64,000 nucleotides of DNA from Betaproteobacteria bacterium (GTDB taxonomy: Bacteria; Pseudomonadota; Gammaproteobacteria; Burkholderiales; Burkholderiaceae_C): NCBI GenBank assembly GCA_025356445.1, contig JANXSZ010000015.1, positions 1-64,000 on the forward strand. The letters run 5' to 3'. Position 1 is the first letter of the stretch. Each line of letters begins with the position of its first letter. The translations under genes and the position numbers were made by a program. The notes beneath the pieces are model-generated. The model was not told the origin of the DNA, did no database searches, and was given only the letters and a program-made list of their open reading frames with translations. Shown here one piece after another: positions 1 through 64,000 of the stretch.

Positions 1-103
1 CATCGTGCACGCTGGCCTCTACGGCGCAGGCAAACGCCTCGCCACGCAAATGGCCATCGGTCAGTGCCGACACCAGTTCGCGATTTTTCAGAATGTTGTC
101 CAT
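1..103 (-). CDS. rseA: RseA, anti-sigma-E factor (N-terminal part only)
   Basis: Thirty-four codons are visible before the window edge, starting at an ATG 50 bases downstream of the rpoE stop and preceded by a purine-rich GGGGAAGA. The peptide begins MDNILKNRELVSALTDGHLRG, which fits the N-terminal cytoplasmic domain of RseA-type anti-sigma factors (an ELVSALxDG-like opening that clamps RpoE). Known role of the family: an inner-membrane protein that holds sigma-E inactive until DegS/RseP proteolysis. The transmembrane helix and periplasmic domain lie outside the window. The identity rests mostly on position directly after rpoE plus the short motif. Confidence 0.75.
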   Translation of the reverse strand, partial: MDNILKNRELVSALTDGHLRGEAFACAVEASVHD

Positions 104-153
104 GCAGTTCTTCCCCAGTTCACCATCTTTACCCACATCACCCGTCACCCGCT

Positions 154-861
154 TCACCACCGCTTGCCCGACTGGTTTTCCAGCAGGGGTTTGACTTTGG
201 CTGATACGGCCTCGCGTGCCCGGAAAATGCGAGAGCGCACAGTGCCTATCGGGCAGTTCATCGTGGTTGCAATCTCTTCATACGACCAGCCTTCAATTTC
301 GCGCAAGGTCAGGGCCTGGCGCAGCTCTTCAGGCAGCGATTGCAAGGCCGCATTGACCACAGCGGCGATTTCTTTGGCGGCCAACACCATTTCTGGCGTT
401 TCAGTCGTGGTTTGTTCGCTTTTTGGCCGGTAAGTTTCATCATCGTCATCAGACGCTTGCAAAGCACTTTCAAAAACCAGCGGATCGCGCTTGAGATCAA
501 ACAAGGCTTTCTTGGCGGTATTGACGGCAATACGGTAAAGCCAAGTGTAAAACTGGGCGTCTCCCCGAAAGTTCGGCAAGGCGCGGTAAGCGCGGATGAA
601 GGCCTCTTGGGCAATGTCTTCCACCAAATCCACATCGCGCACCATGCGGGCGATCAAACGCTCAATACGGCGTTGGTATTTGATGACCAGCAGCTCAAAC
701 GCACGCTGGTCACCCGCAACTGTGCGTGCAACCAGCATCAGGTCAGAGTCCGCAGCGCAAGAGGTGGTGCCTGCAATGACCTCGGGCAAGCCAGGGCCTG
801 GAGGTAACAGCTCGGATGCAGGCGGGACGGAAGGAGGGGGAGTTGACGTTGAATCGCTCAT
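154..861 (-). CDS. rpoE: RNA polymerase sigma factor RpoE (sigma-24, ECF family)
   Basis: The 235-residue protein has sigma region 2 at about residues 45-115, including the core-binding/-10 segment with FYTWLYRIAVNTAK. Region 4 lies at about 165-220 with SYEEIATTMNCPIGTVRSR, a helix-turn-helix for -35 recognition. Both match sigma-24 of proteobacteria closely. Relative to E. coli RpoE there is a proline-rich N-terminal extension of about 35 residues, so a later start (for example Met42) is possible. The chosen ATG overlaps the stop of the upstream membrane-protein gene (ATGA), which suggests translational coupling. An acidic linker (DDDDE, about 138-142) separates the two domains. rseA follows. 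Role: transcription of envelope-stress genes. Confidence 0.95.
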   Translation of the reverse strand: MSDSTSTPPPSVPPASELLPPGPGLPEVIAGTTSCAADSDLMLVARTVAGDQRAFELLVIKYQRRIERLIARMVRDVDLVEDIAQEAFIRAYRALPNFRGDAQFYTWLYRIAVNTAKKALFDLKRDPLVFESALQASDDDDETYRPKSEQTTTETPEMVLAAKEIAAVVNAALQSLPEELRQALTLREIEGWSYEEIATTMNCPIGTVRSRIFRAREAVSAKVKPLLENQSGKRW

Positions 862-1334
862 GGCTTGTTGGGTATGTCTCTACGCAACGCGGCAGGCGTG
901 AGCTTGGTGGTCATTCTGGCGGGCGAATATACCGCACGGCGCAAACTGTGCCAGCGGGTGGTCTGGGTGGAGACACTGACCCAGAGCCACAGGCCCCTGC
1001 CCTGCACGGGTACAAAATGCAGCAGCAAACCCCGTTGCCAGTCCAGGCGCACATGAACCTGACCTTGCGTTTCATGCGAGGATTGACCCGTCCATACCCA
1101 ACTGGAGGCGGCCCAATGCAAGCTGCCTTGCGGGCTGTTTTTCCAGGCCAGGTAAGCCAAGCTGCCAGAGACCAGCAGCGTCAAACAACACAACCCTTGT
1201 CGCCACGAAACGCTATCAACACCGTAGCACCATAAACCCATGGAGCCTGCGCCAGCAAGCCAAACGAGACTTAAAACCCAGCCGTAGACGGCAGAACGCC
1301 CCACGGCGTAAGTAACGGGTGGGGCGTTGTACAT
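858..1334 (-). CDS. Small membrane protein of unknown function between fabF and rpoE
   Basis: A 158-residue protein starting MYNAPPVTYAVGRS. Two hydrophobic segments are visible near residues 13-32 and 42-60. They are followed by a tryptophan-rich soluble part with WTGQSSHETQG and LDWQRGLLLHF, so it probably has two membrane helices and a cytoplasmic or periplasmic beta-rich tail. I do not recognise a named family. The gene lies 44 bases after fabF and its stop overlaps the rpoE start, so it is co-transcribed and translationally coupled with rpoE. The open frame extends upstream to 1478, inside fabF, but that extension would overlap fabF coding sequence and is unlikely. Confidence 0.7.
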   Translation of the reverse strand: MYNAPPVTYAVGRSAVYGWVLSLVWLAGAGSMGLWCYGVDSVSWRQGLCCLTLLVSGSLAYLAWKNSPQGSLHWAASSWVWTGQSSHETQGQVHVRLDWQRGLLLHFVPVQGRGLWLWVSVSTQTTRWHSLRRAVYSPARMTTKLTPAALRRDIPNKP

Positions 1335-1378
1335 GAGGCTGAATAACCCAAAGAACCAAAATTCTTTGGGTGGGTGGG

Positions 1379-2625
1379 CTAAACCCGTTTGAACACCAAA
1401 GTGCCGTTGGTGCCGCCAAAACCAAAGTTGTTTTTGACGGCAATGTCGATCTTCATGTCCCGTGCGGCGTTGGCGCAATAGTCCAAATCACACTCTGGGT
1501 CTTGGTTGAAGATATTGATGGTGGGCGGACTTTTTTGGTGGTGCAAAGCCAGTACGGTGAACACCGACTCAATACCCCCCGCACCGCCCAGCAAGTGGCC
1601 GGTCATGCTTTTGGTGGAATTGACGACGACGCGCTTGGCAGCGACCTCACCCAGTGCCAGTTTGATGGCATTGGTTTCGTTCGCATCACCCAAAGGCGTG
1701 GAAGTGCCGTGGGCGTTGATGTAATCGACCTGCTCAGCGTTGACACCCGCATTCTTGAGCGCCATTTGCATGGAGCGGCGCGGGCCGTCCACGTTGGGAG
1801 CGGTCATGTGGTAGGCGTCACCACTGAGGCCAAAGCCTGCGATTTCAGCGTAAATTTTGGCACCTCGGGCTTTGGCGTGTTCGTACTCTTCGAGCACCAG
1901 CACACCGGCCCCCTCACCCAGCACAAAACCATCACGGTCTTTGTCCCATGGGCGTGAAGCCGTTTTAGGGTCGTCATTGCGCGTGCTCAAAGCCCGGGCA
2001 GCCGCAAAGCCCCCCATGCCTAAAGGTGAAACGGTGGACTCAGAGCCCCCCGCTACCATCACATCGCAATCGCCTGATTCGATCATGCGGGCGCTGAGAC
2101 CCACAGCGTGCAGACCCGTTGTGCAGGCCGTTACTACCGCCAAATTGGGCCCTTTGAAGCCAAATTTGATCGACACATGACCAGAAATCATGTTGATGAT
2201 GGACGCAGGCACGAAAAACGGCGAAATACGCCGTGGCCCCCGGTTGGTGTATTCGGCGTGCGTCTGCTCGATCATGGGCAGACCGCCAATACCGGCACCG
2301 ATATTGCAGCCAATGCGCGTGGCTTCTTCCTCGCCCAGCGCATCACCTGTGGCCAAGCCACTGTCCACCACCGCTTGGCACGCTGCCGCCAACCCCAGGT
2401 GAATGAAGCGGTCCATGTGGCGCGCTTCTTTCTCTGGGATGTAGTCGGTGATGTTGAAGCCTTTGACTTCGCCCGCAAACTTGCAGGCAAAGGCACTGGC
2501 ATCAAACGCCGTAATCAGGTCAATGCCTGAGTTACCCGCCAACAAATTGGCCCAGCTGTCGGCCACGGTATTGCCGACTGGGCTGACACAGCCCAGTCCA
2601 GTGACGACAACGCGACGCCGACTCA

Positions 2626-2626
<1 letters not shown>
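1379..2626 (-). CDS. fabF: Beta-ketoacyl-ACP synthase II (KAS II)
   Basis: A 415-residue thiolase-fold condensing enzyme that elongates acyl-ACP with malonyl-ACP. The catalytic triad is visible: Cys168 in [11 protein letters not shown], one His in the [12 protein letters not shown] motif, and a second His in [12 protein letters not shown]. The C-terminus [14 protein letters not shown] is the usual KAS ending. The ATG at 2626 shares one base with the acpP stop; a GTG one codon earlier (2629) would give a GTGA overlap. Either way fabF is translationally coupled to acpP, as in other bacteria. Length is normal for FabF. Confidence 0.97.
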
Positions 2627-2922
<296 letters not shown>

Positions 2923-2993
2923 CTAAACGGCACCATTGACTGCCATTGCTGGCAGTCGTTTTCAATTCAAGTTATCAACTCAAAAAACAAGGC

Positions 2994-3758
2994 TTACGCC
3001 ATGAACATGCCACCGTTCACGTGCAGTTCTTGCCCCGTGACGTAAGCAGCTTGGGGGCTGGCCAAATAGGCCACCGCGTGGGCAATGTCCTGCGGGCTAC
3101 CCAGGTGACCCAGGGGAATTTGGGTCAGCAGCGCAGCCTGTTGGGCTTGCGGCAAACCGCTGGTCATGTCAGTCGCAATAAAACCGGGGGCCACGCAGTT
3201 GACCGTGATGTTGCGGCTGGCCAGCTCACGGGCCAAACCCCGGGTCATGCCGGCTACACCAGCTTTCGCCGCTGCATAGTTGGCCTGACCGGCGTTACCG
3301 GACGCACCCACCACAGAGGTGATGTTAACGATGCGGCCATAGCGCTGCTTCATCATGGGGCGCATCACGGCGCGGCTCATGCGGAACACGGCTTTGAGGT
3401 TGGTGTCCAGCACGGCATCCCAGTCGTCGTCTTTCATGCGCATGGCCAAACCGTCTCGGGTGATACCGGCGTTGTTGACCAGCACATGCAGTGCACCATG
3501 GGTTTTGATAATGCCGTCAATCAGGCTGTCAGCCGCAGCGGCATCGGTGACGTTCAGGTTGGCACCCCTGGATTGGGGTGATGCACCAGGCACAGCAGCC
3601 AGCGCAGCAGTGATCTTGGCAGCGCCTTCATCGCTGGTGGCCGTGCCGATCACGATCAGACCACGCGCTGCTAGTTCTTGGGCGATGGCCGCGCCTATGC
3701 CACGTGTTGCACCCGTCACTAGCGCAACTTGGCCTTCAAATTTCAATTCAGTGTTCAT
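2994..3758 (-). CDS. fabG: 3-oxoacyl-ACP reductase
   Basis: A short-chain dehydrogenase of about 254 residues that reduces beta-ketoacyl-ACP with NADPH. A Rossmann glycine motif VTGATRGIG lies near the N-terminus. The catalytic Ser-Tyr-Lys is visible as NITSVVGASG followed by NYAAAKAG, and NNAG is present. The C-terminus VTGQELHVNGGMFMA is the FabG signature. I place the start at the ATG giving MNTELKFEG. A GTG three codons earlier (3767) overlaps the fabD stop (GTGA) and could be used instead. It lies in the fab operon between fabD and acpP. Confidence 0.96.
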   Translation of the reverse strand: MNTELKFEGQVALVTGATRGIGAAIAQELAARGLIVIGTATSDEGAAKITAALAAVPGASPQSRGANLNVTDAAAADSLIDGIIKTHGALHVLVNNAGITRDGLAMRMKDDDWDAVLDTNLKAVFRMSRAVMRPMMKQRYGRIVNITSVVGASGNAGQANYAAAKAGVAGMTRGLARELASRNITVNCVAPGFIATDMTSGLPQAQQAALLTQIPLGHLGSPQDIAHAVAYLASPQAAYVTGQELHVNGGMFMA

Positions 3759-3763
3759 GGTAC

Positions 3764-4720
3764 TCACAAGTACAGTGCAGTTTTGGCCTCAGCCAGGCTT
3801 GCAGGGTCGTACAAAGCCAGCCCGGTGAGTTCAGCATCAATGCGCTTGCACATGCCTGCCAAAACCTTACCGGGGCCGCATTCCACCAAAGTCAACAAGC
3901 CACGGGCTTTCAAGGCTTGCACACATTCCACCCAGCGTACCGGACCAAAAGCTTGACGGTAAAGCGCATCGCGGATGCGGTCTGGATCGGTTTCGACCAG
4001 CACATCAATGTTGTTCACAACGGGAATCTGGGGTGCCAACAACGTGACGCTGAGCAACTTGTCGCGCAACTTGTCCGCAGCGGGGCTCATCAGCAGCGAA
4101 TGAAAGGGCGCAGACACCGGCAAAGGCAAGGCGCGTTTGGCACCCATGGCTTTAAGGTGTACGCAGGCTTTCTCAACCGCATCCTTGCTACCGGAAATCA
4201 CCGTTTGTGCGGGGTCATTGAAATTGGCTGCAACAACAGATTCAACTGAGTTTAGGCCAAAGGCACTTGTCACTTCAGCACAACCCGCTATCACTTTTGA
4301 AGCATCCAACCCCAAAATAGCTGCCATAGCACCCGTGCCTACGGGCACAGCGTCTTGCATGGCCGCAGCACGAAAGCGCACCAGCGGCACGGCGTCGGCC
4401 AGCGTCAGCACGCCAGACGCCACCAGCGCAGAGTATTCACCCAGGGAATGACCCGCAACAGCAGACGGGGCCAGACCTGTTTCCGCCATCCACACCCGGT
4501 AAGCGGCTACAGCGGCCACCAACATCACGGGCTGGGTATTGGTGGTCAGTGCCAGGGCTTCTTTAGGGCCTTCATGCACCAGTTTCGCGAGGTCTTCGCC
4601 CAAAGCCTGTGAGGCCTCGGCCAGGGTCTGCGCCACAACAGGGTGATCACCCCAGGCGTCCAGCATCCCAACGGACTGCGAGCCTTGGCCCGGAAAAATA
4701 AAAGCAAACGGTGTTGACAT
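3764..4720 (-). CDS. fabD: Malonyl-CoA:ACP transacylase
   Basis: A 318-residue acyltransferase that makes malonyl-ACP. The N-terminal FIFPGQGSQSVGM, the nucleophile elbow GHSLGEYSAL (catalytic Ser) and PVSAPFHS with its catalytic His are all seen. The ATG at 4720 is chosen because the protein then starts MSTPFAFIFPGQG, the standard FabD opening. The frame continues 11 codons upstream without a better start. The stop overlaps the alternative GTG of fabG. It lies downstream of fabH in the same operon. Confidence 0.97.
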   Translation of the reverse strand: MSTPFAFIFPGQGSQSVGMLDAWGDHPVVAQTLAEASQALGEDLAKLVHEGPKEALALTTNTQPVMLVAAVAAYRVWMAETGLAPSAVAGHSLGEYSALVASGVLTLADAVPLVRFRAAAMQDAVPVGTGAMAAILGLDASKVIAGCAEVTSAFGLNSVESVVAANFNDPAQTVISGSKDAVEKACVHLKAMGAKRALPLPVSAPFHSLLMSPAADKLRDKLLSVTLLAPQIPVVNNIDVLVETDPDRIRDALYRQAFGPVRWVECVQALKARGLLTLVECGPGKVLAGMCKRIDAELTGLALYDPASLAEAKTALYL

Positions 4721-4788
4721 GGTCTCTTGGCGCGCCAAATAGCGCTTATGCAAGGTTTTTGATTTTTATTCTGACTGGTGCTGGCGCT

Positions 4789-5778
4789 TCAATAGTTCAG
4801 CAGTACCGCACCCCAGGTGAAACCGCCGCCCACGCCTTCCAGCATCAGTGTGTCACCCGCCTTGATGCGACCACCGCGCACAGCGTGATCCAGCGCCAGC
4901 GGAATGGACGCCGCTGACGTGTTGCCATGCTGGTCAACCGTGACGATGACTTTGTCAAGCGGCAGCTTCAACCGCTTGGCTGTGCTTTGCATGATGCGGA
5001 TGTTGGCTTGGTGGGGAATCAGCCAATCAATGTCCGCCGTGGTTTTGCCTGCCTTCTCCAGCGTGGTGCGGGCAGCATCTTCCAAAACACCCACAGCCAG
5101 CTTGAATACGGCTTGACCGTCCATCGTGAGCAGAGGACTGCCCAGCACCTTGCCGCCGGACACTGTTCCAGGGACGCACAAAATGCCCACGTGTTTGCCA
5201 TCGGCGTGCAAATCGCTGGCCAGAATGCCGGGGCCGCTGCCATCGTGTTCGCAGGCTTCGAGCACCACGGCACCCGCGCCGTCACCGAACAGCACACAGG
5301 TGGTGCGATCGGTGAAATCGAGAATCCGGGAGAACACTTCTGCACCAATCACCAGGGCTTTGGTCGCCGCACCGGTTTGAATCATGGCATCGGCCACTAC
5401 CAGTGCATACACAAAACCGCTGCACACAGCTTGAACATCAAATGCAGCGCCCCCCGGGGCTCCGAGTTTGTGCTGCAAGATGCACGCGGCAGACGGGAAC
5501 ACCATATCGGGCGTGGACGTAGCGACGATGATGAGATCAATATCAGTGGGAAGCAAGCCCGCAGCTTCTAAAGCGCGCTTGGCAGCTTCCAAGCCTAAAT
5601 CGCTACAGCAAACGTCGGGAGCCGCAAAGTGACGGGCACGGATGCCCGTGCGCTCCACGATCCAGTCATCGCTCGTCTCGACGCCTTGGGTCGCCAGTTC
5701 GGCGGCAAGATCAGCATTGGTAAGACGGCGGGGCGGCAGATAACTGCCAGTACCAGTGATGCGGGAATAACGTCTCAT
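4789..5778 (-). CDS. fabH: Beta-ketoacyl-ACP synthase III
   Basis: A 329-residue initiator condensing enzyme that joins an acyl-CoA primer (typically acetyl-CoA) with malonyl-ACP. The catalytic Cys is in DVQAVCSGF, the His in [11 protein letters not shown] and the Asn in [11 protein letters not shown], which is the FabH Cys-His-Asn triad. The opening [17 protein letters not shown] is typical. It lies between plsX and fabD, the standard order in proteobacteria. Confidence 0.97.
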
Positions 5779-5841
5779 TGTGTGGGCGGTGTCCGCACAG
5801 CTTGAAGGCCTGAAGGCCAGTCAAACTGCGAAAGCGGGCGG

Positions 5842-6921
5842 TCAATTAGGGGTCGCTGCGGGGATCGCGCTGCTGGCAAAGACAGAATCCGGGATCTCTT
5901 GCGTCAACGGCACCACTGCAATCAGCGGGGCAGCATGGGCGATACGGACTCGAACTTTCTCCAACAGGTCGTTTCGGGCTGCATCATACGCCCGGTTCAA
6001 GGCTTGCTCGAACCCGAAGGTATCGGCAGAACCGTGGCTCTTCAAAACAAGTCCGCGCAGACCCAACAACGGCGCACCGTTGTAGCGGCGGTAATCAACG
6101 CGCTTTTTAAGTGCAGATAGCACCGGATAAGCCACGATGGCACCAATTTTGGTGAATATATTGCGTGAAAACTCGACCTTCAGCAGATCCACAATCATGG
6201 TTGCCACGCCCTCACCCGCCTTGAGCGCCACATTACCGACAAAACCATCGCACACCACGATCTCGGTGGTGCCTTTGAAGATGTCATTGCCCTCCACATT
6301 GCCAAAGAAATTCAAGTCACCCGTGAGACTGGCGGTTCGCAGCAGTTGGGCACTTTTCTTGATATTTTCATTGCCTTTGATGACTTCTTCACCAATGTTG
6401 AGCAAGCCCACGCTCGGATTGTCATTGCCTTTGAGCACGGACACCAAAGCCGAACCCATTACGGCAAATTGCAACAGATGCTCAGGCGTGCAATCCACAT
6501 TGGCTCCGACATCGAGCACGGTGGTGGAATCTCCTTTGGCATTAGGAATGCTGGCTGCGAATGCGGGGCGGTCAATGCCGTCTACCGTTTTAAGCAGATA
6601 GCGCGACAGTGCCATCAAGGCACCGGTGTTACCCGCTGACACCGCCGCAGCGGCCACGCCATCCTTGACCTGCTGAATAGCCACGCGCATCGAAGAATCT
6701 TTCTTCTTGCGCATGGCGACTTCTACCGGGTCATCCATGCCCACGACTTCACTGGCAAACACCATCTTGGCGCGCGGATGTGCAAACGCACTCAGGCTGG
6801 CGGGCAAGCCAACCAGCAGCAATTGGGCATCGGGATGGCTGTCAAGAAACTGCCGACATGCGGGCAGCGTGACCGTGGGGCCATGGTCGCCGCCCATGCA
6901 GTCGATGGAGAGCGTAATCAT
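5842..6921 (-). CDS. plsX: Phosphate acyltransferase PlsX
   Basis: A 359-residue enzyme converting acyl-ACP and phosphate to acyl-phosphate for PlsY. The N-terminus [14 protein letters not shown] is the PlsX signature, and [22 protein letters not shown] and [14 protein letters not shown] are further family motifs. The ATG at 6921 gives the standard opening; a GTG five codons earlier (6936) is in frame but less likely. The C-terminus has an extra Ala/Pro-rich tail ([10 protein letters not shown]). The gene lies between rpmF and fabH, with a hairpin-plus-T-tract just upstream that may reduce read-through from rpmF. Confidence 0.96.
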
Positions 6922-6940
6922 GTGAAGGGTTCCCACAAAA

Positions 6941-6977
6941 GAAAAAGCCCTTTGCTACAGGAACTGTAGCGCCGGGC
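6941..6977 (-). terminator. Hairpin with T-tract between rpmF and plsX (partial terminator/attenuator)
   Basis: Read on the minus strand, the perfect 7-bp stem GCTACAG/CTGTAGC with a 3-base loop sits inside outer GCCC/GGGC complementarity. It is followed by TTTTTCTTTT. It lies after the rpmF stop and before plsX. Since the fab genes need read-through, it is best explained as a partial terminator that keeps rpmF mRNA more abundant. Confidence 0.65.
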
Positions 6978-6997
6978 CTTCAGGCTTGAGCGAAAAA

Positions 6998-7180
6998 TTA
7001 CGCTTCAGACTTGTTCTTCAGCACTTGGCGACCACGGTAAAAACCAGTGGGGCTGATGTGGTGACGCAAATGGGTTTCGCCAGTGGTGGACTCTACAGCG
7101 ATGCCTGGCACCACCAAAGCGTTGTGCGAACGGTGCATACCGCGCTTGGAGGGGGATTTTTTGTTTTGTTGAACTGCCAT
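6998..7180 (-). CDS. rpmF: 50S ribosomal protein L32
   Basis: A 60-residue basic protein starting [20 protein letters not shown] with the L32 core [12 protein letters not shown]. The N-terminal MAVQQNK and SPSKRGMRRSHD-like segment is diagnostic. The cysteine pairs found in some L32 proteins are absent. In most Burkholderiales rpmF is preceded by yceD (DUF177). Here only about 180 non-coding bases lie upstream and the next gene is an unrelated LysR regulator, so rpmF must have its promoter at 7181-7358. Confidence 0.96.
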
Positions 7181-7358
7181 GGTGGGCTCCTAATCTTCAG
7201 TAAATGGGTGAAATGCGCTTTTACTGAAGTTTGCGGCACTGTATGAATACCAACCGTGCAAACCCCGAGCTCTTTGCGCCTAGCCCAAGATTATAGCGTG
7301 GCCGAGCATGAACAGCCAAATTTGCGTTGGAGAGGCGTTAAAGCAACCTGCACCACAC

Positions 7359-8273
7359 TCAGGTTTCAGCAAACAAATCCAGCAAAGTTTGCCGCATCCA
7401 GCGGTTGCTGGGGTCGGTTTCAAAGCGCCGACTCCAGTGCAGCGACACGGTAAAGCTGCGCACCGGCATCTCGGGCTCAATGATGGCATAGCCACCTGCA
7501 TCGACAAACCCTTGAGCAATATTGAGAGGCATCACCACACCCAAATCCGTTTCTTTGACGATGGCAGGCAAGGCCAAAAAATGCGCTGCCGTCAGGCGTA
7601 ACCGGTCGTCCAGCTTGAGCAGTTGCAAGATACGCAGGGTTTCCGAATGAGAGCGTACCGCCACATAGTCCAGCACGCTCAGTGCAGCGAAAGCCAAAGG
7701 TGTGGCAGGCAGGCCTGGTGTGCAACGGCTGAAAACAGGGTGCCCTGCGCGCAGCAACACGATGTAGCGGTCGGTCAACAATTTAGCGCGTTGCGTATCG
7801 GCTACAGAGGGCAAAAAACCCAGGGCAAAGTCAATTCGCCCCGCGTCCAGCGCCGTCGCGACGTCGGCGTGCGGCAACGGCGACGACTCCAGACGGATGC
7901 CCGGCGCTTGCTCGTGCAGCACCGCCATCAGACGCGGCAAAAACCGCGCTTCGCCAATGTCGCTCAAATGCAGCCGAAACGTCTTGTGCGACTGGGCCGG
8001 ATCGAACTGGCTGGCCTCACCCAGCGCTTGCTCCAGTGTTCCCAGTGCCTGCTGCACAGCCACCGCAAGCCGATCTGCGCGCGGCGTTGGCGCTACGCCG
8101 CCGGGGGCACGCACAAACAAGGCATCGCCCAGCAGCAAGCGAAGCCGCGTCAGCCCTTGGCTGGCCGCAGGCTGGGTCAAGCCCAAACGCTCAGCCGCCC
8201 GGCTGACATTGCGCGTGCCGTAAATCGCATCAAACACCCGTAACAAATTCAAGTCAACATCATTGATATGCAT
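7359..8273 (-). CDS. LysR-family transcriptional regulator of the mandelate cluster
   Basis: A 304-residue protein. The N-terminal winged helix-turn-helix is seen in DLNLLRVFDAIYGTRNVSRA and LTQPAASQGLTRLR. The C-terminal periplasmic-binding-like effector domain spans about residues 90-300. I chose the ATG at 8273 because it gives the standard LysR opening MHINDVDLNLLRVF; the frame extends much further upstream, but that would run into the mdlC leader. It is transcribed divergently from mdlC across about 125 bases, the classic LysR arrangement, so it probably controls mdlC and the downstream genes in response to a mandelate-pathway intermediate (inference). Confidence 0.88.
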   Translation of the reverse strand: MHINDVDLNLLRVFDAIYGTRNVSRAAERLGLTQPAASQGLTRLRLLLGDALFVRAPGGVAPTPRADRLAVAVQQALGTLEQALGEASQFDPAQSHKTFRLHLSDIGEARFLPRLMAVLHEQAPGIRLESSPLPHADVATALDAGRIDFALGFLPSVADTQRAKLLTDRYIVLLRAGHPVFSRCTPGLPATPLAFAALSVLDYVAVRSHSETLRILQLLKLDDRLRLTAAHFLALPAIVKETDLGVVMPLNIAQGFVDAGGYAIIEPEMPVRSFTVSLHWSRRFETDPSNRWMRQTLLDLFAET

Positions 8274-8397
8274 ATTTCTAATATTACTTAGTTCAATTAT
8301 TTTATTGACTGATGATGCTGCAAAAAAGAAGATACCTGCAGACCTCTGTACCCGTTCTTTCCCGTTATTTCCCGTTCCGATGGCCTGGAGACGCCCA
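8274..8397. promoter_or_regulatory. Divergent promoter region between lysR and mdlC
   Basis: This 124-base AT-rich stretch separates the two divergent starts. The section 8270-8340 is the most AT-rich of the neighbourhood and should hold both promoters and the LysR binding site. I could not assign a T-N11-A box with confidence. GGAG about 8 bases before the mdlC ATG is its ribosome binding site. Confidence 0.5.
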
Positions 8398-10017
8398 ATG
8401 CCCACGACTGACATGACCAATACCCTGCCCCACAACACCACACCCACCGTGCGCGAAGCCGTGCTCGACCTGCTGCGCGCCTTCAACATGACCACGATTT
8501 TCGGCAACCCCGGCTCCACCGAGCTGCCGCTGTTCCTCGATTTCCCGAGCGACTTCCGCTACATCCTCGGTTTGCAGGAATCCGTGGTGGTGGGCATGGC
8601 CGATGGCTACGCCCAGGCCACGCACAACGCGTCGTTTGTCAACCTGCACTCCGCAGCAGGGGTTGGCCATGCCATGGGCAATATTTTCACGGCCCACAAA
8701 AACCGCACGCCGATGGTGATCACAGCAGGCCAGCAGGCGCGCTCCATCTTGCCGTTTGACCCGTTTTTGTTCTCGAACCAAGCGACTGAGTTGCCCAAGC
8801 CCTACGTCAAATGGAGCATTGAGCCCGCCCGCGCCGAAGACGTGCCGCTGGCCATCGCTCGCGCCTACTACATCGCCATGCAGCAGCCACGTGGCCCGGT
8901 TCTGGTGTCCATCCCCGCCGACGACTGGCAACGCCCTTGCGAGCCGCTGTTGCCCCGCGTGGTGAGCAGCGAAACCCGCCCTGACCCTCACACACTGGGC
9001 CTCGTTGGCGACGCGCTGGACCAAGCCCAGCGCCCCGCCTTCGTGGTGGGTGCCGCCATCGACCGCGATCAAGCCTGGGATGCCGTGCTGGCGCTGGCCG
9101 AACGCCACAACGCCGCCGTCTGGGTCGCGCCCATGTCAGGCCGTTGCAGCTTTCCTGAAGACCATCGCCTTTTTGCAGGTTTCTTGCCAGCCATGCGCGA
9201 AAAAATCGTCGCACTGCTGGGCGGTCATGATGTGGTCTTTGCACTGGGGGCTCCGGCCTTCACCTACCACGTCGAAGGCGCGGGGCCGCACTTGCCCACG
9301 GGTGCCACGCTGGTGCAGCTGATTGAAGACCCACAGATCGCCGCCTGGGCCCCCACGGGCACCTCCGCTGTCGGTGGCATCCGCCTTGGCGTGCTGGACT
9401 TACTCGCCCGCCCCCTGCCTGCCAACGCTGCCCAGCGCACCGTGCCTGCACCTCGTGCCCGGCCACCCCGTGCTGAGCCTTCCCCCCTGATGTCGGTGGC
9501 TTTTGTCTTGCAAACCCTGGCGGAACTGCGCACGCCAGAGTCCATCGTGGTTGAAGAGGCGCCCAGCGCCCGGTCTGTCATGCAACGCTACCTGCCGATC
9601 ACGCAGAGCGGCACCTTCTATACCATGTGCAGCGGCGGCCTGGGCCATAGCATGCCCGCTGCGGTGGGCGTGGCACTGGCCCAGCCCGGTAAAAAAGTGA
9701 TCGCACTGATGGGCGACGGCTCCAGCCTGTATTCCATCCAGGCGCTGTGGAGTGCCGCACAGCTCAAACTGCCCATCACCTTCATCATCCTGAAGAACCG
9801 CCGCTACGCCGCACTGCAAGATTTTGCGCCCACCTTTGGCTTCAAGCAGGGCGAAACCCTGCAAGGCACAGACCTGCCTGAAATCGACTTCACGGCGCTG
9901 GCCCGAGGTCAAGGCTGTGCGGCGGTGACGGTCAGTGACCCTGCACTGCTGGAAGGTGTCTTGCACGACGCCCTCGCTGCCACCCAAGCCACGCTGGTGG
10001 AAGTGGACGTGGCTTGA
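8398..10017 (+). CDS. mdlC: Benzoylformate decarboxylase (thiamine-diphosphate enzyme)
   Basis: A 539-residue ThDP enzyme with N-terminal Pyr domain, central domain and C-terminal PP domain. It resembles Pseudomonas putida MdlC along its length. The active-site serine is in FGNPGSTELP (Ser40), the cofactor glutamate in LQESVVVG (Glu61), and a catalytic His in NLHSAAG (His84). The second catalytic His is in APAFTYH, matching MdlC APVFRYH. The Mg/ThDP motif is GDGSSLYSIQ. Reaction: benzoylformate to benzaldehyde plus CO2. The ATG at 8398 has GGAG upstream; the frame stays open further 5' but without such a signal. The aldehyde dehydrogenase follows, giving the next step to benzoate. Confidence 0.9.
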   Translation: MPTTDMTNTLPHNTTPTVREAVLDLLRAFNMTTIFGNPGSTELPLFLDFPSDFRYILGLQESVVVGMADGYAQATHNASFVNLHSAAGVGHAMGNIFTAHKNRTPMVITAGQQARSILPFDPFLFSNQATELPKPYVKWSIEPARAEDVPLAIARAYYIAMQQPRGPVLVSIPADDWQRPCEPLLPRVVSSETRPDPHTLGLVGDALDQAQRPAFVVGAAIDRDQAWDAVLALAERHNAAVWVAPMSGRCSFPEDHRLFAGFLPAMREKIVALLGGHDVVFALGAPAFTYHVEGAGPHLPTGATLVQLIEDPQIAAWAPTGTSAVGGIRLGVLDLLARPLPANAAQRTVPAPRARPPRAEPSPLMSVAFVLQTLAELRTPESIVVEEAPSARSVMQRYLPITQSGTFYTMCSGGLGHSMPAAVGVALAQPGKKVIALMGDGSSLYSIQALWSAAQLKLPITFIILKNRRYAALQDFAPTFGFKQGETLQGTDLPEIDFTALARGQGCAAVTVSDPALLEGVLHDALAATQATLVEVDVA

Positions 10018-10114
10018 TCGCGATCTCAAGCGAAATCAGTCTTCTGTGCAATACCAGTAAGCACAAGCAGCTGCGTTATTTATAGCAAAACCCCACTCTC
10101 ACCAGAGACACACC

Positions 10115-11566
10115 ATGACCACCATTTCCCTTTTGATCAATGGCGAACACGCCGCGGCCAGCAACGGCGCCACTTTTGAGCGCCGCAACCCGCTTGACGG
10201 CAGCGTGGCCACCACCGCACCCGCCGCCACCGTGCAAGACGCTGTTGCCGCTGTGGAGGCCGCCGCCAAGGCCTTCCCCGCCTGGTCAGCCACGGGCCCG
10301 GGCCAGCGCCGCGCCCTGTTGACCCAAGCCGCCCATGCCCTGGAAGCCAAAGCCCCCGCGTTCATCGCTGCCATGGCCGCAGAAACCGGTGCTTCGGCGA
10401 TGTGGGCTGGGTTCAACGTTCACCTGGCCGCAGGTACCTTGCTGGAAGCAGCGTCGCTCACCACACAAATTACGGGTGAGGTGATCCCCTCGGACGTGCC
10501 CGGCAGCCTGTCCATGGGCTTGCGCCAAGCGGCTGGTGTGGTGCTGGGCATGGCCCCATGGAACGCCCCCGTCATCCTGGGCGTGCGCGCTATCGCCGTA
10601 CCCCTGGCCTGCGGCAACACCGTGGTGCTCAAGGGCTCGGAACTCTGCCCTGCCACCCATGGTTTGATTGTTGAAGCCCTGCAAGAAGCGGGTTTGCCCC
10701 CCGGCGTGGTCAACTTCATCACCAATGCACCGGCCGATGCAGCCGCCGTGGTTGAAGCCATGGTGGCCCACCCGGCCGTGCGCCGTGTGAACTTCACAGG
10801 CTCTACCACCGTGGGCAAGATCATCGCCAGCACCTGTGCCAAGTACCTCAAACCCGTGGTGCTGGAGCTGGGCGGCAAAGCCCCGCTGGTGGTGCTGGAC
10901 GATGCCGACCTGGATGCCGCCGTCAACGCTACCGCCTTCGGTGCTTTTGCCAATTCGGGGCAAATCTGCATGTCCACCGAACGCATCATCGTGGACGACA
11001 AAATCGCTGACGCCTTTGTCGCCAAGCTGGCGGCCAAAGCGGCCAGCCTGCCACTGGGCGACCCGCGCCAAGGGCCGGTGGTGCTGGGGTCGGTTGTGGA
11101 CATGGGCACAGTCACGCGCTGCAACGCCCTGATCGACGACGCGTTAAGCCAAGGCGCCAAGCTGCTGTGCGGCGGCAAAGCCGACAGCACGCTGATGCCT
11201 GCCACGCTGCTCGACCACGTCACCCCCGCCATGAAGATTTACAGCGACGAATCGTTTGGCCCAGTCAAAGGCATCGTGCGTGTGACCGGCGTGGAAGCCG
11301 CCATCGCGTGCGCCAATGACAACGCCTATGGCCTCTCCAGCGCCGTGTTTGGCCACGACATTGCCCGCGCCTTGCAAGTGGCCGGACGCATCCAGTCCGG
11401 CATCTGCCACGTGAACGGCCCCACGGTGCACGATGAGCCGCAGATGCCTTTCGGTGGCGTCAAAGGCAGCGGTATCGGCAGCTTTGGCGGCAAGGCGGGC
11501 ATAGAGGCGTTCACCGATCTGCGCTGGGTCACGGTGCAAACCACACCACGCCACTACCCGTTTTGA
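10115..11566 (+). CDS. NAD(P)-dependent aromatic aldehyde dehydrogenase (benzaldehyde/vanillin type)
   Basis: A 483-residue ALDH. The catalytic Cys is in FANSGQICMSTER, the general-base Glu in LELGGKAP, the oxyanion Asn in GMAPWNAPVILG, and the cofactor motif is NFTGSTTVGKII. The sequence style (ING at the start, MAPWNAPV, QICMSTER) is that of vanillin and salicylaldehyde dehydrogenases. Placement directly after benzoylformate decarboxylase argues for benzaldehyde to benzoate (mdlD-like function). The exact substrate is inferred from context. Ninety-seven bases separate it from mdlC. Confidence 0.87.
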   Translation: MTTISLLINGEHAAASNGATFERRNPLDGSVATTAPAATVQDAVAAVEAAAKAFPAWSATGPGQRRALLTQAAHALEAKAPAFIAAMAAETGASAMWAGFNVHLAAGTLLEAASLTTQITGEVIPSDVPGSLSMGLRQAAGVVLGMAPWNAPVILGVRAIAVPLACGNTVVLKGSELCPATHGLIVEALQEAGLPPGVVNFITNAPADAAAVVEAMVAHPAVRRVNFTGSTTVGKIIASTCAKYLKPVVLELGGKAPLVVLDDADLDAAVNATAFGAFANSGQICMSTERIIVDDKIADAFVAKLAAKAASLPLGDPRQGPVVLGSVVDMGTVTRCNALIDDALSQGAKLLCGGKADSTLMPATLLDHVTPAMKIYSDESFGPVKGIVRVTGVEAAIACANDNAYGLSSAVFGHDIARALQVAGRIQSGICHVNGPTVHDEPQMPFGGVKGSGIGSFGGKAGIEAFTDLRWVTVQTTPRHYPF

Positions 11567-11618
11567 TTTCTGACACCTGCAAATACCCACAAGCTACAGC
11601 CCCCCACCGGAGACAGTC

Positions 11619-12623
11619 ATGTCCAAAAAATTCAAGCCAAAAAACCTTGCAGCGCAAACCAGACAAGCGCTAGCAGCTCTTTTTTTAGGAGCAACCGCGC
11701 TGCTGCCGCTCACCGCATCCGCGCAAGCGTGGCCCAGCAAGCCAATTCGCGTCATCGTCAACTTCCCCCCGGGCGGTGCCGCTGACCAGATTGCCCGCGC
11801 CATCACGCTTCCACTGCAAGAAGCATTAGGCCAACCTGTAGTAGTAGACAACCGCGCTGGTGCAGGCGGCAATATCGGCGGTGACGCGCTGGCCAAAGCG
11901 CCGCCTGACGGCTACACGCTGCTGCTGACCTCGGGCGGGCTGGTGTCGATCAACCCGGCGATTTACCCCAAAATGCCGTTTGACCCTACCAAAGACATCA
12001 TCCCCGTCGCCGCTGCGGCCAGGGTGTTGGTGTTCCTGGAGGTCAAGCCCACTCTGCCGGTGAAAGACGTGCGGGCCTTCATCAGCTATGTCAAAGCCAA
12101 TCCCGGCAAACTGACCTACGGCACACCGGGCAACGGCTCGTCACCGCACTTGGCTGGTGAAATGTTCAAGGACATGACGCAGTCTTTCGCCGTGCATGTG
12201 CCCTACCGTGGCGCAGCCCCAGCGATGCAGGATCTGCTGGGAGGCCAAGTGGACTTCATGTTCGACCCTGGCATCGGGCTGAACCAGGTGCGCGCTGGCA
12301 AACTCAAGCTGCTGGCCGTGGGCAGCCCCAAACGCTCGCCGCTGTTCCCGGATGTGCCCACACTGGATGAAGTCGGCCTCAAAGGCTTTGACGCCGATAC
12401 GGTGTTCGGCTTTTACGCCCCTGCGGGGTTGCCAGCTGACACCGTCACCCGGCTAAACCGCGAGATCAACAAGATTCTGGGCACCCAAGCGGTGAAAGAC
12501 CGCATTGCCGCACTGGGCGGCGAGGTGGCACCGATGACACCTGCGGAATTCGGGGCCAAAGCCCATGAAGACACCGCGCGCTTTGGCAAGCTGATTCGCG
12601 AGCGGCGCATTGTGGGGGACTGA
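11619..12623 (+). CDS. Bug/TctC-family periplasmic solute receptor
   Basis: A 334-residue secreted protein. A basic start and the hydrophobic stretch ALAALFLGATALLPLTASAQA form a signal peptide ending near residue 36. Family motifs follow: WPSKPIRVIVNFPPGGAADQIAR, NRAGAGGNIGGDALAKAPPDGYTLL and VPYRGAAPAMQDLLGGQVDFMFD. Bug proteins are extracytoplasmic receptors, originally of TctABC importers. In Burkholderiales most are orphans without TctA/TctB, as here. Its position between the aldehyde dehydrogenase and the FAD dehydrogenase suggests that it binds mandelate or another aromatic hydroxy acid (inference). Confidence 0.9.
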   Translation: MSKKFKPKNLAAQTRQALAALFLGATALLPLTASAQAWPSKPIRVIVNFPPGGAADQIARAITLPLQEALGQPVVVDNRAGAGGNIGGDALAKAPPDGYTLLLTSGGLVSINPAIYPKMPFDPTKDIIPVAAAARVLVFLEVKPTLPVKDVRAFISYVKANPGKLTYGTPGNGSSPHLAGEMFKDMTQSFAVHVPYRGAAPAMQDLLGGQVDFMFDPGIGLNQVRAGKLKLLAVGSPKRSPLFPDVPTLDEVGLKGFDADTVFGFYAPAGLPADTVTRLNREINKILGTQAVKDRIAALGGEVAPMTPAEFGAKAHEDTARFGKLIRERRIVGD

Positions 12624-12673
12624 GCGCCCGTCTTTGAACGCCACCCATCCATGACCCACCCGGTACCCCCCCC

Positions 12674-14089
12674 ATGTCCCCCTTGCTCGATCATTTGGCC
12701 CAGCACTTCGGCCCCACCCAACTGCATACCGGGGCTGACCTGGACGCTCGCTTTCTTCATGACTGGATGGTCACGCTGACGCAAGGCGCACCGCTGGCCG
12801 TGGTGCGCCCTAAAACGACCGCTGAAGTGGCGCAAGTACTGACCGCTTGCCATGCCCACGGTGTGGCCGTCGTACCCCAGGGCGGGCTGACAGGCTTGGC
12901 GGGTGGGGCCGTACCCGTGAATGGCGGGGTGGTCTTGAACCTGGAGTTGATGCAGGGTGTTGAAGAGATTGACACCGCCGCCAGCACCATGACCGTCTGG
13001 GCTGGCACCACCTTGCAAGCGGTGCAAGAAGCCGCCAGCGAGGCGGGTCTGTTCTTCCCGCTGGACATTAGTGGGCGCGGCTCTTGCCGCATCGGTGGCA
13101 ACGTGGCTACCAACGCAGGCGGAAACCGCGTGCTGCGCTATGGCATGGCACGCGAATCGGTGCTGGGCATGGAGGTGGTGCTGGCCGACGGCACGGTCAT
13201 CACCGCCTTGAACAAAATGCTGAAAAACAACGCGGGCTATGACCTCAAGCATTTGTTCATCGGCAGCGAAGGCACCTTGGGTGTCGTCACCCGTCTGGTG
13301 CTGCGCCTGCATGCCAAGCCGCTCAGCCGCTGCACCGCGCTGTGTGCACTGGCCGACTACGCAGCAGTGCTTCAACTTTTGCGCCAGGTACGCAGTCGCC
13401 TGCCGGGCACCTTATCGGCCTTTGAATGGATGCACCCTGATTTTTACGAACGGGTCACGCGCGGCGTGATGGGATTGACCACACCCGTGCCTTACCGCAG
13501 CAGTACCGGGCAGTTGCACGGGGCCTATGTGTTGGTCGAGTCACTGGGTGGCGATCAAGCCAGCGACCAGGCTGTTTTTGAGGCCGTGCTGGGCGACGCG
13601 CTGGAAAGCGGCGTGGTCATGAATGCCGTGGTGGCGCAGTCTGAGGCAGAGACTGCGGCCCTGTGGCGTGTGCGGGACGCTTCAGGGGAGTTTCGTCAGG
13701 TTTTCTGGCCCCATGTCGGCTTTGATGTGAGCATTTCTACCGGTGAGATCGGGCTGTTTGTAGCGCAACTCACTGCCCAACTGCAAGCCCAGTGGCCTGA
13801 CGTGGAAACCGTATTTTTTGGCCATGTTGGCGACGCCAATATTCATATTGGCGTCAAAATTGGTACGAAAGAACAACCCGAACACGCCATCGAAGCACTG
13901 GTTTATACCCTGGTGGGCGAATGGCACGGCTCTGTCTCGGCCGAGCATGGCATTGGTTTGCTGAAAAAGGCCTACCTTGCGCATTCACGCTCCCCCGCTG
14001 AAATTGCCTTGATGCACCGCTTGAAAGCCGCTTTGGACACCAAAGGCATCTTGAACCCCGGCAAGGTATTCGATGCCTTGCCCACTTGA
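12674..14089 (+). CDS. FAD-linked 2-hydroxyacid dehydrogenase (GlcD family); candidate (R)-mandelate dehydrogenase
   Basis: A 471-residue protein with a PCMH/VAO-type FAD domain: VVPQGGLTGLAGGAVPV near residue 75, then GRGSCRIGGNVATNAGG and SEGTLGVVTRLVLRLH. The C-terminal domain has FGHVGDANIHI and EHGIGLLKKAYL, the metal/substrate motifs of D-2-hydroxyacid dehydrogenases (D-lactate, D-2-hydroxyglutarate, GlcD). It sits in a mandelate cluster that also encodes an (S)-mandelate dehydrogenase. The simplest role is oxidation of the (R)-enantiomer to benzoylformate, but this is inference and D-lactate or glycolate remain possible. The ATG directly follows a run of eight C bases with no clear ribosome binding site. 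Confidence 0.75.
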   Translation: MSPLLDHLAQHFGPTQLHTGADLDARFLHDWMVTLTQGAPLAVVRPKTTAEVAQVLTACHAHGVAVVPQGGLTGLAGGAVPVNGGVVLNLELMQGVEEIDTAASTMTVWAGTTLQAVQEAASEAGLFFPLDISGRGSCRIGGNVATNAGGNRVLRYGMARESVLGMEVVLADGTVITALNKMLKNNAGYDLKHLFIGSEGTLGVVTRLVLRLHAKPLSRCTALCALADYAAVLQLLRQVRSRLPGTLSAFEWMHPDFYERVTRGVMGLTTPVPYRSSTGQLHGAYVLVESLGGDQASDQAVFEAVLGDALESGVVMNAVVAQSEAETAALWRVRDASGEFRQVFWPHVGFDVSISTGEIGLFVAQLTAQLQAQWPDVETVFFGHVGDANIHIGVKIGTKEQPEHAIEALVYTLVGEWHGSVSAEHGIGLLKKAYLAHSRSPAEIALMHRLKAALDTKGILNPGKVFDALPT

Positions 14090-14117
14090 ATTTCACAACA
14101 GAGAACCGAGGCAAAAC

Positions 14118-15104
14118 ATGAAAAAACGCATCTTTAACCAATCCCTCATCGCCCTTGCTGCGGGCTTGATCACTGCCTTTAACGTTGGTATCAGCGCCGC
14201 CCAGACCAGCGATACAAAACCTATCGAATGGGTGATTGGCTTTCAGCCAGGGGGAGGCTCCGACGCCGTGGCACGCGCTGTGGCCGAAAGCATGTCAAAA
14301 ACGCTGAACCGCGCCATCATCGTGAACAACAAGCCGGGGGCAGGCACCAACATTGCGGCGGAATACACAGCCCGCTCCAAAGACTTCGGCAACATCATGT
14401 TCACCGCCGATTTCGCAACGCTGGCGGCCAATCCGCATTTATTCTCCAAATTGGCCTACAACGCAGAGAAAGACTTCGTCGCGGTTGGCTTGCTGGCGCG
14501 CTTCCCCTTGTTTTTTGCAGTGTCCAGCACCGTCCCGGTCAATAATTTCAAAGAGTTCGTCGCCTGGGCCAAAAGCAAACCCAATGGCACCAACTACGCC
14601 ACCCCTGGCTTGGGCTCGCCGCACCACCTGGCCACCGAGTTACTGGGCGAACGTACGGGACTGAACCTCATTCACGTCCCTTACCGGGGTGGTGCATCTG
14701 CCATCGTGGACGTGATGGGCGGGCAAGTCCCTTTCATGTTGATTGACAGTGCCTCAGTGGTACCGCATATGAAGGCGGGTAAAGTCAAAATTCTTGCGGT
14801 CGCCAGCGCACAGCGCCTCAAGAACTACCCCGAAATTCCAACGCTGATTGAGCAGGGAGTTGCAGGCTTTGAAGCCTACGCCTGGCAAGGCTTGGTGGTG
14901 CCCACGGGCACTTCGCCAGACACCGTCACCCAATTCAGCAAAGCCTTGCAGGCAGCACTGGATTCGCCAACCGTCAAGGCGCGTTTCGAGGCTTTAGCCG
15001 TTGACCCTCTGCCTGGCACTCCCGCCCAAATGACAACCTATGCCGCCAGCGAAAAAGAACGCTGGGGACGCGTGATCCACAGCATTGGCGTCAAACTCGA
15101 CTGA
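14118..15104 (+). CDS. Second Bug/TctC-family periplasmic solute receptor
   Basis: A 328-residue protein with signal peptide (MKKRIFNQSLIALAAGLITA, cleavage near AAQ). The family motifs are WVIGFQPGGGSDAVAR, NNKPGAGTNIAAEYTAR and VPYRGGASAIVDVMGGQVPFM. The ATG at 14118 is preceded by GAGG. It is a clear paralogue of the receptor at 11619, but diverged. Its stop is 7 bases before the (S)-mandelate dehydrogenase start, so the two are tightly coupled. No TctA/TctB membrane partner is nearby; ligand unknown, probably a hydroxy acid. Confidence 0.9.
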   Translation: MKKRIFNQSLIALAAGLITAFNVGISAAQTSDTKPIEWVIGFQPGGGSDAVARAVAESMSKTLNRAIIVNNKPGAGTNIAAEYTARSKDFGNIMFTADFATLAANPHLFSKLAYNAEKDFVAVGLLARFPLFFAVSSTVPVNNFKEFVAWAKSKPNGTNYATPGLGSPHHLATELLGERTGLNLIHVPYRGGASAIVDVMGGQVPFMLIDSASVVPHMKAGKVKILAVASAQRLKNYPEIPTLIEQGVAGFEAYAWQGLVVPTGTSPDTVTQFSKALQAALDSPTVKARFEALAVDPLPGTPAQMTTYAASEKERWGRVIHSIGVKLD

Positions 15105-15111
15105 GTGCGGT

Positions 15112-16254
15112 ATGCCTCAATTGTTGAACCTTGAAGACCACCGACGTGCCGCGCGTCGGGCTCTGCCGCGCTTTGTGTTCGAGTATGTGGATGGCGCGGC
15201 GGATGACGAGGCCTGCCTGGCACGCAACCGGCGTGACCTCGACAACGTCATCCTTGCGCCACGCGTGTTGCGCGACACCAGCCGTACCGATACCTCGGTC
15301 ACGCTGTTCGGATCAACCTGGCGGTATCCGTTTGCGGTAGCACCCACCGGACTGAACGGCTTGGTGCGCCCCGGTGGGGATGCCTTGATCGCTGCGGCAG
15401 CAGCGGCCATGGGAGTGCCATTCACTTTGTCCACGGCCTCTAACCAGCGCCTGGAAAGCGTGCGACAAACCGCACCTACGGGCGCGCAGTGGCTGCAGTT
15501 GTACGTCATGCAAGACCGAAGCATCGCCGAGCAATTGGTGGCACGGGCGGCAGCGGCAAACTACCAAGCTTTGGTGCTGACGGTGGATGTGCCGCTCAGC
15601 GGCAACCGTGAGCGCGACAGCCGCAATGGCTTCAAGCTGCCCATGCGGCCGACACCCACTCTGGCTTGGGATGTGGTGAGCCACCCGCGCTGGGCACTGC
15701 GCCAAGCGCTGGGCGGCGCCACCACGTTTGCCAATCTGGTCGCAGACCCGGCAACCAAACTCTCCGCACAGGCCCAAGCCGCATTGCTGGCACGTGCCAT
15801 GGACCGCACGCTGGTCTGGGAAAGCCTGCGCTGGCTGCGCTCAATCTGGTCAGGCCCCTTGCTGCTCAAAGGTCTGCTGCACCCTGCGGATGTGGCCTTG
15901 GCATTGCACCATGGCGTGGACGGGTTGATTGTGTCCAACCATGGTGGACGGCAATTCGATGCCGCGCCATCCGCTATTTCAGCCCTGCCTGCGGTGGTGG
16001 ATGCGGTTCAAGGACGCATACCGGTATTGATGGACAGCGGTATACGGCGCGGCACTGACGTGGCACGCGCGCTGGCCCTGGGTGCCAAAGCGGTGTTCAT
16101 TGGCCGCCCTGTGCTCTATGGGTTGGCATGGGCAGGGCAGGCCGGTACGCAGGCGGTGTTGCAGCTGTTGGGGGAAGAGTTGGAGCGTTGCATGGCGTTG
16201 CTGGGTACAGCAAACCTGGAAGACATCGGTACGGGTGCACTGGTTCAGCATTGA
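15112..16254 (+). CDS. mdlB: FMN-dependent alpha-hydroxyacid dehydrogenase, probable (S)-mandelate dehydrogenase
   Basis: A 380-residue TIM-barrel flavoenzyme. Family motifs are present: APTGLNGLVRPGGD, TLSTASN, the substrate tyrosine in LQLYVMQD, TVDVPLSGNRERD, LLLKGLLHP with the flavin lysine, the catalytic-base His in VSNHGGRQFD, and DSGIRRGTDVARALALGAKAV. LSTASN, GNRERDxxNxFK and HPRW-like segments resemble P. putida MdlB more than lactate or glycolate oxidases. Reaction: (S)-mandelate to benzoylformate, the substrate of the MdlC encoded upstream. The ATG at 15112 gives the standard opening PQLLNLEDHRRAAR. Confidence 0.85.
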   Translation: MPQLLNLEDHRRAARRALPRFVFEYVDGAADDEACLARNRRDLDNVILAPRVLRDTSRTDTSVTLFGSTWRYPFAVAPTGLNGLVRPGGDALIAAAAAAMGVPFTLSTASNQRLESVRQTAPTGAQWLQLYVMQDRSIAEQLVARAAAANYQALVLTVDVPLSGNRERDSRNGFKLPMRPTPTLAWDVVSHPRWALRQALGGATTFANLVADPATKLSAQAQAALLARAMDRTLVWESLRWLRSIWSGPLLLKGLLHPADVALALHHGVDGLIVSNHGGRQFDAAPSAISALPAVVDAVQGRIPVLMDSGIRRGTDVARALALGAKAVFIGRPVLYGLAWAGQAGTQAVLQLLGEELERCMALLGTANLEDIGTGALVQH

Positions 16255-16277
16255 GCACGGTACCAATTCCAGGATTT

Positions 16278-17603
16278 TTACACCACCAGAATGGCCCGAA
16301 AATCATTCACATTGGTGTTCGTAGGCCCGGTCATCATCAGGTCGTTTAAGGCGCTGAAATAACCGTAAGCGTCATTGCGGTCAAGGTAATCGGCAACCTT
16401 CAGTCCCTCGCCCGTAGCCCGTAGTAGCGTGTCGGGCGTGACAAAAGCCCCGGCGTTGTCTTCGATGCCGTCAATGCCATCGGTGTCTGCGGCCAAGGCA
16501 TGCACCCCTGCCTGGCCTTGCAGTGCCTGGGCCAGCCCCAAACAAAACTCACCAGCACGCCCGCCGCGACCACGGGGTGTACCGGGCGGCTGCGGTCGGA
16601 CCGTCACGGTGGTTTCACCACCACTCAGGATGACACAGGGCTTGGCGAAGGGTTGCGCTTTGGTGGCCACGGCGCGCGCCAGCGCCGCATGGACTTTGCC
16701 CACTTCACGCGACTCGCCTTCCATTTCGTCAGACAGGATGTACGCGGCGATGCCCGCAGCCCGCGCCAGTTCAGCCGCTGCCTCCAGCGACTGCTGTGGC
16801 GTAGCGATCATATGGACTTCATGCCCCCTGAAAACAGAGGCACCGGGCTTGGGGGTTTCCAAGGCATTTTGATGCAATAAATCCAGCACCACAGCAGGCA
16901 CATCAATCGCATAGCGCTGCAAAATGTGCAGCGCGTCAGTACAGGTACTGGTGTCAGGAACGGTGGGTCCACTGGCGATGATGGACGGGTCATCGCCGGG
17001 CACGTCGCTGATGGTCAGCGTGACGACCCGGGCAGGCGCACAGGCAGCCGCCAAGCGGCCCCCTTTGATGCGCGAGAGGTGCTTGCGCACGCAGTTCATC
17101 TCGCTGATGTTCGCACCACTGTGGAGCAAGGCTTTGTTGATGCGCTGCTTGTCTTCGAGTGTGAGCCCTTCGCAGGGCAGCGTCAGCAACGCCGAGCCAC
17201 CACCGGAAATCAGGCACAGCACCAGATCGTCCTCGGTCAACCCTTCGGTCAATGCCAGGATGCGCTGGGCAGCGACCAGACCAGCGGCATCGGGCACGGG
17301 GTGGGCTGCTTCAACGAGTTCAATGCGCTGCGGCAAACCCACAGGGCGTGTCGGAATATGGTGGTAACGGGTGACGACCAAGCCACTCAGCGGGGCGTCT
17401 GCAGGCCACAGCGCTTCCACAGCTTGCGCCATCGCCCCGCCCGCTTTGCCAGCGCCCAACACCAGGGTGCGGCCTTTGGGAGGCGACGGCAAATAGACTG
17501 CGGTGTTGTGCAAAGGCAGGGCACGCTGCACCGCCGCTTGGTACAGGTGTGCCAGGAATTGCCGGGGTTGGGTGTGGGGATCGGGAATACTGGGGGTCGT
17601 CAT
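16278..17603 (-). CDS. Glycerate 2-kinase, MOFRL/GckA (TtuD) family
   Basis: A 441-residue protein. An N-terminal glycerate-kinase fold has GRTLVLGAGKAGGAMAQ and CLISGGGSALLTLP. A C-terminal MOFRL domain has VILSGGETTVTV, RGGRAGEFCLG and the metal-binding segment ALAADTDGIDG. Reaction: D-glycerate to 2-phosphoglycerate; older annotations call it hydroxypyruvate reductase. The ATG at 17603 has GGAG at good spacing. It is convergent with mdlB. A strong 35-bp palindrome lies just upstream of its ribosome binding site and probably regulates it. Confidence 0.9.
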   Translation of the reverse strand: MTTPSIPDPHTQPRQFLAHLYQAAVQRALPLHNTAVYLPSPPKGRTLVLGAGKAGGAMAQAVEALWPADAPLSGLVVTRYHHIPTRPVGLPQRIELVEAAHPVPDAAGLVAAQRILALTEGLTEDDLVLCLISGGGSALLTLPCEGLTLEDKQRINKALLHSGANISEMNCVRKHLSRIKGGRLAAACAPARVVTLTISDVPGDDPSIIASGPTVPDTSTCTDALHILQRYAIDVPAVVLDLLHQNALETPKPGASVFRGHEVHMIATPQQSLEAAAELARAAGIAAYILSDEMEGESREVGKVHAALARAVATKAQPFAKPCVILSGGETTVTVRPQPPGTPRGRGGRAGEFCLGLAQALQGQAGVHALAADTDGIDGIEDNAGAFVTPDTLLRATGEGLKVADYLDRNDAYGYFSALNDLMMTGPTNTNVNDFRAILVV

Positions 17604-17620
17604 GTCGAGAAGTCTCCTGA

Positions 17621-17655
17621 AGCGATTGTGCCCGCAGGCTGCGGGCACAATCGCT
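17621..17655. promoter_or_regulatory. 35-bp palindrome upstream of the glycerate kinase gene (operator or RNA hairpin)
   Basis: The arms AGCGATTGTGCCCGCAG and CTGCGGGCACAATCGCT are perfect reverse complements of 17 bp around a single G. It begins about 18 bases upstream of the glycerate kinase ATG. A further GAAGCGAT/ATCGCTTC pair overlaps the left edge and recurs at about 17664. As DNA it would be a large dimeric operator; as RNA it would form a very stable hairpin just ahead of the ribosome binding site. No T-tract follows on either strand, so it is not a standard terminator. Confidence 0.8.
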
Positions 17656-17826
17656 TGACACCATCGCTTCAAACCATCTCATTGCCACACGCCAGAAGCA
17701 GACATTGATGCAGTGGTACCCAAGCGGCACCACATGTCGGTACGGGTACGCAGCTTTGTGGATTTCATCTGCACATCATTCAATGCCCGTTATGCAGAAA
17801 ACCTGATGTCTCGGCAAAATGCATGA

Positions 17827-19236
17827 ATGTCTACCCTGCTGATCCATAACGCCACCTGTATCGCGACCCAACACGCGCCACTGGGCGAGCTGCATAACGC
17901 CTCCATCCTCGTGGAAGGCAACACCATTGCCCATATCGGCTCCGCCAGCGCCCTGCCCCCAGCCCTGTTGGCCAGCGCTGACGAGGTGATCGACGCACGG
18001 GGCCACCTCGTCATACCCGGTATGGTGAACACCCACCACCACATGTACCAATCGCTCACCCGGGCAATTCCTGAAGTACAGAACGCTGAGCTGTTTGGCT
18101 GGTTACGTGGGTTGTACCCCCTGTGGGCAGGGCTGACACCGGAGATGGTGCAGGTGTCCACTCAAGTCGCCATGGCAGAGTTGCTGTTATCGGGTTGCAC
18201 CACCACCAGCGACCACCTGTACATCTACCCCAATGGCGTGCGCCTGGAAGACAGCCTGGAAGCCGCTACGCACATCGGTATGCGCTTTGTCGCGACCAGA
18301 GGCAGCATGAGCGTGGGTCAATCCCAGGGCGGTTTACCGCCTGACCGTGTGGTGGAACGGGAAGACGCCATCCTGAAAGACAGCCAGCACCTGATCGAAA
18401 CCTACCACGATGCCCGCCATGGCGCGATGCTGAACATCGCCCTCGCCCCTTGCTCACCCTTCAGCGTCAGCCGCGACCTGATGCGCGAATCGGCAGCATT
18501 GGCACGCTCCTTCAAAGGCCAAAACGTGCGCCTGCACACCCATTTGGCCGAAAACGACCACGACATCGCCTACAGCCGCGAGAAATTCAACTGCACGCCT
18601 GCCGAGTATGCGCAAGACCTGGGCTGGCTGGGCGACGACGTGTGGCACGCCCACTGCGTCAAGCTGGATGACGCGGGCATCAGCCTTTACGCCGCTACCC
18701 GTACTGGCGTGGCGCACTGTCCGTGCAGCAATATGCGGCTAGCATCCGGCATAGCACCGATACGCAAGATGCTGAACGCGGGCGTGCCCGTCGGGCTGGG
18801 CGTGGACGGCAGCGCCAGCAATGACGGTGCGCACATGGTGAACGAAGCCCGCATGGCACTGCTGCTGGCCCGCGTGGGGAAGTCGCTGGAACCGTTCGGT
18901 TGTGATGCAGGCCCCGCAGAGATGACCGCCCGCGACATGCTGAGCGTCGCCACACTGGGTGGCGCGCAGGTGCTGGGCCGCAACGACATCGGTCACCTTG
19001 CCCCTGGCATGTGCGCTGATATGGCCCTGTTTGACCTGCGCACGCTGGGCTTTGCCGGAGGTGCCGTGCATGACCCCGTAGGCAGCCTCCTGCTGTGCGC
19101 CAGCGCACAGGCGGCTTACACAGTGGTGAACGGGCGGGTGGTAGTGCGCGAAGGGCAATTGATGACAGTGGATTTAGGGCCACTGGTGGAACGGCATAAC
19201 CGACTGGCTGTCGCTTTAGCCTTGGCGAAGGGTTAA
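17827..19236 (+). CDS. 8-oxoguanine deaminase (amidohydrolase, TRZ/ATZ-like)
   Basis: A 469-residue amidohydrolase. Metal ligands are in VNTHHHMYQSLTRA, THLAENDHD, WHAHCVKLDDAG and the Asp in GVDGSASNDGAHM. The composite outer beta domain formed by both ends includes VLGRNDIGHLAPGMCADMALFDL. The HHHMYQ and DGSASND variants match proteobacterial 8-oxoguanine deaminases, which turn 8-oxoguanine into urate. That would feed the urate pathway encoded about 11 kb away. A guanine-type or chlorotriazine hydrolase role cannot be excluded from sequence alone. It starts 27 bases after a divergent promoter region and has no strong ribosome binding site. Confidence 0.82.
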   Translation: MSTLLIHNATCIATQHAPLGELHNASILVEGNTIAHIGSASALPPALLASADEVIDARGHLVIPGMVNTHHHMYQSLTRAIPEVQNAELFGWLRGLYPLWAGLTPEMVQVSTQVAMAELLLSGCTTTSDHLYIYPNGVRLEDSLEAATHIGMRFVATRGSMSVGQSQGGLPPDRVVEREDAILKDSQHLIETYHDARHGAMLNIALAPCSPFSVSRDLMRESAALARSFKGQNVRLHTHLAENDHDIAYSREKFNCTPAEYAQDLGWLGDDVWHAHCVKLDDAGISLYAATRTGVAHCPCSNMRLASGIAPIRKMLNAGVPVGLGVDGSASNDGAHMVNEARMALLLARVGKSLEPFGCDAGPAEMTARDMLSVATLGGAQVLGRNDIGHLAPGMCADMALFDLRTLGFAGGAVHDPVGSLLLCASAQAAYTVVNGRVVVREGQLMTVDLGPLVERHNRLAVALALAKG

Positions 19237-19300
19237 GCCGGGGACGGCAAAATCCAGGCTACCGTGCTAAGGTGAAAGCACTTTCATTGACGAGTCCACC

Positions 19301-19933
19301 ATGTCCTTAACCCAGCCCGAAACCTTCCATTTCTACGAACCCCGGCAAGGCCATGGCCTGCGGCATGACCCGTTCAACGCCATTGTGGGGCCACGCCCCA
19401 TCGGTTGGATTGCGACGCAAAGCGCTGCGGGCACGGTGAATCTGGCACCGTACAGCTTCTTCAACGCCTTCAACTACACGCCGCCCATCATCGGTTTTTC
19501 AAGCATTGGCTATAAAGATACGGTACGCAACATCGAAGAAACAGGGGAGTTTGTGTGGAATTTGGTCACTCGTCCATTGGCCGAGATGATGAACCAGACC
19601 TGCGCCCATGTGCCGCCCGAGGTGAATGAATTCGAACTGGCGGGGTTGACGCCACTGGCATCGCGCTTGGTAACCCCGCCACGGGTGGCCGAAAGCCCGG
19701 TGTCGTTTGAATGCCGTGCTACGCAGATCGTGCAGCTTCAAAGCATTGACGGAGAAAAAGTGCCTACGTGGTTGGTGCTGGGGGAAGTTGTAGCTGTACA
19801 CATCGCCAAAAATGCACTGACAGATGGCGTGTACAACACGGCCACAGCCGGGCATATTTTGCGGGCTGGCGGGCCAGGAGACTATTTCTCCATCGGCCCG
19901 GAGCAGCTGTTCAAAATTTACCGCCCAGCTTAA
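19301..19933 (+). CDS. Flavin reductase-like FMN-binding protein
   Basis: A 210-residue protein with the flavin reductase split-barrel motifs GPRPIGWIATQSAAGTVNLAP and SFFNAFNYTPPIIGFSS, followed by KDTVRNIEETGEFVWNLVT. These proteins bind FMN and reduce flavin or act on small substrates; the particular partner is unknown. It follows the 8-oxoguanine deaminase by 64 bases on the same strand and may be co-transcribed. It is convergent with the proQ-like gene, only 6 bases away. Confidence 0.85.
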   Translation: MSLTQPETFHFYEPRQGHGLRHDPFNAIVGPRPIGWIATQSAAGTVNLAPYSFFNAFNYTPPIIGFSSIGYKDTVRNIEETGEFVWNLVTRPLAEMMNQTCAHVPPEVNEFELAGLTPLASRLVTPPRVAESPVSFECRATQIVQLQSIDGEKVPTWLVLGEVVAVHIAKNALTDGVYNTATAGHILRAGGPGDYFSIGPEQLFKIYRPA

Positions 19934-19939
19934 AGCCAA

Positions 19940-20704
19940 TCACTCTGCGGCATCAGCGACAACGGGGATGACTGCGGGCTGGCTGCGTTTGCGGGCCAAT
20001 GCCGCACTGACGTCGCGCTGGTTCATGCCGTACATGTCAGCGAACTCTGCCAGCGATTTGCCGCTGGCCTCAAACGCACGCACCAAGGCTTCCTGCTTGG
20101 CGAGTTTTTGGTCGAGTTCAGCCAAGGCTTCTTCCAGCAAGGCGGTGGCTTCATCGTCCTTGGTTTGCACTTTGGACAGGTATTCCAGAGGTGTCAGGCC
20201 CGAGGCTTCCACTGCAACGATCAGCTGAGCGATGAATTTGGGGCGCAAATCTTCGCGCGAACGGGCTTGGCGGCGGCGAAACAGCTCCAGCATCGACAAG
20301 TAAATGTGCTCTGGGGCCACATCGTCCACCGCCACGCCTTGCAGGTCATGGCGCTGCTTGCCAGCGGCCACGCTTTGCAGGTAGCGGGCTGAGCGGGTGT
20401 GGACACTCAAAGCAGCTTTCAAACTGTCGCGCTCGAACACCTCGGGGTGAGCGGCCAGCAGTTCTTGAAAGATGCCCAGCTTGAGCGGCAAAAACTCTGC
20501 ACCAAAAAGATGGGGGTAAAACCCAAACAGCTGCTCCAGCACGGGCTGGGCAGCCTGCATGCGGCCTGGCTTTTTGGCTTGGGGCAATGATTCAGAAACT
20601 TGTCCTGATACGGCCTCATTCAAGGCGACAGGCTCTTGTTCGGCAGGCGCAATGGTGGCTTCAACGGGCAGGTCTGGCGCTTCTAAAGTAGTGATGCTGG
20701 TCAT
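19940..20704 (-). CDS. ProQ/FinO-domain RNA chaperone
   Basis: A 254-residue protein. The ProQ/FinO domain spans about residues 50-165: AQPVLEQLFGFYPHLFGAEFLPLKLGIFQELL, then SLKAALSVHTRSARYLQSVAAGKQRHDLQG. Family function is binding structured RNA and small RNAs. The N-terminal 45 residues are acidic and low-complexity. The C-terminal part has a coiled-coil-like EEALAELDQKLAKQEALVRAF and a short helical end with MNQRDVSAAL. Longer C-terminal parts are common in betaproteobacterial ProQ homologues. Confidence 0.85.
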   Translation of the reverse strand: MTSITTLEAPDLPVEATIAPAEQEPVALNEAVSGQVSESLPQAKKPGRMQAAQPVLEQLFGFYPHLFGAEFLPLKLGIFQELLAAHPEVFERDSLKAALSVHTRSARYLQSVAAGKQRHDLQGVAVDDVAPEHIYLSMLELFRRRQARSREDLRPKFIAQLIVAVEASGLTPLEYLSKVQTKDDEATALLEEALAELDQKLAKQEALVRAFEASGKSLAEFADMYGMNQRDVSAALARKRSQPAVIPVVADAAE

Positions 20705-20808
20705 GAGATTAAACAGGTGGTCAACCCGCGATTGTCAACCACATGGCGGGTTGGGCGCTCTGAGCCGGCCAGAACGGCCTTTTGAACATGCCACTTCAAA
20801 CGTACCAA

Positions 20809-21531
20809 TCAATGCCCGCCACCCAGATAAGCCGCCTTCACGGCTGGGTCGTCGCGCAACTTGGACGCCTCGCCATGCACCGAGATACGCCCGTTTTCAA
20901 GCACATAGCCGTAATCGGCTACCTTGAGCGCAGCTGCTGCAAACTGCTCGACCAGCAGCATGGTGACGCCCCGTGACTTCAAATCACCAATGATGCGAAA
21001 AACCTCTTCCACCAAAATCGGCGCGAGGCCCATGGATGGTTCGTCCAGCAACACAATTTCGGGGTTCAGCATGACCGCGCGGGCCATGGCCAGCATTTGC
21101 TGCTCCCCCCCCGACAAGGTGCCTGCCAGCTGATTGCGGCGCTCTTTGAGACGGGGAAACAGCTCCATTGCCCGCTCCAAATCGCCCGCTACATCACCCT
21201 TGGGGCGGCTGCCCGTCAAGCGAGGGAAAGCACCCAAGGTCAGGTTGTCCGTCACCGACATGGTGGCAAACACGCGACGGCCTTCGGGCGAGTGGGCCAA
21301 GCCGAGTTTGGCGATGGTGTACGACTCCATGCCGTCGATGCGCTTGCCATGCAGGGTGATGGTGCCGGCAGTGGGCTGAATCATCCCTGACACAGCCCGC
21401 ATGGTGGTCGTTTTACCCGCGCCGTTAGAACCAATCAGCGTGACGACTTTGCCTTTGGGGACTTCAATGGAAATGCCGTGCAACACCTGCACTTTACCGT
21501 AACCAGCTTCTAAATTTTGGATGCTTAACAT
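20809..21531 (-). CDS. livF: Branched-chain amino acid-type ABC transporter ATP-binding protein (LivF)
   Basis: A 240-residue ATPase. Walker A GSNGAGKTTT, signature LSGGEQQMLAMARA, Walker B EIVLLDEPSMGLAP and the H-loop region are present. MLSIQNLEAGYGKVQVLHGIS is the standard LivF opening and fixes the start at 21531; the longer upstream frame lies over the end of the previous gene. It is the last gene of a livJ-H-(M+G)-F set. Substrates of this HAAT family include branched-chain amino acids, amides, urea and aromatic acids. Confidence 0.93.
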   Translation of the reverse strand: MLSIQNLEAGYGKVQVLHGISIEVPKGKVVTLIGSNGAGKTTTMRAVSGMIQPTAGTITLHGKRIDGMESYTIAKLGLAHSPEGRRVFATMSVTDNLTLGAFPRLTGSRPKGDVAGDLERAMELFPRLKERRNQLAGTLSGGEQQMLAMARAVMLNPEIVLLDEPSMGLAPILVEEVFRIIGDLKSRGVTMLLVEQFAAAALKVADYGYVLENGRISVHGEASKLRDDPAVKAAYLGGGH

Positions 21532-21559
21532 GGTGATTAATTCTGTTTTAAGCCTGTTT

Positions 21560-23497
21560 TTAAGCCGCAGTGCCGCCGAGGTAAGCCTCGATGACCTTCT
21601 CGTCTGCCTGAACCTCGGCAGGCTTGCCTTCTGCGATTTTTTGACCAAAATCCAGTACCGACACCGCATCGCACACGCTCATCACCACGTCCATGTGGTG
21701 TTCAATCAAGATCACGGTGATGCCGTGATCACGAATTTTGTGGATGATGGCGACCAGCTCTTTGATGTCTGGCGCAGTCAGGCCCGCAGCGGGTTCATCG
21801 AGCAGCAGCAATTGCGGATCTAGCGCCAGCGCACGGGCAATCTCCAGCAGGCGCTGCTTGCCGTAGGGCAGATTTCGCGCTTCCTCGGTCGCCAAATCGC
21901 CCAAACCAACAAAATGCAGCAAACCCATGCCACGCGCCACAGCCGCGCTGTCTTCACGGCGGTAGCGCGGGGTGTGCAGGGCCACATCAAGGATATTGCT
22001 GTCAAAGGTATGGTGCAGCCCCACTTGTATGTTTTGCAGCGCCGTCATTTCACCGAACAACTGTACATTCTGGAAAGTACGTGCAATGCCGGAAAGCGCA
22101 ATGTCGGAGGAGGTTCGCCCCACCACGGCACGCCCGGCGAACTCGATGCTGCCTGCGGTGGGCACGTAGATGCCGGTCAGCACGTTCATCATCGTGCTCT
22201 TGCCAGAGCCATTAGGGCCAATCAGGCCATGGATGGTGCCACGCTTGACGCGCAAATCAACCTGGTTGATGGCCTTCAAGCCACCAAACTGCATCAGCAC
22301 GCCTTGCGCGACCAGTAAATCGCTGCCTGCCGCACTGTGCGCTGCATTCGCGGCAACCACCACGGCGTCTTTGCCCAAATCGACACCAGCCAAAGCACCC
22401 GAACCTGAGGCAGAAGCTTTGCGCCCAAACAGGCTGCGCACGAAACCCACGATGCCATCTTGCAGGTAATAGACGACAAACAAAATCATCAGACCAAAAA
22501 TACTCAAACGCCAGTCGGTGATGGACTGCAACCAAAACGAGAAACCTGCCAGCGCGATGGTGCCCACTACGGGAATGGCCATGGCTTTGGGTGTGGTGAT
22601 TTTTTTGGCGATACCGATAGCACCGCCCACCGCCATCAGTACCGCCAACGTGGTCGCAACGATGCGAAACAGTTCCAGATCGTCCAGCAGCTTGGGCAAA
22701 ATCACGATGATGGCCGCCCCCAGCAAAGCACCAGAACGGGTTTTTCGCCCCCCCATGATGACGGCCAGCAAGAACAGTACCGTCAGTTCAAAGTTGTAGG
22801 TATTCGGAGAGATGTACTGCTCAGAATACGCATACAAGCAACCCGCCAAACCAGCAAAACCCGCGCTGATGACGAACGCATACACCTTGTAGCGGTACAC
22901 CGACACGCCCATACAGTCTGAAGCCACAGGGCTGCCACGCAGCGCCTCAAACGCCCGACCCAGCTGCGAACGCAAGATACGGTCAACCACCACCAGCGAA
23001 AGCGCCATGAGTACCAGCACCAGCCAATAAAAACCGTGCTCGCTAAGTTTCTCGCCAAACAGCGAAGGCTTGGGGATTTTGAGACCGAGCGGACCTTCGG
23101 TAAGGAAGGTCATCTCGTTGATCAAAATCTGGATGATGGTGCCAAACGCCAGAGTCACCATCGCCAGATACGGCCCTGTCACACGCAGTGCGGGCAGCGC
23201 CAGCAGCGCCCCGAAGCCTGCCGTCACACCAATACTGGCCGGAATGATGACCCACAGTGGCGCACCCAGCTTGAAGAACAGCACGCCAGCGGTGTACGAA
23301 CCCACGCCAAACAGCCCCGCATGACCGAGAGAGACTTGACCGGTGTAACCGACCACAATGTCCAGCCCAAACAGCAAAATCGCGTAAATCATGATCGTGC
23401 CGATCATGTGGATGTAGTACGGGTTGTCCAGAAACAGCGGTGCAGCGGCCAGCACAGCCAGGCCGATCCCCGCGCCGAGAAGAGAATTGCGGTTCAT
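21560..23497 (-). CDS. Fused LivM permease - LivG ATPase
   Basis: A 645-residue fusion. Residues 1 to about 340 are the LivM permease with multiple hydrophobic helices, GYTGQVSLGHAGLFGVG, and a short extra membrane segment to about residue 365 (SIFGLMILFVVYYLQDG). A linker of about 35 residues rich in Ala/Ser follows. The LivG ATPase from about 400 has Walker A GPNGSGKSTMMN, LPYGKQRLLEIARAL as signature and LLLDEPAAGL as Walker B. LivM and LivG are usually separate proteins. The fusion is intact, with no stop or frame change, and fixes their 1:1 stoichiometry. Confidence 0.93.
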   Translation of the reverse strand: MNRNSLLGAGIGLAVLAAAPLFLDNPYYIHMIGTIMIYAILLFGLDIVVGYTGQVSLGHAGLFGVGSYTAGVLFFKLGAPLWVIIPASIGVTAGFGALLALPALRVTGPYLAMVTLAFGTIIQILINEMTFLTEGPLGLKIPKPSLFGEKLSEHGFYWLVLVLMALSLVVVDRILRSQLGRAFEALRGSPVASDCMGVSVYRYKVYAFVISAGFAGLAGCLYAYSEQYISPNTYNFELTVLFLLAVIMGGRKTRSGALLGAAIIVILPKLLDDLELFRIVATTLAVLMAVGGAIGIAKKITTPKAMAIPVVGTIALAGFSFWLQSITDWRLSIFGLMILFVVYYLQDGIVGFVRSLFGRKASASGSGALAGVDLGKDAVVVAANAAHSAAGSDLLVAQGVLMQFGGLKAINQVDLRVKRGTIHGLIGPNGSGKSTMMNVLTGIYVPTAGSIEFAGRAVVGRTSSDIALSGIARTFQNVQLFGEMTALQNIQVGLHHTFDSNILDVALHTPRYRREDSAAVARGMGLLHFVGLGDLATEEARNLPYGKQRLLEIARALALDPQLLLLDEPAAGLTAPDIKELVAIIHKIRDHGITVILIEHHMDVVMSVCDAVSVLDFGQKIAEGKPAEVQADEKVIEAYLGGTAA

Positions 23498-23499
23498 CG

Positions 23500-24375
23500 T
23501 CAGACTTTCTTGATCGCAGTTTTACCAAACAGACCAGCAGGCTTGAAGGCCAGCACCAGCAACAGCAGTACCAAGCCGGGCACATCTTTGTAGCCCGTGG
23601 ACAGGTAAAAGCCCGTGGTGGTTTCAGCCACGCCCAAAATAATGCCCCCCACAATGATGCCCATGCCACTGGTCAACCCACCGATGATGGCGACCGCAAA
23701 GGCCTTAAGACCCAGCACCGAGCCCATCGTCGCTCCGGTCAAGGTCAAGGGTGCAATCAACGCACCGGCAAAACCGGCAGTGGCCGACGACAGTGCGTAA
23801 GAAAAGGTAATCACCAGTCCGGTGTTGATGCCCATCAGCTTGGCGGCATCGCGGTCGTTGAAGGTCGCGACCACGGCTTTGCCATAAATAGTTTTACGGT
23901 TAAAAAATTCGACCGCCAACATCATCAGCACAGCGCCCACCACCACCAAAATCTCCATAGGCAACACGTTGGCCCCAAACACTTTGAGCGGCGATTCAGG
24001 GAGCGGTGAGGGGAACCTCAAATCGTCGCGACCCCAGATGTTTTCTGCCACATTTTTGAAGATGATGCCCAAAGCAATGGTGGACATGATCCAGCCAAAT
24101 TCACTTTTAATTTTGATAGCAGGGCGCACACCGATACGCTCTACGAGACCGCCCTGGAGCAAGCCAAAAACGATCACGATCGGCAACATAAGCCAGTAGT
24201 TCACACCCAGGTTGACCAGCGTCAAGCCCACCATCGCGCCCAGCATCAGCGCGTCTCCCTGGCCAAAATTGAGCGTGTCAGAGGTCTGAAACGTCAGCTG
24301 GTAGCCAAACGCGATGACCGCGTAAATCATGCCCAGCGCGACACCGCTGTAGACAAGTTGAAGCAAGATTTCCAT
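23500..24375 (-). CDS. livH: Branched-chain amino acid-type ABC transporter permease LivH
   Basis: A 291-residue membrane protein with about eight hydrophobic helices. It contains the LivH motifs LNFGQGDALMLGAMVGL near the N-terminus and LTGATMGSVLGLKAFAVAIIGGL with GGIILGVAET near the C-terminus. It pairs with the LivM half of the downstream fusion; the gap is 2 bases, so translation is coupled. It follows the receptor gene after a hairpin terminator. Confidence 0.93.
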   Translation of the reverse strand: MEILLQLVYSGVALGMIYAVIAFGYQLTFQTSDTLNFGQGDALMLGAMVGLTLVNLGVNYWLMLPIVIVFGLLQGGLVERIGVRPAIKIKSEFGWIMSTIALGIIFKNVAENIWGRDDLRFPSPLPESPLKVFGANVLPMEILVVVGAVLMMLAVEFFNRKTIYGKAVVATFNDRDAAKLMGINTGLVITFSYALSSATAGFAGALIAPLTLTGATMGSVLGLKAFAVAIIGGLTSGMGIIVGGIILGVAETTTGFYLSTGYKDVPGLVLLLLVLAFKPAGLFGKTAIKKV

Positions 24376-24439
24376 AACCCAAGCACCTCTAAAGCACGTA
24401 ATAAAAAAACACGCTCATAAACACCCCAAATTCCACCCA

Positions 24440-24476
24440 AAAAATTACCGCGCCAACTGCAGCAGCTGGCGCGGTA
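24440..24476 (-). terminator. Partial terminator between the receptor gene and livH
   Basis: On the minus strand, 15-base arms at 24476-24462 and 24460-24446 (one mismatch, near-zero loop) form a GC-rich hairpin around TACCGCGCCA/TGGCGCGGTA. It is followed by AATTTTTTGG. It sits about 30 bases after the receptor gene stop and about 65 before livH. This is the expected design for making excess binding protein over membrane components. Confidence 0.75.
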
Positions 24477-24507
24477 GTGGGGCTCAGTTCACAGCCTCTG
24501 GAAGAAG

Positions 24508-25755
24508 TCACTTCTTGACGGCCAGCACGCCTTTGGCATTGACATCCTTCAGGCGCACTTCAGAGGCTTTCTTGAAGTCATCAGGGTAGGCATACACAAC
24601 ACGCTGGCCCTTCACTTCACCAAAAATAGGGATATTGGCGGTGATGGCTTCGTGGTCTTTGGCTGTGAACGGCTTGGTGTACGTCGTCACCACGCCCTCC
24701 ACAGGCGCCTTCAGGTCTTCCAACGCTGCCTTGATCTTGGGACCGTCGGTTGAGTTGGCCTGCTTGATGGCAGCCGCCAGCAGGTAGATCGAGTCGTAAC
24801 CTTGCGCGGCGGACACGGGGGAATCAATGCGGGCGTTTTTAGGGTTGAAGGTTTTCAGGTAGTTGATGATGAACGCTTGGCGCTTGGGCGTGGTGGGCTC
24901 TTGCACAAAGGTTTGCGGCATACGCGCACCTTCGCCGCCAGGGCCTGCGTTGTCGATGTAGTTGGCCATAGAAAGCGTCCAGCTGCCAATCATCGGCACC
25001 TTCCAACCCAGCTTGGTCATGCCGTTGGCAATTTGTGCCAACTCGGGGCCAATGCCGTAGGTCAACACAGCTTCAGCACCGGCTTCTTTGGCTTTAAGCA
25101 GCTGTGCTGTCATGTCCACGTCCTTGATATTGAATTTCTCAACAGCAACAGCCTTGACACCCTTCAAGTTCAACGCAGCTTCCAGGTCTTGGCGACCCAG
25201 CTGGCCATAGTTGGTGGAGTCAGCGAGGATGGCGACCTTTTTAAAGCCCCGACGGCTGATAGCCTCTTCCACAATCATGGGCGCCTGGATGCTGTCGTGC
25301 GCCGCGTTGCGGAAGATATAGTTATCAGGCTGGTCGTCAAACTGGTGCGTGATCGCCGAGCCGGTGGCCACGTTGTTCATCACCGGAATCTTGGCTTCTT
25401 GGTAAAAGCGTTGTGACGCCAGCGCCACACCCGTGTTGATAAAGCCCACGGTAGCGGTGACTTTTTCTTTGTTGATCATCTCTTGTGCAATCTGCACGCC
25501 GCGCTCATTCTTGGCCTCGTCATCACGCTCGACAATTTGAAGCTGGCGGCCAATGACACCACCAGCCTTGTTGATTTCGTCCACAGCCAGCTTGACGCCA
25601 TCGCGCATGCTCACGCCCATGGAGGACGAACCTCCCGTGAAGGGGCCAGACACACCGATGCGAATAGGGTCAGCAGCCATGGCCGCGCCAGCGAAGCTCA
25701 GAACAGCCGAAGCCAACGCGGCATTAAAGGCCAGTTTTGCAAAACGAATAGTCAT
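24508..25755 (-). CDS. Branched-chain amino acid-type ABC receptor (LivJ-like)
   Basis: A 415-residue periplasmic protein with signal peptide (ALASAVLSFAGAAMAADP, cleavage after AMA). A type I periplasmic-binding fold follows: IRIGVSGPFTGGSSSMGVSMRDGVKLAVDEINKAGGV, then ATVGFINTGVALASQ and KVAILADSTNYGQLG. Somewhat longer than E. coli LivJ, in the range of receptors for amides, urea or aromatic acids. Ligand not assignable. The ATG at 25755 has GGAA upstream. A run of nine C and six T (minus strand) lies just ahead of the ribosome binding site. Confidence 0.9.
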   Translation of the reverse strand: MTIRFAKLAFNAALASAVLSFAGAAMAADPIRIGVSGPFTGGSSSMGVSMRDGVKLAVDEINKAGGVIGRQLQIVERDDEAKNERGVQIAQEMINKEKVTATVGFINTGVALASQRFYQEAKIPVMNNVATGSAITHQFDDQPDNYIFRNAAHDSIQAPMIVEEAISRRGFKKVAILADSTNYGQLGRQDLEAALNLKGVKAVAVEKFNIKDVDMTAQLLKAKEAGAEAVLTYGIGPELAQIANGMTKLGWKVPMIGSWTLSMANYIDNAGPGGEGARMPQTFVQEPTTPKRQAFIINYLKTFNPKNARIDSPVSAAQGYDSIYLLAAAIKQANSTDGPKIKAALEDLKAPVEGVVTTYTKPFTAKDHEAITANIPIFGEVKGQRVVYAYPDDFKKASEVRLKDVNAKGVLAVKK

Positions 25756-25770
25756 GGGAATTCCAAGTTG

Positions 25771-25785
25771 AAAAAAGGGGGGGGG
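25771..25785. repeat. A6G9 homopolymer pair in the leader of the ABC receptor gene
   Basis: Six A followed by nine G (plus strand) lie 16-30 bases before the receptor start codon, so its mRNA leader carries C9U6. Runs of this length are prone to slippage and also to sequencing error. It lies outside the coding region. Confidence 0.9.
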
Positions 25786-25945
25786 TTGCAATGCCATACA
25801 ACTCAAGCCATGAATCTATACGACTTAGGCGAAAGTCGTCTTAGCGTATTCCGCTAGTCGAAAGCAAAGATGCACAAAAGACGCGCAAATTGCCATGAAC
25901 AATTTTCAACAAGGCATGCAATAGTTTTCAAGTGACGTCCTGGTG

Positions 25946-27241
25946 TCACAGCAAATGCATTTTTTTCGCCTGTTCGGTCAGTTCTGCACGGAAATTCGGG
26001 TGTGCGATGCCGATCAACTCACGGGCGCGTTGCTTGGCGGATTTGCCCCGCAGCTGGGCCACACCAAATTCGGTGACGACGTAGTTGATATCGTTCTTGC
26101 TGGTGCTGACATGCGTGCCAGGAGAGAGGCTCAGCACAATACGCGAGATGGTGTCGTTCTTGGCAGTAGAGGGCAACACAATGAAGGCTTTGCCGCCACG
26201 CGAGAGGTTGGCCGCACGCACAAAATCTGACTGCCCACCCGTGCCGGAGTACGGCGCAAACCCCAGACTTTCGGAGCCACATTGCCCCAACAGGTCAATT
26301 TGCAGGGTGGCATTGATGGCAGCCAGATTGTCATTTTTCCCGGCCAGCGCGGGGGTGTTGGTGAAGTCTGCCGGGTGCATCTCCAGGCCAGGATTACGCT
26401 CCATGAAACGGTAGAGTTTTTTAGAGCCCAACCCAAAAGTAGCGACCATCTTGCCGGGCAGGTAATTCTTACGCCGGTTCGTTACAGCGCCACATTCAAC
26501 CAAACTCAGAATGCCGTCGCCAATCATCTCAGTGTGGATACCCAAGTCGTGCTTTTGGGTCAACTGCATCACCACCGCATCAGGAATGCCACCATAGCCG
26601 ATTTGCAACGTCGCACCATCGTCAATCAAGTCGGCAACGTACTTGCCAATCGCCTCTTGCACTGGGCCAATTTTGGGCAAACCCACCTCCAGTACCGGCT
26701 CGCTGCTTTCCACCAAAGCCGTCACTTGCGAGATGTGAACATGGCAGTTTCCGTAAGTAAACGGCACATTGGGATTGACTTCCAGCACGATAGCGCGGGC
26801 GCGGGCTACTGCGGCCATGGTGTAGTCCACCCCCAGACTGAGCGAAAAATAGCCATGCTCATCCATGGGCGAGGCCATGCTGAACACCACATCAGCGGAA
26901 ATCTGCCCACGCTCAATTTGGGGTGGGATTTCTGAAAAGTAATTGGGAATGAAATCCACCCAACCCTCTTGCCCGCCGGCCCGCGAAGCCCCACCGTAAA
27001 AGAAGGCCACGTGGCGTACGTTATCGACTGTTTCGGGGTCAAAGTACGCGTATTTGCGCATCGCCAAAATCTGGCCCACTTTGACATCCTGAAAATCGCG
27101 GCGCTGGTCAGACAGCGCAGTCAACAAAGCGGGGGGCTCGCCAACACCGGTAGGCACAATGATGAAATCGCCATTGCGAACATGGCACACCGCCTCGGTG
27201 GCAGGCATGCGTTTTTGCAAGTACAGGGTCTTAATCGACAT
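25946..27241 (-). CDS. Acetyl-CoA hydrolase / CoA-transferase family protein
   Basis: A 431-residue protein with the two-domain cat1/4-hydroxybutyrate CoA-transferase fold. The acyl-enzyme glutamate lies in QCGSESLGFAPYSGTGGQSDF, and GIGGIPDAV-type IGYGGIPDAVV is the CoA-binding region. Other motifs are DEHGYFSLSLGVDYT and the C-terminal VTEFGVAQLRGKSAKQRA. It could use acetyl-CoA, propionyl-CoA or a hydroxyacyl-CoA; the substrate is not determinable. It is divergent from the GGDEF gene and upstream of the liv genes, with a 190-base gap to them. Confidence 0.88.
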   Translation of the reverse strand: MSIKTLYLQKRMPATEAVCHVRNGDFIIVPTGVGEPPALLTALSDQRRDFQDVKVGQILAMRKYAYFDPETVDNVRHVAFFYGGASRAGGQEGWVDFIPNYFSEIPPQIERGQISADVVFSMASPMDEHGYFSLSLGVDYTMAAVARARAIVLEVNPNVPFTYGNCHVHISQVTALVESSEPVLEVGLPKIGPVQEAIGKYVADLIDDGATLQIGYGGIPDAVVMQLTQKHDLGIHTEMIGDGILSLVECGAVTNRRKNYLPGKMVATFGLGSKKLYRFMERNPGLEMHPADFTNTPALAGKNDNLAAINATLQIDLLGQCGSESLGFAPYSGTGGQSDFVRAANLSRGGKAFIVLPSTAKNDTISRIVLSLSPGTHVSTSKNDINYVVTEFGVAQLRGKSAKQRARELIGIAHPNFRAELTEQAKKMHLL

Positions 27242-27367
27242 ACAGTGTCTCCTTTTTCGCGCTTAATAGGCGCTGTGGGCAGAATCATAAGATTGGTCGC
27301 TAACCTCAAACTTACTTGACATACTTGCACTGCACATCAGCCTACTTCAGCTCGCCCTTTCGACACC

Positions 27368-28825
27368 ATGCCCTCTTTTACCTACAACCGACAGACACCT
27401 AGCATTCCACTGCTAGACCGCTTTTACGGTATCTTTCTTTTTGTCTGTGTTGCCATGTTGACGGTAGGTGTACCCTTTTTGTTTCACCGCAAAGCCGTCA
27501 GCGCTGTAGCCATCCTCGTCACGATGGTGGTCGTGCTGCTGGCATGGCGGATGAGCCGCCATGGGCAGCCTAAAAAATCACTTCAGTACTTTTCTATCGT
27601 CTTATGGCTCATGCTGGTTGGGTTGATCTATGGTGGTTTGCCTAACACCACGGCGGCCACAGCCATGGCTGTAGCTGTGATGCTGGCCGTGGTGGTGAGT
27701 GCGCGCGCAGGTGTGATCTTCAGTGTCACTTACATGCTGGCTTGGCTGCTGTATGTTGTCTTGCAAACGCTCAACCTGGCACCCACCCCTTACTTCCCTG
27801 GGGCGCCTTTGACGGGATGGTTTATCGGGGTTGTAGGCATCTGGCTGGTGCTGTTGCCCCTTCCTGAATTGGTGAGCAACCTGCATGCGTCTTCCTCGTT
27901 GCAACGGGCCGTGATTGAGGCCACCACCGATGGTATTTTGGTGGTCAGCAACGCTGGCAAGGTGGAAACATACAACAAGCGTTTCGTGGTCATGTGGGGC
28001 ATACCCATCGCCTATGTTCAATCAGGCGACGACAGCAGTTTGCTGGGTTTTGCAGTCCAGCAACTGGCTGACCCTGCGCAGTTTTTGGACAAAGTTCGTG
28101 AACTGTATGCCCATCCCGGTCAGTCCAGTTTGGACACCCTGCGCTTCAAGGATGGCCGGGTTTTTGAGCGTCATTCGCAGCCGCAGCGCTTAGGCGAGCT
28201 GATCGTGGGCCGCGTTTGGAGCTTTCGGGATGTCACAGAGCGGGAGACGGCACAGGCTGAAATTCAGCGGCTGGCATTTCATGACACGCTGACACTGCTG
28301 CCTAACCGCCGCTTGCTGAATGACCGGCTTGAACAGATGATTCCAGCCTGCCAGCGCAGTGGCCTGCATGGCGCGCTGTTATTTCTGGACTTGGACAACT
28401 TCAAGCCCCTGAATGATGCCTATGGCCACAGCATGGGCGACCTGCTGTTGGTGGAAGTGGCGCAGCGGCTCCTCCGTGCAGTGCGTCAGATAGATACCGT
28501 TGCGCGGTTCGGTGGCGATGAATTCGTGGTGATGCTAGGTAATCTGGACATGGATGCACAAGCCGCACACCACCACGCCCGCAAAGTGGCCGAGAAAATT
28601 CGCCATGAGCTGGCACAACCCTACCATTTGACTCTGCCCCACACCGCCAGTGCTGACACGCAGGTCTGCCACCACTGCACCTCCAGCATTGGCGTCGCCA
28701 TGTTTCCCACGAAACAAATGACAGCCGATGATGCACTCAAACAAGCGGACATGGCGATGTACCAGGCCAAAGACTTGGGGCGCAATGCGGTGCATTTTTA
28801 TGAAAATGAAGTGCTGGAGGTTTGA
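27368..28825 (+). CDS. Membrane-bound PAS-GGDEF diguanylate cyclase
   Basis: A 485-residue protein. The first 180 residues hold five to six hydrophobic helices. A PAS domain follows at about 190-295 (AVIEATTDGILVVSNAGKVE and WSFRDVTERETAQ). The GGDEF domain at about 305-480 has the intact catalytic motif RFGGDEFVVML. The product-inhibition site RQID stands exactly five residues before GGDEF, so both synthesis of c-di-GMP and feedback inhibition are expected. No EAL domain is present. The input signal of the membrane part is unknown. It is flanked by unrelated genes and convergent with puuD. Confidence 0.93.
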   Translation: MPSFTYNRQTPSIPLLDRFYGIFLFVCVAMLTVGVPFLFHRKAVSAVAILVTMVVVLLAWRMSRHGQPKKSLQYFSIVLWLMLVGLIYGGLPNTTAATAMAVAVMLAVVVSARAGVIFSVTYMLAWLLYVVLQTLNLAPTPYFPGAPLTGWFIGVVGIWLVLLPLPELVSNLHASSSLQRAVIEATTDGILVVSNAGKVETYNKRFVVMWGIPIAYVQSGDDSSLLGFAVQQLADPAQFLDKVRELYAHPGQSSLDTLRFKDGRVFERHSQPQRLGELIVGRVWSFRDVTERETAQAEIQRLAFHDTLTLLPNRRLLNDRLEQMIPACQRSGLHGALLFLDLDNFKPLNDAYGHSMGDLLLVEVAQRLLRAVRQIDTVARFGGDEFVVMLGNLDMDAQAAHHHARKVAEKIRHELAQPYHLTLPHTASADTQVCHHCTSSIGVAMFPTKQMTADDALKQADMAMYQAKDLGRNAVHFYENEVLEV

Positions 28826-28831
28826 GACACC

Positions 28832-30055
28832 CTAGTCCACTTTCGCACCCGCCAAAAACCAAGCCCCAATCAGCGCCCGTTCGTCATCGGTGATGGCGGT
28901 AGCGTTGTTCATGGGCATGATTTTTGTCACCACCACCTGCTGGTACACGGCTTGCGTGTGCTGCTTGACACCCTCCGCAGAATCGAGGCGCACGTTCTTC
29001 ATCTGCACCTGTTCGCCATGGCACAGGTAACAACGCTGGGCCAGCACCGCTTTCACTTGCTGATAGCCAATAGGGGCTTTTACGCTTTCTGCATCGGCTT
29101 TTTCAGCTACTTTTTTAGGAGCAACAGAAACGGGACGCAAGACATAGATGAGTGCGGCGATGATGGCTACACCAACCAGCGCATAGGGTAACGGATTGCC
29201 ACGCTTGCCTAATTTCCAGCTGTGACGCAGCACAAAGAACTGGCGAATCAGCGCACCGCCCAACATCATGAAAATCAGGATCACCCAGTTGTTCGGGTTC
29301 GTGTAAGTAAAGCTGTAGTGGTTGCTCAGCATCGAGAAAATCACCGGCAAGGTGAAGTAGGTGTTGTGAACGCTGCGCTGTTTGCCACGCACGCCGTGTA
29401 CGGGATCAACCGGCTGGCCAGCACGCAGGGCCGCCACGTTTTTGCGCTGGCCGGGGATAATCCAAAAGAACACATTGGCGCTCATGGTGGTGGCCAGCAT
29501 GGCGCCCACCAGCAAAAAGGCGGCACGCCCGGCAAACCAGTGGCAGGCCAACCACGAGGCCACGCAGACCAGCACGGCGACCAGCGCACCAACCGTCGCA
29601 TCGCCATTTTTGCCTTTGCCAAAGAGCTGGCAGATACCGTCGTACAGCACCCAGAACACCGCCAAGAAAGCCACCGCTACGCTGATGGCTGCACCAGGCG
29701 ACCAGGCCATCAGGCTTTTGTCGATCAGATAGGTGCTGGCGTTCCACAGGTAAGAGACGGTAAACAGCGCAAAGCCCGTGATCCAAGTGGTGTAGCTTTC
29801 CCAGTATGACCAGTGCAAGTGGTCAGGTAGCACCTTGGGGGCAACGAGGTATTTTTGGGCGTTGTAAAACCCACCACCGTGAACAGCCCACTGCTCGCCG
29901 CCGACGCCTTTGTCCTGGGATTCTTTGTCGATGGGTGGCTCCAGGCTGTTGTCGAGCATCACAAAATAAAGCGATGCCCCCACCCAGGCCATGGCTGTGA
30001 TGACGTGTACCCAGCGCAACAAGAGGTTGGCCCAGTCGAGGATGTAACTTTCCAT
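28832..30055 (-). CDS. puuD: Urate hydroxylase PuuD (membrane urate oxidase with C-terminal cytochrome c)
   Basis: A 407-residue inner-membrane protein. The N-terminal urate-oxidase domain has about eight helices (LLLRWVHVITAMAWVGASLYF, DHLHWSYWESYTTW, FFWIIPGQRKNV). The C-terminal cytochrome c domain carries the haem motif CYLCH at 342-346 and a likely Met ligand in KIMPMNN. PuuD oxidises urate to 5-hydroxyisourate and passes electrons to the respiratory chain rather than making H2O2. HiuH, encoded 1.6 kb away, takes the product. A TGTATACA palindrome lies about 70 bases upstream. Confidence 0.95.
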   Translation of the reverse strand: MESYILDWANLLLRWVHVITAMAWVGASLYFVMLDNSLEPPIDKESQDKGVGGEQWAVHGGGFYNAQKYLVAPKVLPDHLHWSYWESYTTWITGFALFTVSYLWNASTYLIDKSLMAWSPGAAISVAVAFLAVFWVLYDGICQLFGKGKNGDATVGALVAVLVCVASWLACHWFAGRAAFLLVGAMLATTMSANVFFWIIPGQRKNVAALRAGQPVDPVHGVRGKQRSVHNTYFTLPVIFSMLSNHYSFTYTNPNNWVILIFMMLGGALIRQFFVLRHSWKLGKRGNPLPYALVGVAIIAALIYVLRPVSVAPKKVAEKADAESVKAPIGYQQVKAVLAQRCYLCHGEQVQMKNVRLDSAEGVKQHTQAVYQQVVVTKIMPMNNATAITDDERALIGAWFLAGAKVD

Positions 30056-30119
30056 TCAGGTATTCCTTGGGCCGCCCGGAAGGCAGCTTAATGTGTCAAT
30101 ATCGTCAAATCGTATGCGC

Positions 30120-30137
30120 AAAGTGTATACAAAATTT
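30120..30137. promoter_or_regulatory. Purine-regulon operator candidate upstream of puuD
   Basis: The sequence AAAGTGTATACAAAATTT contains the 8-bp palindrome TGTATACA with A/T flanks. The same core with the AAAG flank occurs upstream of gntR/hiuH and of the NCS2 permease. It lies 65-82 bases before the puuD start and is probably bound by the GntR regulator encoded at 32160. Confidence 0.7.
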
Positions 30138-30158
30138 ATGCCAACAGCGTTGTCCAAC

Positions 30159-31010
30159 TTATCCCAATGCCGATGCACATTGCAAGAGTTGCGCCGCCAC
30201 GGCGACGGCAATCACTTCAGGCTGTTTGCCCTCTATGCGAGGAATGCCTATCGGGCAGGTGACTTGCGTCAATTCTTCAGCACTGAAGCCCCGTGCTGCT
30301 AAACGGTGCCTGAAAGTGGCCCATTTGGTGCGGCTGCCGATGAGACCGATAAAAGGCAGATCGTTGTCTACCCGCTTACGGTGCAAACAGGCAGCCACCA
30401 CGTCCAAATCTTCAGCATGGCTGAAGCTCATGATGAGGACATGCGAGCCGGGCGTGAGGGTGTTGACAGCGTACTGCACCGGGTGTGAATGCTCGCTTTG
30501 CACATTGGGAGGCAAGGTGGCAGGAAAAATCTCGTCGCGGCTGTCAATCCAGCGCACTGAAAAAGGCAACACCCCCAGCACCTGCACCAGCGCTTTGCCG
30601 ACATGCCCTCCACCGAAGAGCGCGACAGATGTGTGCTTTGGCTGCAAACGCATGCGCAAAACGGCAGCGTCGTCTACGGTGACGCACTCGAAACTCAAAT
30701 GCACCACACCGCCGCAACACTGCCCTAAGCTGGGGCCCAAGGCAAATCGGCGCAACGAAGGGTTTAAGGGATTTGCAGCTGACGCGTCAGAAGACAGCAA
30801 CATCGCTCGTGCCTGAGCAATAGCCTCAAACTCAAAATGACCTCCACCCAGGGTGTTGACCTCGCAGCCCACAAAAACGGCCATCCACGCACCCTGTTCG
30901 CGAGGGGCAGAGCCTTCGGTACGGGCCACCGTGACCAACACCGCAGGCGCTTGCGCCAACTGCGCCATAAAGGTGTCCAGCAGATTAACCATGTGTGTGA
31001 TTGAGAGCAT
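30159..31010 (-). CDS. xdhC: Xanthine dehydrogenase accessory protein XdhC
   Basis: A 283-residue protein. The N-terminal XdhC/CoxI domain has VTVARTEGSAPREQGAWM and the conserved LGQCCGGVVHL, whose cysteines handle the molybdenum cofactor. A Rossmann-like C-terminal domain begins VALFGGGHVGKALVQVL. It inserts sulfurated molybdenum cofactor into xanthine dehydrogenase. The start could be Met1 or Met7 (MVNLLDTFM). No xdhA or xdhB is adjacent, so the enzyme subunits must be encoded elsewhere. It is upstream of puuD on the same strand, 103 bases away. Confidence 0.93.
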   Translation of the reverse strand: MLSITHMVNLLDTFMAQLAQAPAVLVTVARTEGSAPREQGAWMAVFVGCEVNTLGGGHFEFEAIAQARAMLLSSDASAANPLNPSLRRFALGPSLGQCCGGVVHLSFECVTVDDAAVLRMRLQPKHTSVALFGGGHVGKALVQVLGVLPFSVRWIDSRDEIFPATLPPNVQSEHSHPVQYAVNTLTPGSHVLIMSFSHAEDLDVVAACLHRKRVDNDLPFIGLIGSRTKWATFRHRLAARGFSAEELTQVTCPIGIPRIEGKQPEVIAVAVAAQLLQCASALG

Positions 31011-31063
31011 CGTTTAAATTCAGACAAAATCTGCGCCAAAACCTGTTTTAAGAAGAGCCTCTA

Positions 31064-31630
31064 ATGCCCCCCATTTTTGCCCCCCTGCTGCGCTGCTCAC
31101 ACCCCATCCGTGATGGCTTGGTGCATTACGGCCTGTTGATAGGCTTGGCGACTGCTTCGTTGCTGCTGGCGGGCTGCCAAAGCACGCCCTTGCCGCCCTA
31201 CCAGCCCAGTACACCAGGCTCACCGTCAACACCATCTGGCACCAATACCACGCCCGCCAATCCCAACGCTCCTCGCACGGCGCCGCAACCCTCTTACGCG
31301 GGAACACCGCGTGACTACAGACGCGATGGGGCACAACACCTGTACAGCCTGAATGCCCATCGTATCTACAAAGGCAAATTGCCGCCCATGCTGTATGCCG
31401 TGGGCGTGCTGGAAACCGAGCTTGACAGCCGGGGACAGGTGATTCGCACCCACTGGCTGCGCGCGCCCAAGCACGCACCGGAAGTCATCACTGAAATTGA
31501 AAATACCGTGCGTAACGCCTCGCCTTTCCCTGCCCCTGCACGTCTGGGCCGTATGACATACACCGACACGTGGCTGTGGGATGAGAGTGGACGCTTTCAA
31601 CTCGACACGCTAACGGAAGGACAAGAATAG
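31064..31630 (+). CDS. Proline/threonine-rich lipoprotein with TonB-like C-terminal domain
   Basis: A 188-residue protein. A hydrophobic segment ending LLLAGC is a lipobox with the lipidated Cys near residue 38. It is followed by a Pro/Ser/Thr-rich linker to about residue 78. The C-terminal part has MLYAVGVLETELDSRGQVI and PEVITEIENTVRNASPFPAPARLG, the pattern of TonB/TolA C-terminal domains (central strand, then helix and FPxP). The lipoprotein anchor replaces the usual N-terminal helix of TonB. Function unknown. It lies inside the urate cluster, 53 bases from xdhC (divergent) and convergent with hiuH. Confidence 0.75.
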   Translation: MPPIFAPLLRCSHPIRDGLVHYGLLIGLATASLLLAGCQSTPLPPYQPSTPGSPSTPSGTNTTPANPNAPRTAPQPSYAGTPRDYRRDGAQHLYSLNAHRIYKGKLPPMLYAVGVLETELDSRGQVIRTHWLRAPKHAPEVITEIENTVRNASPFPAPARLGRMTYTDTWLWDESGRFQLDTLTEGQE

Positions 31631-31642
31631 TTCAAGCGCCTG

Positions 31643-31993
31643 TTAACTGCCCCGGTAGGTCGAGTAACTCCAAGGGCTGACCAGCAAAGGCACGTGGTAA
31701 TGCTGGTCCGTATGGGCAACGCCAAAATCCAGGGTGACGCGGTTTAAAAAATGAGGCTCCGGCAGCACCACACCGCAGGCTTTGAAATAACCAGCCACGT
31801 CAAACACCAGCCGGTAGGTGCCGATCTGAAGCGTGGTGTTGTCGTACAGCGGCGTATCGCTGCGGCCATCGGCGTTCAGCACAAAATGGCGAACCAACGT
31901 GGCAACATCGTCCACTGTGGTGTAGAGCGAAACGGCCATGCCAGCGGCTGGCCCGCCGTGCATGGTGTCGAGGACATGTGTGGAAAGGCCCAT
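31643..31993 (-). CDS. hiuH: 5-hydroxyisourate hydrolase (transthyretin-like)
   Basis: A 116-residue protein starting MGLSTHVLDTMHG and ending TYRGS, the C-terminal YRGS signature of the family. Active-site His6, Arg in LYDN/TYRL context and His in DQHYHVPLLVSPWSYSTYRG are visible. It hydrolyses 5-hydroxyisourate (product of PuuD) to OHCU, the substrate of the UraD domain encoded downstream. No signal peptide, so cytoplasmic. It is divergent from the gntR gene across an intergenic region with a perfect 20-bp palindrome. Confidence 0.96.
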   Translation of the reverse strand: MGLSTHVLDTMHGGPAAGMAVSLYTTVDDVATLVRHFVLNADGRSDTPLYDNTTLQIGTYRLVFDVAGYFKACGVVLPEPHFLNRVTLDFGVAHTDQHYHVPLLVSPWSYSTYRGS

Positions 31994-32074
31994 GCGGTAG
32001 CTCCTTGTAGGTTGATATAGCTCGATACAGCTTGAAAATTGTTCTTAAGAACTTTTGACGGGTGGTAAATCACC

Positions 32075-32094
32075 ATAAAGTGTATACACTTTAT
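32075..32094. promoter_or_regulatory. Perfect 20-bp palindrome between hiuH and gntR (operator)
   Basis: ATAAAGTGTATACACTTTAT is a perfect 20-bp inverted repeat in the 166-base divergent region. Its core TGTATACA and AAAG flank recur at 30120 and 38969 at other purine genes. It is symmetric, as expected for a dimeric GntR/FCD regulator, and could serve autoregulation of the gene at 32160 and control of hiuH together. Confidence 0.85.
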
Positions 32095-32159
32095 CCTTCG
32101 CATCGCCTTTTCTAGCCTTTTCTATTCACCCCCTCTTCCTACATGGGTCTGCTGCCTGC

Positions 32160-32825
32160 ATGGAATCTTCCACCACCCTGTCGATTGTCGAAGCGTTGAC
32201 CAAAGCGATTGCCGAGCGGCGCCTGCAACCTGGCACCAAATTGGCGGAACAAAAGCTGGCAACCCATTTTGGGGTGTCACGCACTCTGGTGAGGCAAGCT
32301 TTGTACCAACTGGCACAAAACCGGCTGGTCAAGCTGGAACCTGCACGGGGCGCGTTTGTATCGGCACCCTCTGCGCAAGAGGCCAAGCAGGTGTTTGCCG
32401 TGCGTCGCATGCTGGAAGCCGAGATGGCCCGTGCCTTCATCGACGTCCAAACCCCTGCCAAGCTCAAAGCGCTGCGCGCCCATGTGGCCCAAGAAAAAGC
32501 TGCTCTGATATCCAAAACGGTAGCTGGTCGCAATGAATTGCTGAGCGATTTCCATGTGCGCATGGCCGAATTGTTGGGCAATGAAGTACTGGCGCAGTTG
32601 CTGGGCGAGTTGATTTCCCGCTGTGCCCTCATCACCCTGATGTACCAAACCGACAAGCACGCGGCCCACAATGCCGATGAGCACGAAGCCATCGTCAAAG
32701 CCCTGAGCGAGCGCAACGCAGATGAAGCCGTTCGCTTGATGACGGAACACTTGGAACATGTGGAACAGAACCTGGCGTTCGACCAGATCCGGCCTGTTCC
32801 CACCCTGGCTATGGCGCTGGCATGA
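32160..32825 (+). CDS. GntR-family (FCD) regulator of the urate cluster
   Basis: A 221-residue protein. An N-terminal winged HTH has IVEALTKAIAERRLQPGTKLAEQKLATHFGVSRTLVRQALYQLAQ. A C-terminal all-helical FCD ligand domain follows, with the metal/ligand histidines in FHVRMAELLGN and DEHEAIVKALSERNADEAVRLMTEHL. Its position at the head of the urate/allantoin genes and next to a perfect palindrome argues that it senses a purine catabolite and represses the cluster (inference). It starts 66 bases after the palindrome. Confidence 0.9.
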   Translation: MESSTTLSIVEALTKAIAERRLQPGTKLAEQKLATHFGVSRTLVRQALYQLAQNRLVKLEPARGAFVSAPSAQEAKQVFAVRRMLEAEMARAFIDVQTPAKLKALRAHVAQEKAALISKTVAGRNELLSDFHVRMAELLGNEVLAQLLGELISRCALITLMYQTDKHAAHNADEHEAIVKALSERNADEAVRLMTEHLEHVEQNLAFDQIRPVPTLAMALA

Positions 32826-32891
32826 ATCCAGCGTCGCCCATGAAACACAACCTTATACCGTTGCCTCACAACGCTACCCCATAACGCCGCC

Positions 32892-33854
32892 ATGATTTAC
32901 GACACCACCCTTCCCTACCCCCGCGATCTCGCGGGTTACGGTGCTCAACCGCCCCACGCGCAGTGGCCGGGACGGGCCCGTATCGCGGTGCAGTTTGTGC
33001 TGAACTTTGAGGAAGGTGGCGAAAACTGCGAACTGCATGGTGACCCGCATTCCGAAACTTTTTTGTCCGAACTGGTAACAGCGCAAGCCTATGAAAACCG
33101 ACACATGACGATGGAGTCGATGTACGAATACGGCTCGCGCGCTGGCGTGTGGCGCATATTGCGCGAATTTGAAAACCGCAAACTGCCACTCACCATTTTT
33201 GGCGTGGCACAGGCGCTGGAGCGTTGCCCCGACATCACGCAGGCCTTTATGGCACTGGGCCATGAAATCGTCTGCCACGGCTTCAAATGGATCCACTACC
33301 AAAACCTGCCTGAAGCCACCGAGCGCCGTCACATCGGCATCGCCAGCACCATCCTGAAAGATATTACTCAAGGCGCATGGCCGCTAGGCTGGTACACCGG
33401 GCGTGACAGCCCCAATACCCGCAAGCTGGTTGCCGAACACGGCGGCTACGAGTACGACAGCGATTACTACGGTGACGATTTGCCGTTCTGGATGCGCATC
33501 GCCAAATCAGACGGCACGGTGGTACCACACCTGGTGGTGCCCTATGCGCTGGACACCAACGACATGCGCTTTGTGCAAACCCAAGGTTTCAACACCGGTG
33601 AGCACTTCTTCAACTACCTGCGCGACAGCTTTGACACCCTTTATGCCGAAGGTGACCCCGCAGGACTGAACCGCCCCAAGATGATGAGCGTGGGCATGCA
33701 CTGCCGCTTGCTGGGCAAGCCAGGACGCATTGGTGCATTGAAACGCTTTTTAGACTACATCCAAAGCCATAACGGTGTGTGGATTCCGCGCCGCATCGAG
33801 ATCGCCCGGCATTGGAAAGCCACCCATCCCTACCCCCTGACCTCCCCCGATTAA
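32892..33854 (+). CDS. puuE: Allantoinase PuuE (polysaccharide-deacetylase fold)
   Basis: A 320-residue protein with the NodB-like fold. It contains RIAVQFVLNFEEGGENCELHGD, TIFGVAQALERCP and GHEIVCHGFKWIHYQNL, all PuuE motifs. It is the metal-independent allantoinase type, hydrolysing allantoin to allantoate, and lacks the DD-HxxxH metal set of true deacetylases. It sits between gntR and the UraD-AllC fusion, exactly in pathway order; 9 bases separate it from the next gene. Confidence 0.95.
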   Translation: MIYDTTLPYPRDLAGYGAQPPHAQWPGRARIAVQFVLNFEEGGENCELHGDPHSETFLSELVTAQAYENRHMTMESMYEYGSRAGVWRILREFENRKLPLTIFGVAQALERCPDITQAFMALGHEIVCHGFKWIHYQNLPEATERRHIGIASTILKDITQGAWPLGWYTGRDSPNTRKLVAEHGGYEYDSDYYGDDLPFWMRIAKSDGTVVPHLVVPYALDTNDMRFVQTQGFNTGEHFFNYLRDSFDTLYAEGDPAGLNRPKMMSVGMHCRLLGKPGRIGALKRFLDYIQSHNGVWIPRRIEIARHWKATHPYPLTSPD

Positions 33855-33863
33855 GGAGCCTTC

Positions 33864-35660
33864 ATGACGCTTCCTGTGCCACTCACCCTAGACCGACTCA
33901 ATGCAGCCTCCGCGACCGTTGCCGCCCAGCTGCTGAACGGTCTGTACGAGCATTCCCCCTGGATCGCCGAAGCAGCCTTGTCGGCCCGCCCGTTCACCTC
34001 GCTGCCCCACCTCAAGCATGTGATGACGCAAGTTCTGGAGGCAGCAGGGCGCGACAAACAAATCGCGCTGATCTGTGCCCACCCCGAGCTGGCCGGTAAA
34101 GCGATGGTGACAAACACGCTGACCGCAGAATCCACCCACGAGCAAAGCCAAGCGGGCCTCACGCAGTGCACACCTGCTGAGCTGGCCCACATCCAGGCGT
34201 TGAACACCGCCTATGGCGAAAAATTCGGATTCCCCTTTGTACTGGCCGTGCGCGGCCCGCGCGGCACAGGCCTCAGCAAGCAGCAGATCATCACCACCTT
34301 CGAGCGTCGTCTGGGCCACCACCCGGACTTCGAGCTGAAGGAGTGCCTGCGCAACATCCACCGCATCGTCGAGATTCGCCTGAACGACAAGTTTGGCATA
34401 TCGCCCGACCTGGGCCATGCCGTGTGGGATTGGCAAGAGCGCCTAGCCCTGCACAGTGATCCTGGCTATGCAGAAAAAGGACAGCTCACCGTCACCTATC
34501 TGACCGACGCCCACCGCGCCTGCGCAGCAATGCTGCAGCGCGAAATGCTGAAATGCGGCTTTGACCATGTGCATACCGACGCGGTAGGCAACGTGGTGGG
34601 ACGCTATGACGCGGATACGGTCAAATACCCCCACGCCAAAACGCTATTGACCGGCTCCCATTACGACACGGTGCGTAACGGTGGCAAGTACGACGGGCGC
34701 TTAGGGATCTTCGTGCCCATGGCCTGCGTGCGTGAACTGCACAAAGCGGGTAAGCGCTTGCCCTTTCACTTCGAGGTGATTGGCTTTGCCGAAGAAGAAG
34801 GCCAGCGCTACAAAGCCACCTTCCTCGGGTCTGGCGCGCTGGTGGGCGATTTCAAACCCGAATGGTTGGATCAAAAAGACGCCGATGGCATCCCCATGCG
34901 CGAGGCCATGGCCCACGCTGGGCTGTGCCTGGACGACATTCCCGCCCTGCGCCGCAACACTGCTGACTACCTGGGCTTTATCGAAGTCCATATCGAGCAA
35001 GGCCCGGTACTGAATGAGCTGGACATTCCGCTGGGCATCGTCACCTCGATCAACGGCAGCGTGCGTTACCTGGGCACCGTCACCGGCATGGCCAGCCACG
35101 CAGGCACCACCCCCATGAACAGCCGCCGCGACGCTGCGACCGCCGTCGCCGAACTGGCGCTGTACGTCGAATACCGCGCCAGCCTTGACGGTGACTCGGT
35201 AGGCACCATCGGCCTGTTGAACGTGCCCAATGGCTCCATCAACGTGGTGCCTGGCCAGTGCCATTTCAGTCTGGATTTGCGTGCCCCCACCGATGCACAG
35301 CGCGATGCCTTGGTGGCAGATGTGCTGGCACAACTCACCGCGATCAGCGAGCGCCGTGGCATCACCGTGGCCTTGGAAGAAACCATGCGTGCCGCCGCCG
35401 CCCCCAGTGCCGCCGCATGGCAACAACGCTGGGAACGCGCCGTGAATGACTTGGGCGTACCCCTGTTCCGCATGCCCAGCGGCGCGGGCCATGACGCCAT
35501 GAAACTGCATGACATCATGCCCCAAGCCATGCTGTTTGTGCGTGGTCAAAATGCAGGCATCAGCCACAACCCGCTGGAATCCACTACCAGCGACGACATG
35601 CAGCTGGCCATTGAAGCCACCACGCTGCTGCTCCACCACCTTGCCGAAGAACTGACATGA
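33864..35660 (+). CDS. Fused OHCU decarboxylase (UraD) - allantoate amidohydrolase (AllC)
   Basis: A 598-residue bifunctional protein. Residues 1 to about 170 are UraD, with the catalytic His73 in CAHPELAGKAM and the FGFPFVLAVRG motif. From about 180 to the end it is an M20-family allantoate amidohydrolase. Metal ligands there are in LLTGSHYDTVRNGGKYDGRLGI, AEEEGQRYKATFLGSGAL and EVHIEQGPVL, with SGAGHDAM near the C-terminus. It therefore carries out OHCU to (S)-allantoin and, after PuuE, allantoate to ureidoglycine. Its stop overlaps the start of the next M20 gene (ATGA). Confidence 0.95.
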   Translation: MTLPVPLTLDRLNAASATVAAQLLNGLYEHSPWIAEAALSARPFTSLPHLKHVMTQVLEAAGRDKQIALICAHPELAGKAMVTNTLTAESTHEQSQAGLTQCTPAELAHIQALNTAYGEKFGFPFVLAVRGPRGTGLSKQQIITTFERRLGHHPDFELKECLRNIHRIVEIRLNDKFGISPDLGHAVWDWQERLALHSDPGYAEKGQLTVTYLTDAHRACAAMLQREMLKCGFDHVHTDAVGNVVGRYDADTVKYPHAKTLLTGSHYDTVRNGGKYDGRLGIFVPMACVRELHKAGKRLPFHFEVIGFAEEEGQRYKATFLGSGALVGDFKPEWLDQKDADGIPMREAMAHAGLCLDDIPALRRNTADYLGFIEVHIEQGPVLNELDIPLGIVTSINGSVRYLGTVTGMASHAGTTPMNSRRDAATAVAELALYVEYRASLDGDSVGTIGLLNVPNGSINVVPGQCHFSLDLRAPTDAQRDALVADVLAQLTAISERRGITVALEETMRAAAAPSAAAWQQRWERAVNDLGVPLFRMPSGAGHDAMKLHDIMPQAMLFVRGQNAGISHNPLESTTSDDMQLAIEATTLLLHHLAEELT

Positions 35661-36931
35661 CTGCAACCTCTCTCAATGACACGCCGCTCGACACCCAAAT
35701 CGACAGCTGGATTGACGCCCACTTCGACGAGCAAGTGCGCTTCCTGCAAGAACTGGTGCGCGTTCCCACAGATACCCCTCCCGGCAATAACGCACCTCAC
35801 GCCGAACGTACTGCCGACTTGATTCAGGCCTTTGGCTTTGAAGCCGAAAAATACCCTGTTCCGGCTGACGAGGTCAAAGCCTACGGGATGGAAAGCATCA
35901 CCAACCTGATCGTGCGCCGCCGCTACAGTGAAGACGGTTTGACTATTGCCCTCAATGCCCATGGCGACGTGGTGCCTCCAGGAGAAGGCTGGACGTATCC
36001 CCCGTACGGCGCAGAGATTGCAGACGGCAAGCTCTATGGCCGCGCCACAGCGGTAAGCAAGTCTGATTTTTCCTCTTTTACCTTCGCCGTGCGGGCGCTG
36101 GAATCCTTGAACACACCGCTCAAAGGTGGTGTGGAACTGCATTTCACTTATGACGAAGAGTTTGGCGGCGAAAAAGGTCCAGGCTGGTTGCTGGCCCAGG
36201 GCCTCACCAAGCCCGATTTGATGATCGCCGCAGGCTTCAGCTACCAAGTCGTCACCGCGCACAACGGCTGCCTGCAAATGGAGGTTACTGTCCACGGCAA
36301 GATGGCCCACGCCGCCATTCCACACACCGGTGTGGACGCGCTGCAAGGGGCGGTGCATATCTTGAACGCCCTGTACGCCCAAAACACGCTCTACCAAGAC
36401 ATCACCTCACAGGTCGCGGGCATCAGCCATCCCTACCTGAATGTGGGGCGCATCGAAGGTGGCACCAATACCAATGTGGTGCCCGGTACCGTCGCCTTCA
36501 AACTCGACCGCCGCATGATCCCCGAGGAAAACCCAACCGTGGTGGAGGCCGATATTCGCCGGGTGATTGCCGATGCCGCAGCAGCGTTCAACACCCTCGG
36601 AGGGCATGAGGGAAATCCCATCACCATCGACATCAAACGCCTGCTGCTCGCCCGCTCCATGCAGCCCTTGCCCGGCAACAAACCGCTGGTGGACGCGGTG
36701 CAAAAACACGCCTTGCAGGTGTTTGGCGAACACATGCCAGTAGAAGGTACCCCTCTTTACACCGATGTGCGCCTGTACGCGGAACGTGGCATCCCCGGCA
36801 TCATCTACGGCGCCGGGCCACGCACCGTGCTCGAATCACACGCCAAACGCGCCGATGAGCGACTGGATTTGGAAGACCTGCGGCGGGCGACCAAGGTGAT
36901 TGCGCGTACGCTGTTGGATTTGCTGCAATAA
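35657..36931 (+). CDS. M20-family metallopeptidase/amidohydrolase
   Basis: A 424-residue protein of the ArgE/DapE/CPG2 class. The first metal site is NAHGDVVPPGEGW. The next block, GRATAVSKSDF, is altered: the usual GRGxxDxK here reads GRATAVSKSD. DEEFGGEKGPGWLL gives the catalytic Glu pair, and GTPLYTDVRL and GIPGIIYGAG are near the end. A dimerisation lid (about 200-310) with VHGKMAHAAIPHTGVDA is present. It is coupled to uraD-allC by a 4-base overlap and so probably acts on a purine-derived ureide or related amide. Substrate unknown. Confidence 0.85.
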   Translation: MTATSLNDTPLDTQIDSWIDAHFDEQVRFLQELVRVPTDTPPGNNAPHAERTADLIQAFGFEAEKYPVPADEVKAYGMESITNLIVRRRYSEDGLTIALNAHGDVVPPGEGWTYPPYGAEIADGKLYGRATAVSKSDFSSFTFAVRALESLNTPLKGGVELHFTYDEEFGGEKGPGWLLAQGLTKPDLMIAAGFSYQVVTAHNGCLQMEVTVHGKMAHAAIPHTGVDALQGAVHILNALYAQNTLYQDITSQVAGISHPYLNVGRIEGGTNTNVVPGTVAFKLDRRMIPEENPTVVEADIRRVIADAAAAFNTLGGHEGNPITIDIKRLLLARSMQPLPGNKPLVDAVQKHALQVFGEHMPVEGTPLYTDVRLYAERGIPGIIYGAGPRTVLESHAKRADERLDLEDLRRATKVIARTLLDLLQ

Positions 36932-36943
36932 CGAGAAACCTCA

Positions 36944-38107
36944 ATGTCCACTCAACGGCCCACCACCCTGCCTCAAACAGGCCTCCAGCTTCGTACCCTT
37001 GTCACGCCGACAGGCGTACTGGAACTCTCGCTGTCAGACGAACCCTTCCCCAAACCCGCGCCTGACGAGGTGGTGATCCGCATTGAAGCCGCACCGATCA
37101 ACCCGTCCGATATCGGCCTGCTGTTTGGCACAGCTGATCTCACCTCAGCTCAGGTGTCGGGTACGGCAAGCCACCCCACTGTTACCGCGCGTATTCCTGA
37201 AGCGTTGATGGCCGCCATGGCAGGTCGTTTGGGCCAATCGCTGCCCGCAGGCAACGAAGGGGCAGGTGTGGTCATTGCCGCAGGCACCTCCGCCGCAGCG
37301 CAAGCGCTGATGGGTAAAACCGTGGCAGCGTTAGGAGGAGCCATGTACGCGCAGTACCGCAGCGTCAAGCTCGACATGTGCCTGGTGTTGCCTGAAGGCA
37401 CCACGCCCGCCGAGGGGGCATCCAGCTTCGTCAACCCATTGACCGCACTGGGCATGGTCGAGACCATGCGAAGTGAAGGCCACACTGCGCTGGTACACAC
37501 CGCAGCAGCCTCCAATCTTGGCCAGATGCTGCATAAACTCTGCCTGAAGGACAACATTTCCCTGGTCAACATCGTGCGTAAGCCCGAGCAAGCCGCTTTG
37601 CTGCGCGCCCTCGGTGCCGTGCATGTCTGCGACGCCAACGCGCCCACCTTCATGGAAGACCTGACACAAGCTCTGGTGACCACCGGTGCCACTCTCGCCT
37701 TTGACGCGACCGGCGGCGGCAAGCTGGCCGGGCAAATCCTGAGCGCAATGGAAATGGCCCTCAACCGTACCGCCAAGGAGTACAGCCGTTACGGATCAAC
37801 CACCCACAAACAGGTTTACCTCTACGGTGGCCTGGATACCCGCCCTACCGAATTTCAAAGAAACTTCGGCATGGCCTGGGGCATGGGCGGTTGGCTGATG
37901 TTTCCGTTTCTGCAACGTATCGGCCCTGTAGCGGTCCAAGCCCTGAAGGAGCGGGTAGCGGCAGAACTCCACACCACGTTTGCCAGTAGCTATGCGCATG
38001 AAATATCGCTAACCGGCATGTTGCAACTGGAAACCATGGCGACATACGGACAACGCGCGACAGGAACCAAGGCCTTGGTGAATCCGAACAGCAAGTTGAT
38101 GGCCTAG
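36944..38107 (+). CDS. Zinc-type alcohol dehydrogenase-like (quinone oxidoreductase) protein
   Basis: A 387-residue MDR-superfamily protein. N-terminal GroES-like part: PDEVVIRIEAAPINPSDIGLLFG and GNEGAGVVIAAG. Rossmann part: ALVHTAAASNLGQMLHKLCLKDNI. The structural and catalytic zinc cysteines of classical ADHs are missing, so it is more like NADPH:quinone reductases or enoyl reductases. It is the fifth gene of the presumed urate operon, 12 bases after the M20 gene. Its role in purine catabolism is unclear. Confidence 0.82.
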   Translation: MSTQRPTTLPQTGLQLRTLVTPTGVLELSLSDEPFPKPAPDEVVIRIEAAPINPSDIGLLFGTADLTSAQVSGTASHPTVTARIPEALMAAMAGRLGQSLPAGNEGAGVVIAAGTSAAAQALMGKTVAALGGAMYAQYRSVKLDMCLVLPEGTTPAEGASSFVNPLTALGMVETMRSEGHTALVHTAAASNLGQMLHKLCLKDNISLVNIVRKPEQAALLRALGAVHVCDANAPTFMEDLTQALVTTGATLAFDATGGGKLAGQILSAMEMALNRTAKEYSRYGSTTHKQVYLYGGLDTRPTEFQRNFGMAWGMGGWLMFPFLQRIGPVAVQALKERVAAELHTTFASSYAHEISLTGMLQLETMATYGQRATGTKALVNPNSKLMA

Positions 38108-38160
38108 CTGACGCCCCATCCACATCATTCCACATCATTCATGGATGGTATGGTCAGCCC

Positions 38161-38868
38161 ATGAAAACACAAATTGATCATTTAGTCGTCGTTGCACAAA
38201 CACTGGAACTGGGCGTGCAATGGTGCGAAGCCACCTTGGGCGTCACGCCAGGCCCGGGCGGGGAACATGCGCTGTATGGCACGCACAACCGCTTATTCAA
38301 AATCGCAACCCCTGCAAATCCACTGGCATATCTGGAAATTATTGCTATCAATCCAGGAGCTACTCGTGCCACCACAGCGCCCGCCAAGCGCTGGTTTGAC
38401 ATGGACGATGAGGCACTACAGGCGGCGGTAGCTACCGAGCCACGCTTGGTGCATTTTGTGGCGAACACCAGCGACATCCAAGCAGCAAGCACGGCCTTGA
38501 CGGCACTGGACATCGACCGTGGCCCAGCCATCACCGCCAACCGCCACTCGCGCAAAGGCTTGCTGCAATGGCAAATCACCGTACGCGCAGATGGTCAACG
38601 GCTGTTCAATGGTGCCCTTCCCACCTTGATCCAATGGGGCAAGCCGGACGAGGCAGAACCTTTGCGCCTGCATCCCAGAAACAGCCTGCCGCGCTCAGGC
38701 ATTTCGCTGCAAGGCATCACGGTCACACACCCCAGAGCAGATCTGCTGCAAGCGGCTTACGCAGCCGTCGGGCTCACGGGTATTGCCATCGAAACAGGCC
38801 CGGCCAACATCACCGCCACCCTGCACACGCGCCAAGGCGTGGTCACGTTGAACAGCTACGGGGTTTAA
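38161..38868 (+). CDS. Glyoxalase-like (VOC superfamily) protein
   Basis: A 235-residue protein starting KTQIDHLVVVAQTLELGVQWCEATLGV. This is a glyoxalase-like opening with a possible metal ligand His7, followed by GGEHALYGTHNRLFKI and YLEIIAINPGA. The C-terminal half has GISLQGITVTHPRADLL, a second VOC-like module. This is the Glyoxalase_3-type family; enzymatic role unknown. Last gene on the plus strand before the 226-base region that holds the third TGTATACA operator. Confidence 0.75.
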   Translation: MKTQIDHLVVVAQTLELGVQWCEATLGVTPGPGGEHALYGTHNRLFKIATPANPLAYLEIIAINPGATRATTAPAKRWFDMDDEALQAAVATEPRLVHFVANTSDIQAASTALTALDIDRGPAITANRHSRKGLLQWQITVRADGQRLFNGALPTLIQWGKPDEAEPLRLHPRNSLPRSGISLQGITVTHPRADLLQAAYAAVGLTGIAIETGPANITATLHTRQGVVTLNSYGV

Positions 38869-38968
38869 ACGTACCGGCTAATCAACTTGGTGCGGGTTCA
38901 CGCAAAAACGACGACAACGGCGGGTTTACCCCGCTAAGCAAGCCTCCTGATTTGCACCAAAATCTGTC

Positions 38969-38986
38969 AAAGTGTATACAAAACTT
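38969..38986. promoter_or_regulatory. Purine-regulon operator candidate upstream of the NCS2 permease
   Basis: AAAGTGTATACAAAACTT shares 13 contiguous bases (AAAGTGTATACAA region) with the site at 30120 and the TGTATACA core with that at 32075. It lies about 112 bases upstream of the permease ATG. A weaker related TGTGCATACTGTTT follows at about 39007. Confidence 0.68.
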
Positions 38987-39097
38987 GTGCGCAGTTTGGC
39001 ACACAATGTGCATACTGTTTTGCAGCTTTTTACCATTCATGCCTATTGTGGCTGCGATGCGTGGCTGTGATGCAACCCTCTTTTCAGGAGTTACTTG

Positions 39098-40579
39098 ATG
39101 TCTACCGTTCACCCCGTTGACGAACGCTTGCCCACGGGCAAACTCGCCGCTTTAGGCCTGCAGCATGTGATGGTGATGTACGCCGGTGCCGTCGCCGTGC
39201 CGCTCATCGTGGGGCGGGCGCTTAAGCTATCGCCGGAACAAGTGTCCATGCTGATCTCAGCCGATTTGTTTTGCTGCGGCATTGCCACCTTGATCCAATC
39301 ATGGGGTGCCACGCAGTGGTTTGGCATCCGCTTGCCGGTCATGATGGGCGTGACGTTCGCTTCTGTGGCACCGATGCTCGCCATTGCCAATACCTCCCCT
39401 GGTGTGGTGGGCGCACAGCTGATCTTCGGCTCCATCATTGGGGCAGGCATTGTCTCCATCCTGATTGCACCGCTGGTGAGTCGTCTGCTGCGTTTCTTTC
39501 CGCCCGTGGTCACAGGCACCATCATCGCGGTGATCGGCATCAGTCTGATGCGCATCGGCATCAACTGGATTTTTGGCAACCCGTTTGGCCCCACTGCGCC
39601 GAACACAGTGAACCCCGAACACAGCAAATGGCTGGCCGATGTAGCGGCCCTCAGCGCTTCCGGCGTGCCTGCCGTCCCCAAAGGACTTGCCATCGTTGGC
39701 TCGGTACCTAACCCCAAGTACGCGCCACTGGACGGTATTTTTGTGTCGTCCGTGGTACTGGTATCGATTTTGTTGATTGCCAAGTACGCCAAGGGCTTTA
39801 TCAGCAACATTTCAGTGCTGCTGGGCATTTTGATTGGCAGCCTGGTGGCCATCGCGATGGGCATGATGACCTTTGAAAAAGTCGGTAAAGCGGCGTGGTT
39901 CGATCTGGTGCTGCCCCTGCAATTCGGTATGCCCCAGTTTGACCCGATCTTGATTCTGACCATGAGCTTGGTGATGATCGTCGTGATGATCGAGTCCACC
40001 GGTATGTTCTTGGCCTTGGGTGACATGACCGAGCGCAAGATTACACAAGCTGATTTGTCCCGTGGTCTGCGCACCGATGGCCTGGGCACACTGATTGGCG
40101 GGCTGTTCAACACCTTCCCCTACACCAGCTTTTCGCAAAACGTGGGCTTGGTGGGCGTTACCGGCGTGCGCAGCCGCTTTGTCTGCGTGGCGGGCGGCAT
40201 CATCATGGTGGTGCTGGGCCTGCTGCCCAAAATGGCGGCGCTGGTGGAATCCCTGCCCACCGTGGTGCTGGGTGGAGCAGGATTGGTGATGTTCGGCATG
40301 GTGGCTGCCACGGGTATCCGGATCCTGGCTGCAGTGGATTTCAAAAACAACAAGCACAACGGCTTTGTGGTGGCCGTATCGATTGGCATTGGCATGATTC
40401 CGCTGATTGCGCCCAACTTCAAACAGTGGATGCCGCACGGCCTGCACCCGCTGATTGAGTCGGGGATCTTGCTGGCATCGATTGCAGCCGTGGCGTTGAA
40501 CTTGTTTTTTAACGGGGCATCAGCCAGCAGTTTTGAGGAAACCATTGCTGCTGCAAAACAGGCAGACGGGGCGCATTAA
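39098..40579 (+). CDS. NCS2-family purine permease (urate/xanthine:cation symporter)
   Basis: A 493-residue membrane protein with about 12-14 helices. The NAT signature QNVGLVGVTGVRSR and the helix-8 region MIVVMIESTGMFLALGD are present; the opening GLQHVMVMYAGAVAVPLIVG is standard. It probably imports urate or xanthine, given the neighbouring urate pathway and shared operator. The ATG at 39098 has CAGGAG at good spacing. A TTG one codon earlier is in frame but not needed. Confidence 0.93.
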   Translation: MSTVHPVDERLPTGKLAALGLQHVMVMYAGAVAVPLIVGRALKLSPEQVSMLISADLFCCGIATLIQSWGATQWFGIRLPVMMGVTFASVAPMLAIANTSPGVVGAQLIFGSIIGAGIVSILIAPLVSRLLRFFPPVVTGTIIAVIGISLMRIGINWIFGNPFGPTAPNTVNPEHSKWLADVAALSASGVPAVPKGLAIVGSVPNPKYAPLDGIFVSSVVLVSILLIAKYAKGFISNISVLLGILIGSLVAIAMGMMTFEKVGKAAWFDLVLPLQFGMPQFDPILILTMSLVMIVVMIESTGMFLALGDMTERKITQADLSRGLRTDGLGTLIGGLFNTFPYTSFSQNVGLVGVTGVRSRFVCVAGGIIMVVLGLLPKMAALVESLPTVVLGGAGLVMFGMVAATGIRILAAVDFKNNKHNGFVVAVSIGIGMIPLIAPNFKQWMPHGLHPLIESGILLASIAAVALNLFFNGASASSFEETIAAAKQADGAH

Positions 40580-40716
40580 TGGCCTTGATTGGGGGCAAGG
40601 GTTTCGCATCGGTTAGGCAGCCATCAGGCATCACCACCGTACATTTACGCATAAAACTGCGCTGGTTTTTGGGGTAGCCTGTGGGGCCTGATTCTGCACA
40701 ATAACTGGAGATTTTG

Positions 40717-43019
40717 ATGAGCAGCCAACCCCTGTCCCCCGCTGAAGAATCCTTGCGCGACGCAGCCCGCGAATACCACTGCACCCCCACCAAGGGAAAA
40801 ATCTCGGTCAACGCGACCAAGCCACTGTCCAACCAGCGCGACCTGTCGCTGGCCTACTCCCCTGGCGTGGCCTACCCCTGCCTGGACATCCAGCGCGACC
40901 CGTCCCTGGCGGCCGAATACACCTCGCGCGGCAACCTGGTCGGCGTGATCACCAACGGCACGGCCGTGCTGGGCCTGGGCAACATCGGCCCGCTGGCCTC
41001 CAAGCCGGTGATGGAAGGCAAGGGTTGTTTGTTCAAGAAATTCGCCGGTATCGATGTGTTCGACATCGAACTGGCCGAGAACGACCCCGACAAGCTGGTG
41101 GACATCATTGCCGCCATGGAACCCACCCTGGGCGGCGTGAACCTGGAAGACATCAAAGCGCCCGAATGCTTCTACATCGAGCAAAAGCTGCGCGAACGCA
41201 TGAACATCCCTGTGTTCCACGACGACCAGCACGGCACGGCCATCATCTCGTCCGCCGCCCTGCTCAACGGCCTGGAGCTGGTGGGCAAGAAGATCGAAGA
41301 CGTGAAGGTGGCGGTATCGGGTGCCGGAGCCGCAGCCATCGCCTGCCTGGACGTGATGGTCGGCCTGGCGTGCAGCGCAAAAACATCTTCGCCTGCGACT
41401 CCAAGGGCATCATCTACCAGGGCCGCCCCGGTGGTTTTGACGCATCCAAAGAGCGCTACGCCCAAGACACCTCGGCCCGCACGCTGGCCGACGCGGTCAA
41501 CAACGCCGACGTGTTTTTGGGTTGCTCTGCCGCCGGTGTGCTGACCGCCGAGATGGTCAAGACCATGGCCGCCAAGCCCATCATCCTGGCGCTGGCCAAC
41601 CCCGAGCCCGAAATCCGCCCCGAACTGGCCAAGGCCGTGCGCCCGGATTGCATCATCGCCACTGGCCGCTCGGACTACCCGAACCAGGTCAACAACGTCC
41701 TCTGTTTCCCGTACATCTTCCGCGGCGCACTCGACTGCGGTGCAACCAAGATCACCGAAGCCATGAAGCTGGCCTGCGTGCGCCAGATTGCCGACCTGGC
41801 CAAGGCCGACATCAGCGAAGAAGTGGCCAGCGCTTATGCAGGCAAAGAACTGTCGTTCGGGCAGGACTACATCATCCCCACGCCATTCGACTCGCGCCTG
41901 ATTTTGCGCATCGCCCCAGCTGTCGCCAAAGCCGCGCAAGAGTCCGGCGTGGCAACCCGCCCCATCGCTGATCTGGAAGCCTACCGCCAGCACCTGACAC
42001 GCTTTGTCTACCAGACCGGCATGATCATGCGCCCCGTGTTTGAGACCGCCAAAGCCGCCACCGCCAAGCGCGTGGCCTACGCTGAAGGCGAAGACGACCG
42101 TGTTCTGCGCGCGGTTCAGCTGGTGGTGGACGACAAACTCGCTCACCCGATTTTGATTGGCCGCCCTGCGGTGATCGAAGCCCGCATCGCCAAAGCGGGC
42201 CTGCGCATCAAGCTCGGCGTTGATGTGGAATGCGTCAACCCCGAAGATGACCCGCGCTTCCGCCAGTACTGGGAAACCTACCACCGCATCATGGGCCGCG
42301 ATGGCGTGACCCAAGAGACCGCCAAATCCATGGTGCGCCGCTCGAACACGCTGATTGGCAGTTTGATGCTGCACTTGGGCGATGCCGATGCGTTGCTGTG
42401 CGGCTTGGTCGGTCAGTTTGACGCGCACTTGAAGCATGTGCAAGACGTGGTGGGCCGTGCCAAGGGCTCCACCGGCCTCGCCACCTTGAACGCCATCCTG
42501 ACGGAAAAGCAAACCCTGTTCATCGCAGACACCTACGTCAACGAAAGCCCCGACGCCGAGTTGCTCGCCAGCATCGCCGTGATGGCCGCTGACGAGGTAC
42601 GCCGCTTTGGTTTGCCACCCAAGGTCGCGTTTTTGTCGCACTCGAACTACGGCTCAAGCAGCCGTACCAGCGCCAAAAAGATGCGCCTGGCCCGCGACCT
42701 GTTCGCCCGCATGGCACCCGATGTGGAATGCGACGGCGAACTGCAAGGCGACTCAGCCTTATCAGAAGAAGTCCGTACCGCCAGCCTGTCGGACAGCACG
42801 CTGACGGGTGAGGCCAACATCCTGATTTGCCCCAACCTGGACAGCGCCAACATCCTCTTCAACGTACTCAAAATCACCGATGGTCACGGCGTGACGATTG
42901 GGCCGATTTTGCTGGGTGCAGCCGCATCGGCGCACATCCTGACACCCTCGGCTACCGTGCGCCGCGTGGTGAACATGACGGCACTGGCCGTGGCTGATGC
43001 GGTGGCTAAACGAAAGTAA
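40717..43019 (+). pseudogene. maeB: NADP-dependent malic enzyme with phosphotransacetylase-like domain, interrupted by a one-base frameshift
   Basis: Frame 1 runs from ATG 40717 (GGAG upstream) through the malic domain, including [26 protein letters not shown] and the NAD(P) motif [15 protein letters not shown]. Just after, at about 41367, a run reads GGCCTGGCG where the protein requires GGCCTGGGCG. The correct frame resumes as [14 protein letters not shown] to 43019. That second part gives the rest of the malic domain and a full C-terminal PTA-like domain ([16 protein letters not shown]). Restoring one G would give about 768 residues, the usual MaeB length. Flanking sequence on both sides is well preserved, so this is either a very recent mutation or a sequence error. 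Reaction of the intact enzyme: malate to pyruvate plus CO2 with NADPH. Confidence 0.9.
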
Positions 43020-43034
43020 TTTTCATATGAATTA

Positions 43035-43076
43035 AGCTGCCAGCGCTTTCTCAGTGGGCGTGGGCAGCTATTTTTT
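43035..43076 (+). terminator. Rho-independent terminator after maeB
   Basis: AGCTGCC and GGCAGCT pair as a 7-bp stem with additional pairing inside a 21-base loop, followed directly by ATTTTTT. It begins 16 bases after the maeB stop codon. Confidence 0.75.
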
Positions 43077-43153
43077 CGATAGCAATTTGCAGTCATGTGG
43101 CACTGCTGAATACGGCTGCACCGGCTCACACCGTTACGCCCAAACACGGGGCC

Positions 43154-44262
43154 TCACCACTTGCGCCCCCGGCTGCCCCGCACCCCCAGCAGCCCCATCA
43201 AGCCCACCAGCAACAGCAAGCTCCACTCGCTCAACGTGGGTACGTTCGTCACACCCCCGGCACCAATGGGGCCGACAGGCACGCCGGGGCCACCGGGGTC
43301 GGCGATGAAACCGGCCCGTGCATCACTGTCACCCGCGCCGCCATCGGTGATGCTGAACGTGATCTGGTTGCCACTGATGGTGGCCGCAAACACATACCAG
43401 TGCGGCGTGGCATTGCCCGGCTCGCTACCGTATTTGTAGTACTGCGTGCCCGCTGGCAGGGCTTGCGGGTAGGTCAGCGTGAAGTTCAGGGTGCTGGCCG
43501 CACCGCAATCCGTGGTGGTAAAGGCAAACACGCCGTGCGGCATCGTCACGCCCGCAGGTGGGCTGGCAGGGGCGGCCTGAAACTGCGACGTGGCGTAGGC
43601 ACAACCCGCACCACCCCCCGTGAAGCTGGCCGTCTCGCTGCCTGTGCTGGTGGCCGTGGCGGCGGTATAGCTCTTGGACGAAGCCAGGGAATCAAAAGGG
43701 GCAAAAGACTGTCCGCTTCGCACGAGGCGAACATAGAAGGAATACGTCTTGTTGTCGGCGTAGGAGTAGCCGCTGACGAAGTTGACGAACCACGCGCTAC
43801 TCGGGAAAGGCGCATAAGTAGTGGATGACCAGAATGCATCCGAAGGCGTGGCAGGAAAGGCCGTGCTGTCGATGGCGGGGCTGTTGGTGGCGAGATTGAC
43901 CAGCGATTCCAGCTCGTTCTTGTTGGGCACGCGCCAATCGTTAAAGCCCTTGTAGCTGATGGCGTTGGCCGCTGTGGCTCTGGTCAGTGCATTGGCCCAC
44001 GTGCCGTAAAACGCGGTGCCTGTGGCACAGGTGCTGCCACCAAGGCCATAGGCGCATTGGTCCCAGACCAGAGGGTGGTGCTGTCGGTCACGGTGCCATT
44101 GCCTGCATTGACGCTGAGTGCCGCCCCCGCAGGCAGAGGCAGAGTCAATCCGAGACTGAAAACCAAGGCGGCAGTAGCAGCAAGGCGTTGACCGTGGTGG
44201 GTAGGCAAGGGCAGGGGAATAGGCTGAGGAATAGGCAGGGGCAGGGGAACAGAGGGCTTCAT
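43154..44262 (-). pseudogene. DGR target protein 1: DUF1566 variable domain with IPTL-CTERM anchor, interrupted by a frameshift
   Basis: The ATG at 44262 opens a signal peptide (RLAATAALVFSLGLTLPLPAGAA) and ALSVNAGNGTVTDSTT. At about 44073 the frame must shift by one base to continue LVWDQCAYGLGGSTC and the DUF1566 domain (NDWRVPNKNELESLV, FWSSTTYAPFPSSAWFVNF). The variable repeat VR1 encodes the end of that domain (residues about 150-184 of 369). A choice-of-anchor-like beta domain follows, then the sorting tail VPTLSEWSLLLLVGLMGLLG with a basic RGSRGRK end (IPTL-CTERM). Restored, it would be an exported surface-displayed C-lectin-like protein. It starts 3 bases after the reverse transcriptase stop. 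The missing base may be real or a sequencing error. Confidence 0.85.
43712..43813 (-). repeat. DGR variable repeat VR1 (102 bp)
   Basis: This segment aligns without gaps to the template repeat at 45857-45958. There are 14 mismatches, and every one falls on an adenine of the template (sense strand); no difference occurs at any of the other 70 positions. The last 24 bases (TATGTTCGCC to GAAGCGGA in sense) are identical and form the initiation-of-homology end. Translated, the template's Asn-rich PNPSNAWIVNFNN becomes PFPSSAWFVNFVS. Confidence 0.97.
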
Positions 44263-44265
44263 GGC

Positions 44266-45879
44266 TCAGGCTTTCGAAGGTGGGGGCGTGAAGAGAAAAG
44301 ACGGGCGAGAGAGGGAATTCACAGCGGAGGCTGAAAACCACACCGCTGTCAGCGTGCGTTGTTTAAAGCCGGTTTTAAAGTGCCCGGTTTGGCTGACCAC
44401 TTGGTGGGCCATACCGCGCAACTTGAGGCACTGGCGCAGCAGCGGCAAAGCGGCCAAGGGCCACTCGGTACACGGCCCCAGGCTGGGGCGCTGCACCGTG
44501 CGGCCTTTGGGCAAACCCACTGGGCAAGGCCCTGCGAGCATCCAGTTTTTACCCACCTGCATCAAAATGCAGGTGCTGGGGTAGCGGGCGGCAAAGTAGG
44601 CATGCTGGTCAACCAAGTTGCTGACCTCACGGGGCGACCAGCGCACCGCCTGCAGGCGAGGGCTGTGCTTGGACAGGGCAAACAACTGCGCCAGCCACGG
44701 GTGCCGCGCCTGCGTGCGCTGCCACAGGCGTTGGCTGTCGGCATGGCGCAAATGGGCGGTGTAGCTGCTGAGCTGAGCACGCAGGGCTTCCCGGGCGACT
44801 GGGGGCAACTCAATGGCATGGCCGCGCACATGCAGTCGCTCAAAGCCGCGCAAGCAAGTTTGCAGGCGTTTAACGACACGACGGCGGGCCAGGCGGTAAA
44901 AAGGCCGTGTGACGTAGCCTAAAAAATCAGTGCCTTGCTGCAAAGCATGCGGCTCAGCCAGCGCTTTGAGCCGCAGCCCCAGCCGCTCAGCCAAAAAAGC
45001 CACGATCTGCCCACGCCACACCTGCAGTTGCGCCGGGTCGGTGTGCAGCAGCACAAAATCATCCACATAGCGCACGTACCAGCGGGCTTTGAGCTGGTGT
45101 TTGACGAACTGGTCCAGCTCGTTCAGGTAGACGTTGGCAAAAAACTGGCTGGTCAGGTTACCAATGGGCAGGCCCACGCCCGCCCCTTGGGCACCCAGGC
45201 GCTTGTGAGGCGGCACCTGCTCAAAAATACGGGCGCTGCCCCGGCGACGCACGCCCACGGTAGGGTCCACCGTCAGCAGGGCGCGGCAATGGGTTTGCAG
45301 GGCAGCAGCCTCGTCGCTCGCCAGCTTGCCGCCCCGAACAGCACGGCTCAGGCGGTGTTGCAGCAGGCGAAACAAAGTGGGGCGGTGGATGCTGTTGAAG
45401 AAGTTGGCAATGTCGAGTTGCAGCGCATAAGCCGTCTGTGTACCGCCCGCGCTGGCTTGGCGCATGAAGCCTTGCAGGCGGTCTACAGCAGCGTGGGTGC
45501 CTTTGTTCAAGCGGTTGGCATACGAATCGTGGACGAACACCGGCTCGTAAAGGCGTGCCAAGCGCTCTACCAGCACATGGTGAACCACCCGGTCTGCAAA
45601 GGGTGCGGCGTGGATTTCGCGCAGCTTGGGGCGCGACACCACAAAGGAATAGGTGCGGGAGGGGCGCCAGCTTCTGCTGGCTAAAGCGTCTCGGCTGTGA
45701 ACCAGCTTGTTGAGCAAACTGGCCTCGTAGGCCTGGGTGTCACGGGACGATCGTTTACCTTTGCGGCAGGCCCGGTAGGCCCGCCACAGGGCGTGCAGAC
45801 CAAAGGGGGGCACTTGTGGTACGCCCTGGCCTGCGGGTTTGCCCGTTCGTTCACGCTCCGCTTCGCACGAGGCGAACAT
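44266..45879 (-). CDS. DGR reverse transcriptase
   Basis: Up to 537 residues. RT motifs: LQLDIANFFNSI (catalytic Asp156), the DGR-type GLPIGNLTSQFFANVYLNELD at 236-255, the catalytic YVRYVDDFVLL (Asp273, Asp274) and TDFLGYV (about 317). The IGNLTSQ block and neighbouring VRs/Avd place it firmly among DGR enzymes, which copy TR RNA with adenine errors and drive retrohoming into VR. The start is uncertain: ATG 45879 lies inside the TR, and GTG 45813 is an alternative giving VPPFGLHALWRAYR. A tail beyond residue 405 (DQHAYFAARYPSTCILMQVGKNW) resembles the opening of MutS domain I. The frame stays open upstream to 46185 but without family resemblance. Its stop is 3 bases before target gene 1. Confidence 0.95.
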   Translation of the reverse strand: MFASCEAERERTGKPAGQGVPQVPPFGLHALWRAYRACRKGKRSSRDTQAYEASLLNKLVHSRDALASRSWRPSRTYSFVVSRPKLREIHAAPFADRVVHHVLVERLARLYEPVFVHDSYANRLNKGTHAAVDRLQGFMRQASAGGTQTAYALQLDIANFFNSIHRPTLFRLLQHRLSRAVRGGKLASDEAAALQTHCRALLTVDPTVGVRRRGSARIFEQVPPHKRLGAQGAGVGLPIGNLTSQFFANVYLNELDQFVKHQLKARWYVRYVDDFVLLHTDPAQLQVWRGQIVAFLAERLGLRLKALAEPHALQQGTDFLGYVTRPFYRLARRRVVKRLQTCLRGFERLHVRGHAIELPPVAREALRAQLSSYTAHLRHADSQRLWQRTQARHPWLAQLFALSKHSPRLQAVRWSPREVSNLVDQHAYFAARYPSTCILMQVGKNWMLAGPCPVGLPKGRTVQRPSLGPCTEWPLAALPLLRQCLKLRGMAHQVVSQTGHFKTGFKQRTLTAVWFSASAVNSLSRPSFLFTPPPSKA

Positions 45880-45958
45880 AGTTGGAATTCGTCTTGTTGT
45901 TGGCGTTGGTGTTGCCGTTGTTGAAGTTGACGATCCACGCGTTACTCGGGTTAGGCGC
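45857..45958 (-). repeat. DGR template repeat TR (102 bp)
   Basis: This sequence is the invariant template for VR1 and VR2. It contains 32 adenines on the sense strand, mostly as AAC codons; its translation has 11 Asn in 25 residues (WIVNFNNGNTNANNK). AAC codons cannot mutate at A to a stop, a hallmark of DGR templates. It lies between avd and the reverse transcriptase gene. Its downstream flank (sense GCGTGAACG) differs from that of both VRs (CAGT), which may distinguish TR from VR as in IMH*/IMH. The possible RT start codon lies within it. Confidence 0.96.
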
Positions 45959-46181
45959 TTGGGCAGGGGGTGCCCGCTGGCGTTTGCCCCACCCTTCGGC
46001 CAATCCGAATCATCGCTCTGGCGCTTCGTGCCACGGGCAAGCCTTGCAGGCTTGTCCGCTGGCTGCACACCACCCATCCTTTCAGTAGGGTGGCGCACCT
46101 CCTCATGCCCCTTCGCCACGTTGGGCCTGGGCCCTGTGGGTGGTGGGCGGCCAGGGCGCACAGTGAACTGCGGCACGCTTC
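45959..46181 (-). ncRNA. Spacer between avd and TR, probable 5' part of the TR RNA
   Basis: 223 bases without a convincing gene. Characterised DGRs make an RNA covering TR and its flanks that the reverse transcriptase and Avd bind, so this stretch probably belongs to that RNA. It is GC-rich, and the part next to avd (46185-46300, reaching into the avd end) looks like the short dispersed repeats common in Comamonadaceae genomes. I saw no clear promoter. The boundaries are inferred. Confidence 0.4.
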
Positions 46182-46640
46182 TCATCTGTCAGGCCCCCAC
46201 GCTCCACCGCTTCGCGGGTCGCTACCCCCTGAGGGGACTGCGGCCTCGCTTGGCGCGGTCCAGCGCATCGGCCCAATGGGGTGGAATTCAGGCCGCACCC
46301 GACGCCGCCACCCCCCGCTCTGTTTGCCGAGGTTGACGGTGAGTTCCGTCGCCCCAGCGAATTCGTTGAAATTAGAAAAAGCTTTGGTCTCTTGGGCCAA
46401 AGTCAACAAGGTTTTCATCTCTTCCACGGCCAGCACCAGTTCGTCCAGCGCTGACCAGCGCGCTTCGCTCTGGGCATTGTTGGCACGCGCCACCAAGCGG
46501 CACAGGCGTTGGGCCAGGTGCCGCAGCTCGGTGCCCAAGGTGTATTTGTGGTAGCGCGGGAAGCGGCGCACGGCGTTTTCCAGGTGAACAGCCAAGTCCA
46601 GGGCGGCTTTCCAGACAGGCAAGTGGCGGTAATGGGCCAT
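46182..46640 (-). CDS. avd: Avd-type DGR accessory protein (four-helix bundle)
   Basis: A 152-residue basic protein starting MAHYRHLPVWKAALDLAVHLE. Helical segments follow: YTLGTELRHLAQRLCRLVARANNA, ALDELVLAVEEMKTLLTLAQE and FNEFAGATELTVNLGKQSGGW. This is the S23/bAvd four-helix-bundle pattern. Avd forms a pentamer that binds the reverse transcriptase and TR RNA and is required for mutagenic cDNA synthesis in the Bordetella phage DGR. Avd proteins are usually 110-130 residues; here the last ~30 residues (from about HPIGPMRW) look like read-through of a dispersed repeat. The first 22 bases of the gene also occur at 47247-47225, on the far side of an inserted toxin-antitoxin module. The present start has no good ribosome binding site. 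Confidence 0.9.
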   Translation of the reverse strand: MAHYRHLPVWKAALDLAVHLENAVRRFPRYHKYTLGTELRHLAQRLCRLVARANNAQSEARWSALDELVLAVEEMKTLLTLAQETKAFSNFNEFAGATELTVNLGKQSGGWRRRVRPEFHPIGPMRWTAPSEAAVPSGGSDPRSGGAWGPDR

Positions 46641-46641
46641 G
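46619..46641. repeat. 23-bp direct repeat, copy 1 (avd start, left edge of brnTA insertion)
   Basis: Identical over 23 bases to 47225-47247. It includes the avd ATG and its first six further codons in antisense (plus strand GCAAGTGGCGG...). Homology ends sharply on both sides. Confidence 0.95.
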
Positions 46642-46655
46642 GGATAAAATGTCAC

Positions 46656-46669
46656 ATTGTTAGTACAAT
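46656..46669. promoter_or_regulatory. Palindrome in the brnT promoter (probable autoregulatory operator)
   Basis: ATTGTTAGTACAAT has ATTGT/ACAAT arms around a TAGT centre and ends 7 bases before the brnT ATG. The BrnT-BrnA complex is known to repress its own promoter, so this is the likely binding site; it overlaps the expected -10/transcription start. Confidence 0.6.
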
Positions 46670-46676
46670 AAAAAGA

Positions 46677-46955
46677 ATGCAGATAAATTTCGACCCGGAT
46701 AAAAACTGGCGCAATATCCGCGACAGGGCGATTTCGTTCGCGAGCGCTGCTGATTTCGATTTTTCTACGGCCAAAATTTGGCAAGACACTCGTCGCCCCT
46801 ATCCTGAGATACGCTTTTTGGCGGTGGGTTACCTGGCGACACGCTTGCATGTGCTGTGTTTTTGCGACACACAACCCAGCATTCGCGTAATTAGTTTTCG
46901 TAAAGCCAACCCGCGTGAAGGAGCAAAGCATGGTTTCCCGCTTACCCGTGATTGA
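46677..46955 (+). CDS. brnT: BrnT-family toxin
   Basis: A 92-residue protein starting MQINFDPDKNWRNIRDRAISF. The BrnT family opening (FxWDxxKxxxNxxKHGISF) is recognisable, as are DFDFSTAKIWQDTRRPYPEIRFLAVGYL and the C-terminal RVISFRKANPRE. BrnT is a RelE-fold ribonuclease that inhibits translation. The ATG at 46677 gives the family opening; the longer upstream frame overlaps avd in antisense and is rejected. The end overlaps brnA by 26 bases. It is opposite in direction to the DGR genes and sits between avd and the VR2 target. Confidence 0.9.
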   Translation: MQINFDPDKNWRNIRDRAISFASAADFDFSTAKIWQDTRRPYPEIRFLAVGYLATRLHVLCFCDTQPSIRVISFRKANPREGAKHGFPLTRD

Positions 46956-47211
46956 TGAAGATGGTGAGGTGAGTGACCTCTCCGAAGTGGATGCAACACT
47001 GTTTCGTCCTGCGCATGAAGTGCTGCCCCTCAGCCTGCAAACCAGGCTGGGCATGACCCCACGGGGGCCGCAGAAAGCGCCGACCAAGGTGGCGACCACC
47101 ATTCGCTTGTCGCCGGACGTGGCGCAAGCATTTAAAGCCAGTGGACGCGGCTGGCAAACCCGCATTGACGCGGCATTGAAAGACTGGCTTCGCACGCACT
47201 CGCCCGTGTAG
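46930..47211 (+). CDS. brnA: BrnA-family antitoxin
   Basis: A 93-residue protein. The C-terminal DNA-binding part is visible in ATTIRLSPDVAQAFKASGRGWQTRIDAALKDWL, matching the BrnA motif LSPEVxxxFKAxGxGWQTRINxAL. The acidic N-terminus (DEDGEVSDLSEVD) probably neutralises BrnT. The ATG at 46930 has GAAGGAG at ideal spacing; a GTG at 46915 is in frame. The overlap with brnT means translational coupling. The gene ends 13 bases before the second 23-bp repeat. Confidence 0.92.
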   Translation: MVSRLPVIDEDGEVSDLSEVDATLFRPAHEVLPLSLQTRLGMTPRGPQKAPTKVATTIRLSPDVAQAFKASGRGWQTRIDAALKDWLRTHSPV

Positions 47212-47224
47212 ACCGTGCAGCGGC

Positions 47225-47247
47225 GCAAGTGGCGGTAATGGGCCATG
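47225..47247. repeat. 23-bp direct repeat, copy 2 (right edge of brnTA insertion)
   Basis: Second copy of the avd start region. In antisense it reads as an ATG plus MAHYRHL codons 35 bases after the VR2 gene stop, where avd should begin. The reading frame stays open from here through the brnTA region in antisense into avd, but that 354-codon frame is an accident of the insertion. Confidence 0.95.
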
Positions 47248-47281
47248 AGCGAAGATTCAGGAAGAGATCAAAAGGAGAAAA

Positions 47282-48016
47282 TTACTGTCCGCTTCGCACG
47301 AGGCGAACATAGAAGGAATCCGTCTTGTCGTAGGCGCCGGAGTTGCCGTCGTCGAAGTCGACGATCCACGCGACACTCGGGTCAGGCGCATAGGTATCGC
47401 TTGTCCAATACACATAGGCCTGGGTCGCAGGAAAATAGTTCACATCAATCCTGGGCTGCGCGTAGTCCGTCAATCCGTTGTGAACGAGGCTGAGTAACTC
47501 GCGGCGCGTGGGCAGCCGCCAGCCGCTGCTGAAACCACAGCGGCTGACCGCATTGGTGGCCGTGGGCAGCGTGCTTTGGGCATAGGTCGTCCAGTCGCCC
47601 TGCCCGGTTTGCAGTGACCACACGAGGTTGGTGACGTTGTCTTTGGTGCAGGCCCAGGCGCTGCTGCTGGCTGAGTTGGCCGAGGTGTCCCCGGTGGTGG
47701 CACTGGCACAGCTGCTGCCGTCCATGCAGATTTTGCTGAAATCAAAGCCTGCGGCACCGCCGCCGGTTTTGGTGGGGGTGGCCACGTCGCGGCCAAAGCG
47801 GGCGTCCTGGCGGGGCATGGCAGAGGCGTCGCCCGTGTTGGCGGTGGCGCAAGTGGCCAGCACATTGCTGCCGTTGTCGCACTGGGTCAGCCCGGTGTCG
47901 TTGAGCAAACCGGTGGGGCCTGCGGCGTGGGCATGGCCCAGTGCCCCGGCCAGCGCGAGGGCGCAAAGCGGTGCAACAAGGCGCGAAACAGCAGGGAAGC
48001 GAAAAAGTGCGGGCAT
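47282..48016 (-). CDS. DGR target protein 2: secreted DUF1566 variable protein
   Basis: A 244-residue protein. Signal peptide: MPALFRFPAVSRLVAPLCAL then ALAGALGHAHAAG. The mature part has DTGLTQCDNGSNVL, DARFGRDVA, CTKDNVTNLVWSLQTGQGDW and the DUF1566 (Lcl-type) core WRLPTRRELLSLVHNG and YWTSDTYAPDPSVAWIVDF. The last 34 residues are VR2, so the variable residues are at the extreme C-terminus, the typical DGR layout on a C-lectin-like/FGE fold. No anchor is seen, so it may be secreted or held by disulfides. The ATG at 48016 is the one giving a signal peptide; the frame continues upstream without support. Confidence 0.9.
   Translation of the reverse strand: MPALFRFPAVSRLVAPLCALALAGALGHAHAAGPTGLLNDTGLTQCDNGSNVLATCATANTGDASAMPRQDARFGRDVATPTKTGGGAAGFDFSKICMDGSSCASATTGDTSANSASSSAWACTKDNVTNLVWSLQTGQGDWTTYAQSTLPTATNAVSRCGFSSGWRLPTRRELLSLVHNGLTDYAQPRIDVNYFPATQAYVYWTSDTYAPDPSVAWIVDFDDGNSGAYDKTDSFYVRLVRSGQ
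47288..47389 (-). repeat. DGR variable repeat VR2 (102 bp)
   Basis: Gap-free alignment to the TR at 45857-45958 with 14 mismatches, all at template adenines. The pattern differs from VR1: across the two VRs, 19 distinct adenines of 32 are altered at least once. The encoded peptide reads PDPSVAWIVDFDDGNSGAYD. The gene's stop codon follows two codons after the conserved LVRSG. Confidence 0.97.
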
Positions 48017-48210
48017 GGCAGGAGGCTCCAAAAGAGAAAAACCGCCCGCCGCTAAAAAGCGAGGGGCGGCATGGCGACCGGGGACAGGGTGGAATAACAA
48101 TGCGGCGGCGGCGCACAGAGCGCCGAAAAGCGGGAACGGGAAAACTTGTGAGGGTGGCGTGTGCGGCTGCGTACCGCAGGCGAACACCCGTGCCGGGCAA
48201 CGGCTAGATG

Positions 48211-48275
48211 GCTTGGCTTGGCTTGGCTTGGCTTGGCTTGGCTTGGCTTGGCTTGGCTTGGCTTGGCTTGGCTTG
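48211..48275. repeat. Pentanucleotide tandem array, 13 x GCTTG (CAAGC on the minus strand)
   Basis: Thirteen perfect 5-bp units with no interruptions, followed by GCAAG. The array lies 195-259 bases upstream of the VR2 target start codon, in the presumed promoter or leader of the DGR cassette. Long perfect short-unit arrays change length by slippage. Confidence 0.97.
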
Positions 48276-48434
48276 GCAAGGATGATGCGGGGAAAATCAC
48301 GGAGCGATGCGTCAGTTGGGTCACATTATTTTGTCCTTGATCGTACGTTACTTTGGCGCTGCCGCTTGTGTTTGTGTTTGTGATTTATTTACATTCCAGA
48401 TGGCTCTGAGGCCGAGCACAAAACCAAACCCGCG

Positions 48435-48640
48435 TCACCCGTGTCCACTGGCGTAAACGGCAGTTGTCAATGCTGCGTTGGCGCGTATCCAGACGGTGAA
48501 CATGCGCCGCAGGTCGGGCCGATCGTCCAGAATCAGCAGGCCGTTCATGCTGGGCTTGAACTGGGCGACGATGCCCGGAACGGCGAGGATCAGGTCTGCG
48601 ATGCTGGTAGCTGCCGTCCAGCGTGGGTCGCCGTTGTACC
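48435..48640 (-). pseudogene. Fragment of an Rpn-family recombination-promoting nuclease (transposase-like)
   Basis: On the minus strand, 68 codons to a TGA read YNGDPRWTAATSIADLILAV followed by PGIVAQFKPSMNGLLILDD. YNGxxRWTAAT is the conserved central segment of Rpn/putative transposase (PD-(D/E)XK) proteins. Everything N-terminal to it, including the nuclease motifs, is absent or out of frame, and the fragment ends early, so it is a remnant. It lies in the 834-base stretch between the VR2 gene and the next ABC receptor, which otherwise holds only the GCTTG array and promoters. Confidence 0.5.
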
Positions 48641-48850
48641 GCCGGTGTCGTCGTTGGGGCTCGGGGGTGGGGTCTGCGTCTTGGGGGGGGATGGTAGCTC
48701 AGTGTGTTGTCCAAGGGTAAATCTTGTAGCCACCAGCACCCCAAAGGCCACAAAATCCGGCACGCAAATGGTGCGCTTTCGATGCAGCAGGCACCAATAT
48801 TGCTAAGTTTTCAACCAGTCTCAGATTCAGTCCCTTGCCTTGGAATCCCC

Positions 48851-49894
48851 ATGAACAAACGCCATTGCCTCAAGGCTGCCAGTGCAGCTTTACTCGCCCT
48901 GACCGCCGCTACCTATGGCGTCACCGTACACGCCCAAACCACGCCCCTCAAGTTCCAGCTCGACTGGCGTTTTGAAGGCCCGTCTGCCCTCTTCCTGGTG
49001 CCTGCCGCCAAAGGTTATTTCAAAGACGCCAAATTGGACGTGACGATCGACGCCGGCAATGGCTCGGGTGGCACGGTCACCCGGGTGGCCTCGGGCACTT
49101 ACGACATGGGGTTTGCCGATTTGGCCGCACTGATGGAGTTCCACGCCAACAACCCCGACGCACCAAACAAACCCGTGGCCGTGATGATGGTCTACAACAA
49201 CACCCCCGCCTCGGTGATGGCGCTCAAGAAATCAGGCATCAAAACCCCAGCGGATTTGAGTGGAAAGAAACTGGGTGCACCGGTGTTTGACGCGGGTCGC
49301 CGCGCCTTCCCGATCTTTGCCAAGGCCAATGCGATCACCGGTGTGCAGTGGACAGCCATGGACCCGCCTTTGCGCGAAACCATGCTGGCACGCGGCGATG
49401 TGGACGCCATCACTGGCTTCACGTTCACCTCGCTCTTGAACCTGGAAGCACGTGGCGTGAAGGCTGAGGATGTGGTGGTGTTGCCCTACCCTGACTACGG
49501 CGTCAAGCTGTATGGCAACGTCATCATCGCTACGCCAAAACTCATCAAAGAAAACCCCGCAGCGGTCAAAGCCTTTTTGCAGGCGTTCGCCAAGGGCATG
49601 AAAGACGTGATCGCCAAGCCCACCGAGGCCATTGCGACGGTGAAAGCCCGAGACGGCATCATCAACGTGCCGTTAGAGACCCGCCGCTTGCAGCTGGCCA
49701 TCGACACGGCCATCAACAGCAGCAGCGCACGCGCCGAAGGTTTTGGCCAAATCAACGCCCCACGCCTGTCGCTGATGGCTTCCCAGGTCTCCGACGCCTT
49801 TGCCACCAAAACCCGGGTGAATGCTGATACCGTGTGGAACGGCAGCTTTTTGCCCACCGCGGCAGAGCTGAACGTGTTGCCTGTCAAAAAATAA
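48851..49894 (+). CDS. NMT1/THI5-type ABC transporter substrate-binding protein
   Basis: A 347-residue periplasmic protein with signal peptide (MNKRHCLKAASAALLALTAA, cleavage near VHAQ). The fold motifs are LKFQLDWRFEGPSALFLVPAAKGYFKDAKLDVTID and NGSGGTVTRVASGTYDMGFADLAALMEF. The family binds nitrate, sulfonates or pyrimidine/thiamine precursors; the ligand here is not determinable. An ATPase and a permease follow at 6 and 11 bases, making a complete importer. Confidence 0.9.
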   Translation: MNKRHCLKAASAALLALTAATYGVTVHAQTTPLKFQLDWRFEGPSALFLVPAAKGYFKDAKLDVTIDAGNGSGGTVTRVASGTYDMGFADLAALMEFHANNPDAPNKPVAVMMVYNNTPASVMALKKSGIKTPADLSGKKLGAPVFDAGRRAFPIFAKANAITGVQWTAMDPPLRETMLARGDVDAITGFTFTSLLNLEARGVKAEDVVVLPYPDYGVKLYGNVIIATPKLIKENPAAVKAFLQAFAKGMKDVIAKPTEAIATVKARDGIINVPLETRRLQLAIDTAINSSSARAEGFGQINAPRLSLMASQVSDAFATKTRVNADTVWNGSFLPTAAELNVLPVKK

Positions 49895-49900
49895 ATACCT

Positions 49901-50719
49901 ATGCAGACCGATGCCCATTTTGTAGATTTCAGCGATGTTTGGCTCGCCTACAACGACGAGCTGCTGGCCCAAAACCACTTTGCAGTGGAAGCCATTGACC
50001 TGAAGGTACGCCAGGGCGAGTTCATCGCCATCGTTGGTTCCTCGGGTTGTGGCAAGTCCACCTTCATGAAGCTGACAACAGGGCTGCGCATGCCCTCAAA
50101 AGGGCGAATTTTGATTGACGGCCAACCTGTGACGGGCCCGCTCAAAATCAGCGGTATGGCGTTTCAGGCACCGTCACTGCTGCCATGGCGTACCACCGTG
50201 GATAACGTGTTGCTGCCATTGGAAATCGTCGAACCCTTTCGCAGTCAATTCAAAACCAAACGTAAAGAGTACGTGGAACGCGCCCGCCAGCTGCTGCAAA
50301 AAGTAGGTTTGGGGGGTTATGAGGACAAGTTCCCCTGGCAGCTCTCGGGTGGGATGCAGCAGCGTGCCAGCATTTGCCGCGCCCTTATTCACGAACCCAA
50401 AATGCTGCTGCTCGACGAGCCTTTCGGCGCTTTGGATGCCTTCACGCGTGAAGAACTGTGGTGCATCTTGCGGGATCTGTGGACAGAACAAAAATTCAAC
50501 GTAATTCTGGTCACGCATGATTTGCGCGAGTCGGTCTTCCTGGCCGATACGGTGTACGTGATGAGCAAAAGCCCAGGCCGCTTCGTAGTCAAGCGCGAGA
50601 TTGACTTGCCGCGCCCACGGGACCTGGAGGTCACCTACACACCAGCCTTCACCGACATCGTGCACGAGTTGCGCGGACATATTGGGGCGATGAGAAAGCC
50701 TGTAGCAACGACGGCCTGA
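49901..50719 (+). CDS. ABC transporter ATP-binding protein (SsuB/TauB type)
   Basis: A 272-residue ATPase. Walker A GSSGCGKSTF, signature LSGGMQQRASICRAL, Walker B MLLLDEPFGALDAF and the H-loop VILVTHDLRESVFL are present. The GALDAFTREEL stretch is typical of nitrate/sulfonate/taurine importers. It sits between the receptor and permease genes of the same importer, and its stop precedes the permease start by 11 bases. Confidence 0.93.
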   Translation: MQTDAHFVDFSDVWLAYNDELLAQNHFAVEAIDLKVRQGEFIAIVGSSGCGKSTFMKLTTGLRMPSKGRILIDGQPVTGPLKISGMAFQAPSLLPWRTTVDNVLLPLEIVEPFRSQFKTKRKEYVERARQLLQKVGLGGYEDKFPWQLSGGMQQRASICRALIHEPKMLLLDEPFGALDAFTREELWCILRDLWTEQKFNVILVTHDLRESVFLADTVYVMSKSPGRFVVKREIDLPRPRDLEVTYTPAFTDIVHELRGHIGAMRKPVATTA

Positions 50720-50730
50720 AGGAACAAGGC

Positions 50731-51498
50731 ATGAACAAAAAATCTATCGAGCAATGGTCGCCTTGGGTACTGTTGGTAACGTGCCTGCTCATCTGGCAAG
50801 CGGTGTGCAGCCTGTTTGACGTGTCCGAATTCATCTTCCCCAGCCCCTGGCGCATATGGACGCAGTTTTGGGAATTCAAACTCATCATCGCAGGGCATGC
50901 GTGGCGCACGTTTTGGGTGACGATGGTGGGCTTTGGCATTGCCATCGTGGTGGGCGTGTTGCTGGGTTTTGTGATTGGCAGCTCACGCCTCGCCTACGCT
51001 GCGGTCTACCCACTGATGACGGCTTTCAACGCGCTGCCCAAGGCCGCGTTTGTACCGATTTTGGTGGTGTGGTTTGGCATTGGCGCTGGGCCTGCAATTC
51101 TGACGGCCTTCCTCATCAGCTTCTTCCCCATCATGGTCAATATTGCCACCGGTCTGGCCACGCTGGAGCCTGAACTTGAAGACGTGTTACGTGTGCTGGG
51201 TGCCAAGCGCTGGGATGTGCTGATGAAAGTCGGTTTACCGCGCTCGATGCCGTACTTTTACGGCTCGCTCAAAGTGGCGATCACCCTGGCGTTTGTCGGC
51301 ACCACCGTATCGGAGATGACGGCCGCGAATGAAGGTATTGGCTACCTGCTGATTTCTGCCGGGTCAGCCATGCAAATGGGCCTGGCCTTTGCGGGCCTGC
51401 TGGTGGTGGGTGCCATGGCGATGCTGATGTACGAGTTGTTCAGCGCCATTGAAAAGCGCACGACAGGCTGGGCGCACCGGGGATCACAGGGAGAATAA
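50731..51498 (+). CDS. ABC transporter permease (SsuC/TauC type)
   Basis: A 255-residue permease with about six hydrophobic helices and the EAA loop LEDVLRVLGAKRWDVLMKVGLPRSMPYFYGSLK. This is the standard BPD_transp_1 domain. The opening WVLLVTCLLIWQAVCSLF is the first helix, and ALPKAAFVPILVVWFGIGAGP is a family motif. It completes the importer begun at 48851. It is convergent with the lipoprotein gene, 17 bases away. Confidence 0.92.
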   Translation: MNKKSIEQWSPWVLLVTCLLIWQAVCSLFDVSEFIFPSPWRIWTQFWEFKLIIAGHAWRTFWVTMVGFGIAIVVGVLLGFVIGSSRLAYAAVYPLMTAFNALPKAAFVPILVVWFGIGAGPAILTAFLISFFPIMVNIATGLATLEPELEDVLRVLGAKRWDVLMKVGLPRSMPYFYGSLKVAITLAFVGTTVSEMTAANEGIGYLLISAGSAMQMGLAFAGLLVVGAMAMLMYELFSAIEKRTTGWAHRGSQGE

Positions 51499-51515
51499 AA
51501 CCCAGGGTTCAGCGG

Positions 51516-53516
51516 CTATGGCGTGCTGAACTGGCTGTAAAACCGCCGCCCAAAGCTGTCCATGGCCACCAACCAAAATTGGAACGCTGTCGCCGCATCT
51601 GGCGCGGCGGCCAGTGTCATGGTTGTTGCATAAGGCGACAACACCGGAAAATCTTGCACCTGAACGCTACCGGCAGGCTGGGTAATCAAGCGTACCGACA
51701 GCAGGCGCATGTCCGGGTTCTGATCAGCCCAATTACGCCACGTCAATGTGAAGCCTGCGCTGACGTTGGCAGCAGACAGGGGCTGATCAGGCTTGGGGAA
51801 CAAAGCTGCTGACAAATCAATGGGCACATCGGCCATCAAATAGGGGCTGAATGTTTCCGTCACTGTGCCCACCAAGCTCACAGACGCCACGTACTTCGCA
51901 CCACGTGTGGCATCCAGGCTCCCGACCCAACCTGGTGCAGGTTTTTGCACCAACGAATCTTTGAGTTCTCCTGTCGCTACCGGGTTTTGTGCAGCGTTTG
52001 GTGCGAGGCACAGCTCTGCCGTACCGCAGTAGCGGTAAAGCACACTGTAGCCACTGGGCACCTGAATGACCGCGCTTTGCACAGCCTGCGTACTCGGCGC
52101 AGCAGAAGAGGCGTAGTTCATGGCACGGGCCAATACCTGTATGCCATTGGTGGGAGCCGCCACACCCGCCTGCACTTTGCCGTCCAGACTCAGGCTGGCC
52201 ACAGCGACAGGAATGACACGCACGTCCGAACTGCGGTCATTCCCGACAAACACCCAGTTGGGCACCGTGCTGGTTTTATAGCCGACAGTGTCGGCCACCA
52301 CATCAACCACTTGGCCACTGCGGTCGCTGACCAAGGCCGACACCCCCAGACGCGTACAACCCGTGGTAGGCACAGGGTTGTCCACGCAGCCTGTCACCTG
52401 CCAGCGGCCCAGTTGGTTATTGAGTGTGGCGTAGTTACCCAAAAGCTCAGCCAAATCGGCACGGACACGGCCATTTTGGGATTTATGTGACGCCAGCATA
52501 GGGGAAGCCAGGAAGGCCGCAGCAGTTGCGCCCTGCGCAATCAGATTGTTCACAGCCACACCCAAACTGTCCAGCGTGGCGAGATTGGTCAGACTGGTCT
52601 TGGGACTGGTGCTTGTTTTCAGGGTAGAACTGATGGACTTGCCCACCGTACCTGCTGAACCCTTAATCAGCTCGGCCAGCGCAGTCGCCAAGTCCAGCTT
52701 GACCTCAACCACACCAGGGGCCAACAGCTTGTTGCTGATTTGCAGCTGGTCACGGCCAGAATTGTCTTTGACGATTTGAATTCTGAGACCTTCTAGCGCG
52801 GCATCAAAACCCGTTTTACCCGCCGTGAAGGTGGCGTCCTGAAAGAAATCCAGGGTCTTACTGCTGGTGATTTTGGCATCCGTCAAATTGGCGGCAATGA
52901 TGGTTTTGATGTGGTCAGATGCGGTGGCCACGGCCGTGGTGCTGTTCAGCAGCGTGAGACTGGGCCACACACTGGTAGCGGTGGCAAACACACTGCGCGG
53001 TGCGCCCCCCAGCAACTGCGCAACCACCGCATCGGTAGCCGGGTTGATGTTGGCAATCAGCGGTAGCGTGGATGTGTTCAGCATCGAGTGCAGCACCACA
53101 GGCATTCCTGCACCGTCCACGCCAGCAGCCTGCACCAGCAGCGGCAACGAAGGCGTGGCTGTCACAGCCAGTTGGAAGCGGAAAGAACCATCCGCCGTGC
53201 TGGTGCGGTAGCGGTCTACGGTGTTGCCTGCGGCATCGAGCAACATCAAACGTGCGCCATTGGCATCGACCACACGCACACTGGCCCTTAGCAGAGGCGC
53301 ACCGGTAGCGGCCACGCCCGACACTGCCCAGGCAGCTACGGTAACGGGTGCGGTACTGGTGGTCGTGACCACCGCTGTCGAAGTCGAAGTTGTTGTCGTG
53401 GAGGTGGACGTTGTAGTGCTGCTGCCACCGCCACCACAGGCCGTCAGCGATGCAGCCACACAGGCCCACCATGAAACCCACAAGAAGAAACCTCGAAACC
53501 CAGAAACAATGCGCAT
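51516..53516 (-). CDS. Large putative lipoprotein of unknown function
   Basis: About 666 residues, starting MRIVSGFRGFFLWVSWWACV with the lipobox SLTACGGGG. A Ser/Thr low-complexity linker follows (STTTSTSTTTTSTSTA), then a beta-rich body. An early carboxypeptidase-like segment (SGVAATGAPLLRASVRVVDANG and STADGSFRFQL) resembles surface-exposed Big/CNA-like modules. I do not recognise the family over most of its length. A second ATG two codons earlier (53522) is possible. Probably outer-membrane anchored. Its own promoter lies in the short divergent gap to the ChaA-like gene. Confidence 0.75.
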   Translation of the reverse strand: MRIVSGFRGFFLWVSWWACVAASLTACGGGGSSTTTSTSTTTTSTSTAVVTTTSTAPVTVAAWAVSGVAATGAPLLRASVRVVDANGARLMLLDAAGNTVDRYRTSTADGSFRFQLAVTATPSLPLLVQAAGVDGAGMPVVLHSMLNTSTLPLIANINPATDAVVAQLLGGAPRSVFATATSVWPSLTLLNSTTAVATASDHIKTIIAANLTDAKITSSKTLDFFQDATFTAGKTGFDAALEGLRIQIVKDNSGRDQLQISNKLLAPGVVEVKLDLATALAELIKGSAGTVGKSISSTLKTSTSPKTSLTNLATLDSLGVAVNNLIAQGATAAAFLASPMLASHKSQNGRVRADLAELLGNYATLNNQLGRWQVTGCVDNPVPTTGCTRLGVSALVSDRSGQVVDVVADTVGYKTSTVPNWVFVGNDRSSDVRVIPVAVASLSLDGKVQAGVAAPTNGIQVLARAMNYASSAAPSTQAVQSAVIQVPSGYSVLYRYCGTAELCLAPNAAQNPVATGELKDSLVQKPAPGWVGSLDATRGAKYVASVSLVGTVTETFSPYLMADVPIDLSAALFPKPDQPLSAANVSAGFTLTWRNWADQNPDMRLLSVRLITQPAGSVQVQDFPVLSPYATTMTLAAAPDAATAFQFWLVAMDSFGRRFYSQFSTP

Positions 53517-53601
53517 AATCATGGTGAAAGTGTCACCCTGTTGTGGGCTTTACAAACGTCGGAACTGCACCCGTTTTTCAAGCTTTTTTGAGATTTACAC
53601 T

Positions 53602-54738
53602 TTGTCTGATCCTTCGCCTCATCCCGCCTCAGCCACAGCCCCCCTTCCCCGTTGGTCCATTGCGACCCCCCTCATAGGCTGGCTGTTGCTGGGCAGTACC
53701 CAGCTGAACTTAGGCCTGAGCGGCGGTATGGCGCTGCTGCATTCCGTGTTGCTGGCCATCGGTTTATTTGCCAGCGTGCTGGCTGCTGTTCACCATGCCG
53801 AGGTGGTTGCCCACCGCGTAGGGGAACCCTACGGCACGCTGGTGCTGGCGTTGGCCGTCACAGTGATTGAGGTGGCACTGATCGTCTCTTTGATGCTCGC
53901 AGGCGGCCCCAGCACCTCGGCGTTGGCGCGCGACACGGTGTTTGCGGCAGTCATGCTCATTTTGAACGGCATGGTGGGCCTGTGCTTGCTGATGGGCGGT
54001 AGCCGCTTCAAAGAACAGACCTTTGGGTTGCTGGGCGTGAGCGCCTCACTGGCCACACTGGCGGCGATTTCTGTGCTGACACTGGTGCTCCCCAACTACA
54101 CCACCACGGCGCCTGGCCCCGTGTACAGCCCCAGCCAGCTCGCCTTCATCGCAGTGATCTCGCTGGTGCTGTACGGTACTTTTGTGCTGGTGCAAACAGT
54201 GCGGCACCGGGATTATTTTTTGCCCTCGGATGCCACAGGCAAGGCTGCGGGCGATGAAGAAATTCATGCGGCCCCCCCCAGCAACAAAGCAGCAGGTCTA
54301 AGCGCCCTGCTGCTGCTGGTGTGCTTGGTGGCCGTGGTGCTGCTGGCCAAAGGTTTGGCTCCGACCATTGAAGCGGCGGTGGCAGCCATGGGCGCCCCCA
54401 AAGCCTTGGTAGGGGTCATCATCGCCGCCGTCGTGTTGCTGCCCGAAGGCGTTGCGGCCTTGCGTGCGGCAAGAGCCAACCGTCTGCAAACCAGCCTGAA
54501 CCTGGCACTTGGCTCTGCACTGGCCAGCATTGGGCTGACGATACCGGCCGTGGCCATCGTCTCACTGCTCACAGGATGGACGCTGACGCTGGGTCTGGAC
54601 ACCAAATCGAGCGTGCTGCTGCTGCTGTCACTGTTCGTCACCAGCCTGTCCTTGGGAACAGGGCGCACCACGGTGCTGCAAGGCACAGTGCATCTGGTGA
54701 TTTTTGCGGTTTACCTGTTCACCACCATTGTGCCGTGA
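53602..54738 (+). CDS. chaA: ChaA-like calcium/sodium:proton antiporter
   Basis: A 378-residue membrane protein of the CaCA family with about eleven helices. The two alpha repeats are visible as VAHRVGEPYGTLVLALAVTVIEVALIV and GVIIAAVVLLPEGVAALRAARANRLQTSLNLALGSALASIGLT, both with the conserved acidic residue. Length fits ChaA (about 366 residues). I place the start at a TTG (53602) giving a protein beginning SDPSPHPAS. No ATG exists before the first helix, and the longer upstream frame is antisense to the lipoprotein gene. Confidence 0.88.
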   Translation: MSDPSPHPASATAPLPRWSIATPLIGWLLLGSTQLNLGLSGGMALLHSVLLAIGLFASVLAAVHHAEVVAHRVGEPYGTLVLALAVTVIEVALIVSLMLAGGPSTSALARDTVFAAVMLILNGMVGLCLLMGGSRFKEQTFGLLGVSASLATLAAISVLTLVLPNYTTTAPGPVYSPSQLAFIAVISLVLYGTFVLVQTVRHRDYFLPSDATGKAAGDEEIHAAPPSNKAAGLSALLLLVCLVAVVLLAKGLAPTIEAAVAAMGAPKALVGVIIAAVVLLPEGVAALRAARANRLQTSLNLALGSALASIGLTIPAVAIVSLLTGWTLTLGLDTKSSVLLLLSLFVTSLSLGTGRTTVLQGTVHLVIFAVYLFTTIVP

Positions 54739-54762
54739 AGGCCACAATGCAGTGGAATCGCC

Positions 54763-56127
54763 TCAACGCGCTGACCATACCCCGCGACGCACGCCCGCTG
54801 CTGCGAACACCCCATAGGCAGTGATACCCAAAGCCACACCTGCAAAGTGCCCCACCATACCCATGCCCGCCTGGTGGGCCAACAAGCTGCCCGCCCCCAC
54901 CGCCAAGGTGATGCGGGCCAGCGCCGCAAAGATGGGCCAACGCATACGCTGTGCCCCCATGGCCGCAAAGTACATCGCCATGCCCAATCCAAAACCACCA
55001 AACGCCGGGCCGATGTAAGCCAACGCTGACGCAGCAATGTCCGCCACAGCTGGGTCTTTGGTGAACAGTGAGACAAAAGCCAGCGGTGCAGATGCCACAC
55101 CCAGGCCCACCACACCCGTCACGCCCAAGGCCAGCAACCCACCCATCCACGCGGTACGCCGTGCAGTGCGCCAATCGCCAGCCCCTACCGCCCGGCCCAC
55201 CAGCGCTGTCAAAGCGGCACCGATGCCGAACGACAACGGAATCATCATGAACTCCAGCCGCGCCGAAATACCGTAAGCCGCCACGGCCACCGTGCCATAG
55301 CTGCGCAACTGCGCCGTCACCAGCACGGTCGTCAGATTGGCGATGGTGGCCAGCACACAGGCCACAGCCCCCACAGACAAAATTTGCTTGAACAACACCC
55401 ACGAGGTTTCACCGCGCAGCGTCGGTACAAAGCCCGCGCCGCCGCGCAGCACGATGACCGCCATCACCAGTGCGGCCACCCAGGACACCAATGCGAATGC
55501 GGCGCCCACGCCGGCCAACCCCAGGCCCGCAGGCTCGGTCAGCGCCCAGGCCAGCACCGGAAACGTCAGCCACATCAGCGTCAGTGCCCGTGCCGCCAGC
55601 CCATGCTGCCCACCCCCTCGCAGCACCGAGGCCAGCGTGTTCGTCAACCACACCGGCACAGCCCCCACACCGAACAACCACAGCGCGTAGCCCGTAGTGG
55701 CTTTGGCCGATTCAGGCCCGGCCACCACCGTCAACATCAAGCCAGCAAAACATGACAGTCCCACCGCGAACACCAGCCCACCCACCACCGCAATGATGAG
55801 CGCGTGCCGCACCAAAGCAGCCGCCTCGTCCCGCCTGGACGCACCGAGCGAACGTGCAATGGCAGCAACCACACCACCCCCCATCGCACCAGCGGACATT
55901 TGCTGCATCAACAACGCAAACGGCAGCACCACAGCCCAGCCCGCCAACGCCGCCGTACCTTGGCGCGCTGCCAGCGCGGTTTCGATCAACTGGGCCACGA
56001 GCTGCAAAGACGCGAGCAATGTGGTGGGTGCCGCCAACGCCAGCACCCGGCGCAACAGCGCTGAAGCCGTGGGTTCGGGAGCAGAGGATGTTGAAGCAAA
56101 AGAGGGAGATGAAGTAGCCGTGGTCAT
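54763..56127 (-). CDS. MATE-family multidrug exporter
   Basis: A 454-residue membrane protein with about twelve helices in two similar halves. The first has VLALAAPTTLLASLQLVAQLIETALAAR and the second, after FVPTLRGETSWVLFKQILSVGAVACVL, has SARLEFMMIPLSFGIGAALTALVGRAVGAG, a conserved MATE segment. The family exports cationic drugs with Na+ or H+. It is convergent with the ChaA-like gene and upstream of the Rieske gene on the same strand direction, with no obvious functional link. Confidence 0.9.
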   Translation of the reverse strand: MTTATSSPSFASTSSAPEPTASALLRRVLALAAPTTLLASLQLVAQLIETALAARQGTAALAGWAVVLPFALLMQQMSAGAMGGGVVAAIARSLGASRRDEAAALVRHALIIAVVGGLVFAVGLSCFAGLMLTVVAGPESAKATTGYALWLFGVGAVPVWLTNTLASVLRGGGQHGLAARALTLMWLTFPVLAWALTEPAGLGLAGVGAAFALVSWVAALVMAVIVLRGGAGFVPTLRGETSWVLFKQILSVGAVACVLATIANLTTVLVTAQLRSYGTVAVAAYGISARLEFMMIPLSFGIGAALTALVGRAVGAGDWRTARRTAWMGGLLALGVTGVVGLGVASAPLAFVSLFTKDPAVADIAASALAYIGPAFGGFGLGMAMYFAAMGAQRMRWPIFAALARITLAVGAGSLLAHQAGMGMVGHFAGVALGITAYGVFAAAGVRRGVWSAR

Positions 56128-56237
56128 CCGGCCATCTTGCCTGAAATCGTCTTTACTTGCATCTGCAACTATTTTTCAAGTCAAATCACTGCCAAGTGCA
56201 CTACAGATAGCCTTAAATAGCTATTAATACCATAGCA

Positions 56238-57296
56238 TTAACGGTGAATTTCAGCTTCACCATGTCGCACAAGTAACTCCAGCAGCTTCTTGCGGATCAA
56301 GATGCCGGGACGGTCTGAGTCCATCGAATACTCGATACCCCGACGGCGCAGGTCGATCACAGCATCAGGGTCGGTGGATTCCAGGATGTCTTTGTCCTCC
56401 AAGGTAATTTCGGCGTCAAAGTCGATCAGCATCTGCGCTGGACAATCAGCCTCTGTGTCATTGCGAAACAGCCACTGGCAGAGCTGGATATGCCCATCAT
56501 CAATCGGGGTGAAGCAGTTGATGATGATGTGGCGCTTGCCGGGCTGGCCGTCCACACCAGGGTATTCAATGTCCAGTCGCCGCGAGAACGGCAAAAAGTA
56601 GGCGTTGCGCATATGGCGCGTGGTGACAGGCTCCGTGACGCCGCTGATTTGCTGGAACTTCACCGGGTTGGTCGCGGGAATCACCGTCTCGGCGTAAAAG
56701 CCCAGTTCGCTTTCCACCAGTTCGTACTTGCTGGGCTTGGGCGCATTGGCCACGCCAAAAGTGGCACGGTGAACAAAGCTGAAATGCGAATTGTCAAACG
56801 AGTTTTCCAGCGCGCGCATCGGGCTGGTGGCCCAGGTTTCGTAGAACTGAAAGATGGTGCGGTAGCCAGGGTCCGTGAACTCGGGTACCTCTGGAATATC
56901 AGCAATCGGCTCGTCCAGCGCAACCCAGGCATAGCCATACCGGGAGGTGCAGCGGTAGGCCGTGGTTTTGTAGTCAGGTGGAATAGCACGAGCTGCGTCG
57001 TACTGGGGGATCACCATCACACGGCCCGTGCGGTTGTACGTCCAGCCGTGGTAGCCGCATTGCAGATGGCCTTGACCACAGGCTTTGCCGTTGGCGTCTA
57101 CACACCAGCCCTTGGACAGTTTGGCTGTACGGTGACAGCAGCGGTCACGCAATGCAGCGGGGTTGCCGTCAGCGTCCAGAAACAACACGATGGCCTCGCC
57201 CAGCAGTGTGAACGGTTTGGGGCCATTGGCAAGTGCCGTCAGCGGCATGACAGCGTGCCAGTATTTGCGAAAGATGGGCTGTTGGGTAACAAGCAT
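56238..57296 (-). CDS. Rieske aromatic ring-hydroxylating oxygenase, alpha subunit
   Basis: A 352-residue protein. The Rieske [2Fe-2S] ligands are Cys53-X-His55 (RCCHRTAKLSKG) and Cys80-X2-His83 (LQCGYHGW). The catalytic iron motif is NSFDNSHFSFVHRATF, with Asp and the two His of DxxHxxxxH. It belongs to the single-component type of terminal oxygenase and needs an electron-transfer partner that is not encoded nearby. AAGGAG precedes the ATG. It is divergent from the solitary NMT1-type receptor across a region with two nested inverted repeats. Substrate unknown; a purine or N-heterocycle is one idea from context. Confidence 0.88.
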   Translation of the reverse strand: MLVTQQPIFRKYWHAVMPLTALANGPKPFTLLGEAIVLFLDADGNPAALRDRCCHRTAKLSKGWCVDANGKACGQGHLQCGYHGWTYNRTGRVMVIPQYDAARAIPPDYKTTAYRCTSRYGYAWVALDEPIADIPEVPEFTDPGYRTIFQFYETWATSPMRALENSFDNSHFSFVHRATFGVANAPKPSKYELVESELGFYAETVIPATNPVKFQQISGVTEPVTTRHMRNAYFLPFSRRLDIEYPGVDGQPGKRHIIINCFTPIDDGHIQLCQWLFRNDTEADCPAQMLIDFDAEITLEDKDILESTDPDAVIDLRRRGIEYSMDSDRPGILIRKKLLELLVRHGEAEIHR

Positions 57297-57318
57297 GAAG
57301 CGCTCCTTGATGGAAAAA

Positions 57319-57538
57319 TCAAGAGCAATTTCCGGCCAACGGGGTGTTGGTGAACGCTTCTACTCTCGCCAGAGATGCTAGCAAATCCCGTACCGTCCCA
57401 TGCCATGGAAAGTGCTGGCACGCGAAATGCAATCAGCAGCGTCAGAGAGTAGAAGCGTTCAGCGGCTGCGCCAAAGCACACCATCCTGCACCAAGAACAG
57501 GTGTCTTAGCAGGCGAGCCGCCCGGAAATTGCTCTTGA
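57319..57538. promoter_or_regulatory. Nested inverted repeats in the divergent region between the Rieske and receptor genes
   Basis: The outer pair is TCAAGAGCAATTTCCGG (57319-57335) and its exact complement at 57522-57538. The inner pair is GAACGCTTCTACTCTC (57352-57367) and its exact complement at 57445-57460. Both promoters of the 348-base gap must lie here, so each gene has the same two elements in front of it in the same relative orientation. This suggests shared regulation or an inverted duplication of a promoter/leader. Confidence 0.85.
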
Positions 57539-57644
57539 ACAGCCCCAACTTTGCACAGATGTTGCCCCTCCCCTCTTCACTTCCGGGTGGGGTAGCGCGG
57601 TGCGAAGACGGGATTTTCAAGAAGTCCATTTTCAGGAGTCTGCC

Positions 57645-58688
57645 ATGCAGCGCCGTCTTTTCCTCACCACGCCAGCCGCCCTGTCCACCTCACTGGCCGT
57701 CACCTTGGCTGCGCCCAGCGTCTGGAGCCAGTCCAGCCCGAAGCTGATGCCCGTTAAATTCACGCTGGACTTTCGCGTCACCGGCCAGACCTCACCCTTC
57801 TTTTTGGCATTGCACAAGGGTTACTACAAAGACGAGGGCCTGGATGTCACCATCGACGTAGGTGCAGGCTCGGTAGCGTCCATTACCCGTATCGCCAGCG
57901 GCGTCTACCAGATGGGTTTGGGCGACATCAGCTCACTGGTGGAGTTCAACGCACAAAACCCCGGCACGCCTTTGGTGCAAGCGGTGTACCAGTACTACAA
58001 CCGTGCGCCCTTCGCCATCATTGGCCGCAAAGACCGGGGCATTACTACCGATTTCAAAAGCCTGGAGGGCAAGCGCATCGCCGCCGCTGCGGTCGAATCT
58101 ACCCGCCGCGTGTGGCCCATGGTGGCGCGCAAAGCACGCCTCAAAGCCGACAGCTTCAACTGGGTGACAACCGATTTCAGCGTGCGTGACAACGTGGTGG
58201 TGCGTGGCGACGTGGACGGTGCGACCTACTTCCATGACTCGGCGGTATCGCTGTTTGCCCGCATGAAGCTCGAAGACCTCGCTGTGTTGCAGTACGCCAA
58301 CGCGGGTGTCAATCTCTATGGTAATGCGATTTTGGCCAACAACGCGATGGTGACGCAGCAGCCCAAAGTGGTAGCTGCGTTCTTGCGTGCCAGCAACCGC
58401 GCCATCGTTGAAGCCTTTGCCAACCCTGCAGCAGCCATCGCCGCCACCCGCCAGCGCGAACCGATTCTGGATGAAAAGGTGGAGTTGGAGCGCTGGCGCA
58501 TCACCTCACAGTACGTGGGCGCTGCCGATACCCAGAGCCATGGCCTGGGCGATATCCGCAAGCTCTACCTGGAACAGCAGGTGGACGATATTGTTGAAAC
58601 TTTCAGTCTGAAAAACCGCCCCAGTGCGGACGGCATCTTCAACCTGTCCATGTTGCCGCCCAAAACAGAACGCATGGTGAAGCTATGA
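57645..58688 (+). CDS. Solitary NMT1/THI5-type substrate-binding protein
   Basis: A 347-residue periplasmic protein. The signal peptide MQRRLFLTTPAALSTSLAVT ends near VWSQ. Motifs are VKFTLDFRVTGQTSPFFLALHKGYYKDEGLDVTID and AGSVASITRIASGVYQMGLGDISSLVEF. It has the same length and fold as the receptor at 48851, though clearly diverged. No ATPase or permease follows, so it may share the importer at 49901-51498. CAGGAG precedes the ATG. Its stop overlaps the deaminase start (ATGA). Confidence 0.9.
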   Translation: MQRRLFLTTPAALSTSLAVTLAAPSVWSQSSPKLMPVKFTLDFRVTGQTSPFFLALHKGYYKDEGLDVTIDVGAGSVASITRIASGVYQMGLGDISSLVEFNAQNPGTPLVQAVYQYYNRAPFAIIGRKDRGITTDFKSLEGKRIAAAAVESTRRVWPMVARKARLKADSFNWVTTDFSVRDNVVVRGDVDGATYFHDSAVSLFARMKLEDLAVLQYANAGVNLYGNAILANNAMVTQQPKVVAAFLRASNRAIVEAFANPAAAIAATRQREPILDEKVELERWRITSQYVGAADTQSHGLGDIRKLYLEQQVDDIVETFSLKNRPSADGIFNLSMLPPKTERMVKL

Positions 58689-59215
58689 GTGCCATGAGCT
58701 CGTCAAGTGCAACGAAAGCAACCACAACAGAGGCCACACTGTCGGCGCGCGATGGCGGCTACCTGCGGCAAGCTATCGACTGGTCACGCACAGCACGAGA
58801 GAGAGGCAACCGCCCGTTCGGGGCTGTCATCGTCTCTGCTGCGGGTGACCTGCTGGCCGAGGCCTACTGCAACACCACAGAAACCGCCGACTGCACGGGA
58901 CACGCCGAAACCAATGCTGTACGCCTGGCCAGCCCGCATGTCAGCCGTGAGGTGCTCGCTACATCAACGCTCTACTCATCGGGCGAACCTTGCGTGATGT
59001 GTGCTGGCGCGATCTTTTGGGCCAACATTGGTCGCGTGGTGTTTGGAATTGATGCCGTAAGCCTGCGCACTTTTCGGGGAGAGCTGGCGGTGCAGCGCGA
59101 TGCCGAACTCTCATGCCGCGACGTGTTCGCAGCCTCGCCGCACCCGATTGAATGCGTAGGGCCAGCCTTGCTGGCTGAATCCCGCGCGCCCCATGTGGGG
59201 TTTTGGCAGGTTTGA
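58685..59215 (+). CDS. Nucleoside/nucleobase deaminase (guanine deaminase-like, CDA fold)
   Basis: A 176-residue zinc deaminase. The zinc site is His73-Ala-Glu75 (GHAETNAVRL), with Glu75 the proton shuttle, and Cys103/Cys106 in SGEPCVMCAGAIFW. It resembles small guanine deaminases and tRNA-adenosine/cytidine deaminases. It is coupled by a 4-base overlap to the solitary receptor, so it probably deaminates an imported nucleobase (guanine or a cytosine-like ring), an inference from context. The first 20 residues are low-complexity. Confidence 0.87.
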   Translation: MSAMSSSSATKATTTEATLSARDGGYLRQAIDWSRTARERGNRPFGAVIVSAAGDLLAEAYCNTTETADCTGHAETNAVRLASPHVSREVLATSTLYSSGEPCVMCAGAIFWANIGRVVFGIDAVSLRTFRGELAVQRDAELSCRDVFAASPHPIECVGPALLAESRAPHVGFWQV

Positions 59216-59264
59216 GGTCGCACCAGACGCCGAAAATAACCCCAGGCGCAGTTATGCTGAGCAC

Positions 59265-60095
59265 ATGACCTGGAAAGCCACCCTCAATCTCGACTACCTC
59301 CGCGAAGCTGACCGCAGCGTCGCCCGCTACCTGCACAACGGCCCATTGCGCATCCTGCAAAGCCTGTACCCCGAGGGCGATGCCGTTTGCCACAACGTGC
59401 TGGTGCACCCGCCCGGTGGCTTGGTGGGTGGGGATACGCTGGATATCCACGTCACCGTCGGCCCCGGCGCCCACGGTTTGGTGACGACACCCGGTGCCAC
59501 ACGGTTTTACAAATCCCTCGGCTCACCGGCTTTGCAATCCGTGACAGCCACACTGGCCGACGGTGCACGGCTGGAATGGCTGCCGCTCGAAGCACTGGCC
59601 TACAGCGGCTGTCTGGCCGAAAACCGTGCGGTCTTCAATCTGGCCCCCGGCGCGGAGCTGATGGGCTGGGACGTGACGGCGCTGGGCCTGCCCACCGCTC
59701 ACTTGCCGTTTGTGTTGGGCCGCTTTTCGCAGCATCTGGAAGTGCCCGGTGTATGGCTGGAACGAGGGCATATCGACGCCCTGGACAAGCGCTTTATGAA
59801 CAGCCCCCTCGGACTGGCAGGCCACCGCTGCTTGGCAACGCTGTTTTTCGTCTGCGGCAGTGACATTCCCCGTCCCCGTCGCGAACAAGCGCTGGACGCG
59901 GTGCGCAGCGTGATGGACGCCCACCCTCTGCGCGAGACCACCGGGGCCACCGCACCGAATCCGCGTGTGCTGGTAGTGCGCGTGCTCAGCCCCGTGGTAG
60001 AGCCAGCGATGGATTTGCTGAAAAACCTGTGGGCTGTATGGCGGGCCGAGCTGTGGGGCTTGAGCGCTGAACGCCCACGTACTTGGGGCATTTAA
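59265..60095 (+). CDS. ureD: Urease accessory protein UreD
   Basis: A 276-residue protein starting MTWKATLNLDYLREADRSVA. The UreD motifs HPPGGLVGGDTLDIHVTVGPGAHGLVTTPGATRFYKS, LEWLPLEALAYSG and LGLAGHR are visible. UreD works with UreF and UreG to load nickel into urease. The gene normally heads a ureDABCEFG operon; here the next gene is an unrelated cytochrome in the opposite direction, so it is an orphan in this window. It follows the deaminase by 49 bases. Confidence 0.93.
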   Translation: MTWKATLNLDYLREADRSVARYLHNGPLRILQSLYPEGDAVCHNVLVHPPGGLVGGDTLDIHVTVGPGAHGLVTTPGATRFYKSLGSPALQSVTATLADGARLEWLPLEALAYSGCLAENRAVFNLAPGAELMGWDVTALGLPTAHLPFVLGRFSQHLEVPGVWLERGHIDALDKRFMNSPLGLAGHRCLATLFFVCGSDIPRPRREQALDAVRSVMDAHPLRETTGATAPNPRVLVVRVLSPVVEPAMDLLKNLWAVWRAELWGLSAERPRTWGI

Positions 60096-60123
60096 TGCTG
60101 CACAAACCCAGGCCCATCACAGC

Positions 60124-61437
60124 TCAGTGAACGGGCATGGCGCTGACGTAAGGCTCGTCCGTCAGACTGCGCAGGAAGCTCACGATGTCATTGATCTCAG
60201 CATCAGTCAAGGCGGGGGTTCCTCCTGCGCGGCGGTTCATTGGCGTTGAGTTGATGTTGACGTTGCCACGGTAGGCCTTAGGTATATCGTCAAACGCTTC
60301 ACCTTGCGCATACCACTTGCCGGGATTCGTTGACCGTGTGTTGTAGAAAGCGACGGCATCGCGCAGTGAGCTGAACACGCTGTTGTGCATGAAACGCTGG
60401 CGCACCGCCACATTGCGCAGGCTGGGTGTGCGCAGGTAGCCACACCACTGCGTGGGCTCAGGCCATTTCAGTTCGCTGGCGGTAGTGCACAAGCCGTTGT
60501 CAAAGTGCTTCGGATTGCGGTTGGCAGGCAGGCTGCGGTTGCGCGGCACGGCAATCGCGTCATAGCCATAGTCGGTGAACAGGGAGCGCTCGGGCCGGGA
60601 CGCGGTATCTGACAGCGTGTGGCAGGTCATGCAATTGCCCTTGTCCGGGTTCTTGAACAAGGCCAACCCGCGCATTTCTGGCGGTGTCAGCGGGGTTTTC
60701 TGGCGCAGATAGTCATCAAAGCGCGAGCTGAAAGGAGCCATCTCGTCGCTCTGCATATAGGCTTGCAGGGCTTCGCCCAGAGCACGCATCAGCGTTTCGG
60801 GGTCTTGATGCACTGCTGGGCCAAATCGTTGGGCCAACGCGTCGGCTAACCCGGTCTGGTTCAGTTTGCGCAGCAGCCGGGCGGGCGTGCCATTGTTCAT
60901 CTCGTTCGGGGCCATCAGCGGGCCGCGTACCTGCTCCGCCAAGGTATCGGCACGACCATCGACAAACAGCCCTCCAAATGGCGAGGCATAGGGTGCGTCG
61001 TCGTCTTGGTAAAAGTGACGCCGTGGCACATAGCGCACATACAAAAGCGAAGGGGCATTGCGCAGGCTGAACCGGCCTGCACGGCCGCCTTCAGGTGTGC
61101 CAGGCCCGGCCAAAGCACGGGCTGACAGAGTGGGGGTGAAGGCACGGGCCGGGTCATGGCAGGCGGCACAAGCCATGCCGCGTGGCTCCGACAGCTGCGC
61201 ATCAAAGAACACACGGCGGCCCAAGGCGACCAACCCAGGCTCAGGTGCGAAGACCGCAGCCGTAGCATCAAGCTTGGCGGCTACCTGAGGTGTCTTTTTG
61301 CCAACCCAGCCCACGACACGCGAAGGTGGTACGCCCGGCATCAGTACCGTCGTGGCCTCTGCGGCTGCGGCACTGGCGGAGCTTGCCAGCCCGGCCAACA
61401 ACAGCGCTGCTATCGCTCCCCAGCGTCGCTGTATCAC
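60124..61437 (-). CDS. Di-haem cytochrome c peroxidase family protein (MauG/CcpA-like)
   Basis: A 437-residue periplasmic protein with signal peptide (AIAALLLAGLASSASAAAAE). Two haem c sites are CAACH (90-94) and CMTCH (about 272-276), the second after FKNPDKGN. LGRRVFFDAQLS and FTPTLSARAL follow the peroxidase family pattern. It either reduces H2O2 or oxidises another substrate as MauG-like proteins do. Its start overlaps the stop of the upstream metallophosphoesterase (4-base overlap), so the two genes are coupled. Confidence 0.9.
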   Translation of the reverse strand: MIQRRWGAIAALLLAGLASSASAAAAEATTVLMPGVPPSRVVGWVGKKTPQVAAKLDATAAVFAPEPGLVALGRRVFFDAQLSEPRGMACAACHDPARAFTPTLSARALAGPGTPEGGRAGRFSLRNAPSLLYVRYVPRRHFYQDDDAPYASPFGGLFVDGRADTLAEQVRGPLMAPNEMNNGTPARLLRKLNQTGLADALAQRFGPAVHQDPETLMRALGEALQAYMQSDEMAPFSSRFDDYLRQKTPLTPPEMRGLALFKNPDKGNCMTCHTLSDTASRPERSLFTDYGYDAIAVPRNRSLPANRNPKHFDNGLCTTASELKWPEPTQWCGYLRTPSLRNVAVRQRFMHNSVFSSLRDAVAFYNTRSTNPGKWYAQGEAFDDIPKAYRGNVNINSTPMNRRAGGTPALTDAEINDIVSFLRSLTDEPYVSAMPVH

Positions 61438-62909
61438 GGCGTGAGGAACCCGATCTTGTCGCAGCTGAGGGCCGTACCGGCTTGCAGGCAGGTGGCCAGC
61501 AATTTGCCTGCCGTGGTATAGGCCTTGAAGCTCCAGCCGGTAGCGGGTGCAGCACGGCGTTCCATCAGCATGAAGCCAAAGCTGCTGTGGTGGGTAATGC
61601 TGTCTACGGTGGTGCCCGGTGCGGGCTGGGCCTTGGCGGGCAATGGGTCAGGCAAAGCAACATCCAAGTTGTCACCCGCATTGCCAGAAACGATGGTGGC
61701 CGGATGGCCTGAGGCAAAGTTGATCGCCTGGAAGTCATGCACATGGCCGTGCAAAGCGACCTGCACACCGGGTGGGTAGTAGGCCTGGGGGTACAGGCTT
61801 GTCATGGCCGATTGCAGCGCAAGGTTGCCGGGTGCTGGTGTGCTGCCCGCCACAGGTGCGAACGCCAGGATGGGGTGATGGTTGGTGAACACGGTGTTGG
61901 TCATGCCTGCTTTGGCGGCCAGGGCAGCTACTGCCTGAAATTGCTTCTGGTAGAACGCAAATTGGGCATCGGTGGTCTTGAGGGCCGTCTTGCCAGCCTT
62001 GGAAGAGTCGAACACGATGACCTGCGAGCCACGCCCCAGGGACACTGCATACGGATCGGAATAGTTGCCTGCATCGTCATTGGCCGGGGTATTGCAAGAG
62101 CGACCGTCGGCGTAAGCGCGGGTGTCGAGGAAGCGCATCCAGCCTTGACCGGCGCGGGCGCATTCCTCGTGGTTGCCACGTACCATGACCCAAGGTGCCT
62201 TGGCCATCAGTGCAGCGGCCGGCTTGAATAAGTCTGCCTTCCAGGTGTCCCACCCATAGCCCCACGGACTGCCCTGGCAGCCAGCTACATCAGAGGGGCA
62301 GGCGTTTTCGCGGTAGTGGTAGTCGCCAATGTGCAAGACCAGATCGGGATTCATGCTGGCAGCGGTGGCCGCCACGCTGGCAAACGGCCATGCCGTGCCG
62401 TCACCACAGGGTTGCCAAGCGTTGTCCGCCTTCTTCAGACGGCAGCCGGTATCGGCCAGCACGATCACGCGTTGCGGCTCCTCCTTGGGTAATGGCAAGG
62501 TCTGGCCACTGACGCTGGCCTGTTGCGCTGCGGCAGGGAGCACGGCTTCGCAAACCGACACAGGAAAATCAGACGGCTTGGAATCCGCAGGATCGCTTGC
62601 CGTGGTACGCAAGGGTACTGTGGCGGGCCCTGCACGCAGCGTCATGCGGCTCTGAGCACCGTTGACCATCAGAATGGGACACACGGCATTGGCGTCTGTC
62701 GTGCCAGAAGGTAAGGTGTAGTTAGTGATGACCCGGGCAATCGCTTGGTTACCGTCGCCCATCTCCACCCAGGCAGCCTGGATATTGGCTGGTGCACTGG
62801 CGGCATCGGCATTATCGGCACTGTCGCCACTGCAACCGTGCAGTATGGCCAGGGCGGCGCCTATGCCGGCGAGGCAGATCAAGGAAGTGAAGCGTTTTTG
62901 CGTTTTCAT
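61434..62909 (-). CDS. Lipoprotein metallophosphoesterase (calcineurin-like)
   Basis: A 491-residue protein. The signal ends in the lipobox AILHGC (lipidated Cys26), followed by a linker and a beta-rich N-terminal domain to about 145. Metal ligands of the metallophosphoesterase fold: VLADTGCR, HIGDYHYREN, MVRGNHEECARAG, FTNHHPILAF and LHGHVHDFQ. This resembles purple acid phosphatase-like secreted enzymes acting on phosphomonoesters or nucleotides. It is coupled with the cytochrome c peroxidase-like gene downstream. Substrate unknown. Confidence 0.9.
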   Translation of the reverse strand: MKTQKRFTSLICLAGIGAALAILHGCSGDSADNADAASAPANIQAAWVEMGDGNQAIARVITNYTLPSGTTDANAVCPILMVNGAQSRMTLRAGPATVPLRTTASDPADSKPSDFPVSVCEAVLPAAAQQASVSGQTLPLPKEEPQRVIVLADTGCRLKKADNAWQPCGDGTAWPFASVAATAASMNPDLVLHIGDYHYRENACPSDVAGCQGSPWGYGWDTWKADLFKPAAALMAKAPWVMVRGNHEECARAGQGWMRFLDTRAYADGRSCNTPANDDAGNYSDPYAVSLGRGSQVIVFDSSKAGKTALKTTDAQFAFYQKQFQAVAALAAKAGMTNTVFTNHHPILAFAPVAGSTPAPGNLALQSAMTSLYPQAYYPPGVQVALHGHVHDFQAINFASGHPATIVSGNAGDNLDVALPDPLPAKAQPAPGTTVDSITHHSSFGFMLMERRAAPATGWSFKAYTTAGKLLATCLQAGTALSCDKIGFLTP

Positions 62910-63135
62910 CGTGGGTCGTCGTTATGCATGCTGAACCCAAAGAACAGTAGAGCGCTTGTGTGACAGCCTTATTACGTTCCACATCAAAATTAAAATTGAT
63001 AGCAAACTATGCCTACTGAGTAGGCTTAATTAGCTTAAAAAGTTCAAAAAAAATCCGTCTAACCTGTCCCCTGGGCCTGGGCCGGTAGACTCAGCACCCT
63101 TTCTCCTGTTTCCCCTCTAACCACAAGGCAAACCC

Positions 63136-64000
63136 GTGTTCAAAAACGTGATGGTGTACCGCATCGGCTCCGCTTGGAGCACGACTGTTGAGCAGATCGA
63201 AGAAAACCTGACCAAGTTGCGCTTTGTGCCGTGCAGCGCCAGCCAAGAGCAGTCCATCGGCTGGGTGGAGCCTCGTGGGCAGGCCAACGGCGCGCTGATC
63301 GAAGCCATTGGCGGGCATTGGATGCTCAAGCTGCAAATTGAAAACAAAGTGCTGCCCGCCTCAGTGGTCAAGCGCAAGGTCGAAGAAATCGCCGCCCACA
63401 TCGAGCAAACCGAAGGCCGTAAACCCGGTAAAAAAGAGCGCAAGGAAATCCGCGACAACGCGCTCCTGGAGCTGCTGCCAATGGCGTTTACCAAGCAAGG
63501 CTCGGTGCTGGTCTGGATTGACCCTACCGAGCGCCTGCTGACGCTGGACGCTTCAGCCCAAGGCCGCGCCGATACGGTGATGACCTGCCTGATGGAATGC
63601 GTGCCTGGCCTGACGGTGGAATTGATTCAAACCGCCCAATCGCCCGCCGTGTGCATGGCGGGCTGGCTGGTCAGCCGCGAAGCCCCGCCCGGTTTCAGCA
63701 TCGACCGCGAGTGCGAACTCAAATCCACCGATGAAAACAAAGCCACCGTGCGCTACGCCAAACACGCACTGGACATCGACGAAGTGCGCCAGCACATCGA
63801 AGGCGGCAAAGTGCCCACCAAGCTGGCGATGACCTGGGAAGGCCGGGTGTCGTTCCTGCTGACGGAAACGATGCAGGTCAAAAAGCTGACCTTTCTGGAA
63901 GGCGTGTTCGAAAACACGTCAGGCGAGAAAGAAGACAAGTTTGACGCCGACGTGGCCATCAGCACAGGCGAACTGAGCCAGTTGATTCCTGATTTGCTGC
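63136..64000 (+). CDS. rdgC: Recombination-associated protein RdgC (3' end beyond the window)
   Basis: At least 288 residues, open to the window edge. It starts at GTG 63136, which gives VFKNVMVYRIGS as in other RdgC proteins, and AAGG precedes the GTG. Motifs: FVPCSASQEQSIGWVEPRG, LKLQIENKVLPASVVKRKV, KKERKEIRDNALLELLPMAF and LVWIDPTERLLTLDAS. RdgC forms a DNA-binding ring and limits RecA; expected length is about 300 residues, so little is missing. It is divergent from the phosphoesterase gene across 226 bases that include a GCCTACTGAGTAGGC hairpin. Confidence 0.95.
   Translation, partial: MFKNVMVYRIGSAWSTTVEQIEENLTKLRFVPCSASQEQSIGWVEPRGQANGALIEAIGGHWMLKLQIENKVLPASVVKRKVEEIAAHIEQTEGRKPGKKERKEIRDNALLELLPMAFTKQGSVLVWIDPTERLLTLDASAQGRADTVMTCLMECVPGLTVELIQTAQSPAVCMAGWLVSREAPPGFSIDRECELKSTDENKATVRYAKHALDIDEVRQHIEGGKVPTKLAMTWEGRVSFLLTETMQVKKLTFLEGVFENTSGEKEDKFDADVAISTGELSQLIPDLL

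Follow-up and report, generated by a model that had tools for sequence, protein, structure and literature searches.

Does the cassette in this stretch of DNA rewrite two genes from a single template, and what could decide whether the rewritten proteins are made? We addressed this question in the window, by which we mean the entire 64,000-nucleotide stretch, and in the genome from which it comes (3.95 Mb in 84 contigs, 99.8% complete). The features on which the analysis rests are collected in the table.

Table. Features of the cassette in window coordinates, and the leaders of related loci (L numbers).
Feature	Position	Strand	Details
VR2 target gene	43154-44262	-	signal peptide, Lcl_C/DUF1566 domain with internal VR2, choice-of-anchor U domain, IPTL-CTERM
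IPTL-CTERM sorting signal	43163-43243	-	only hit over cut-off in the genome
VR2	43712-43813	-	102 bp; 14 mismatches to TR, all at template A; internal in its gene
DGR reverse transcriptase (RT)	44266-45879	-	IGNLTSQ and YVDD; C-terminal MutS-domain-I-like module
MutS-domain-I-like module of RT	~44320-44688	-	predicted model and Foldseek
TR	45857-45958	-	102 bp; 32 sense adenines (32 T on the + strand)
avd	46182-46640	-	152 aa; PF22296 bAvd E 1.5e-10, above cut-off; PHROG Avd E 1e-20
brnT-brnA toxin-antitoxin pair	46619-47247	+	PF04365 and PF14384 above cut-off
BrnT	~46680-46955	+	within the brnTA insertion
BrnA	46915-47211	+	within the brnTA insertion
VR1 target gene	47282-48016	-	244 aa; signal peptide; Lcl_C/DUF1566 domain ending at VR1; PF07603 E 1e-25
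VR1 3' flank	47266-47287	-	CAGTAATTTTCTCCTTTTGAT; resembles the VR2 flank (43690-43711), missing at TR
VR1	47288-47389	-	102 bp; 14 mismatches to TR, all at template A
Intrinsic-terminator-like hairpin and T run	48041-48070	-	dG -21.2 kcal/mol; 24 nt before the VR1 gene ATG at 48016
Candidate leader ORF	48052-48324	-	90 aa; GTG start, AAGGA upstream; predicted
(GCCAA)13.8 repeat, coding strand	48209-48277	-	TRF; sole tandem array in the 64 kb window
L015 leader			~19.2 copies; hairpin -27.5
L017 leader			7 copies; hairpin -19.7
L097 leader			8.8 copies; hairpin -25.8
L022 leader			6.6 copies; hairpin -11.5
L037 leader			(GACA)6; hairpin -18.8

A preliminary description of the locus had placed a template repeat (TR) and two variable repeats (VR1 and VR2), each of 102 bp, and its coordinates and lengths turned out to be exact. 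It had also counted 14 differences from TR in each VR, all at sense adenines, which is borne out to the base: all 28 differences fall at the 32 template adenines among the 102 TR positions. The probability that both sets are confined to adenines by chance is about 6e-17. Nine variable sites are common to VR1 and VR2 and only four of these carry the same base; hence, the two repeats were mutated largely independently of each other. In a search of the whole genome we found exactly three copies of the repeat, namely TR, VR1 and VR2, and no additional VR elsewhere. The 25 bp at the 3' end are identical in TR and both VRs, and they are followed by a motif that is kept after both VRs and not at TR. 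In the relatives, a motif near T..TTTG.C.CTTTTGAT likewise lies downstream of both VRs and not of TR; it is coding at VR2 and noncoding at VR1. This post-VR motif may belong to the homing signal and is our candidate for the initiation of mutagenic homing (IMH) element.

The assignment of the reverse transcriptase to the DGR type, also made in that description, was checked by phylogeny. When group II RTs serve as outgroups, the protein clusters in the tree with the BPP-1 bRT and further DGR RTs, away from the group II intron RTs, and the IGNLTSQ-type motif is present in the RT alignment. Its nearest solved RT structure is 8ub7 (E 2e-34), whereas group II RTs match at about 1e-8, and the PHROG RT match has an E-value of 1e-95. 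The likely start codon of the RT (ATG 45879) sits within the constant 3' part of TR (45857-45879), and the same would hold for L016 and L017. The Avd-like protein is real by its Pfam and PHROG matches; it scores 38 bits against the NCBIfam DivGenRetAVD cut-off of 80. Together, the TR/VR signature, the RT and Avd confirm that the locus is a diversity-generating retroelement (DGR): it is a chromosomal DGR in which one template serves two secreted lectin-like proteins.

All cassette genes lie on the minus strand and are transcribed in the order VR1 gene, avd, TR, RT, VR2 gene. The order on the plus strand is thus VR2 gene, RT, TR, avd, VR1 gene; the order originally proposed (VR2 gene, avd, TR, RT, VR1 gene) had RT and avd interchanged. 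The idea that one template serves a target at each end of the cassette was right, and about 20 relatives likewise have avd-TR-RT flanked by a target on either side. Equally sound was the placement of both VRs in DUF1566-type secreted proteins, as Pfam finds an Lcl_C/DUF1566 domain in both targets; a genome search revealed no other DUF1566 genes. A prophage or plasmid origin has no support: the neighbours are housekeeping-like, the best plasmid or phage RT matches are below 45% identity, and a plasmid search gave no Avd match. From the list of open reading frames, examined by eye, we take the neighbouring genes to be a purine permease, a malic enzyme and an ABC transporter. Beyond the preliminary description, the locus holds a repeat/terminator leader, an internal VR with a putative exosortase anchor, a MutS-like RT domain, a brnTA insertion and a frame break.

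In its core the element resembles the DGR of Bordetella phage BPP-1 (brt-TR-avd-mtd), with which it shares RT, Avd, TR, VR, adenine-specific substitutions and an Avd gene adjoining TR. It differs from that system in being chromosomal, in having two targets with Lcl_C/DUF1566 domains instead of Mtd, and in its MutS-like RT extension and repeat/terminator leader. The use of one TR for several VRs is also known from the multi-VR DGRs with DUF1566 targets in the accessible text of PMC6642488 and PMC3521204, where DUF1566 is given as the commonest annotated DGR target domain and multiple VRs are reported in 28.6% of non-redundant DGRs (PMC6642488). A repeat-plus-terminator leader such as that of the window is not described in that text, and we found no DGR linked to simple repeats or attenuation in the open-licence papers searched.

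The relatives used for comparison were picked by RT alone and are not independent of each other. A scan for adenine-biased repeat pairs detected TR/VR pairs in most of them. Paenacidovorax caeni (L016) and Giesbergeria sp. (L017) have a 3.9-kb locus in common with 94% identity and an identical TR. Their VR1 repeats differ at 17 sites, 15 of which are template adenines, and their VR2 repeats at 21 sites, all of them template adenines. Since TR is identical and 36 of the 38 VR differences are at template adenines, this element family rewrites both targets. The expectation of VRs that vary at adenines next to a constant TR therefore holds in this pair at both targets. Two genomes of a cultured species, Cupriavidus pauculus (loci L064 and L069), form another natural activity pair: TR is the same in both, and their two VRs show 12 and 13 differences.

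The structure of the target proteins bears on what is being varied. The best PDB match to the model of the VR1 target is the C-terminal domain of Legionella Lcl (8q4e), although the model is of low confidence (mean pLDDT 60). Together with the Pfam Lcl_C domain of both targets, this match is consistent with the variable residues lying in a domain of the C-type lectin fold. Unlike that of Legionella Lcl, the domain in the window bears a DGR variable repeat. The VR2 gene begins with an ATG at 44262, 3 nt past the RT stop codon, and its VR is not at the gene end: about 185 codons follow, including a choice-of-anchor U domain and the IPTL-CTERM tail. This is a departure from the C-terminal VR that is typical, and near-universal, in Roux et al. 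2021 (PMC8144416).

The IPTL-CTERM tail scores 36.7 bits with TIGR04174 (cut-off 20.5), and the next best hit in the genome only 15 bits. The genome encodes one exosortase H (XrtH; TIGR04177 223 bits, cut-off 86) along with an XrtH_assoc membrane protein, and the VR2 protein is probably anchored or processed by it via this tail. DGR targets in L016 and L097 likewise end in IPTL-CTERM tails. Near L097, two such tails are found close to each other at a DGR locus (G226 C1:3256168-3257052). We found no report of a diversity-generating retroelement together with IPTL-CTERM or an exosortase in the open-licence papers searched. In the assembly, the VR2 gene changes frame between its signal peptide, read from ATG 44262, and its lectin domain, with the break at about 44060-44080, whereas in L015, L016 and L018 the two are in one frame. 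This break could reflect a mistake in assembly or sequencing, a switch or a pseudogene. As a result, the protein with the exosortase anchor may not be produced here.

Another feature concerns the RT itself. The predicted model of its last 140 residues (44266-44688) has a mean pLDDT of 81 and is good apart from the tail. The best 50 PDB matches found by Foldseek are MutS proteins throughout, all aligned via domain I, the mismatch-recognition domain; these matches are modest (E about 4e-3, identity 11-20%), and Pfam gives no hit for the module. The module is common to the close relatives L015-L027 and L048. The structural matches suggest, within the limits of such E-values, that the RT C-terminus has a MutS-domain-I-like fold. 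However, the Phe-X-Glu mismatch motif of MutS domain I is not kept, the module having NWM there (alignment A1, by eye). It is speculation on our part that the module might shield or steer mismatch handling.

Between the VR1 gene and avd the cassette is interrupted by a brnTA toxin-antitoxin pair on the opposite strand, inserted where avd has its first codons. Two direct copies of a 23-bp stretch from the avd start flank the pair (46619-46641 and 47225-47247), and this duplication keeps avd whole despite the insertion. As the same site is uninterrupted in L015, brnTA is a lineage-specific insertion. We considered BrnTA as a conserved DGR accessory and rejected it, because the pair is missing at that site in L015-L018; weaker BrnA matches occur at other places in L018 and L083. 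At nearly the same codons, avd of L018 is interrupted by a hairpin-rich REP-like stretch (~5150-5230).

Upstream of the VR1 gene lies a pentanucleotide repeat followed by a terminator-like hairpin. A run of at least five GCCAA units occurs once in the 3.95-Mb genome, which does away with the idea of a genome-wide habit of such repeats. The candidate leader ORF passes through the repeat and stops at a TAG within the hairpin; beyond the hairpin the VR1 target has its own Shine-Dalgarno sequence (SD), ATG and signal peptide, as in most relatives. A search upstream of the leader gave no match to a sigma-70 promoter. With only 24 nt between the hairpin and the ATG there is no room for a later promoter, and the hairpin therefore lies in the 5' UTR. 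Taken alone it is unexceptional (3 such hairpins found, 2.0 expected; z -0.2 in a second test), so the case for it rests on recurrence.

This recurrence was examined in a repeat survey of 97 chromosomal loci (0.93 Mb, 22 repeats). A repeat is present within 450 nt upstream of 12 of the 33 first targets, with 0.17 expected, and of 0 of the 29 second targets; 70 DGR loci on viral contigs (655 kb) contain one repeat in total. The units are unrelated (GCCAA, GCCGA, GACA, CAGC, CTAT and CCAA), and parsimony on the RT tree requires at least six state changes for the repeat. Two cases are weak, namely L098, which is one of the twelve and consists of a CGCCG low-complexity run, and L054, where the repeat is far upstream. 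The series of repeat, hairpin, SD and ATG is found in L015, L017, L097 and L022 and, with another unit, in the Nitrospirae locus L037. The copy number differs across species (13.8, 19.2 and 7-10 in this between-species comparison). In the window and these five loci the hairpin is 24-44 nt from the start codon. A hairpin 20-50 nt upstream is found at 12 of 823 long-ORF starts, and four of these twelve are leader loci.

The reading frames of the leader show a pattern as well. In each of the six hairpin loci, one frame ends 26-133 nt short of the hairpin and another stops no more than 6 nt from the hairpin, within it or beyond it; for any single locus this pattern is not very improbable. In five of the six, the remaining frame is the open one of the target itself. 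A leader start is apparent as GTG with AAGGA in the window and as ATG with an SD in L015 and L037; none is clear in L097.

A similar layout is known from the pil1/pil3 attenuator of Streptococcus gallolyticus (PMC3894217), in which a pentanucleotide repeat in a leader ORF is followed by a stem-loop terminator (-18.7 kcal/mol), a ribosome-binding site and the first surface-protein gene. The pil1 frames stop either early or at or in the hairpin, as do those of the window and its relatives. Isolates in which the leader stops at least 28 nt upstream of the hairpin have a mostly-low profile, and those in which it stops just before or within the hairpin express pili at a high level (PMC3894217). By this model the leader frame of the window is in the ON configuration and those of L015 and L037 are in the OFF configuration. 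That system belongs to another phylum, has another repeat unit, controls pili and involves no DGR; its mechanism was demonstrated with mutants, whereas here we infer leader translation, slippage and antitermination.

Hence, the explanation of the whole that we favor, and hold to be fairly probable, is a DGR that rewrites two targets combined with a repeat-driven attenuator leader. TR RNA would be copied by the RT with Avd, random bases would enter the cDNA opposite template adenines, and the mutated cDNA would replace VR1 and VR2 in the two secreted C-type-lectin-like proteins. For this part the adenine signature is seen directly, and retrohoming is attributed to the element as a member of the DGR family. 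The leader ORF would cross a slippage-prone pentanucleotide repeat into a terminator abutting the ribosome-binding site of the first target, and the gain or loss of a repeat unit would shift its frame. In one frame translation would stop early and the terminator would form (OFF); in the other two the ribosome would be brought to or through the hairpin (ON). The DGR would thus randomize the identity of the targets and phase variation would switch their expression, by analogy with pil1 and given the recurrent layout, which suggests self-mutating proteins that are switched on and off at random. In the window the switch may not reach the RT, because BrnTA separates the VR1 gene from avd-TR-RT. For a broader statement we see about even chances: that there is a family of two-target chromosomal DGRs in Proteobacteria, Desulfobacterota and Nitrospirota in which hypermutation sets binding and a slippage attenuator sets operon expression, with the second variable protein as the one substrate detected in this genome for a dedicated exosortase H.

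Two other readings of the leader have to be weighed against this. The locus could be a standard two-target DGR with a neutral repeat, a hairpin that terminates an upstream transcript and no switching, which we regard as unlikely. The low significance of the single hairpin is in its favor, as are L016, which has no repeat, and L018 and L083, which have the repeat and no clear terminator. It does not account for the excess of repeats in unrelated units before first targets only, nor for six loci with the same layout and a hairpin that, in the window, must belong to the 5' UTR. Similarly doubtful is a repeat that acts without attenuation, either as a promoter-spacing element or as a translational on/off switch of an N-terminally extended target. 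Such ordinary repeat control has a good example in L024 (Desulfobulbales; 4060-4145), where (CCAA)9 comes after a strong-SD ATG and before an out-of-frame lipoprotein signal in the classical layout of a contingency locus, and in L022 and L083 the target continues the frame of a leader ATG. Against it, the target in the window and most relatives has an SD, an ATG and a signal peptide of its own past the hairpin, a long N-terminal extension would disturb secretion, and promoter spacing leaves the hairpin unexplained.

Finally, the element could be decaying, with the VR2 gene a pseudogene, the cassette disrupted by brnTA and the targets no longer diversified. The differing frames of the VR2 gene and the insertion itself point in this direction. 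However, avd and RT are both intact and no catalytic motif is missing, the 23-bp duplication spares avd, and the frame break could have arisen in sequencing or assembly. Moreover, neither VR differs from TR at any position other than an adenine, which means that the last rewriting was recent. We therefore consider decay improbable, and return to a DGR that is combined with an attenuator leader.

In summary, the core of this DGR is ordinary for the field, and what is new and worth testing is the repeat/terminator leader with its recurrence in relatives, the internal VR with a presumed exosortase anchor and the MutS-like module of the RT. An internal VR followed by such an anchor contrasts with the near-universal C-terminal position (PMC8144416), and the anchor would be a route of surface display unlike that of the Legionella lipoprotein. 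The MutS-like module suggests a handle on the mismatches made by retrohoming. A repeat-driven switch would make DGR regulation open to testing, since repeat numbers and VR alleles could be scored together on single reads. If the switch is true, a clone could keep silent variants that are expressed in a minority of cells, which would bear on the purpose of cellular DGRs and on how costly mutagenesis is restrained.

What the first reader, a model, noticed from the sequence alone, without database searches (positions are those of the whole stretch)
43712..43813. VR1 lies in the middle of an IPTL-CTERM surface protein rather than at the C-terminus
In target 1 the variable segment is followed by about 185 further residues: a choice-of-anchor-like domain and an IPTL-CTERM sorting tail. 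Most described DGR variable regions are at the extreme C-terminus, as in target 2 here. The cassette therefore diversifies one anchored surface protein with an internal variable patch and one secreted protein with a terminal patch.
Basis: partly seen in the sequence, partly recalled or inferred. Interest (0 to 1): 0.7.

Follow-up and report, generated by a model that had tools for sequence, protein, structure and literature searches.

The report
Retroelement mutates middle of anchored lectin
A bacterial gene-diversifying retroelement rewrites a patch in the middle of a lectin-like protein whose tail is a tag for surface sorting; the same layout recurs in relatives of other genera together with the matching sorting enzyme, although this genome's copy carries a reading-frame break that may switch it off.

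Summary
VR1 (43712-43815, minus strand) differs from TR (45857-45960) at 15 positions, all adenines in TR. The open frame runs on for 184 residues through a choice-of-anchor U domain and an IPTL-CTERM tail, both above curated cut-offs. The genome encodes the matching exosortase XrtH, and this target is its only recognisable IPTL-CTERM client. AlphaFold2 gives VR1 a confident C-type-lectin (Lcl-CTD) fold; diversified residues 99, 104 and 110 align with lysines that bind glycosaminoglycans in Legionella Lcl.

New points: (1) The layout T2(terminal VR)-avd-TR-RT-T1(internal VR) recurs in five other loci; XrtH is present wherever T1 is seen to end in IPTL-CTERM and absent where T1 ends otherwise. 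(2) Six further relatives have a VR followed by a ~30-residue PEP/VPLPA/IPTL-like tail, all with an exosortase. (3) A ~20-nt motif after the VR is shared by T2's untranslated region and T1's coding sequence, a likely retrohoming element inside a gene. (4) A GCCRA repeat precedes T2 in five of six loci.

Main correction: in this assembly T1's signal peptide is in another frame than the lectin domain. New variant of a known kind.

The parts
43154..44341 (-). Target 1, frame of Lcl_C to IPTL-CTERM (395 aa open; homologous coding starts at about 44071)
43984..44262 (-). N-terminal part of target 1 (signal peptide, GTVTDSTT) in another frame; frame break at about 44072-44080
43718..44080 (-). Lcl_C (C-type-lectin fold) domain of target 1
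43712..43815 (-). VR1, internal variable region
   Evidence: 15/15 differences at TR adenines
43688..43711 (-). Gln codon plus the 21-nt T-rich motif shared with the target 2 untranslated region; here coding (QSFAPFD): presumed retrohoming element
43280..43558 (-). choice-of-anchor U domain
   Evidence: NF041766, E 1.3e-28
43163..43243 (-). IPTL-CTERM sorting tail
   Evidence: TIGR04174
44266..45849 (-). DGR reverse transcriptase (IGNLTSQ, YVRYVDD)
45857..45960 (-). TR, template repeat
46182..46640 (-). avd
   Evidence: bAvd PF22296 over its cut-off; 72% identical to Avd of L054
47288..47391 (-). VR2, terminal variable region
   Evidence: 15/15 differences at TR adenines
47282..48187 (-). Target 2 (ATG probably at 48016; signal peptide by eye; Lcl_C ending two codons after VR2)
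48209..48277 (-). GCCAA x13 repeat array upstream of target 2, possible expression switch

Best explanation
This is a chromosomal diversity-generating retroelement with two targets. The RT, helped by Avd, copies the TR RNA with errors at adenines; the cDNA replaces VR2 at the end of target 2 and VR1 in the middle of target 1. Target 1 is built as signal peptide - C-type-lectin (Lcl_C) domain with VR - choice-of-anchor U domain - IPTL-CTERM tail: exported by Sec, then processed by the exosortase XrtH, which puts a lectin with a variable binding face on or near the outer surface. VR1 can sit in the middle because the short DNA motif after the VR, which in target 2 lies in the untranslated region, is embedded in target 1's coding sequence as QSFAPFD. 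Shown: adenine-specific TR/VR pairs, domains, XrtH, recurrence in relatives, shared motif. Inferred: retrohoming activity, motif function, export, sorting, ligand binding. In this genome as assembled a frame break parts the signal peptide from the lectin domain, so this copy may at present be silent, or the break may be an assembly error.
For: TR/VR1 and TR/VR2 15/15 at adenines; RT, bAvd, Lcl_C, choice_anch_U and IPTL over or near curated cut-offs; XrtH present with target 1 as sole recognisable IPTL client; same order and internal VR in L054, L055, L056, L071, L072; XrtH present with IPTL tails and absent in G353 whose T1 has none (base rate 36/299); xrtH next to T1 in L071; post-VR motif identity 9-16 of 21 against 5.7 expected; lectin fold pLDDT 80-97, Z 11.6 to Lcl-CTD; VR1 positions 99, 104, 110 match Lcl ligand lysines.
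Against: The signal peptide is out of frame in this assembly and the T1 of the closest relative is also interrupted. No activity data. No stem-loop after the VR. One genome (L055) has an internal VR without an IPTL tail, so sorting by XrtH is not a condition for internal VRs.
Confidence: 0.72

Rival explanations
1. Target 1 of this genome is a decaying gene. The frame break is real, the lectin and tail are no longer exported, and the DGR now serves target 2 only; VR1 is an idle acceptor.
For: Signal peptide and lectin domain in different frames while five homologues read through. Few clear in-gene breaks in 464 kb, so general assembly noise is low. L071's target 1 is also interrupted.
Against: The nearby malic enzyme gene is broken too, which suggests a locally poor assembly. 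The 395-codon frame shows no further lesion, and VR1 pairs cleanly with TR.
Confidence: 0.4
2. The motif shared by T1 and T2 after the VR is only a trace of paralogy (T2 once had a tail like T1), not a retrohoming element.
For: T1 and T2 are paralogues. Lcl_C pairs without a nearby RT also keep the motif in part (L066, L067).
Against: T2's copy is untranslated, yet is kept in five loci from different genera. Pairs lacking a close VR match have lost it (L068, 6 of 21). Such an element is expected there from known DGR biology (PMC12875486).
Confidence: 0.3
3. Target 1 is cut by XrtH and released into the matrix rather than anchored, so the lectin acts as a secreted diversified agglutinin.
For: Exosortases cut their clients, and the fate after cutting is poorly known (general knowledge). 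One IPTL-CTERM protein was identified as the S-layer protein of Methylomirabilis (PMC8671808), so extracellular assembly is possible.
Against: Name and position of the choice-of-anchor domain; no direct evidence either way.
Confidence: 0.3
4. The frame after VR1 is not translated, and VR1 in effect ends the protein.
For: None found.
Against: No stop for 184 codons, two domains above cut-off, coding-like codon use, and homologous tails in L054, L056 and L071.
Confidence: 0.02

Closest known systems
Cellular DGRs with Lcl_C/DUF1566 (C-type-lectin) targets (PMC4159848; Roux et al. 2021, PMC8144416)
   Same: RT, Avd, adenine-rich TR, VR at the end of a C-type-lectin domain, exported targets
   Different: In those surveys the VR is at the protein's C-terminus; here one target goes on for 184 residues to an exosortase sorting tail
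IPTL-CTERM / exosortase H (XrtH) sorting system (TIGR04174, TIGR04177)
   Same: Tail and enzyme both over curated cut-offs
   Different: The single recognisable client in this genome is a DGR target; no such link found in the searched papers
Tentaclins (phage proteins, PMC10743442)
   Same: Lectin domain, in some members DGR-mutated, placed before a C-terminal anchoring domain
   Different: Phage proteins with Ig-like anchor to the virion; not exosortase-sorted
Legionella DGR target displayed as a surface lipoprotein (title of Arambula 2013, cited in PMC8144416)
   Same: DGR lectin displayed on a Gram-negative surface
   Different: Lipoprotein rather than C-terminal sorting tail; details from general knowledge, not tested here
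Legionella Lcl C-terminal domain (8q4e, PMC11162425)
   Same: Same fold; its ligand-binding lysines align with VR1's diversified positions
   Different: No DGR is mentioned in that paper; domain at the C-terminus of a collagen-like stalk

Membership tests
Diversity-generating retroelement | TR/VR pair with substitutions confined to TR adenines | tested here: met
   15/15 for VR1 and 15/15 for VR2
Diversity-generating retroelement | RT with the DGR-type IGxxxSQ motif and YxDD | tested here: met
   IGNLTSQ invariant among the five aligned RTs except one T/N change, YVRYVDD; RVT_1 E 9e-13
Diversity-generating retroelement | Accessory protein Avd | tested here: met
   PF22296 42.0 bits against a 40-bit cut-off; NF033474 at 37.9 is under its cut-off of 80
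Diversity-generating retroelement | VR in a C-type-lectin fold | tested here: met
Diversity-generating retroelement | Identical short end of TR and VR (IMH) differing just beyond | tested here: met
   21-nt identical end, then CAG in VRs and GCG in TR
Diversity-generating retroelement | Stem-loop directly after the IMH (Bordetella phage type; not universal) | tested here: inconclusive
   No structure better than shuffles; a shared T-rich motif instead
Diversity-generating retroelement | VR at the C-terminus (usual, not defining) | tested here: not met
   Met by target 2; target 1 has 184 further residues
Diversity-generating retroelement | Mutagenic retrohoming in cells | not testable with these tools
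   needs populations or an assay
IPTL-CTERM protein sorted by XrtH | C-terminal IPTL motif, TM stretch and basic tail | tested here: met
   TIGR04174 36.7 bits against 20.5; helix 280-296
IPTL-CTERM protein sorted by XrtH | XrtH in the same genome | tested here: met
   223 bits against 86
IPTL-CTERM protein sorted by XrtH | N-terminal signal peptide in frame with the tail | tested here: not met
   Other frame in this assembly; in frame up to the VR and beyond in L056, L066, L071 and L072
midcut-by-XrtH protein (NF033207) | Whole-protein score over cut-off | tested here: not met
   29.3 bits against 45; only the tail matches
Group II intron RT/maturase (TIGR04416) | Whole-protein score over cut-off | tested here: not met
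   82 bits against 300
[quoted passage not shown]
   Only the order lectin-then-anchor was compared, from PMC10743442

The most novel reading that the evidence does not exclude
A family of chromosomal DGRs in proteobacteria works as a display module: a lectin with a retroelement-mutated face carries an exosortase sorting tail behind the variable region (IPTL with XrtH, or PEP-CTERM-like tails with EpsH-type exosortases). The retrohoming element has moved into coding sequence to allow this, in one genome the exosortase serves this target alone, and a GCCRA repeat array may switch the operon on and off.
Probability: 0.4. Interest if true: 0.75.

Novelty: new variant of a known kind. Interest (0 to 1): 0.58.

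Why it matters
Surveys place DGR variable regions at protein ends and explain this by the need for untranslated retrohoming DNA next to the VR. Here the same kind of motif appears both untranslated (target 2) and inside a gene (target 1) of one cassette. That makes the idea directly testable by synonymous recoding, and suggests that internal sites can be diversified, which is of use for DGR-based protein engineering. It also links DGRs to exosortase surface sorting; no paper in the searched open-access library mentions the two together (that library lacks most subscription journals).

Tried and rejected
Rejected: the frame after VR1 being untranslated (domains and homologues contradict it). 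Genome-wide assembly noise as the plain cause of the frame break is unlikely, since only two clear breaks were found in 464 kb; but both are 2.7 kb apart, so local error stays open. No slippery sequence of the classic -1 type was seen by eye at the break. Looked for a stem-loop after the VRs: none better than shuffles. Looked for a further VR elsewhere in the genome: Lcl_C matches only in the two targets and TR. PF09721 does not detect XrtH; TIGR04177 does. phmmer of target 1 against PDB sequences found nothing; the profile found 8q4e. No other genome of the same genus is held for comparison. Phage records give only weak RT similarity, no sign of a prophage cassette. No structural match was obtained for the part after residue 122; it was not searched on its own. 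In the survey reading frames were chosen by a rule, and one long-tail row (L122) is doubtful; the loci were found through their RT, so the 16 internal cases are not a population rate.

Full report
What is there. The cassette lies on the minus strand of a 3.95-Mb genome (99.8% complete; window = G000:C3:1-64000). In reading order: target 2 (47282-48187), a brnT/brnA pair on the other strand, avd (46182-46640), TR (45857-45960), RT (44266-45849) and target 1 (down to 43154). TR against VR1 and VR2 shows 15 differences each, all at TR adenines. TR has AAC/AAT codons at 11 of 34 positions; such codons cannot mutate into stops at the adenines, so the lack of stops in VR1 says nothing about selection.

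The tail after VR1. Target 1's frame goes on for 184 residues with a choice-of-anchor U domain (E 1e-28) and an IPTL-CTERM tail (E 4e-9), both above curated cut-offs. AlphaFold2 gives the lectin domain pLDDT 80-97 by blocks of ten, the linker and anchor domain low to middling confidence, and a helix at 280-296 for the tail.

Sorting enzyme. The genome has one XrtH (TIGR04177, E 4e-66). Its sequence shows GCNGVEA, NVLRI and FAHSY, which I take as the Cys, Arg and His active-site segments from general knowledge of exosortases. A genome-wide scan for IPTL-CTERM finds target 1 and nothing else over cut-off. So the enzyme's only recognisable client here is the DGR target; clients with unusual tails may be missed.

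Structure and function of VR1. Target 1's lectin domain matches the Legionella Lcl C-terminal domain (Foldseek rank 1; Z 11.6, 99 residues, 2.6 A), with eukaryotic C-type lectins below it. Target 2's model gives the same top hit. In Lcl, K369A, K380A, K385A and K391A reduce glycosaminoglycan binding, whereas D386A has no effect (PMC11162425). In the alignment, Lys380, Lys385 and Lys391 fall on target-1 positions 99, 104 and 110, all AAC/AAT codons in TR; Asp386 falls on position 105, which TR cannot diversify. The chance of three given positions all landing on the 11 AAC/AAT codons among 34 is about 3%. This supports, without a direct accessibility calculation, that VR1 lies on an exposed binding face.

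Relatives. Among 399 genomes of the family, 11 including this one have a related RT. The closest held elsewhere is a Rhodoferax MAG (L071, RT 75% identical). In L054, L055, L056, L071 and L072 the order T2-avd-TR-RT-T1 is kept; T2 ends at its VR, while T1 continues for 243 or more residues (L072 is cut by the contig end, and L071's count stops at a frame change). T1 ends in IPTL-CTERM in L054, L056 and L071. L055's T1 has DUF4214 and no IPTL, and its genome (G353) is the only one of these without XrtH; own, G212, G225, G399 and G400 have it, against a base rate of 36 of 299 in the family. In L071 xrtH follows T1 on the same contig (6230-6769).

Wider survey. In 77 DGR loci found through their RT, 133 TR/VR pairs were recovered; 115 VRs have tails of 25 residues or fewer. 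Sixteen distinct VRs have longer tails: the six above; L057, L077, L083, L086, L087 and L116, where the VR is followed by about 30 residues resembling PEP-CTERM, VPLPA-CTERM or IPTL-CTERM (over cut-off for L077, L087 and L116, weaker for the others); and L095, L097, L098 and L102 with other long tails. All six genomes of the second group have an EpsH-type exosortase.

A motif after the VR. Directly after the shared VR end, T1 and T2 share a T-rich motif (own: CAGTCTTTTGCCCCTTTTGAT and CAGTAATTTTCTCCTTTTGAT) that TR lacks. Over 21 bases after the CAG codon the identity between T1 and T2 is 15, 13, 16, 15, 13 and 9 in six loci, against 5.7 +- 2.2 for random pairs. In T2 it is untranslated; in T1 it encodes QSFAPFD or similar. 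Roux et al. 2021 propose that VRs are terminal so that such elements can be intergenic; here it appears to have been accommodated in coding sequence. That it is a retrohoming element is inferred. No stem-loop of the Bordetella phage kind is predicted; the reconstitution paper finds that element helpful but not strictly required (PMC12875486).

The frame break. Target 1's signal peptide and first residues (MKPS...GAALSVNAGNGTVTDSTT) are in a different frame from LVWDQCAYG..., whereas L056, L064, L066, L071 and L072 read through this junction in one frame. The malic enzyme gene 2.7 kb away is broken in the same manner. A codon-usage scan of 464 kb of this genome found no other equally clear case. 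A local assembly error and real gene decay both remain possible. L071's target 1 is interrupted too, at other places.

A repeat array. A GCCAA array of 13 copies lies about 190 bases upstream of target 2's start; GCCRA arrays of 7-19 copies lie upstream of T2 in L055, L056, L071 and L072 too, and almost nowhere else in what was scanned. A slipped-strand expression switch is a reasonable guess and is untested.

Verdict. No earlier description of exosortase-sorted DGR targets was found in the searched library, which is incomplete.

Noticed in passing
48209-48277; also L055 11028-11062, L056 5643-5682, L071 345-439, L072 6110-6154: GCCRA pentamer arrays (7-19 copies) upstream of target 2 in five of six loci of this DGR group. 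It is the only array of 5 or more pentamers in 464 kb of this genome, and the other DGR loci scanned (1.19 Mb) have none apart from one 4-copy GCGCG run. A phase switch for the DGR operon is a guess.
   Followed up: partly
46619-47247: A brnT/brnA toxin-antitoxin pair on the opposite strand sits between target 2 and avd, flanked by a 23-bp direct repeat (46619-46641 and 47225-47247) that duplicates avd's start; in L071 the two genes adjoin without it.
   Followed up: partly
40714-43019: The malic enzyme gene (malic, Malic_M, PTA_PTB) is split by a frame break near 41367, 2.7 kb from target 1's break.
   Followed up: partly
L066 7856-10721, L068 7390-9302, L064 4732-9233: Pairs of a T2-like and a T1-like gene lie side by side without a nearby RT; L066 still shows VR-like agreement and the post-VR motif. 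They may be orphaned DGR targets or the state before the DGR core came between them.
   Followed up: partly
L067 4527-8588: A single 1354-residue open frame holds two Lcl_C domains in tandem, whose VR-like ends agree at 83 of 100 bases; no RT was found in that genome's search.
   Followed up: no
L095, L097, L098, L102: A second group of DGRs has VRs followed by long tails (586 and 1168 residues in L097 and L095; L098 is cut by the contig end and L102 runs into masked sequence), again in the target downstream of the RT, with GGTTATTT-like repeats after the VR of the targets in L095, L097 and L098.
   Followed up: no
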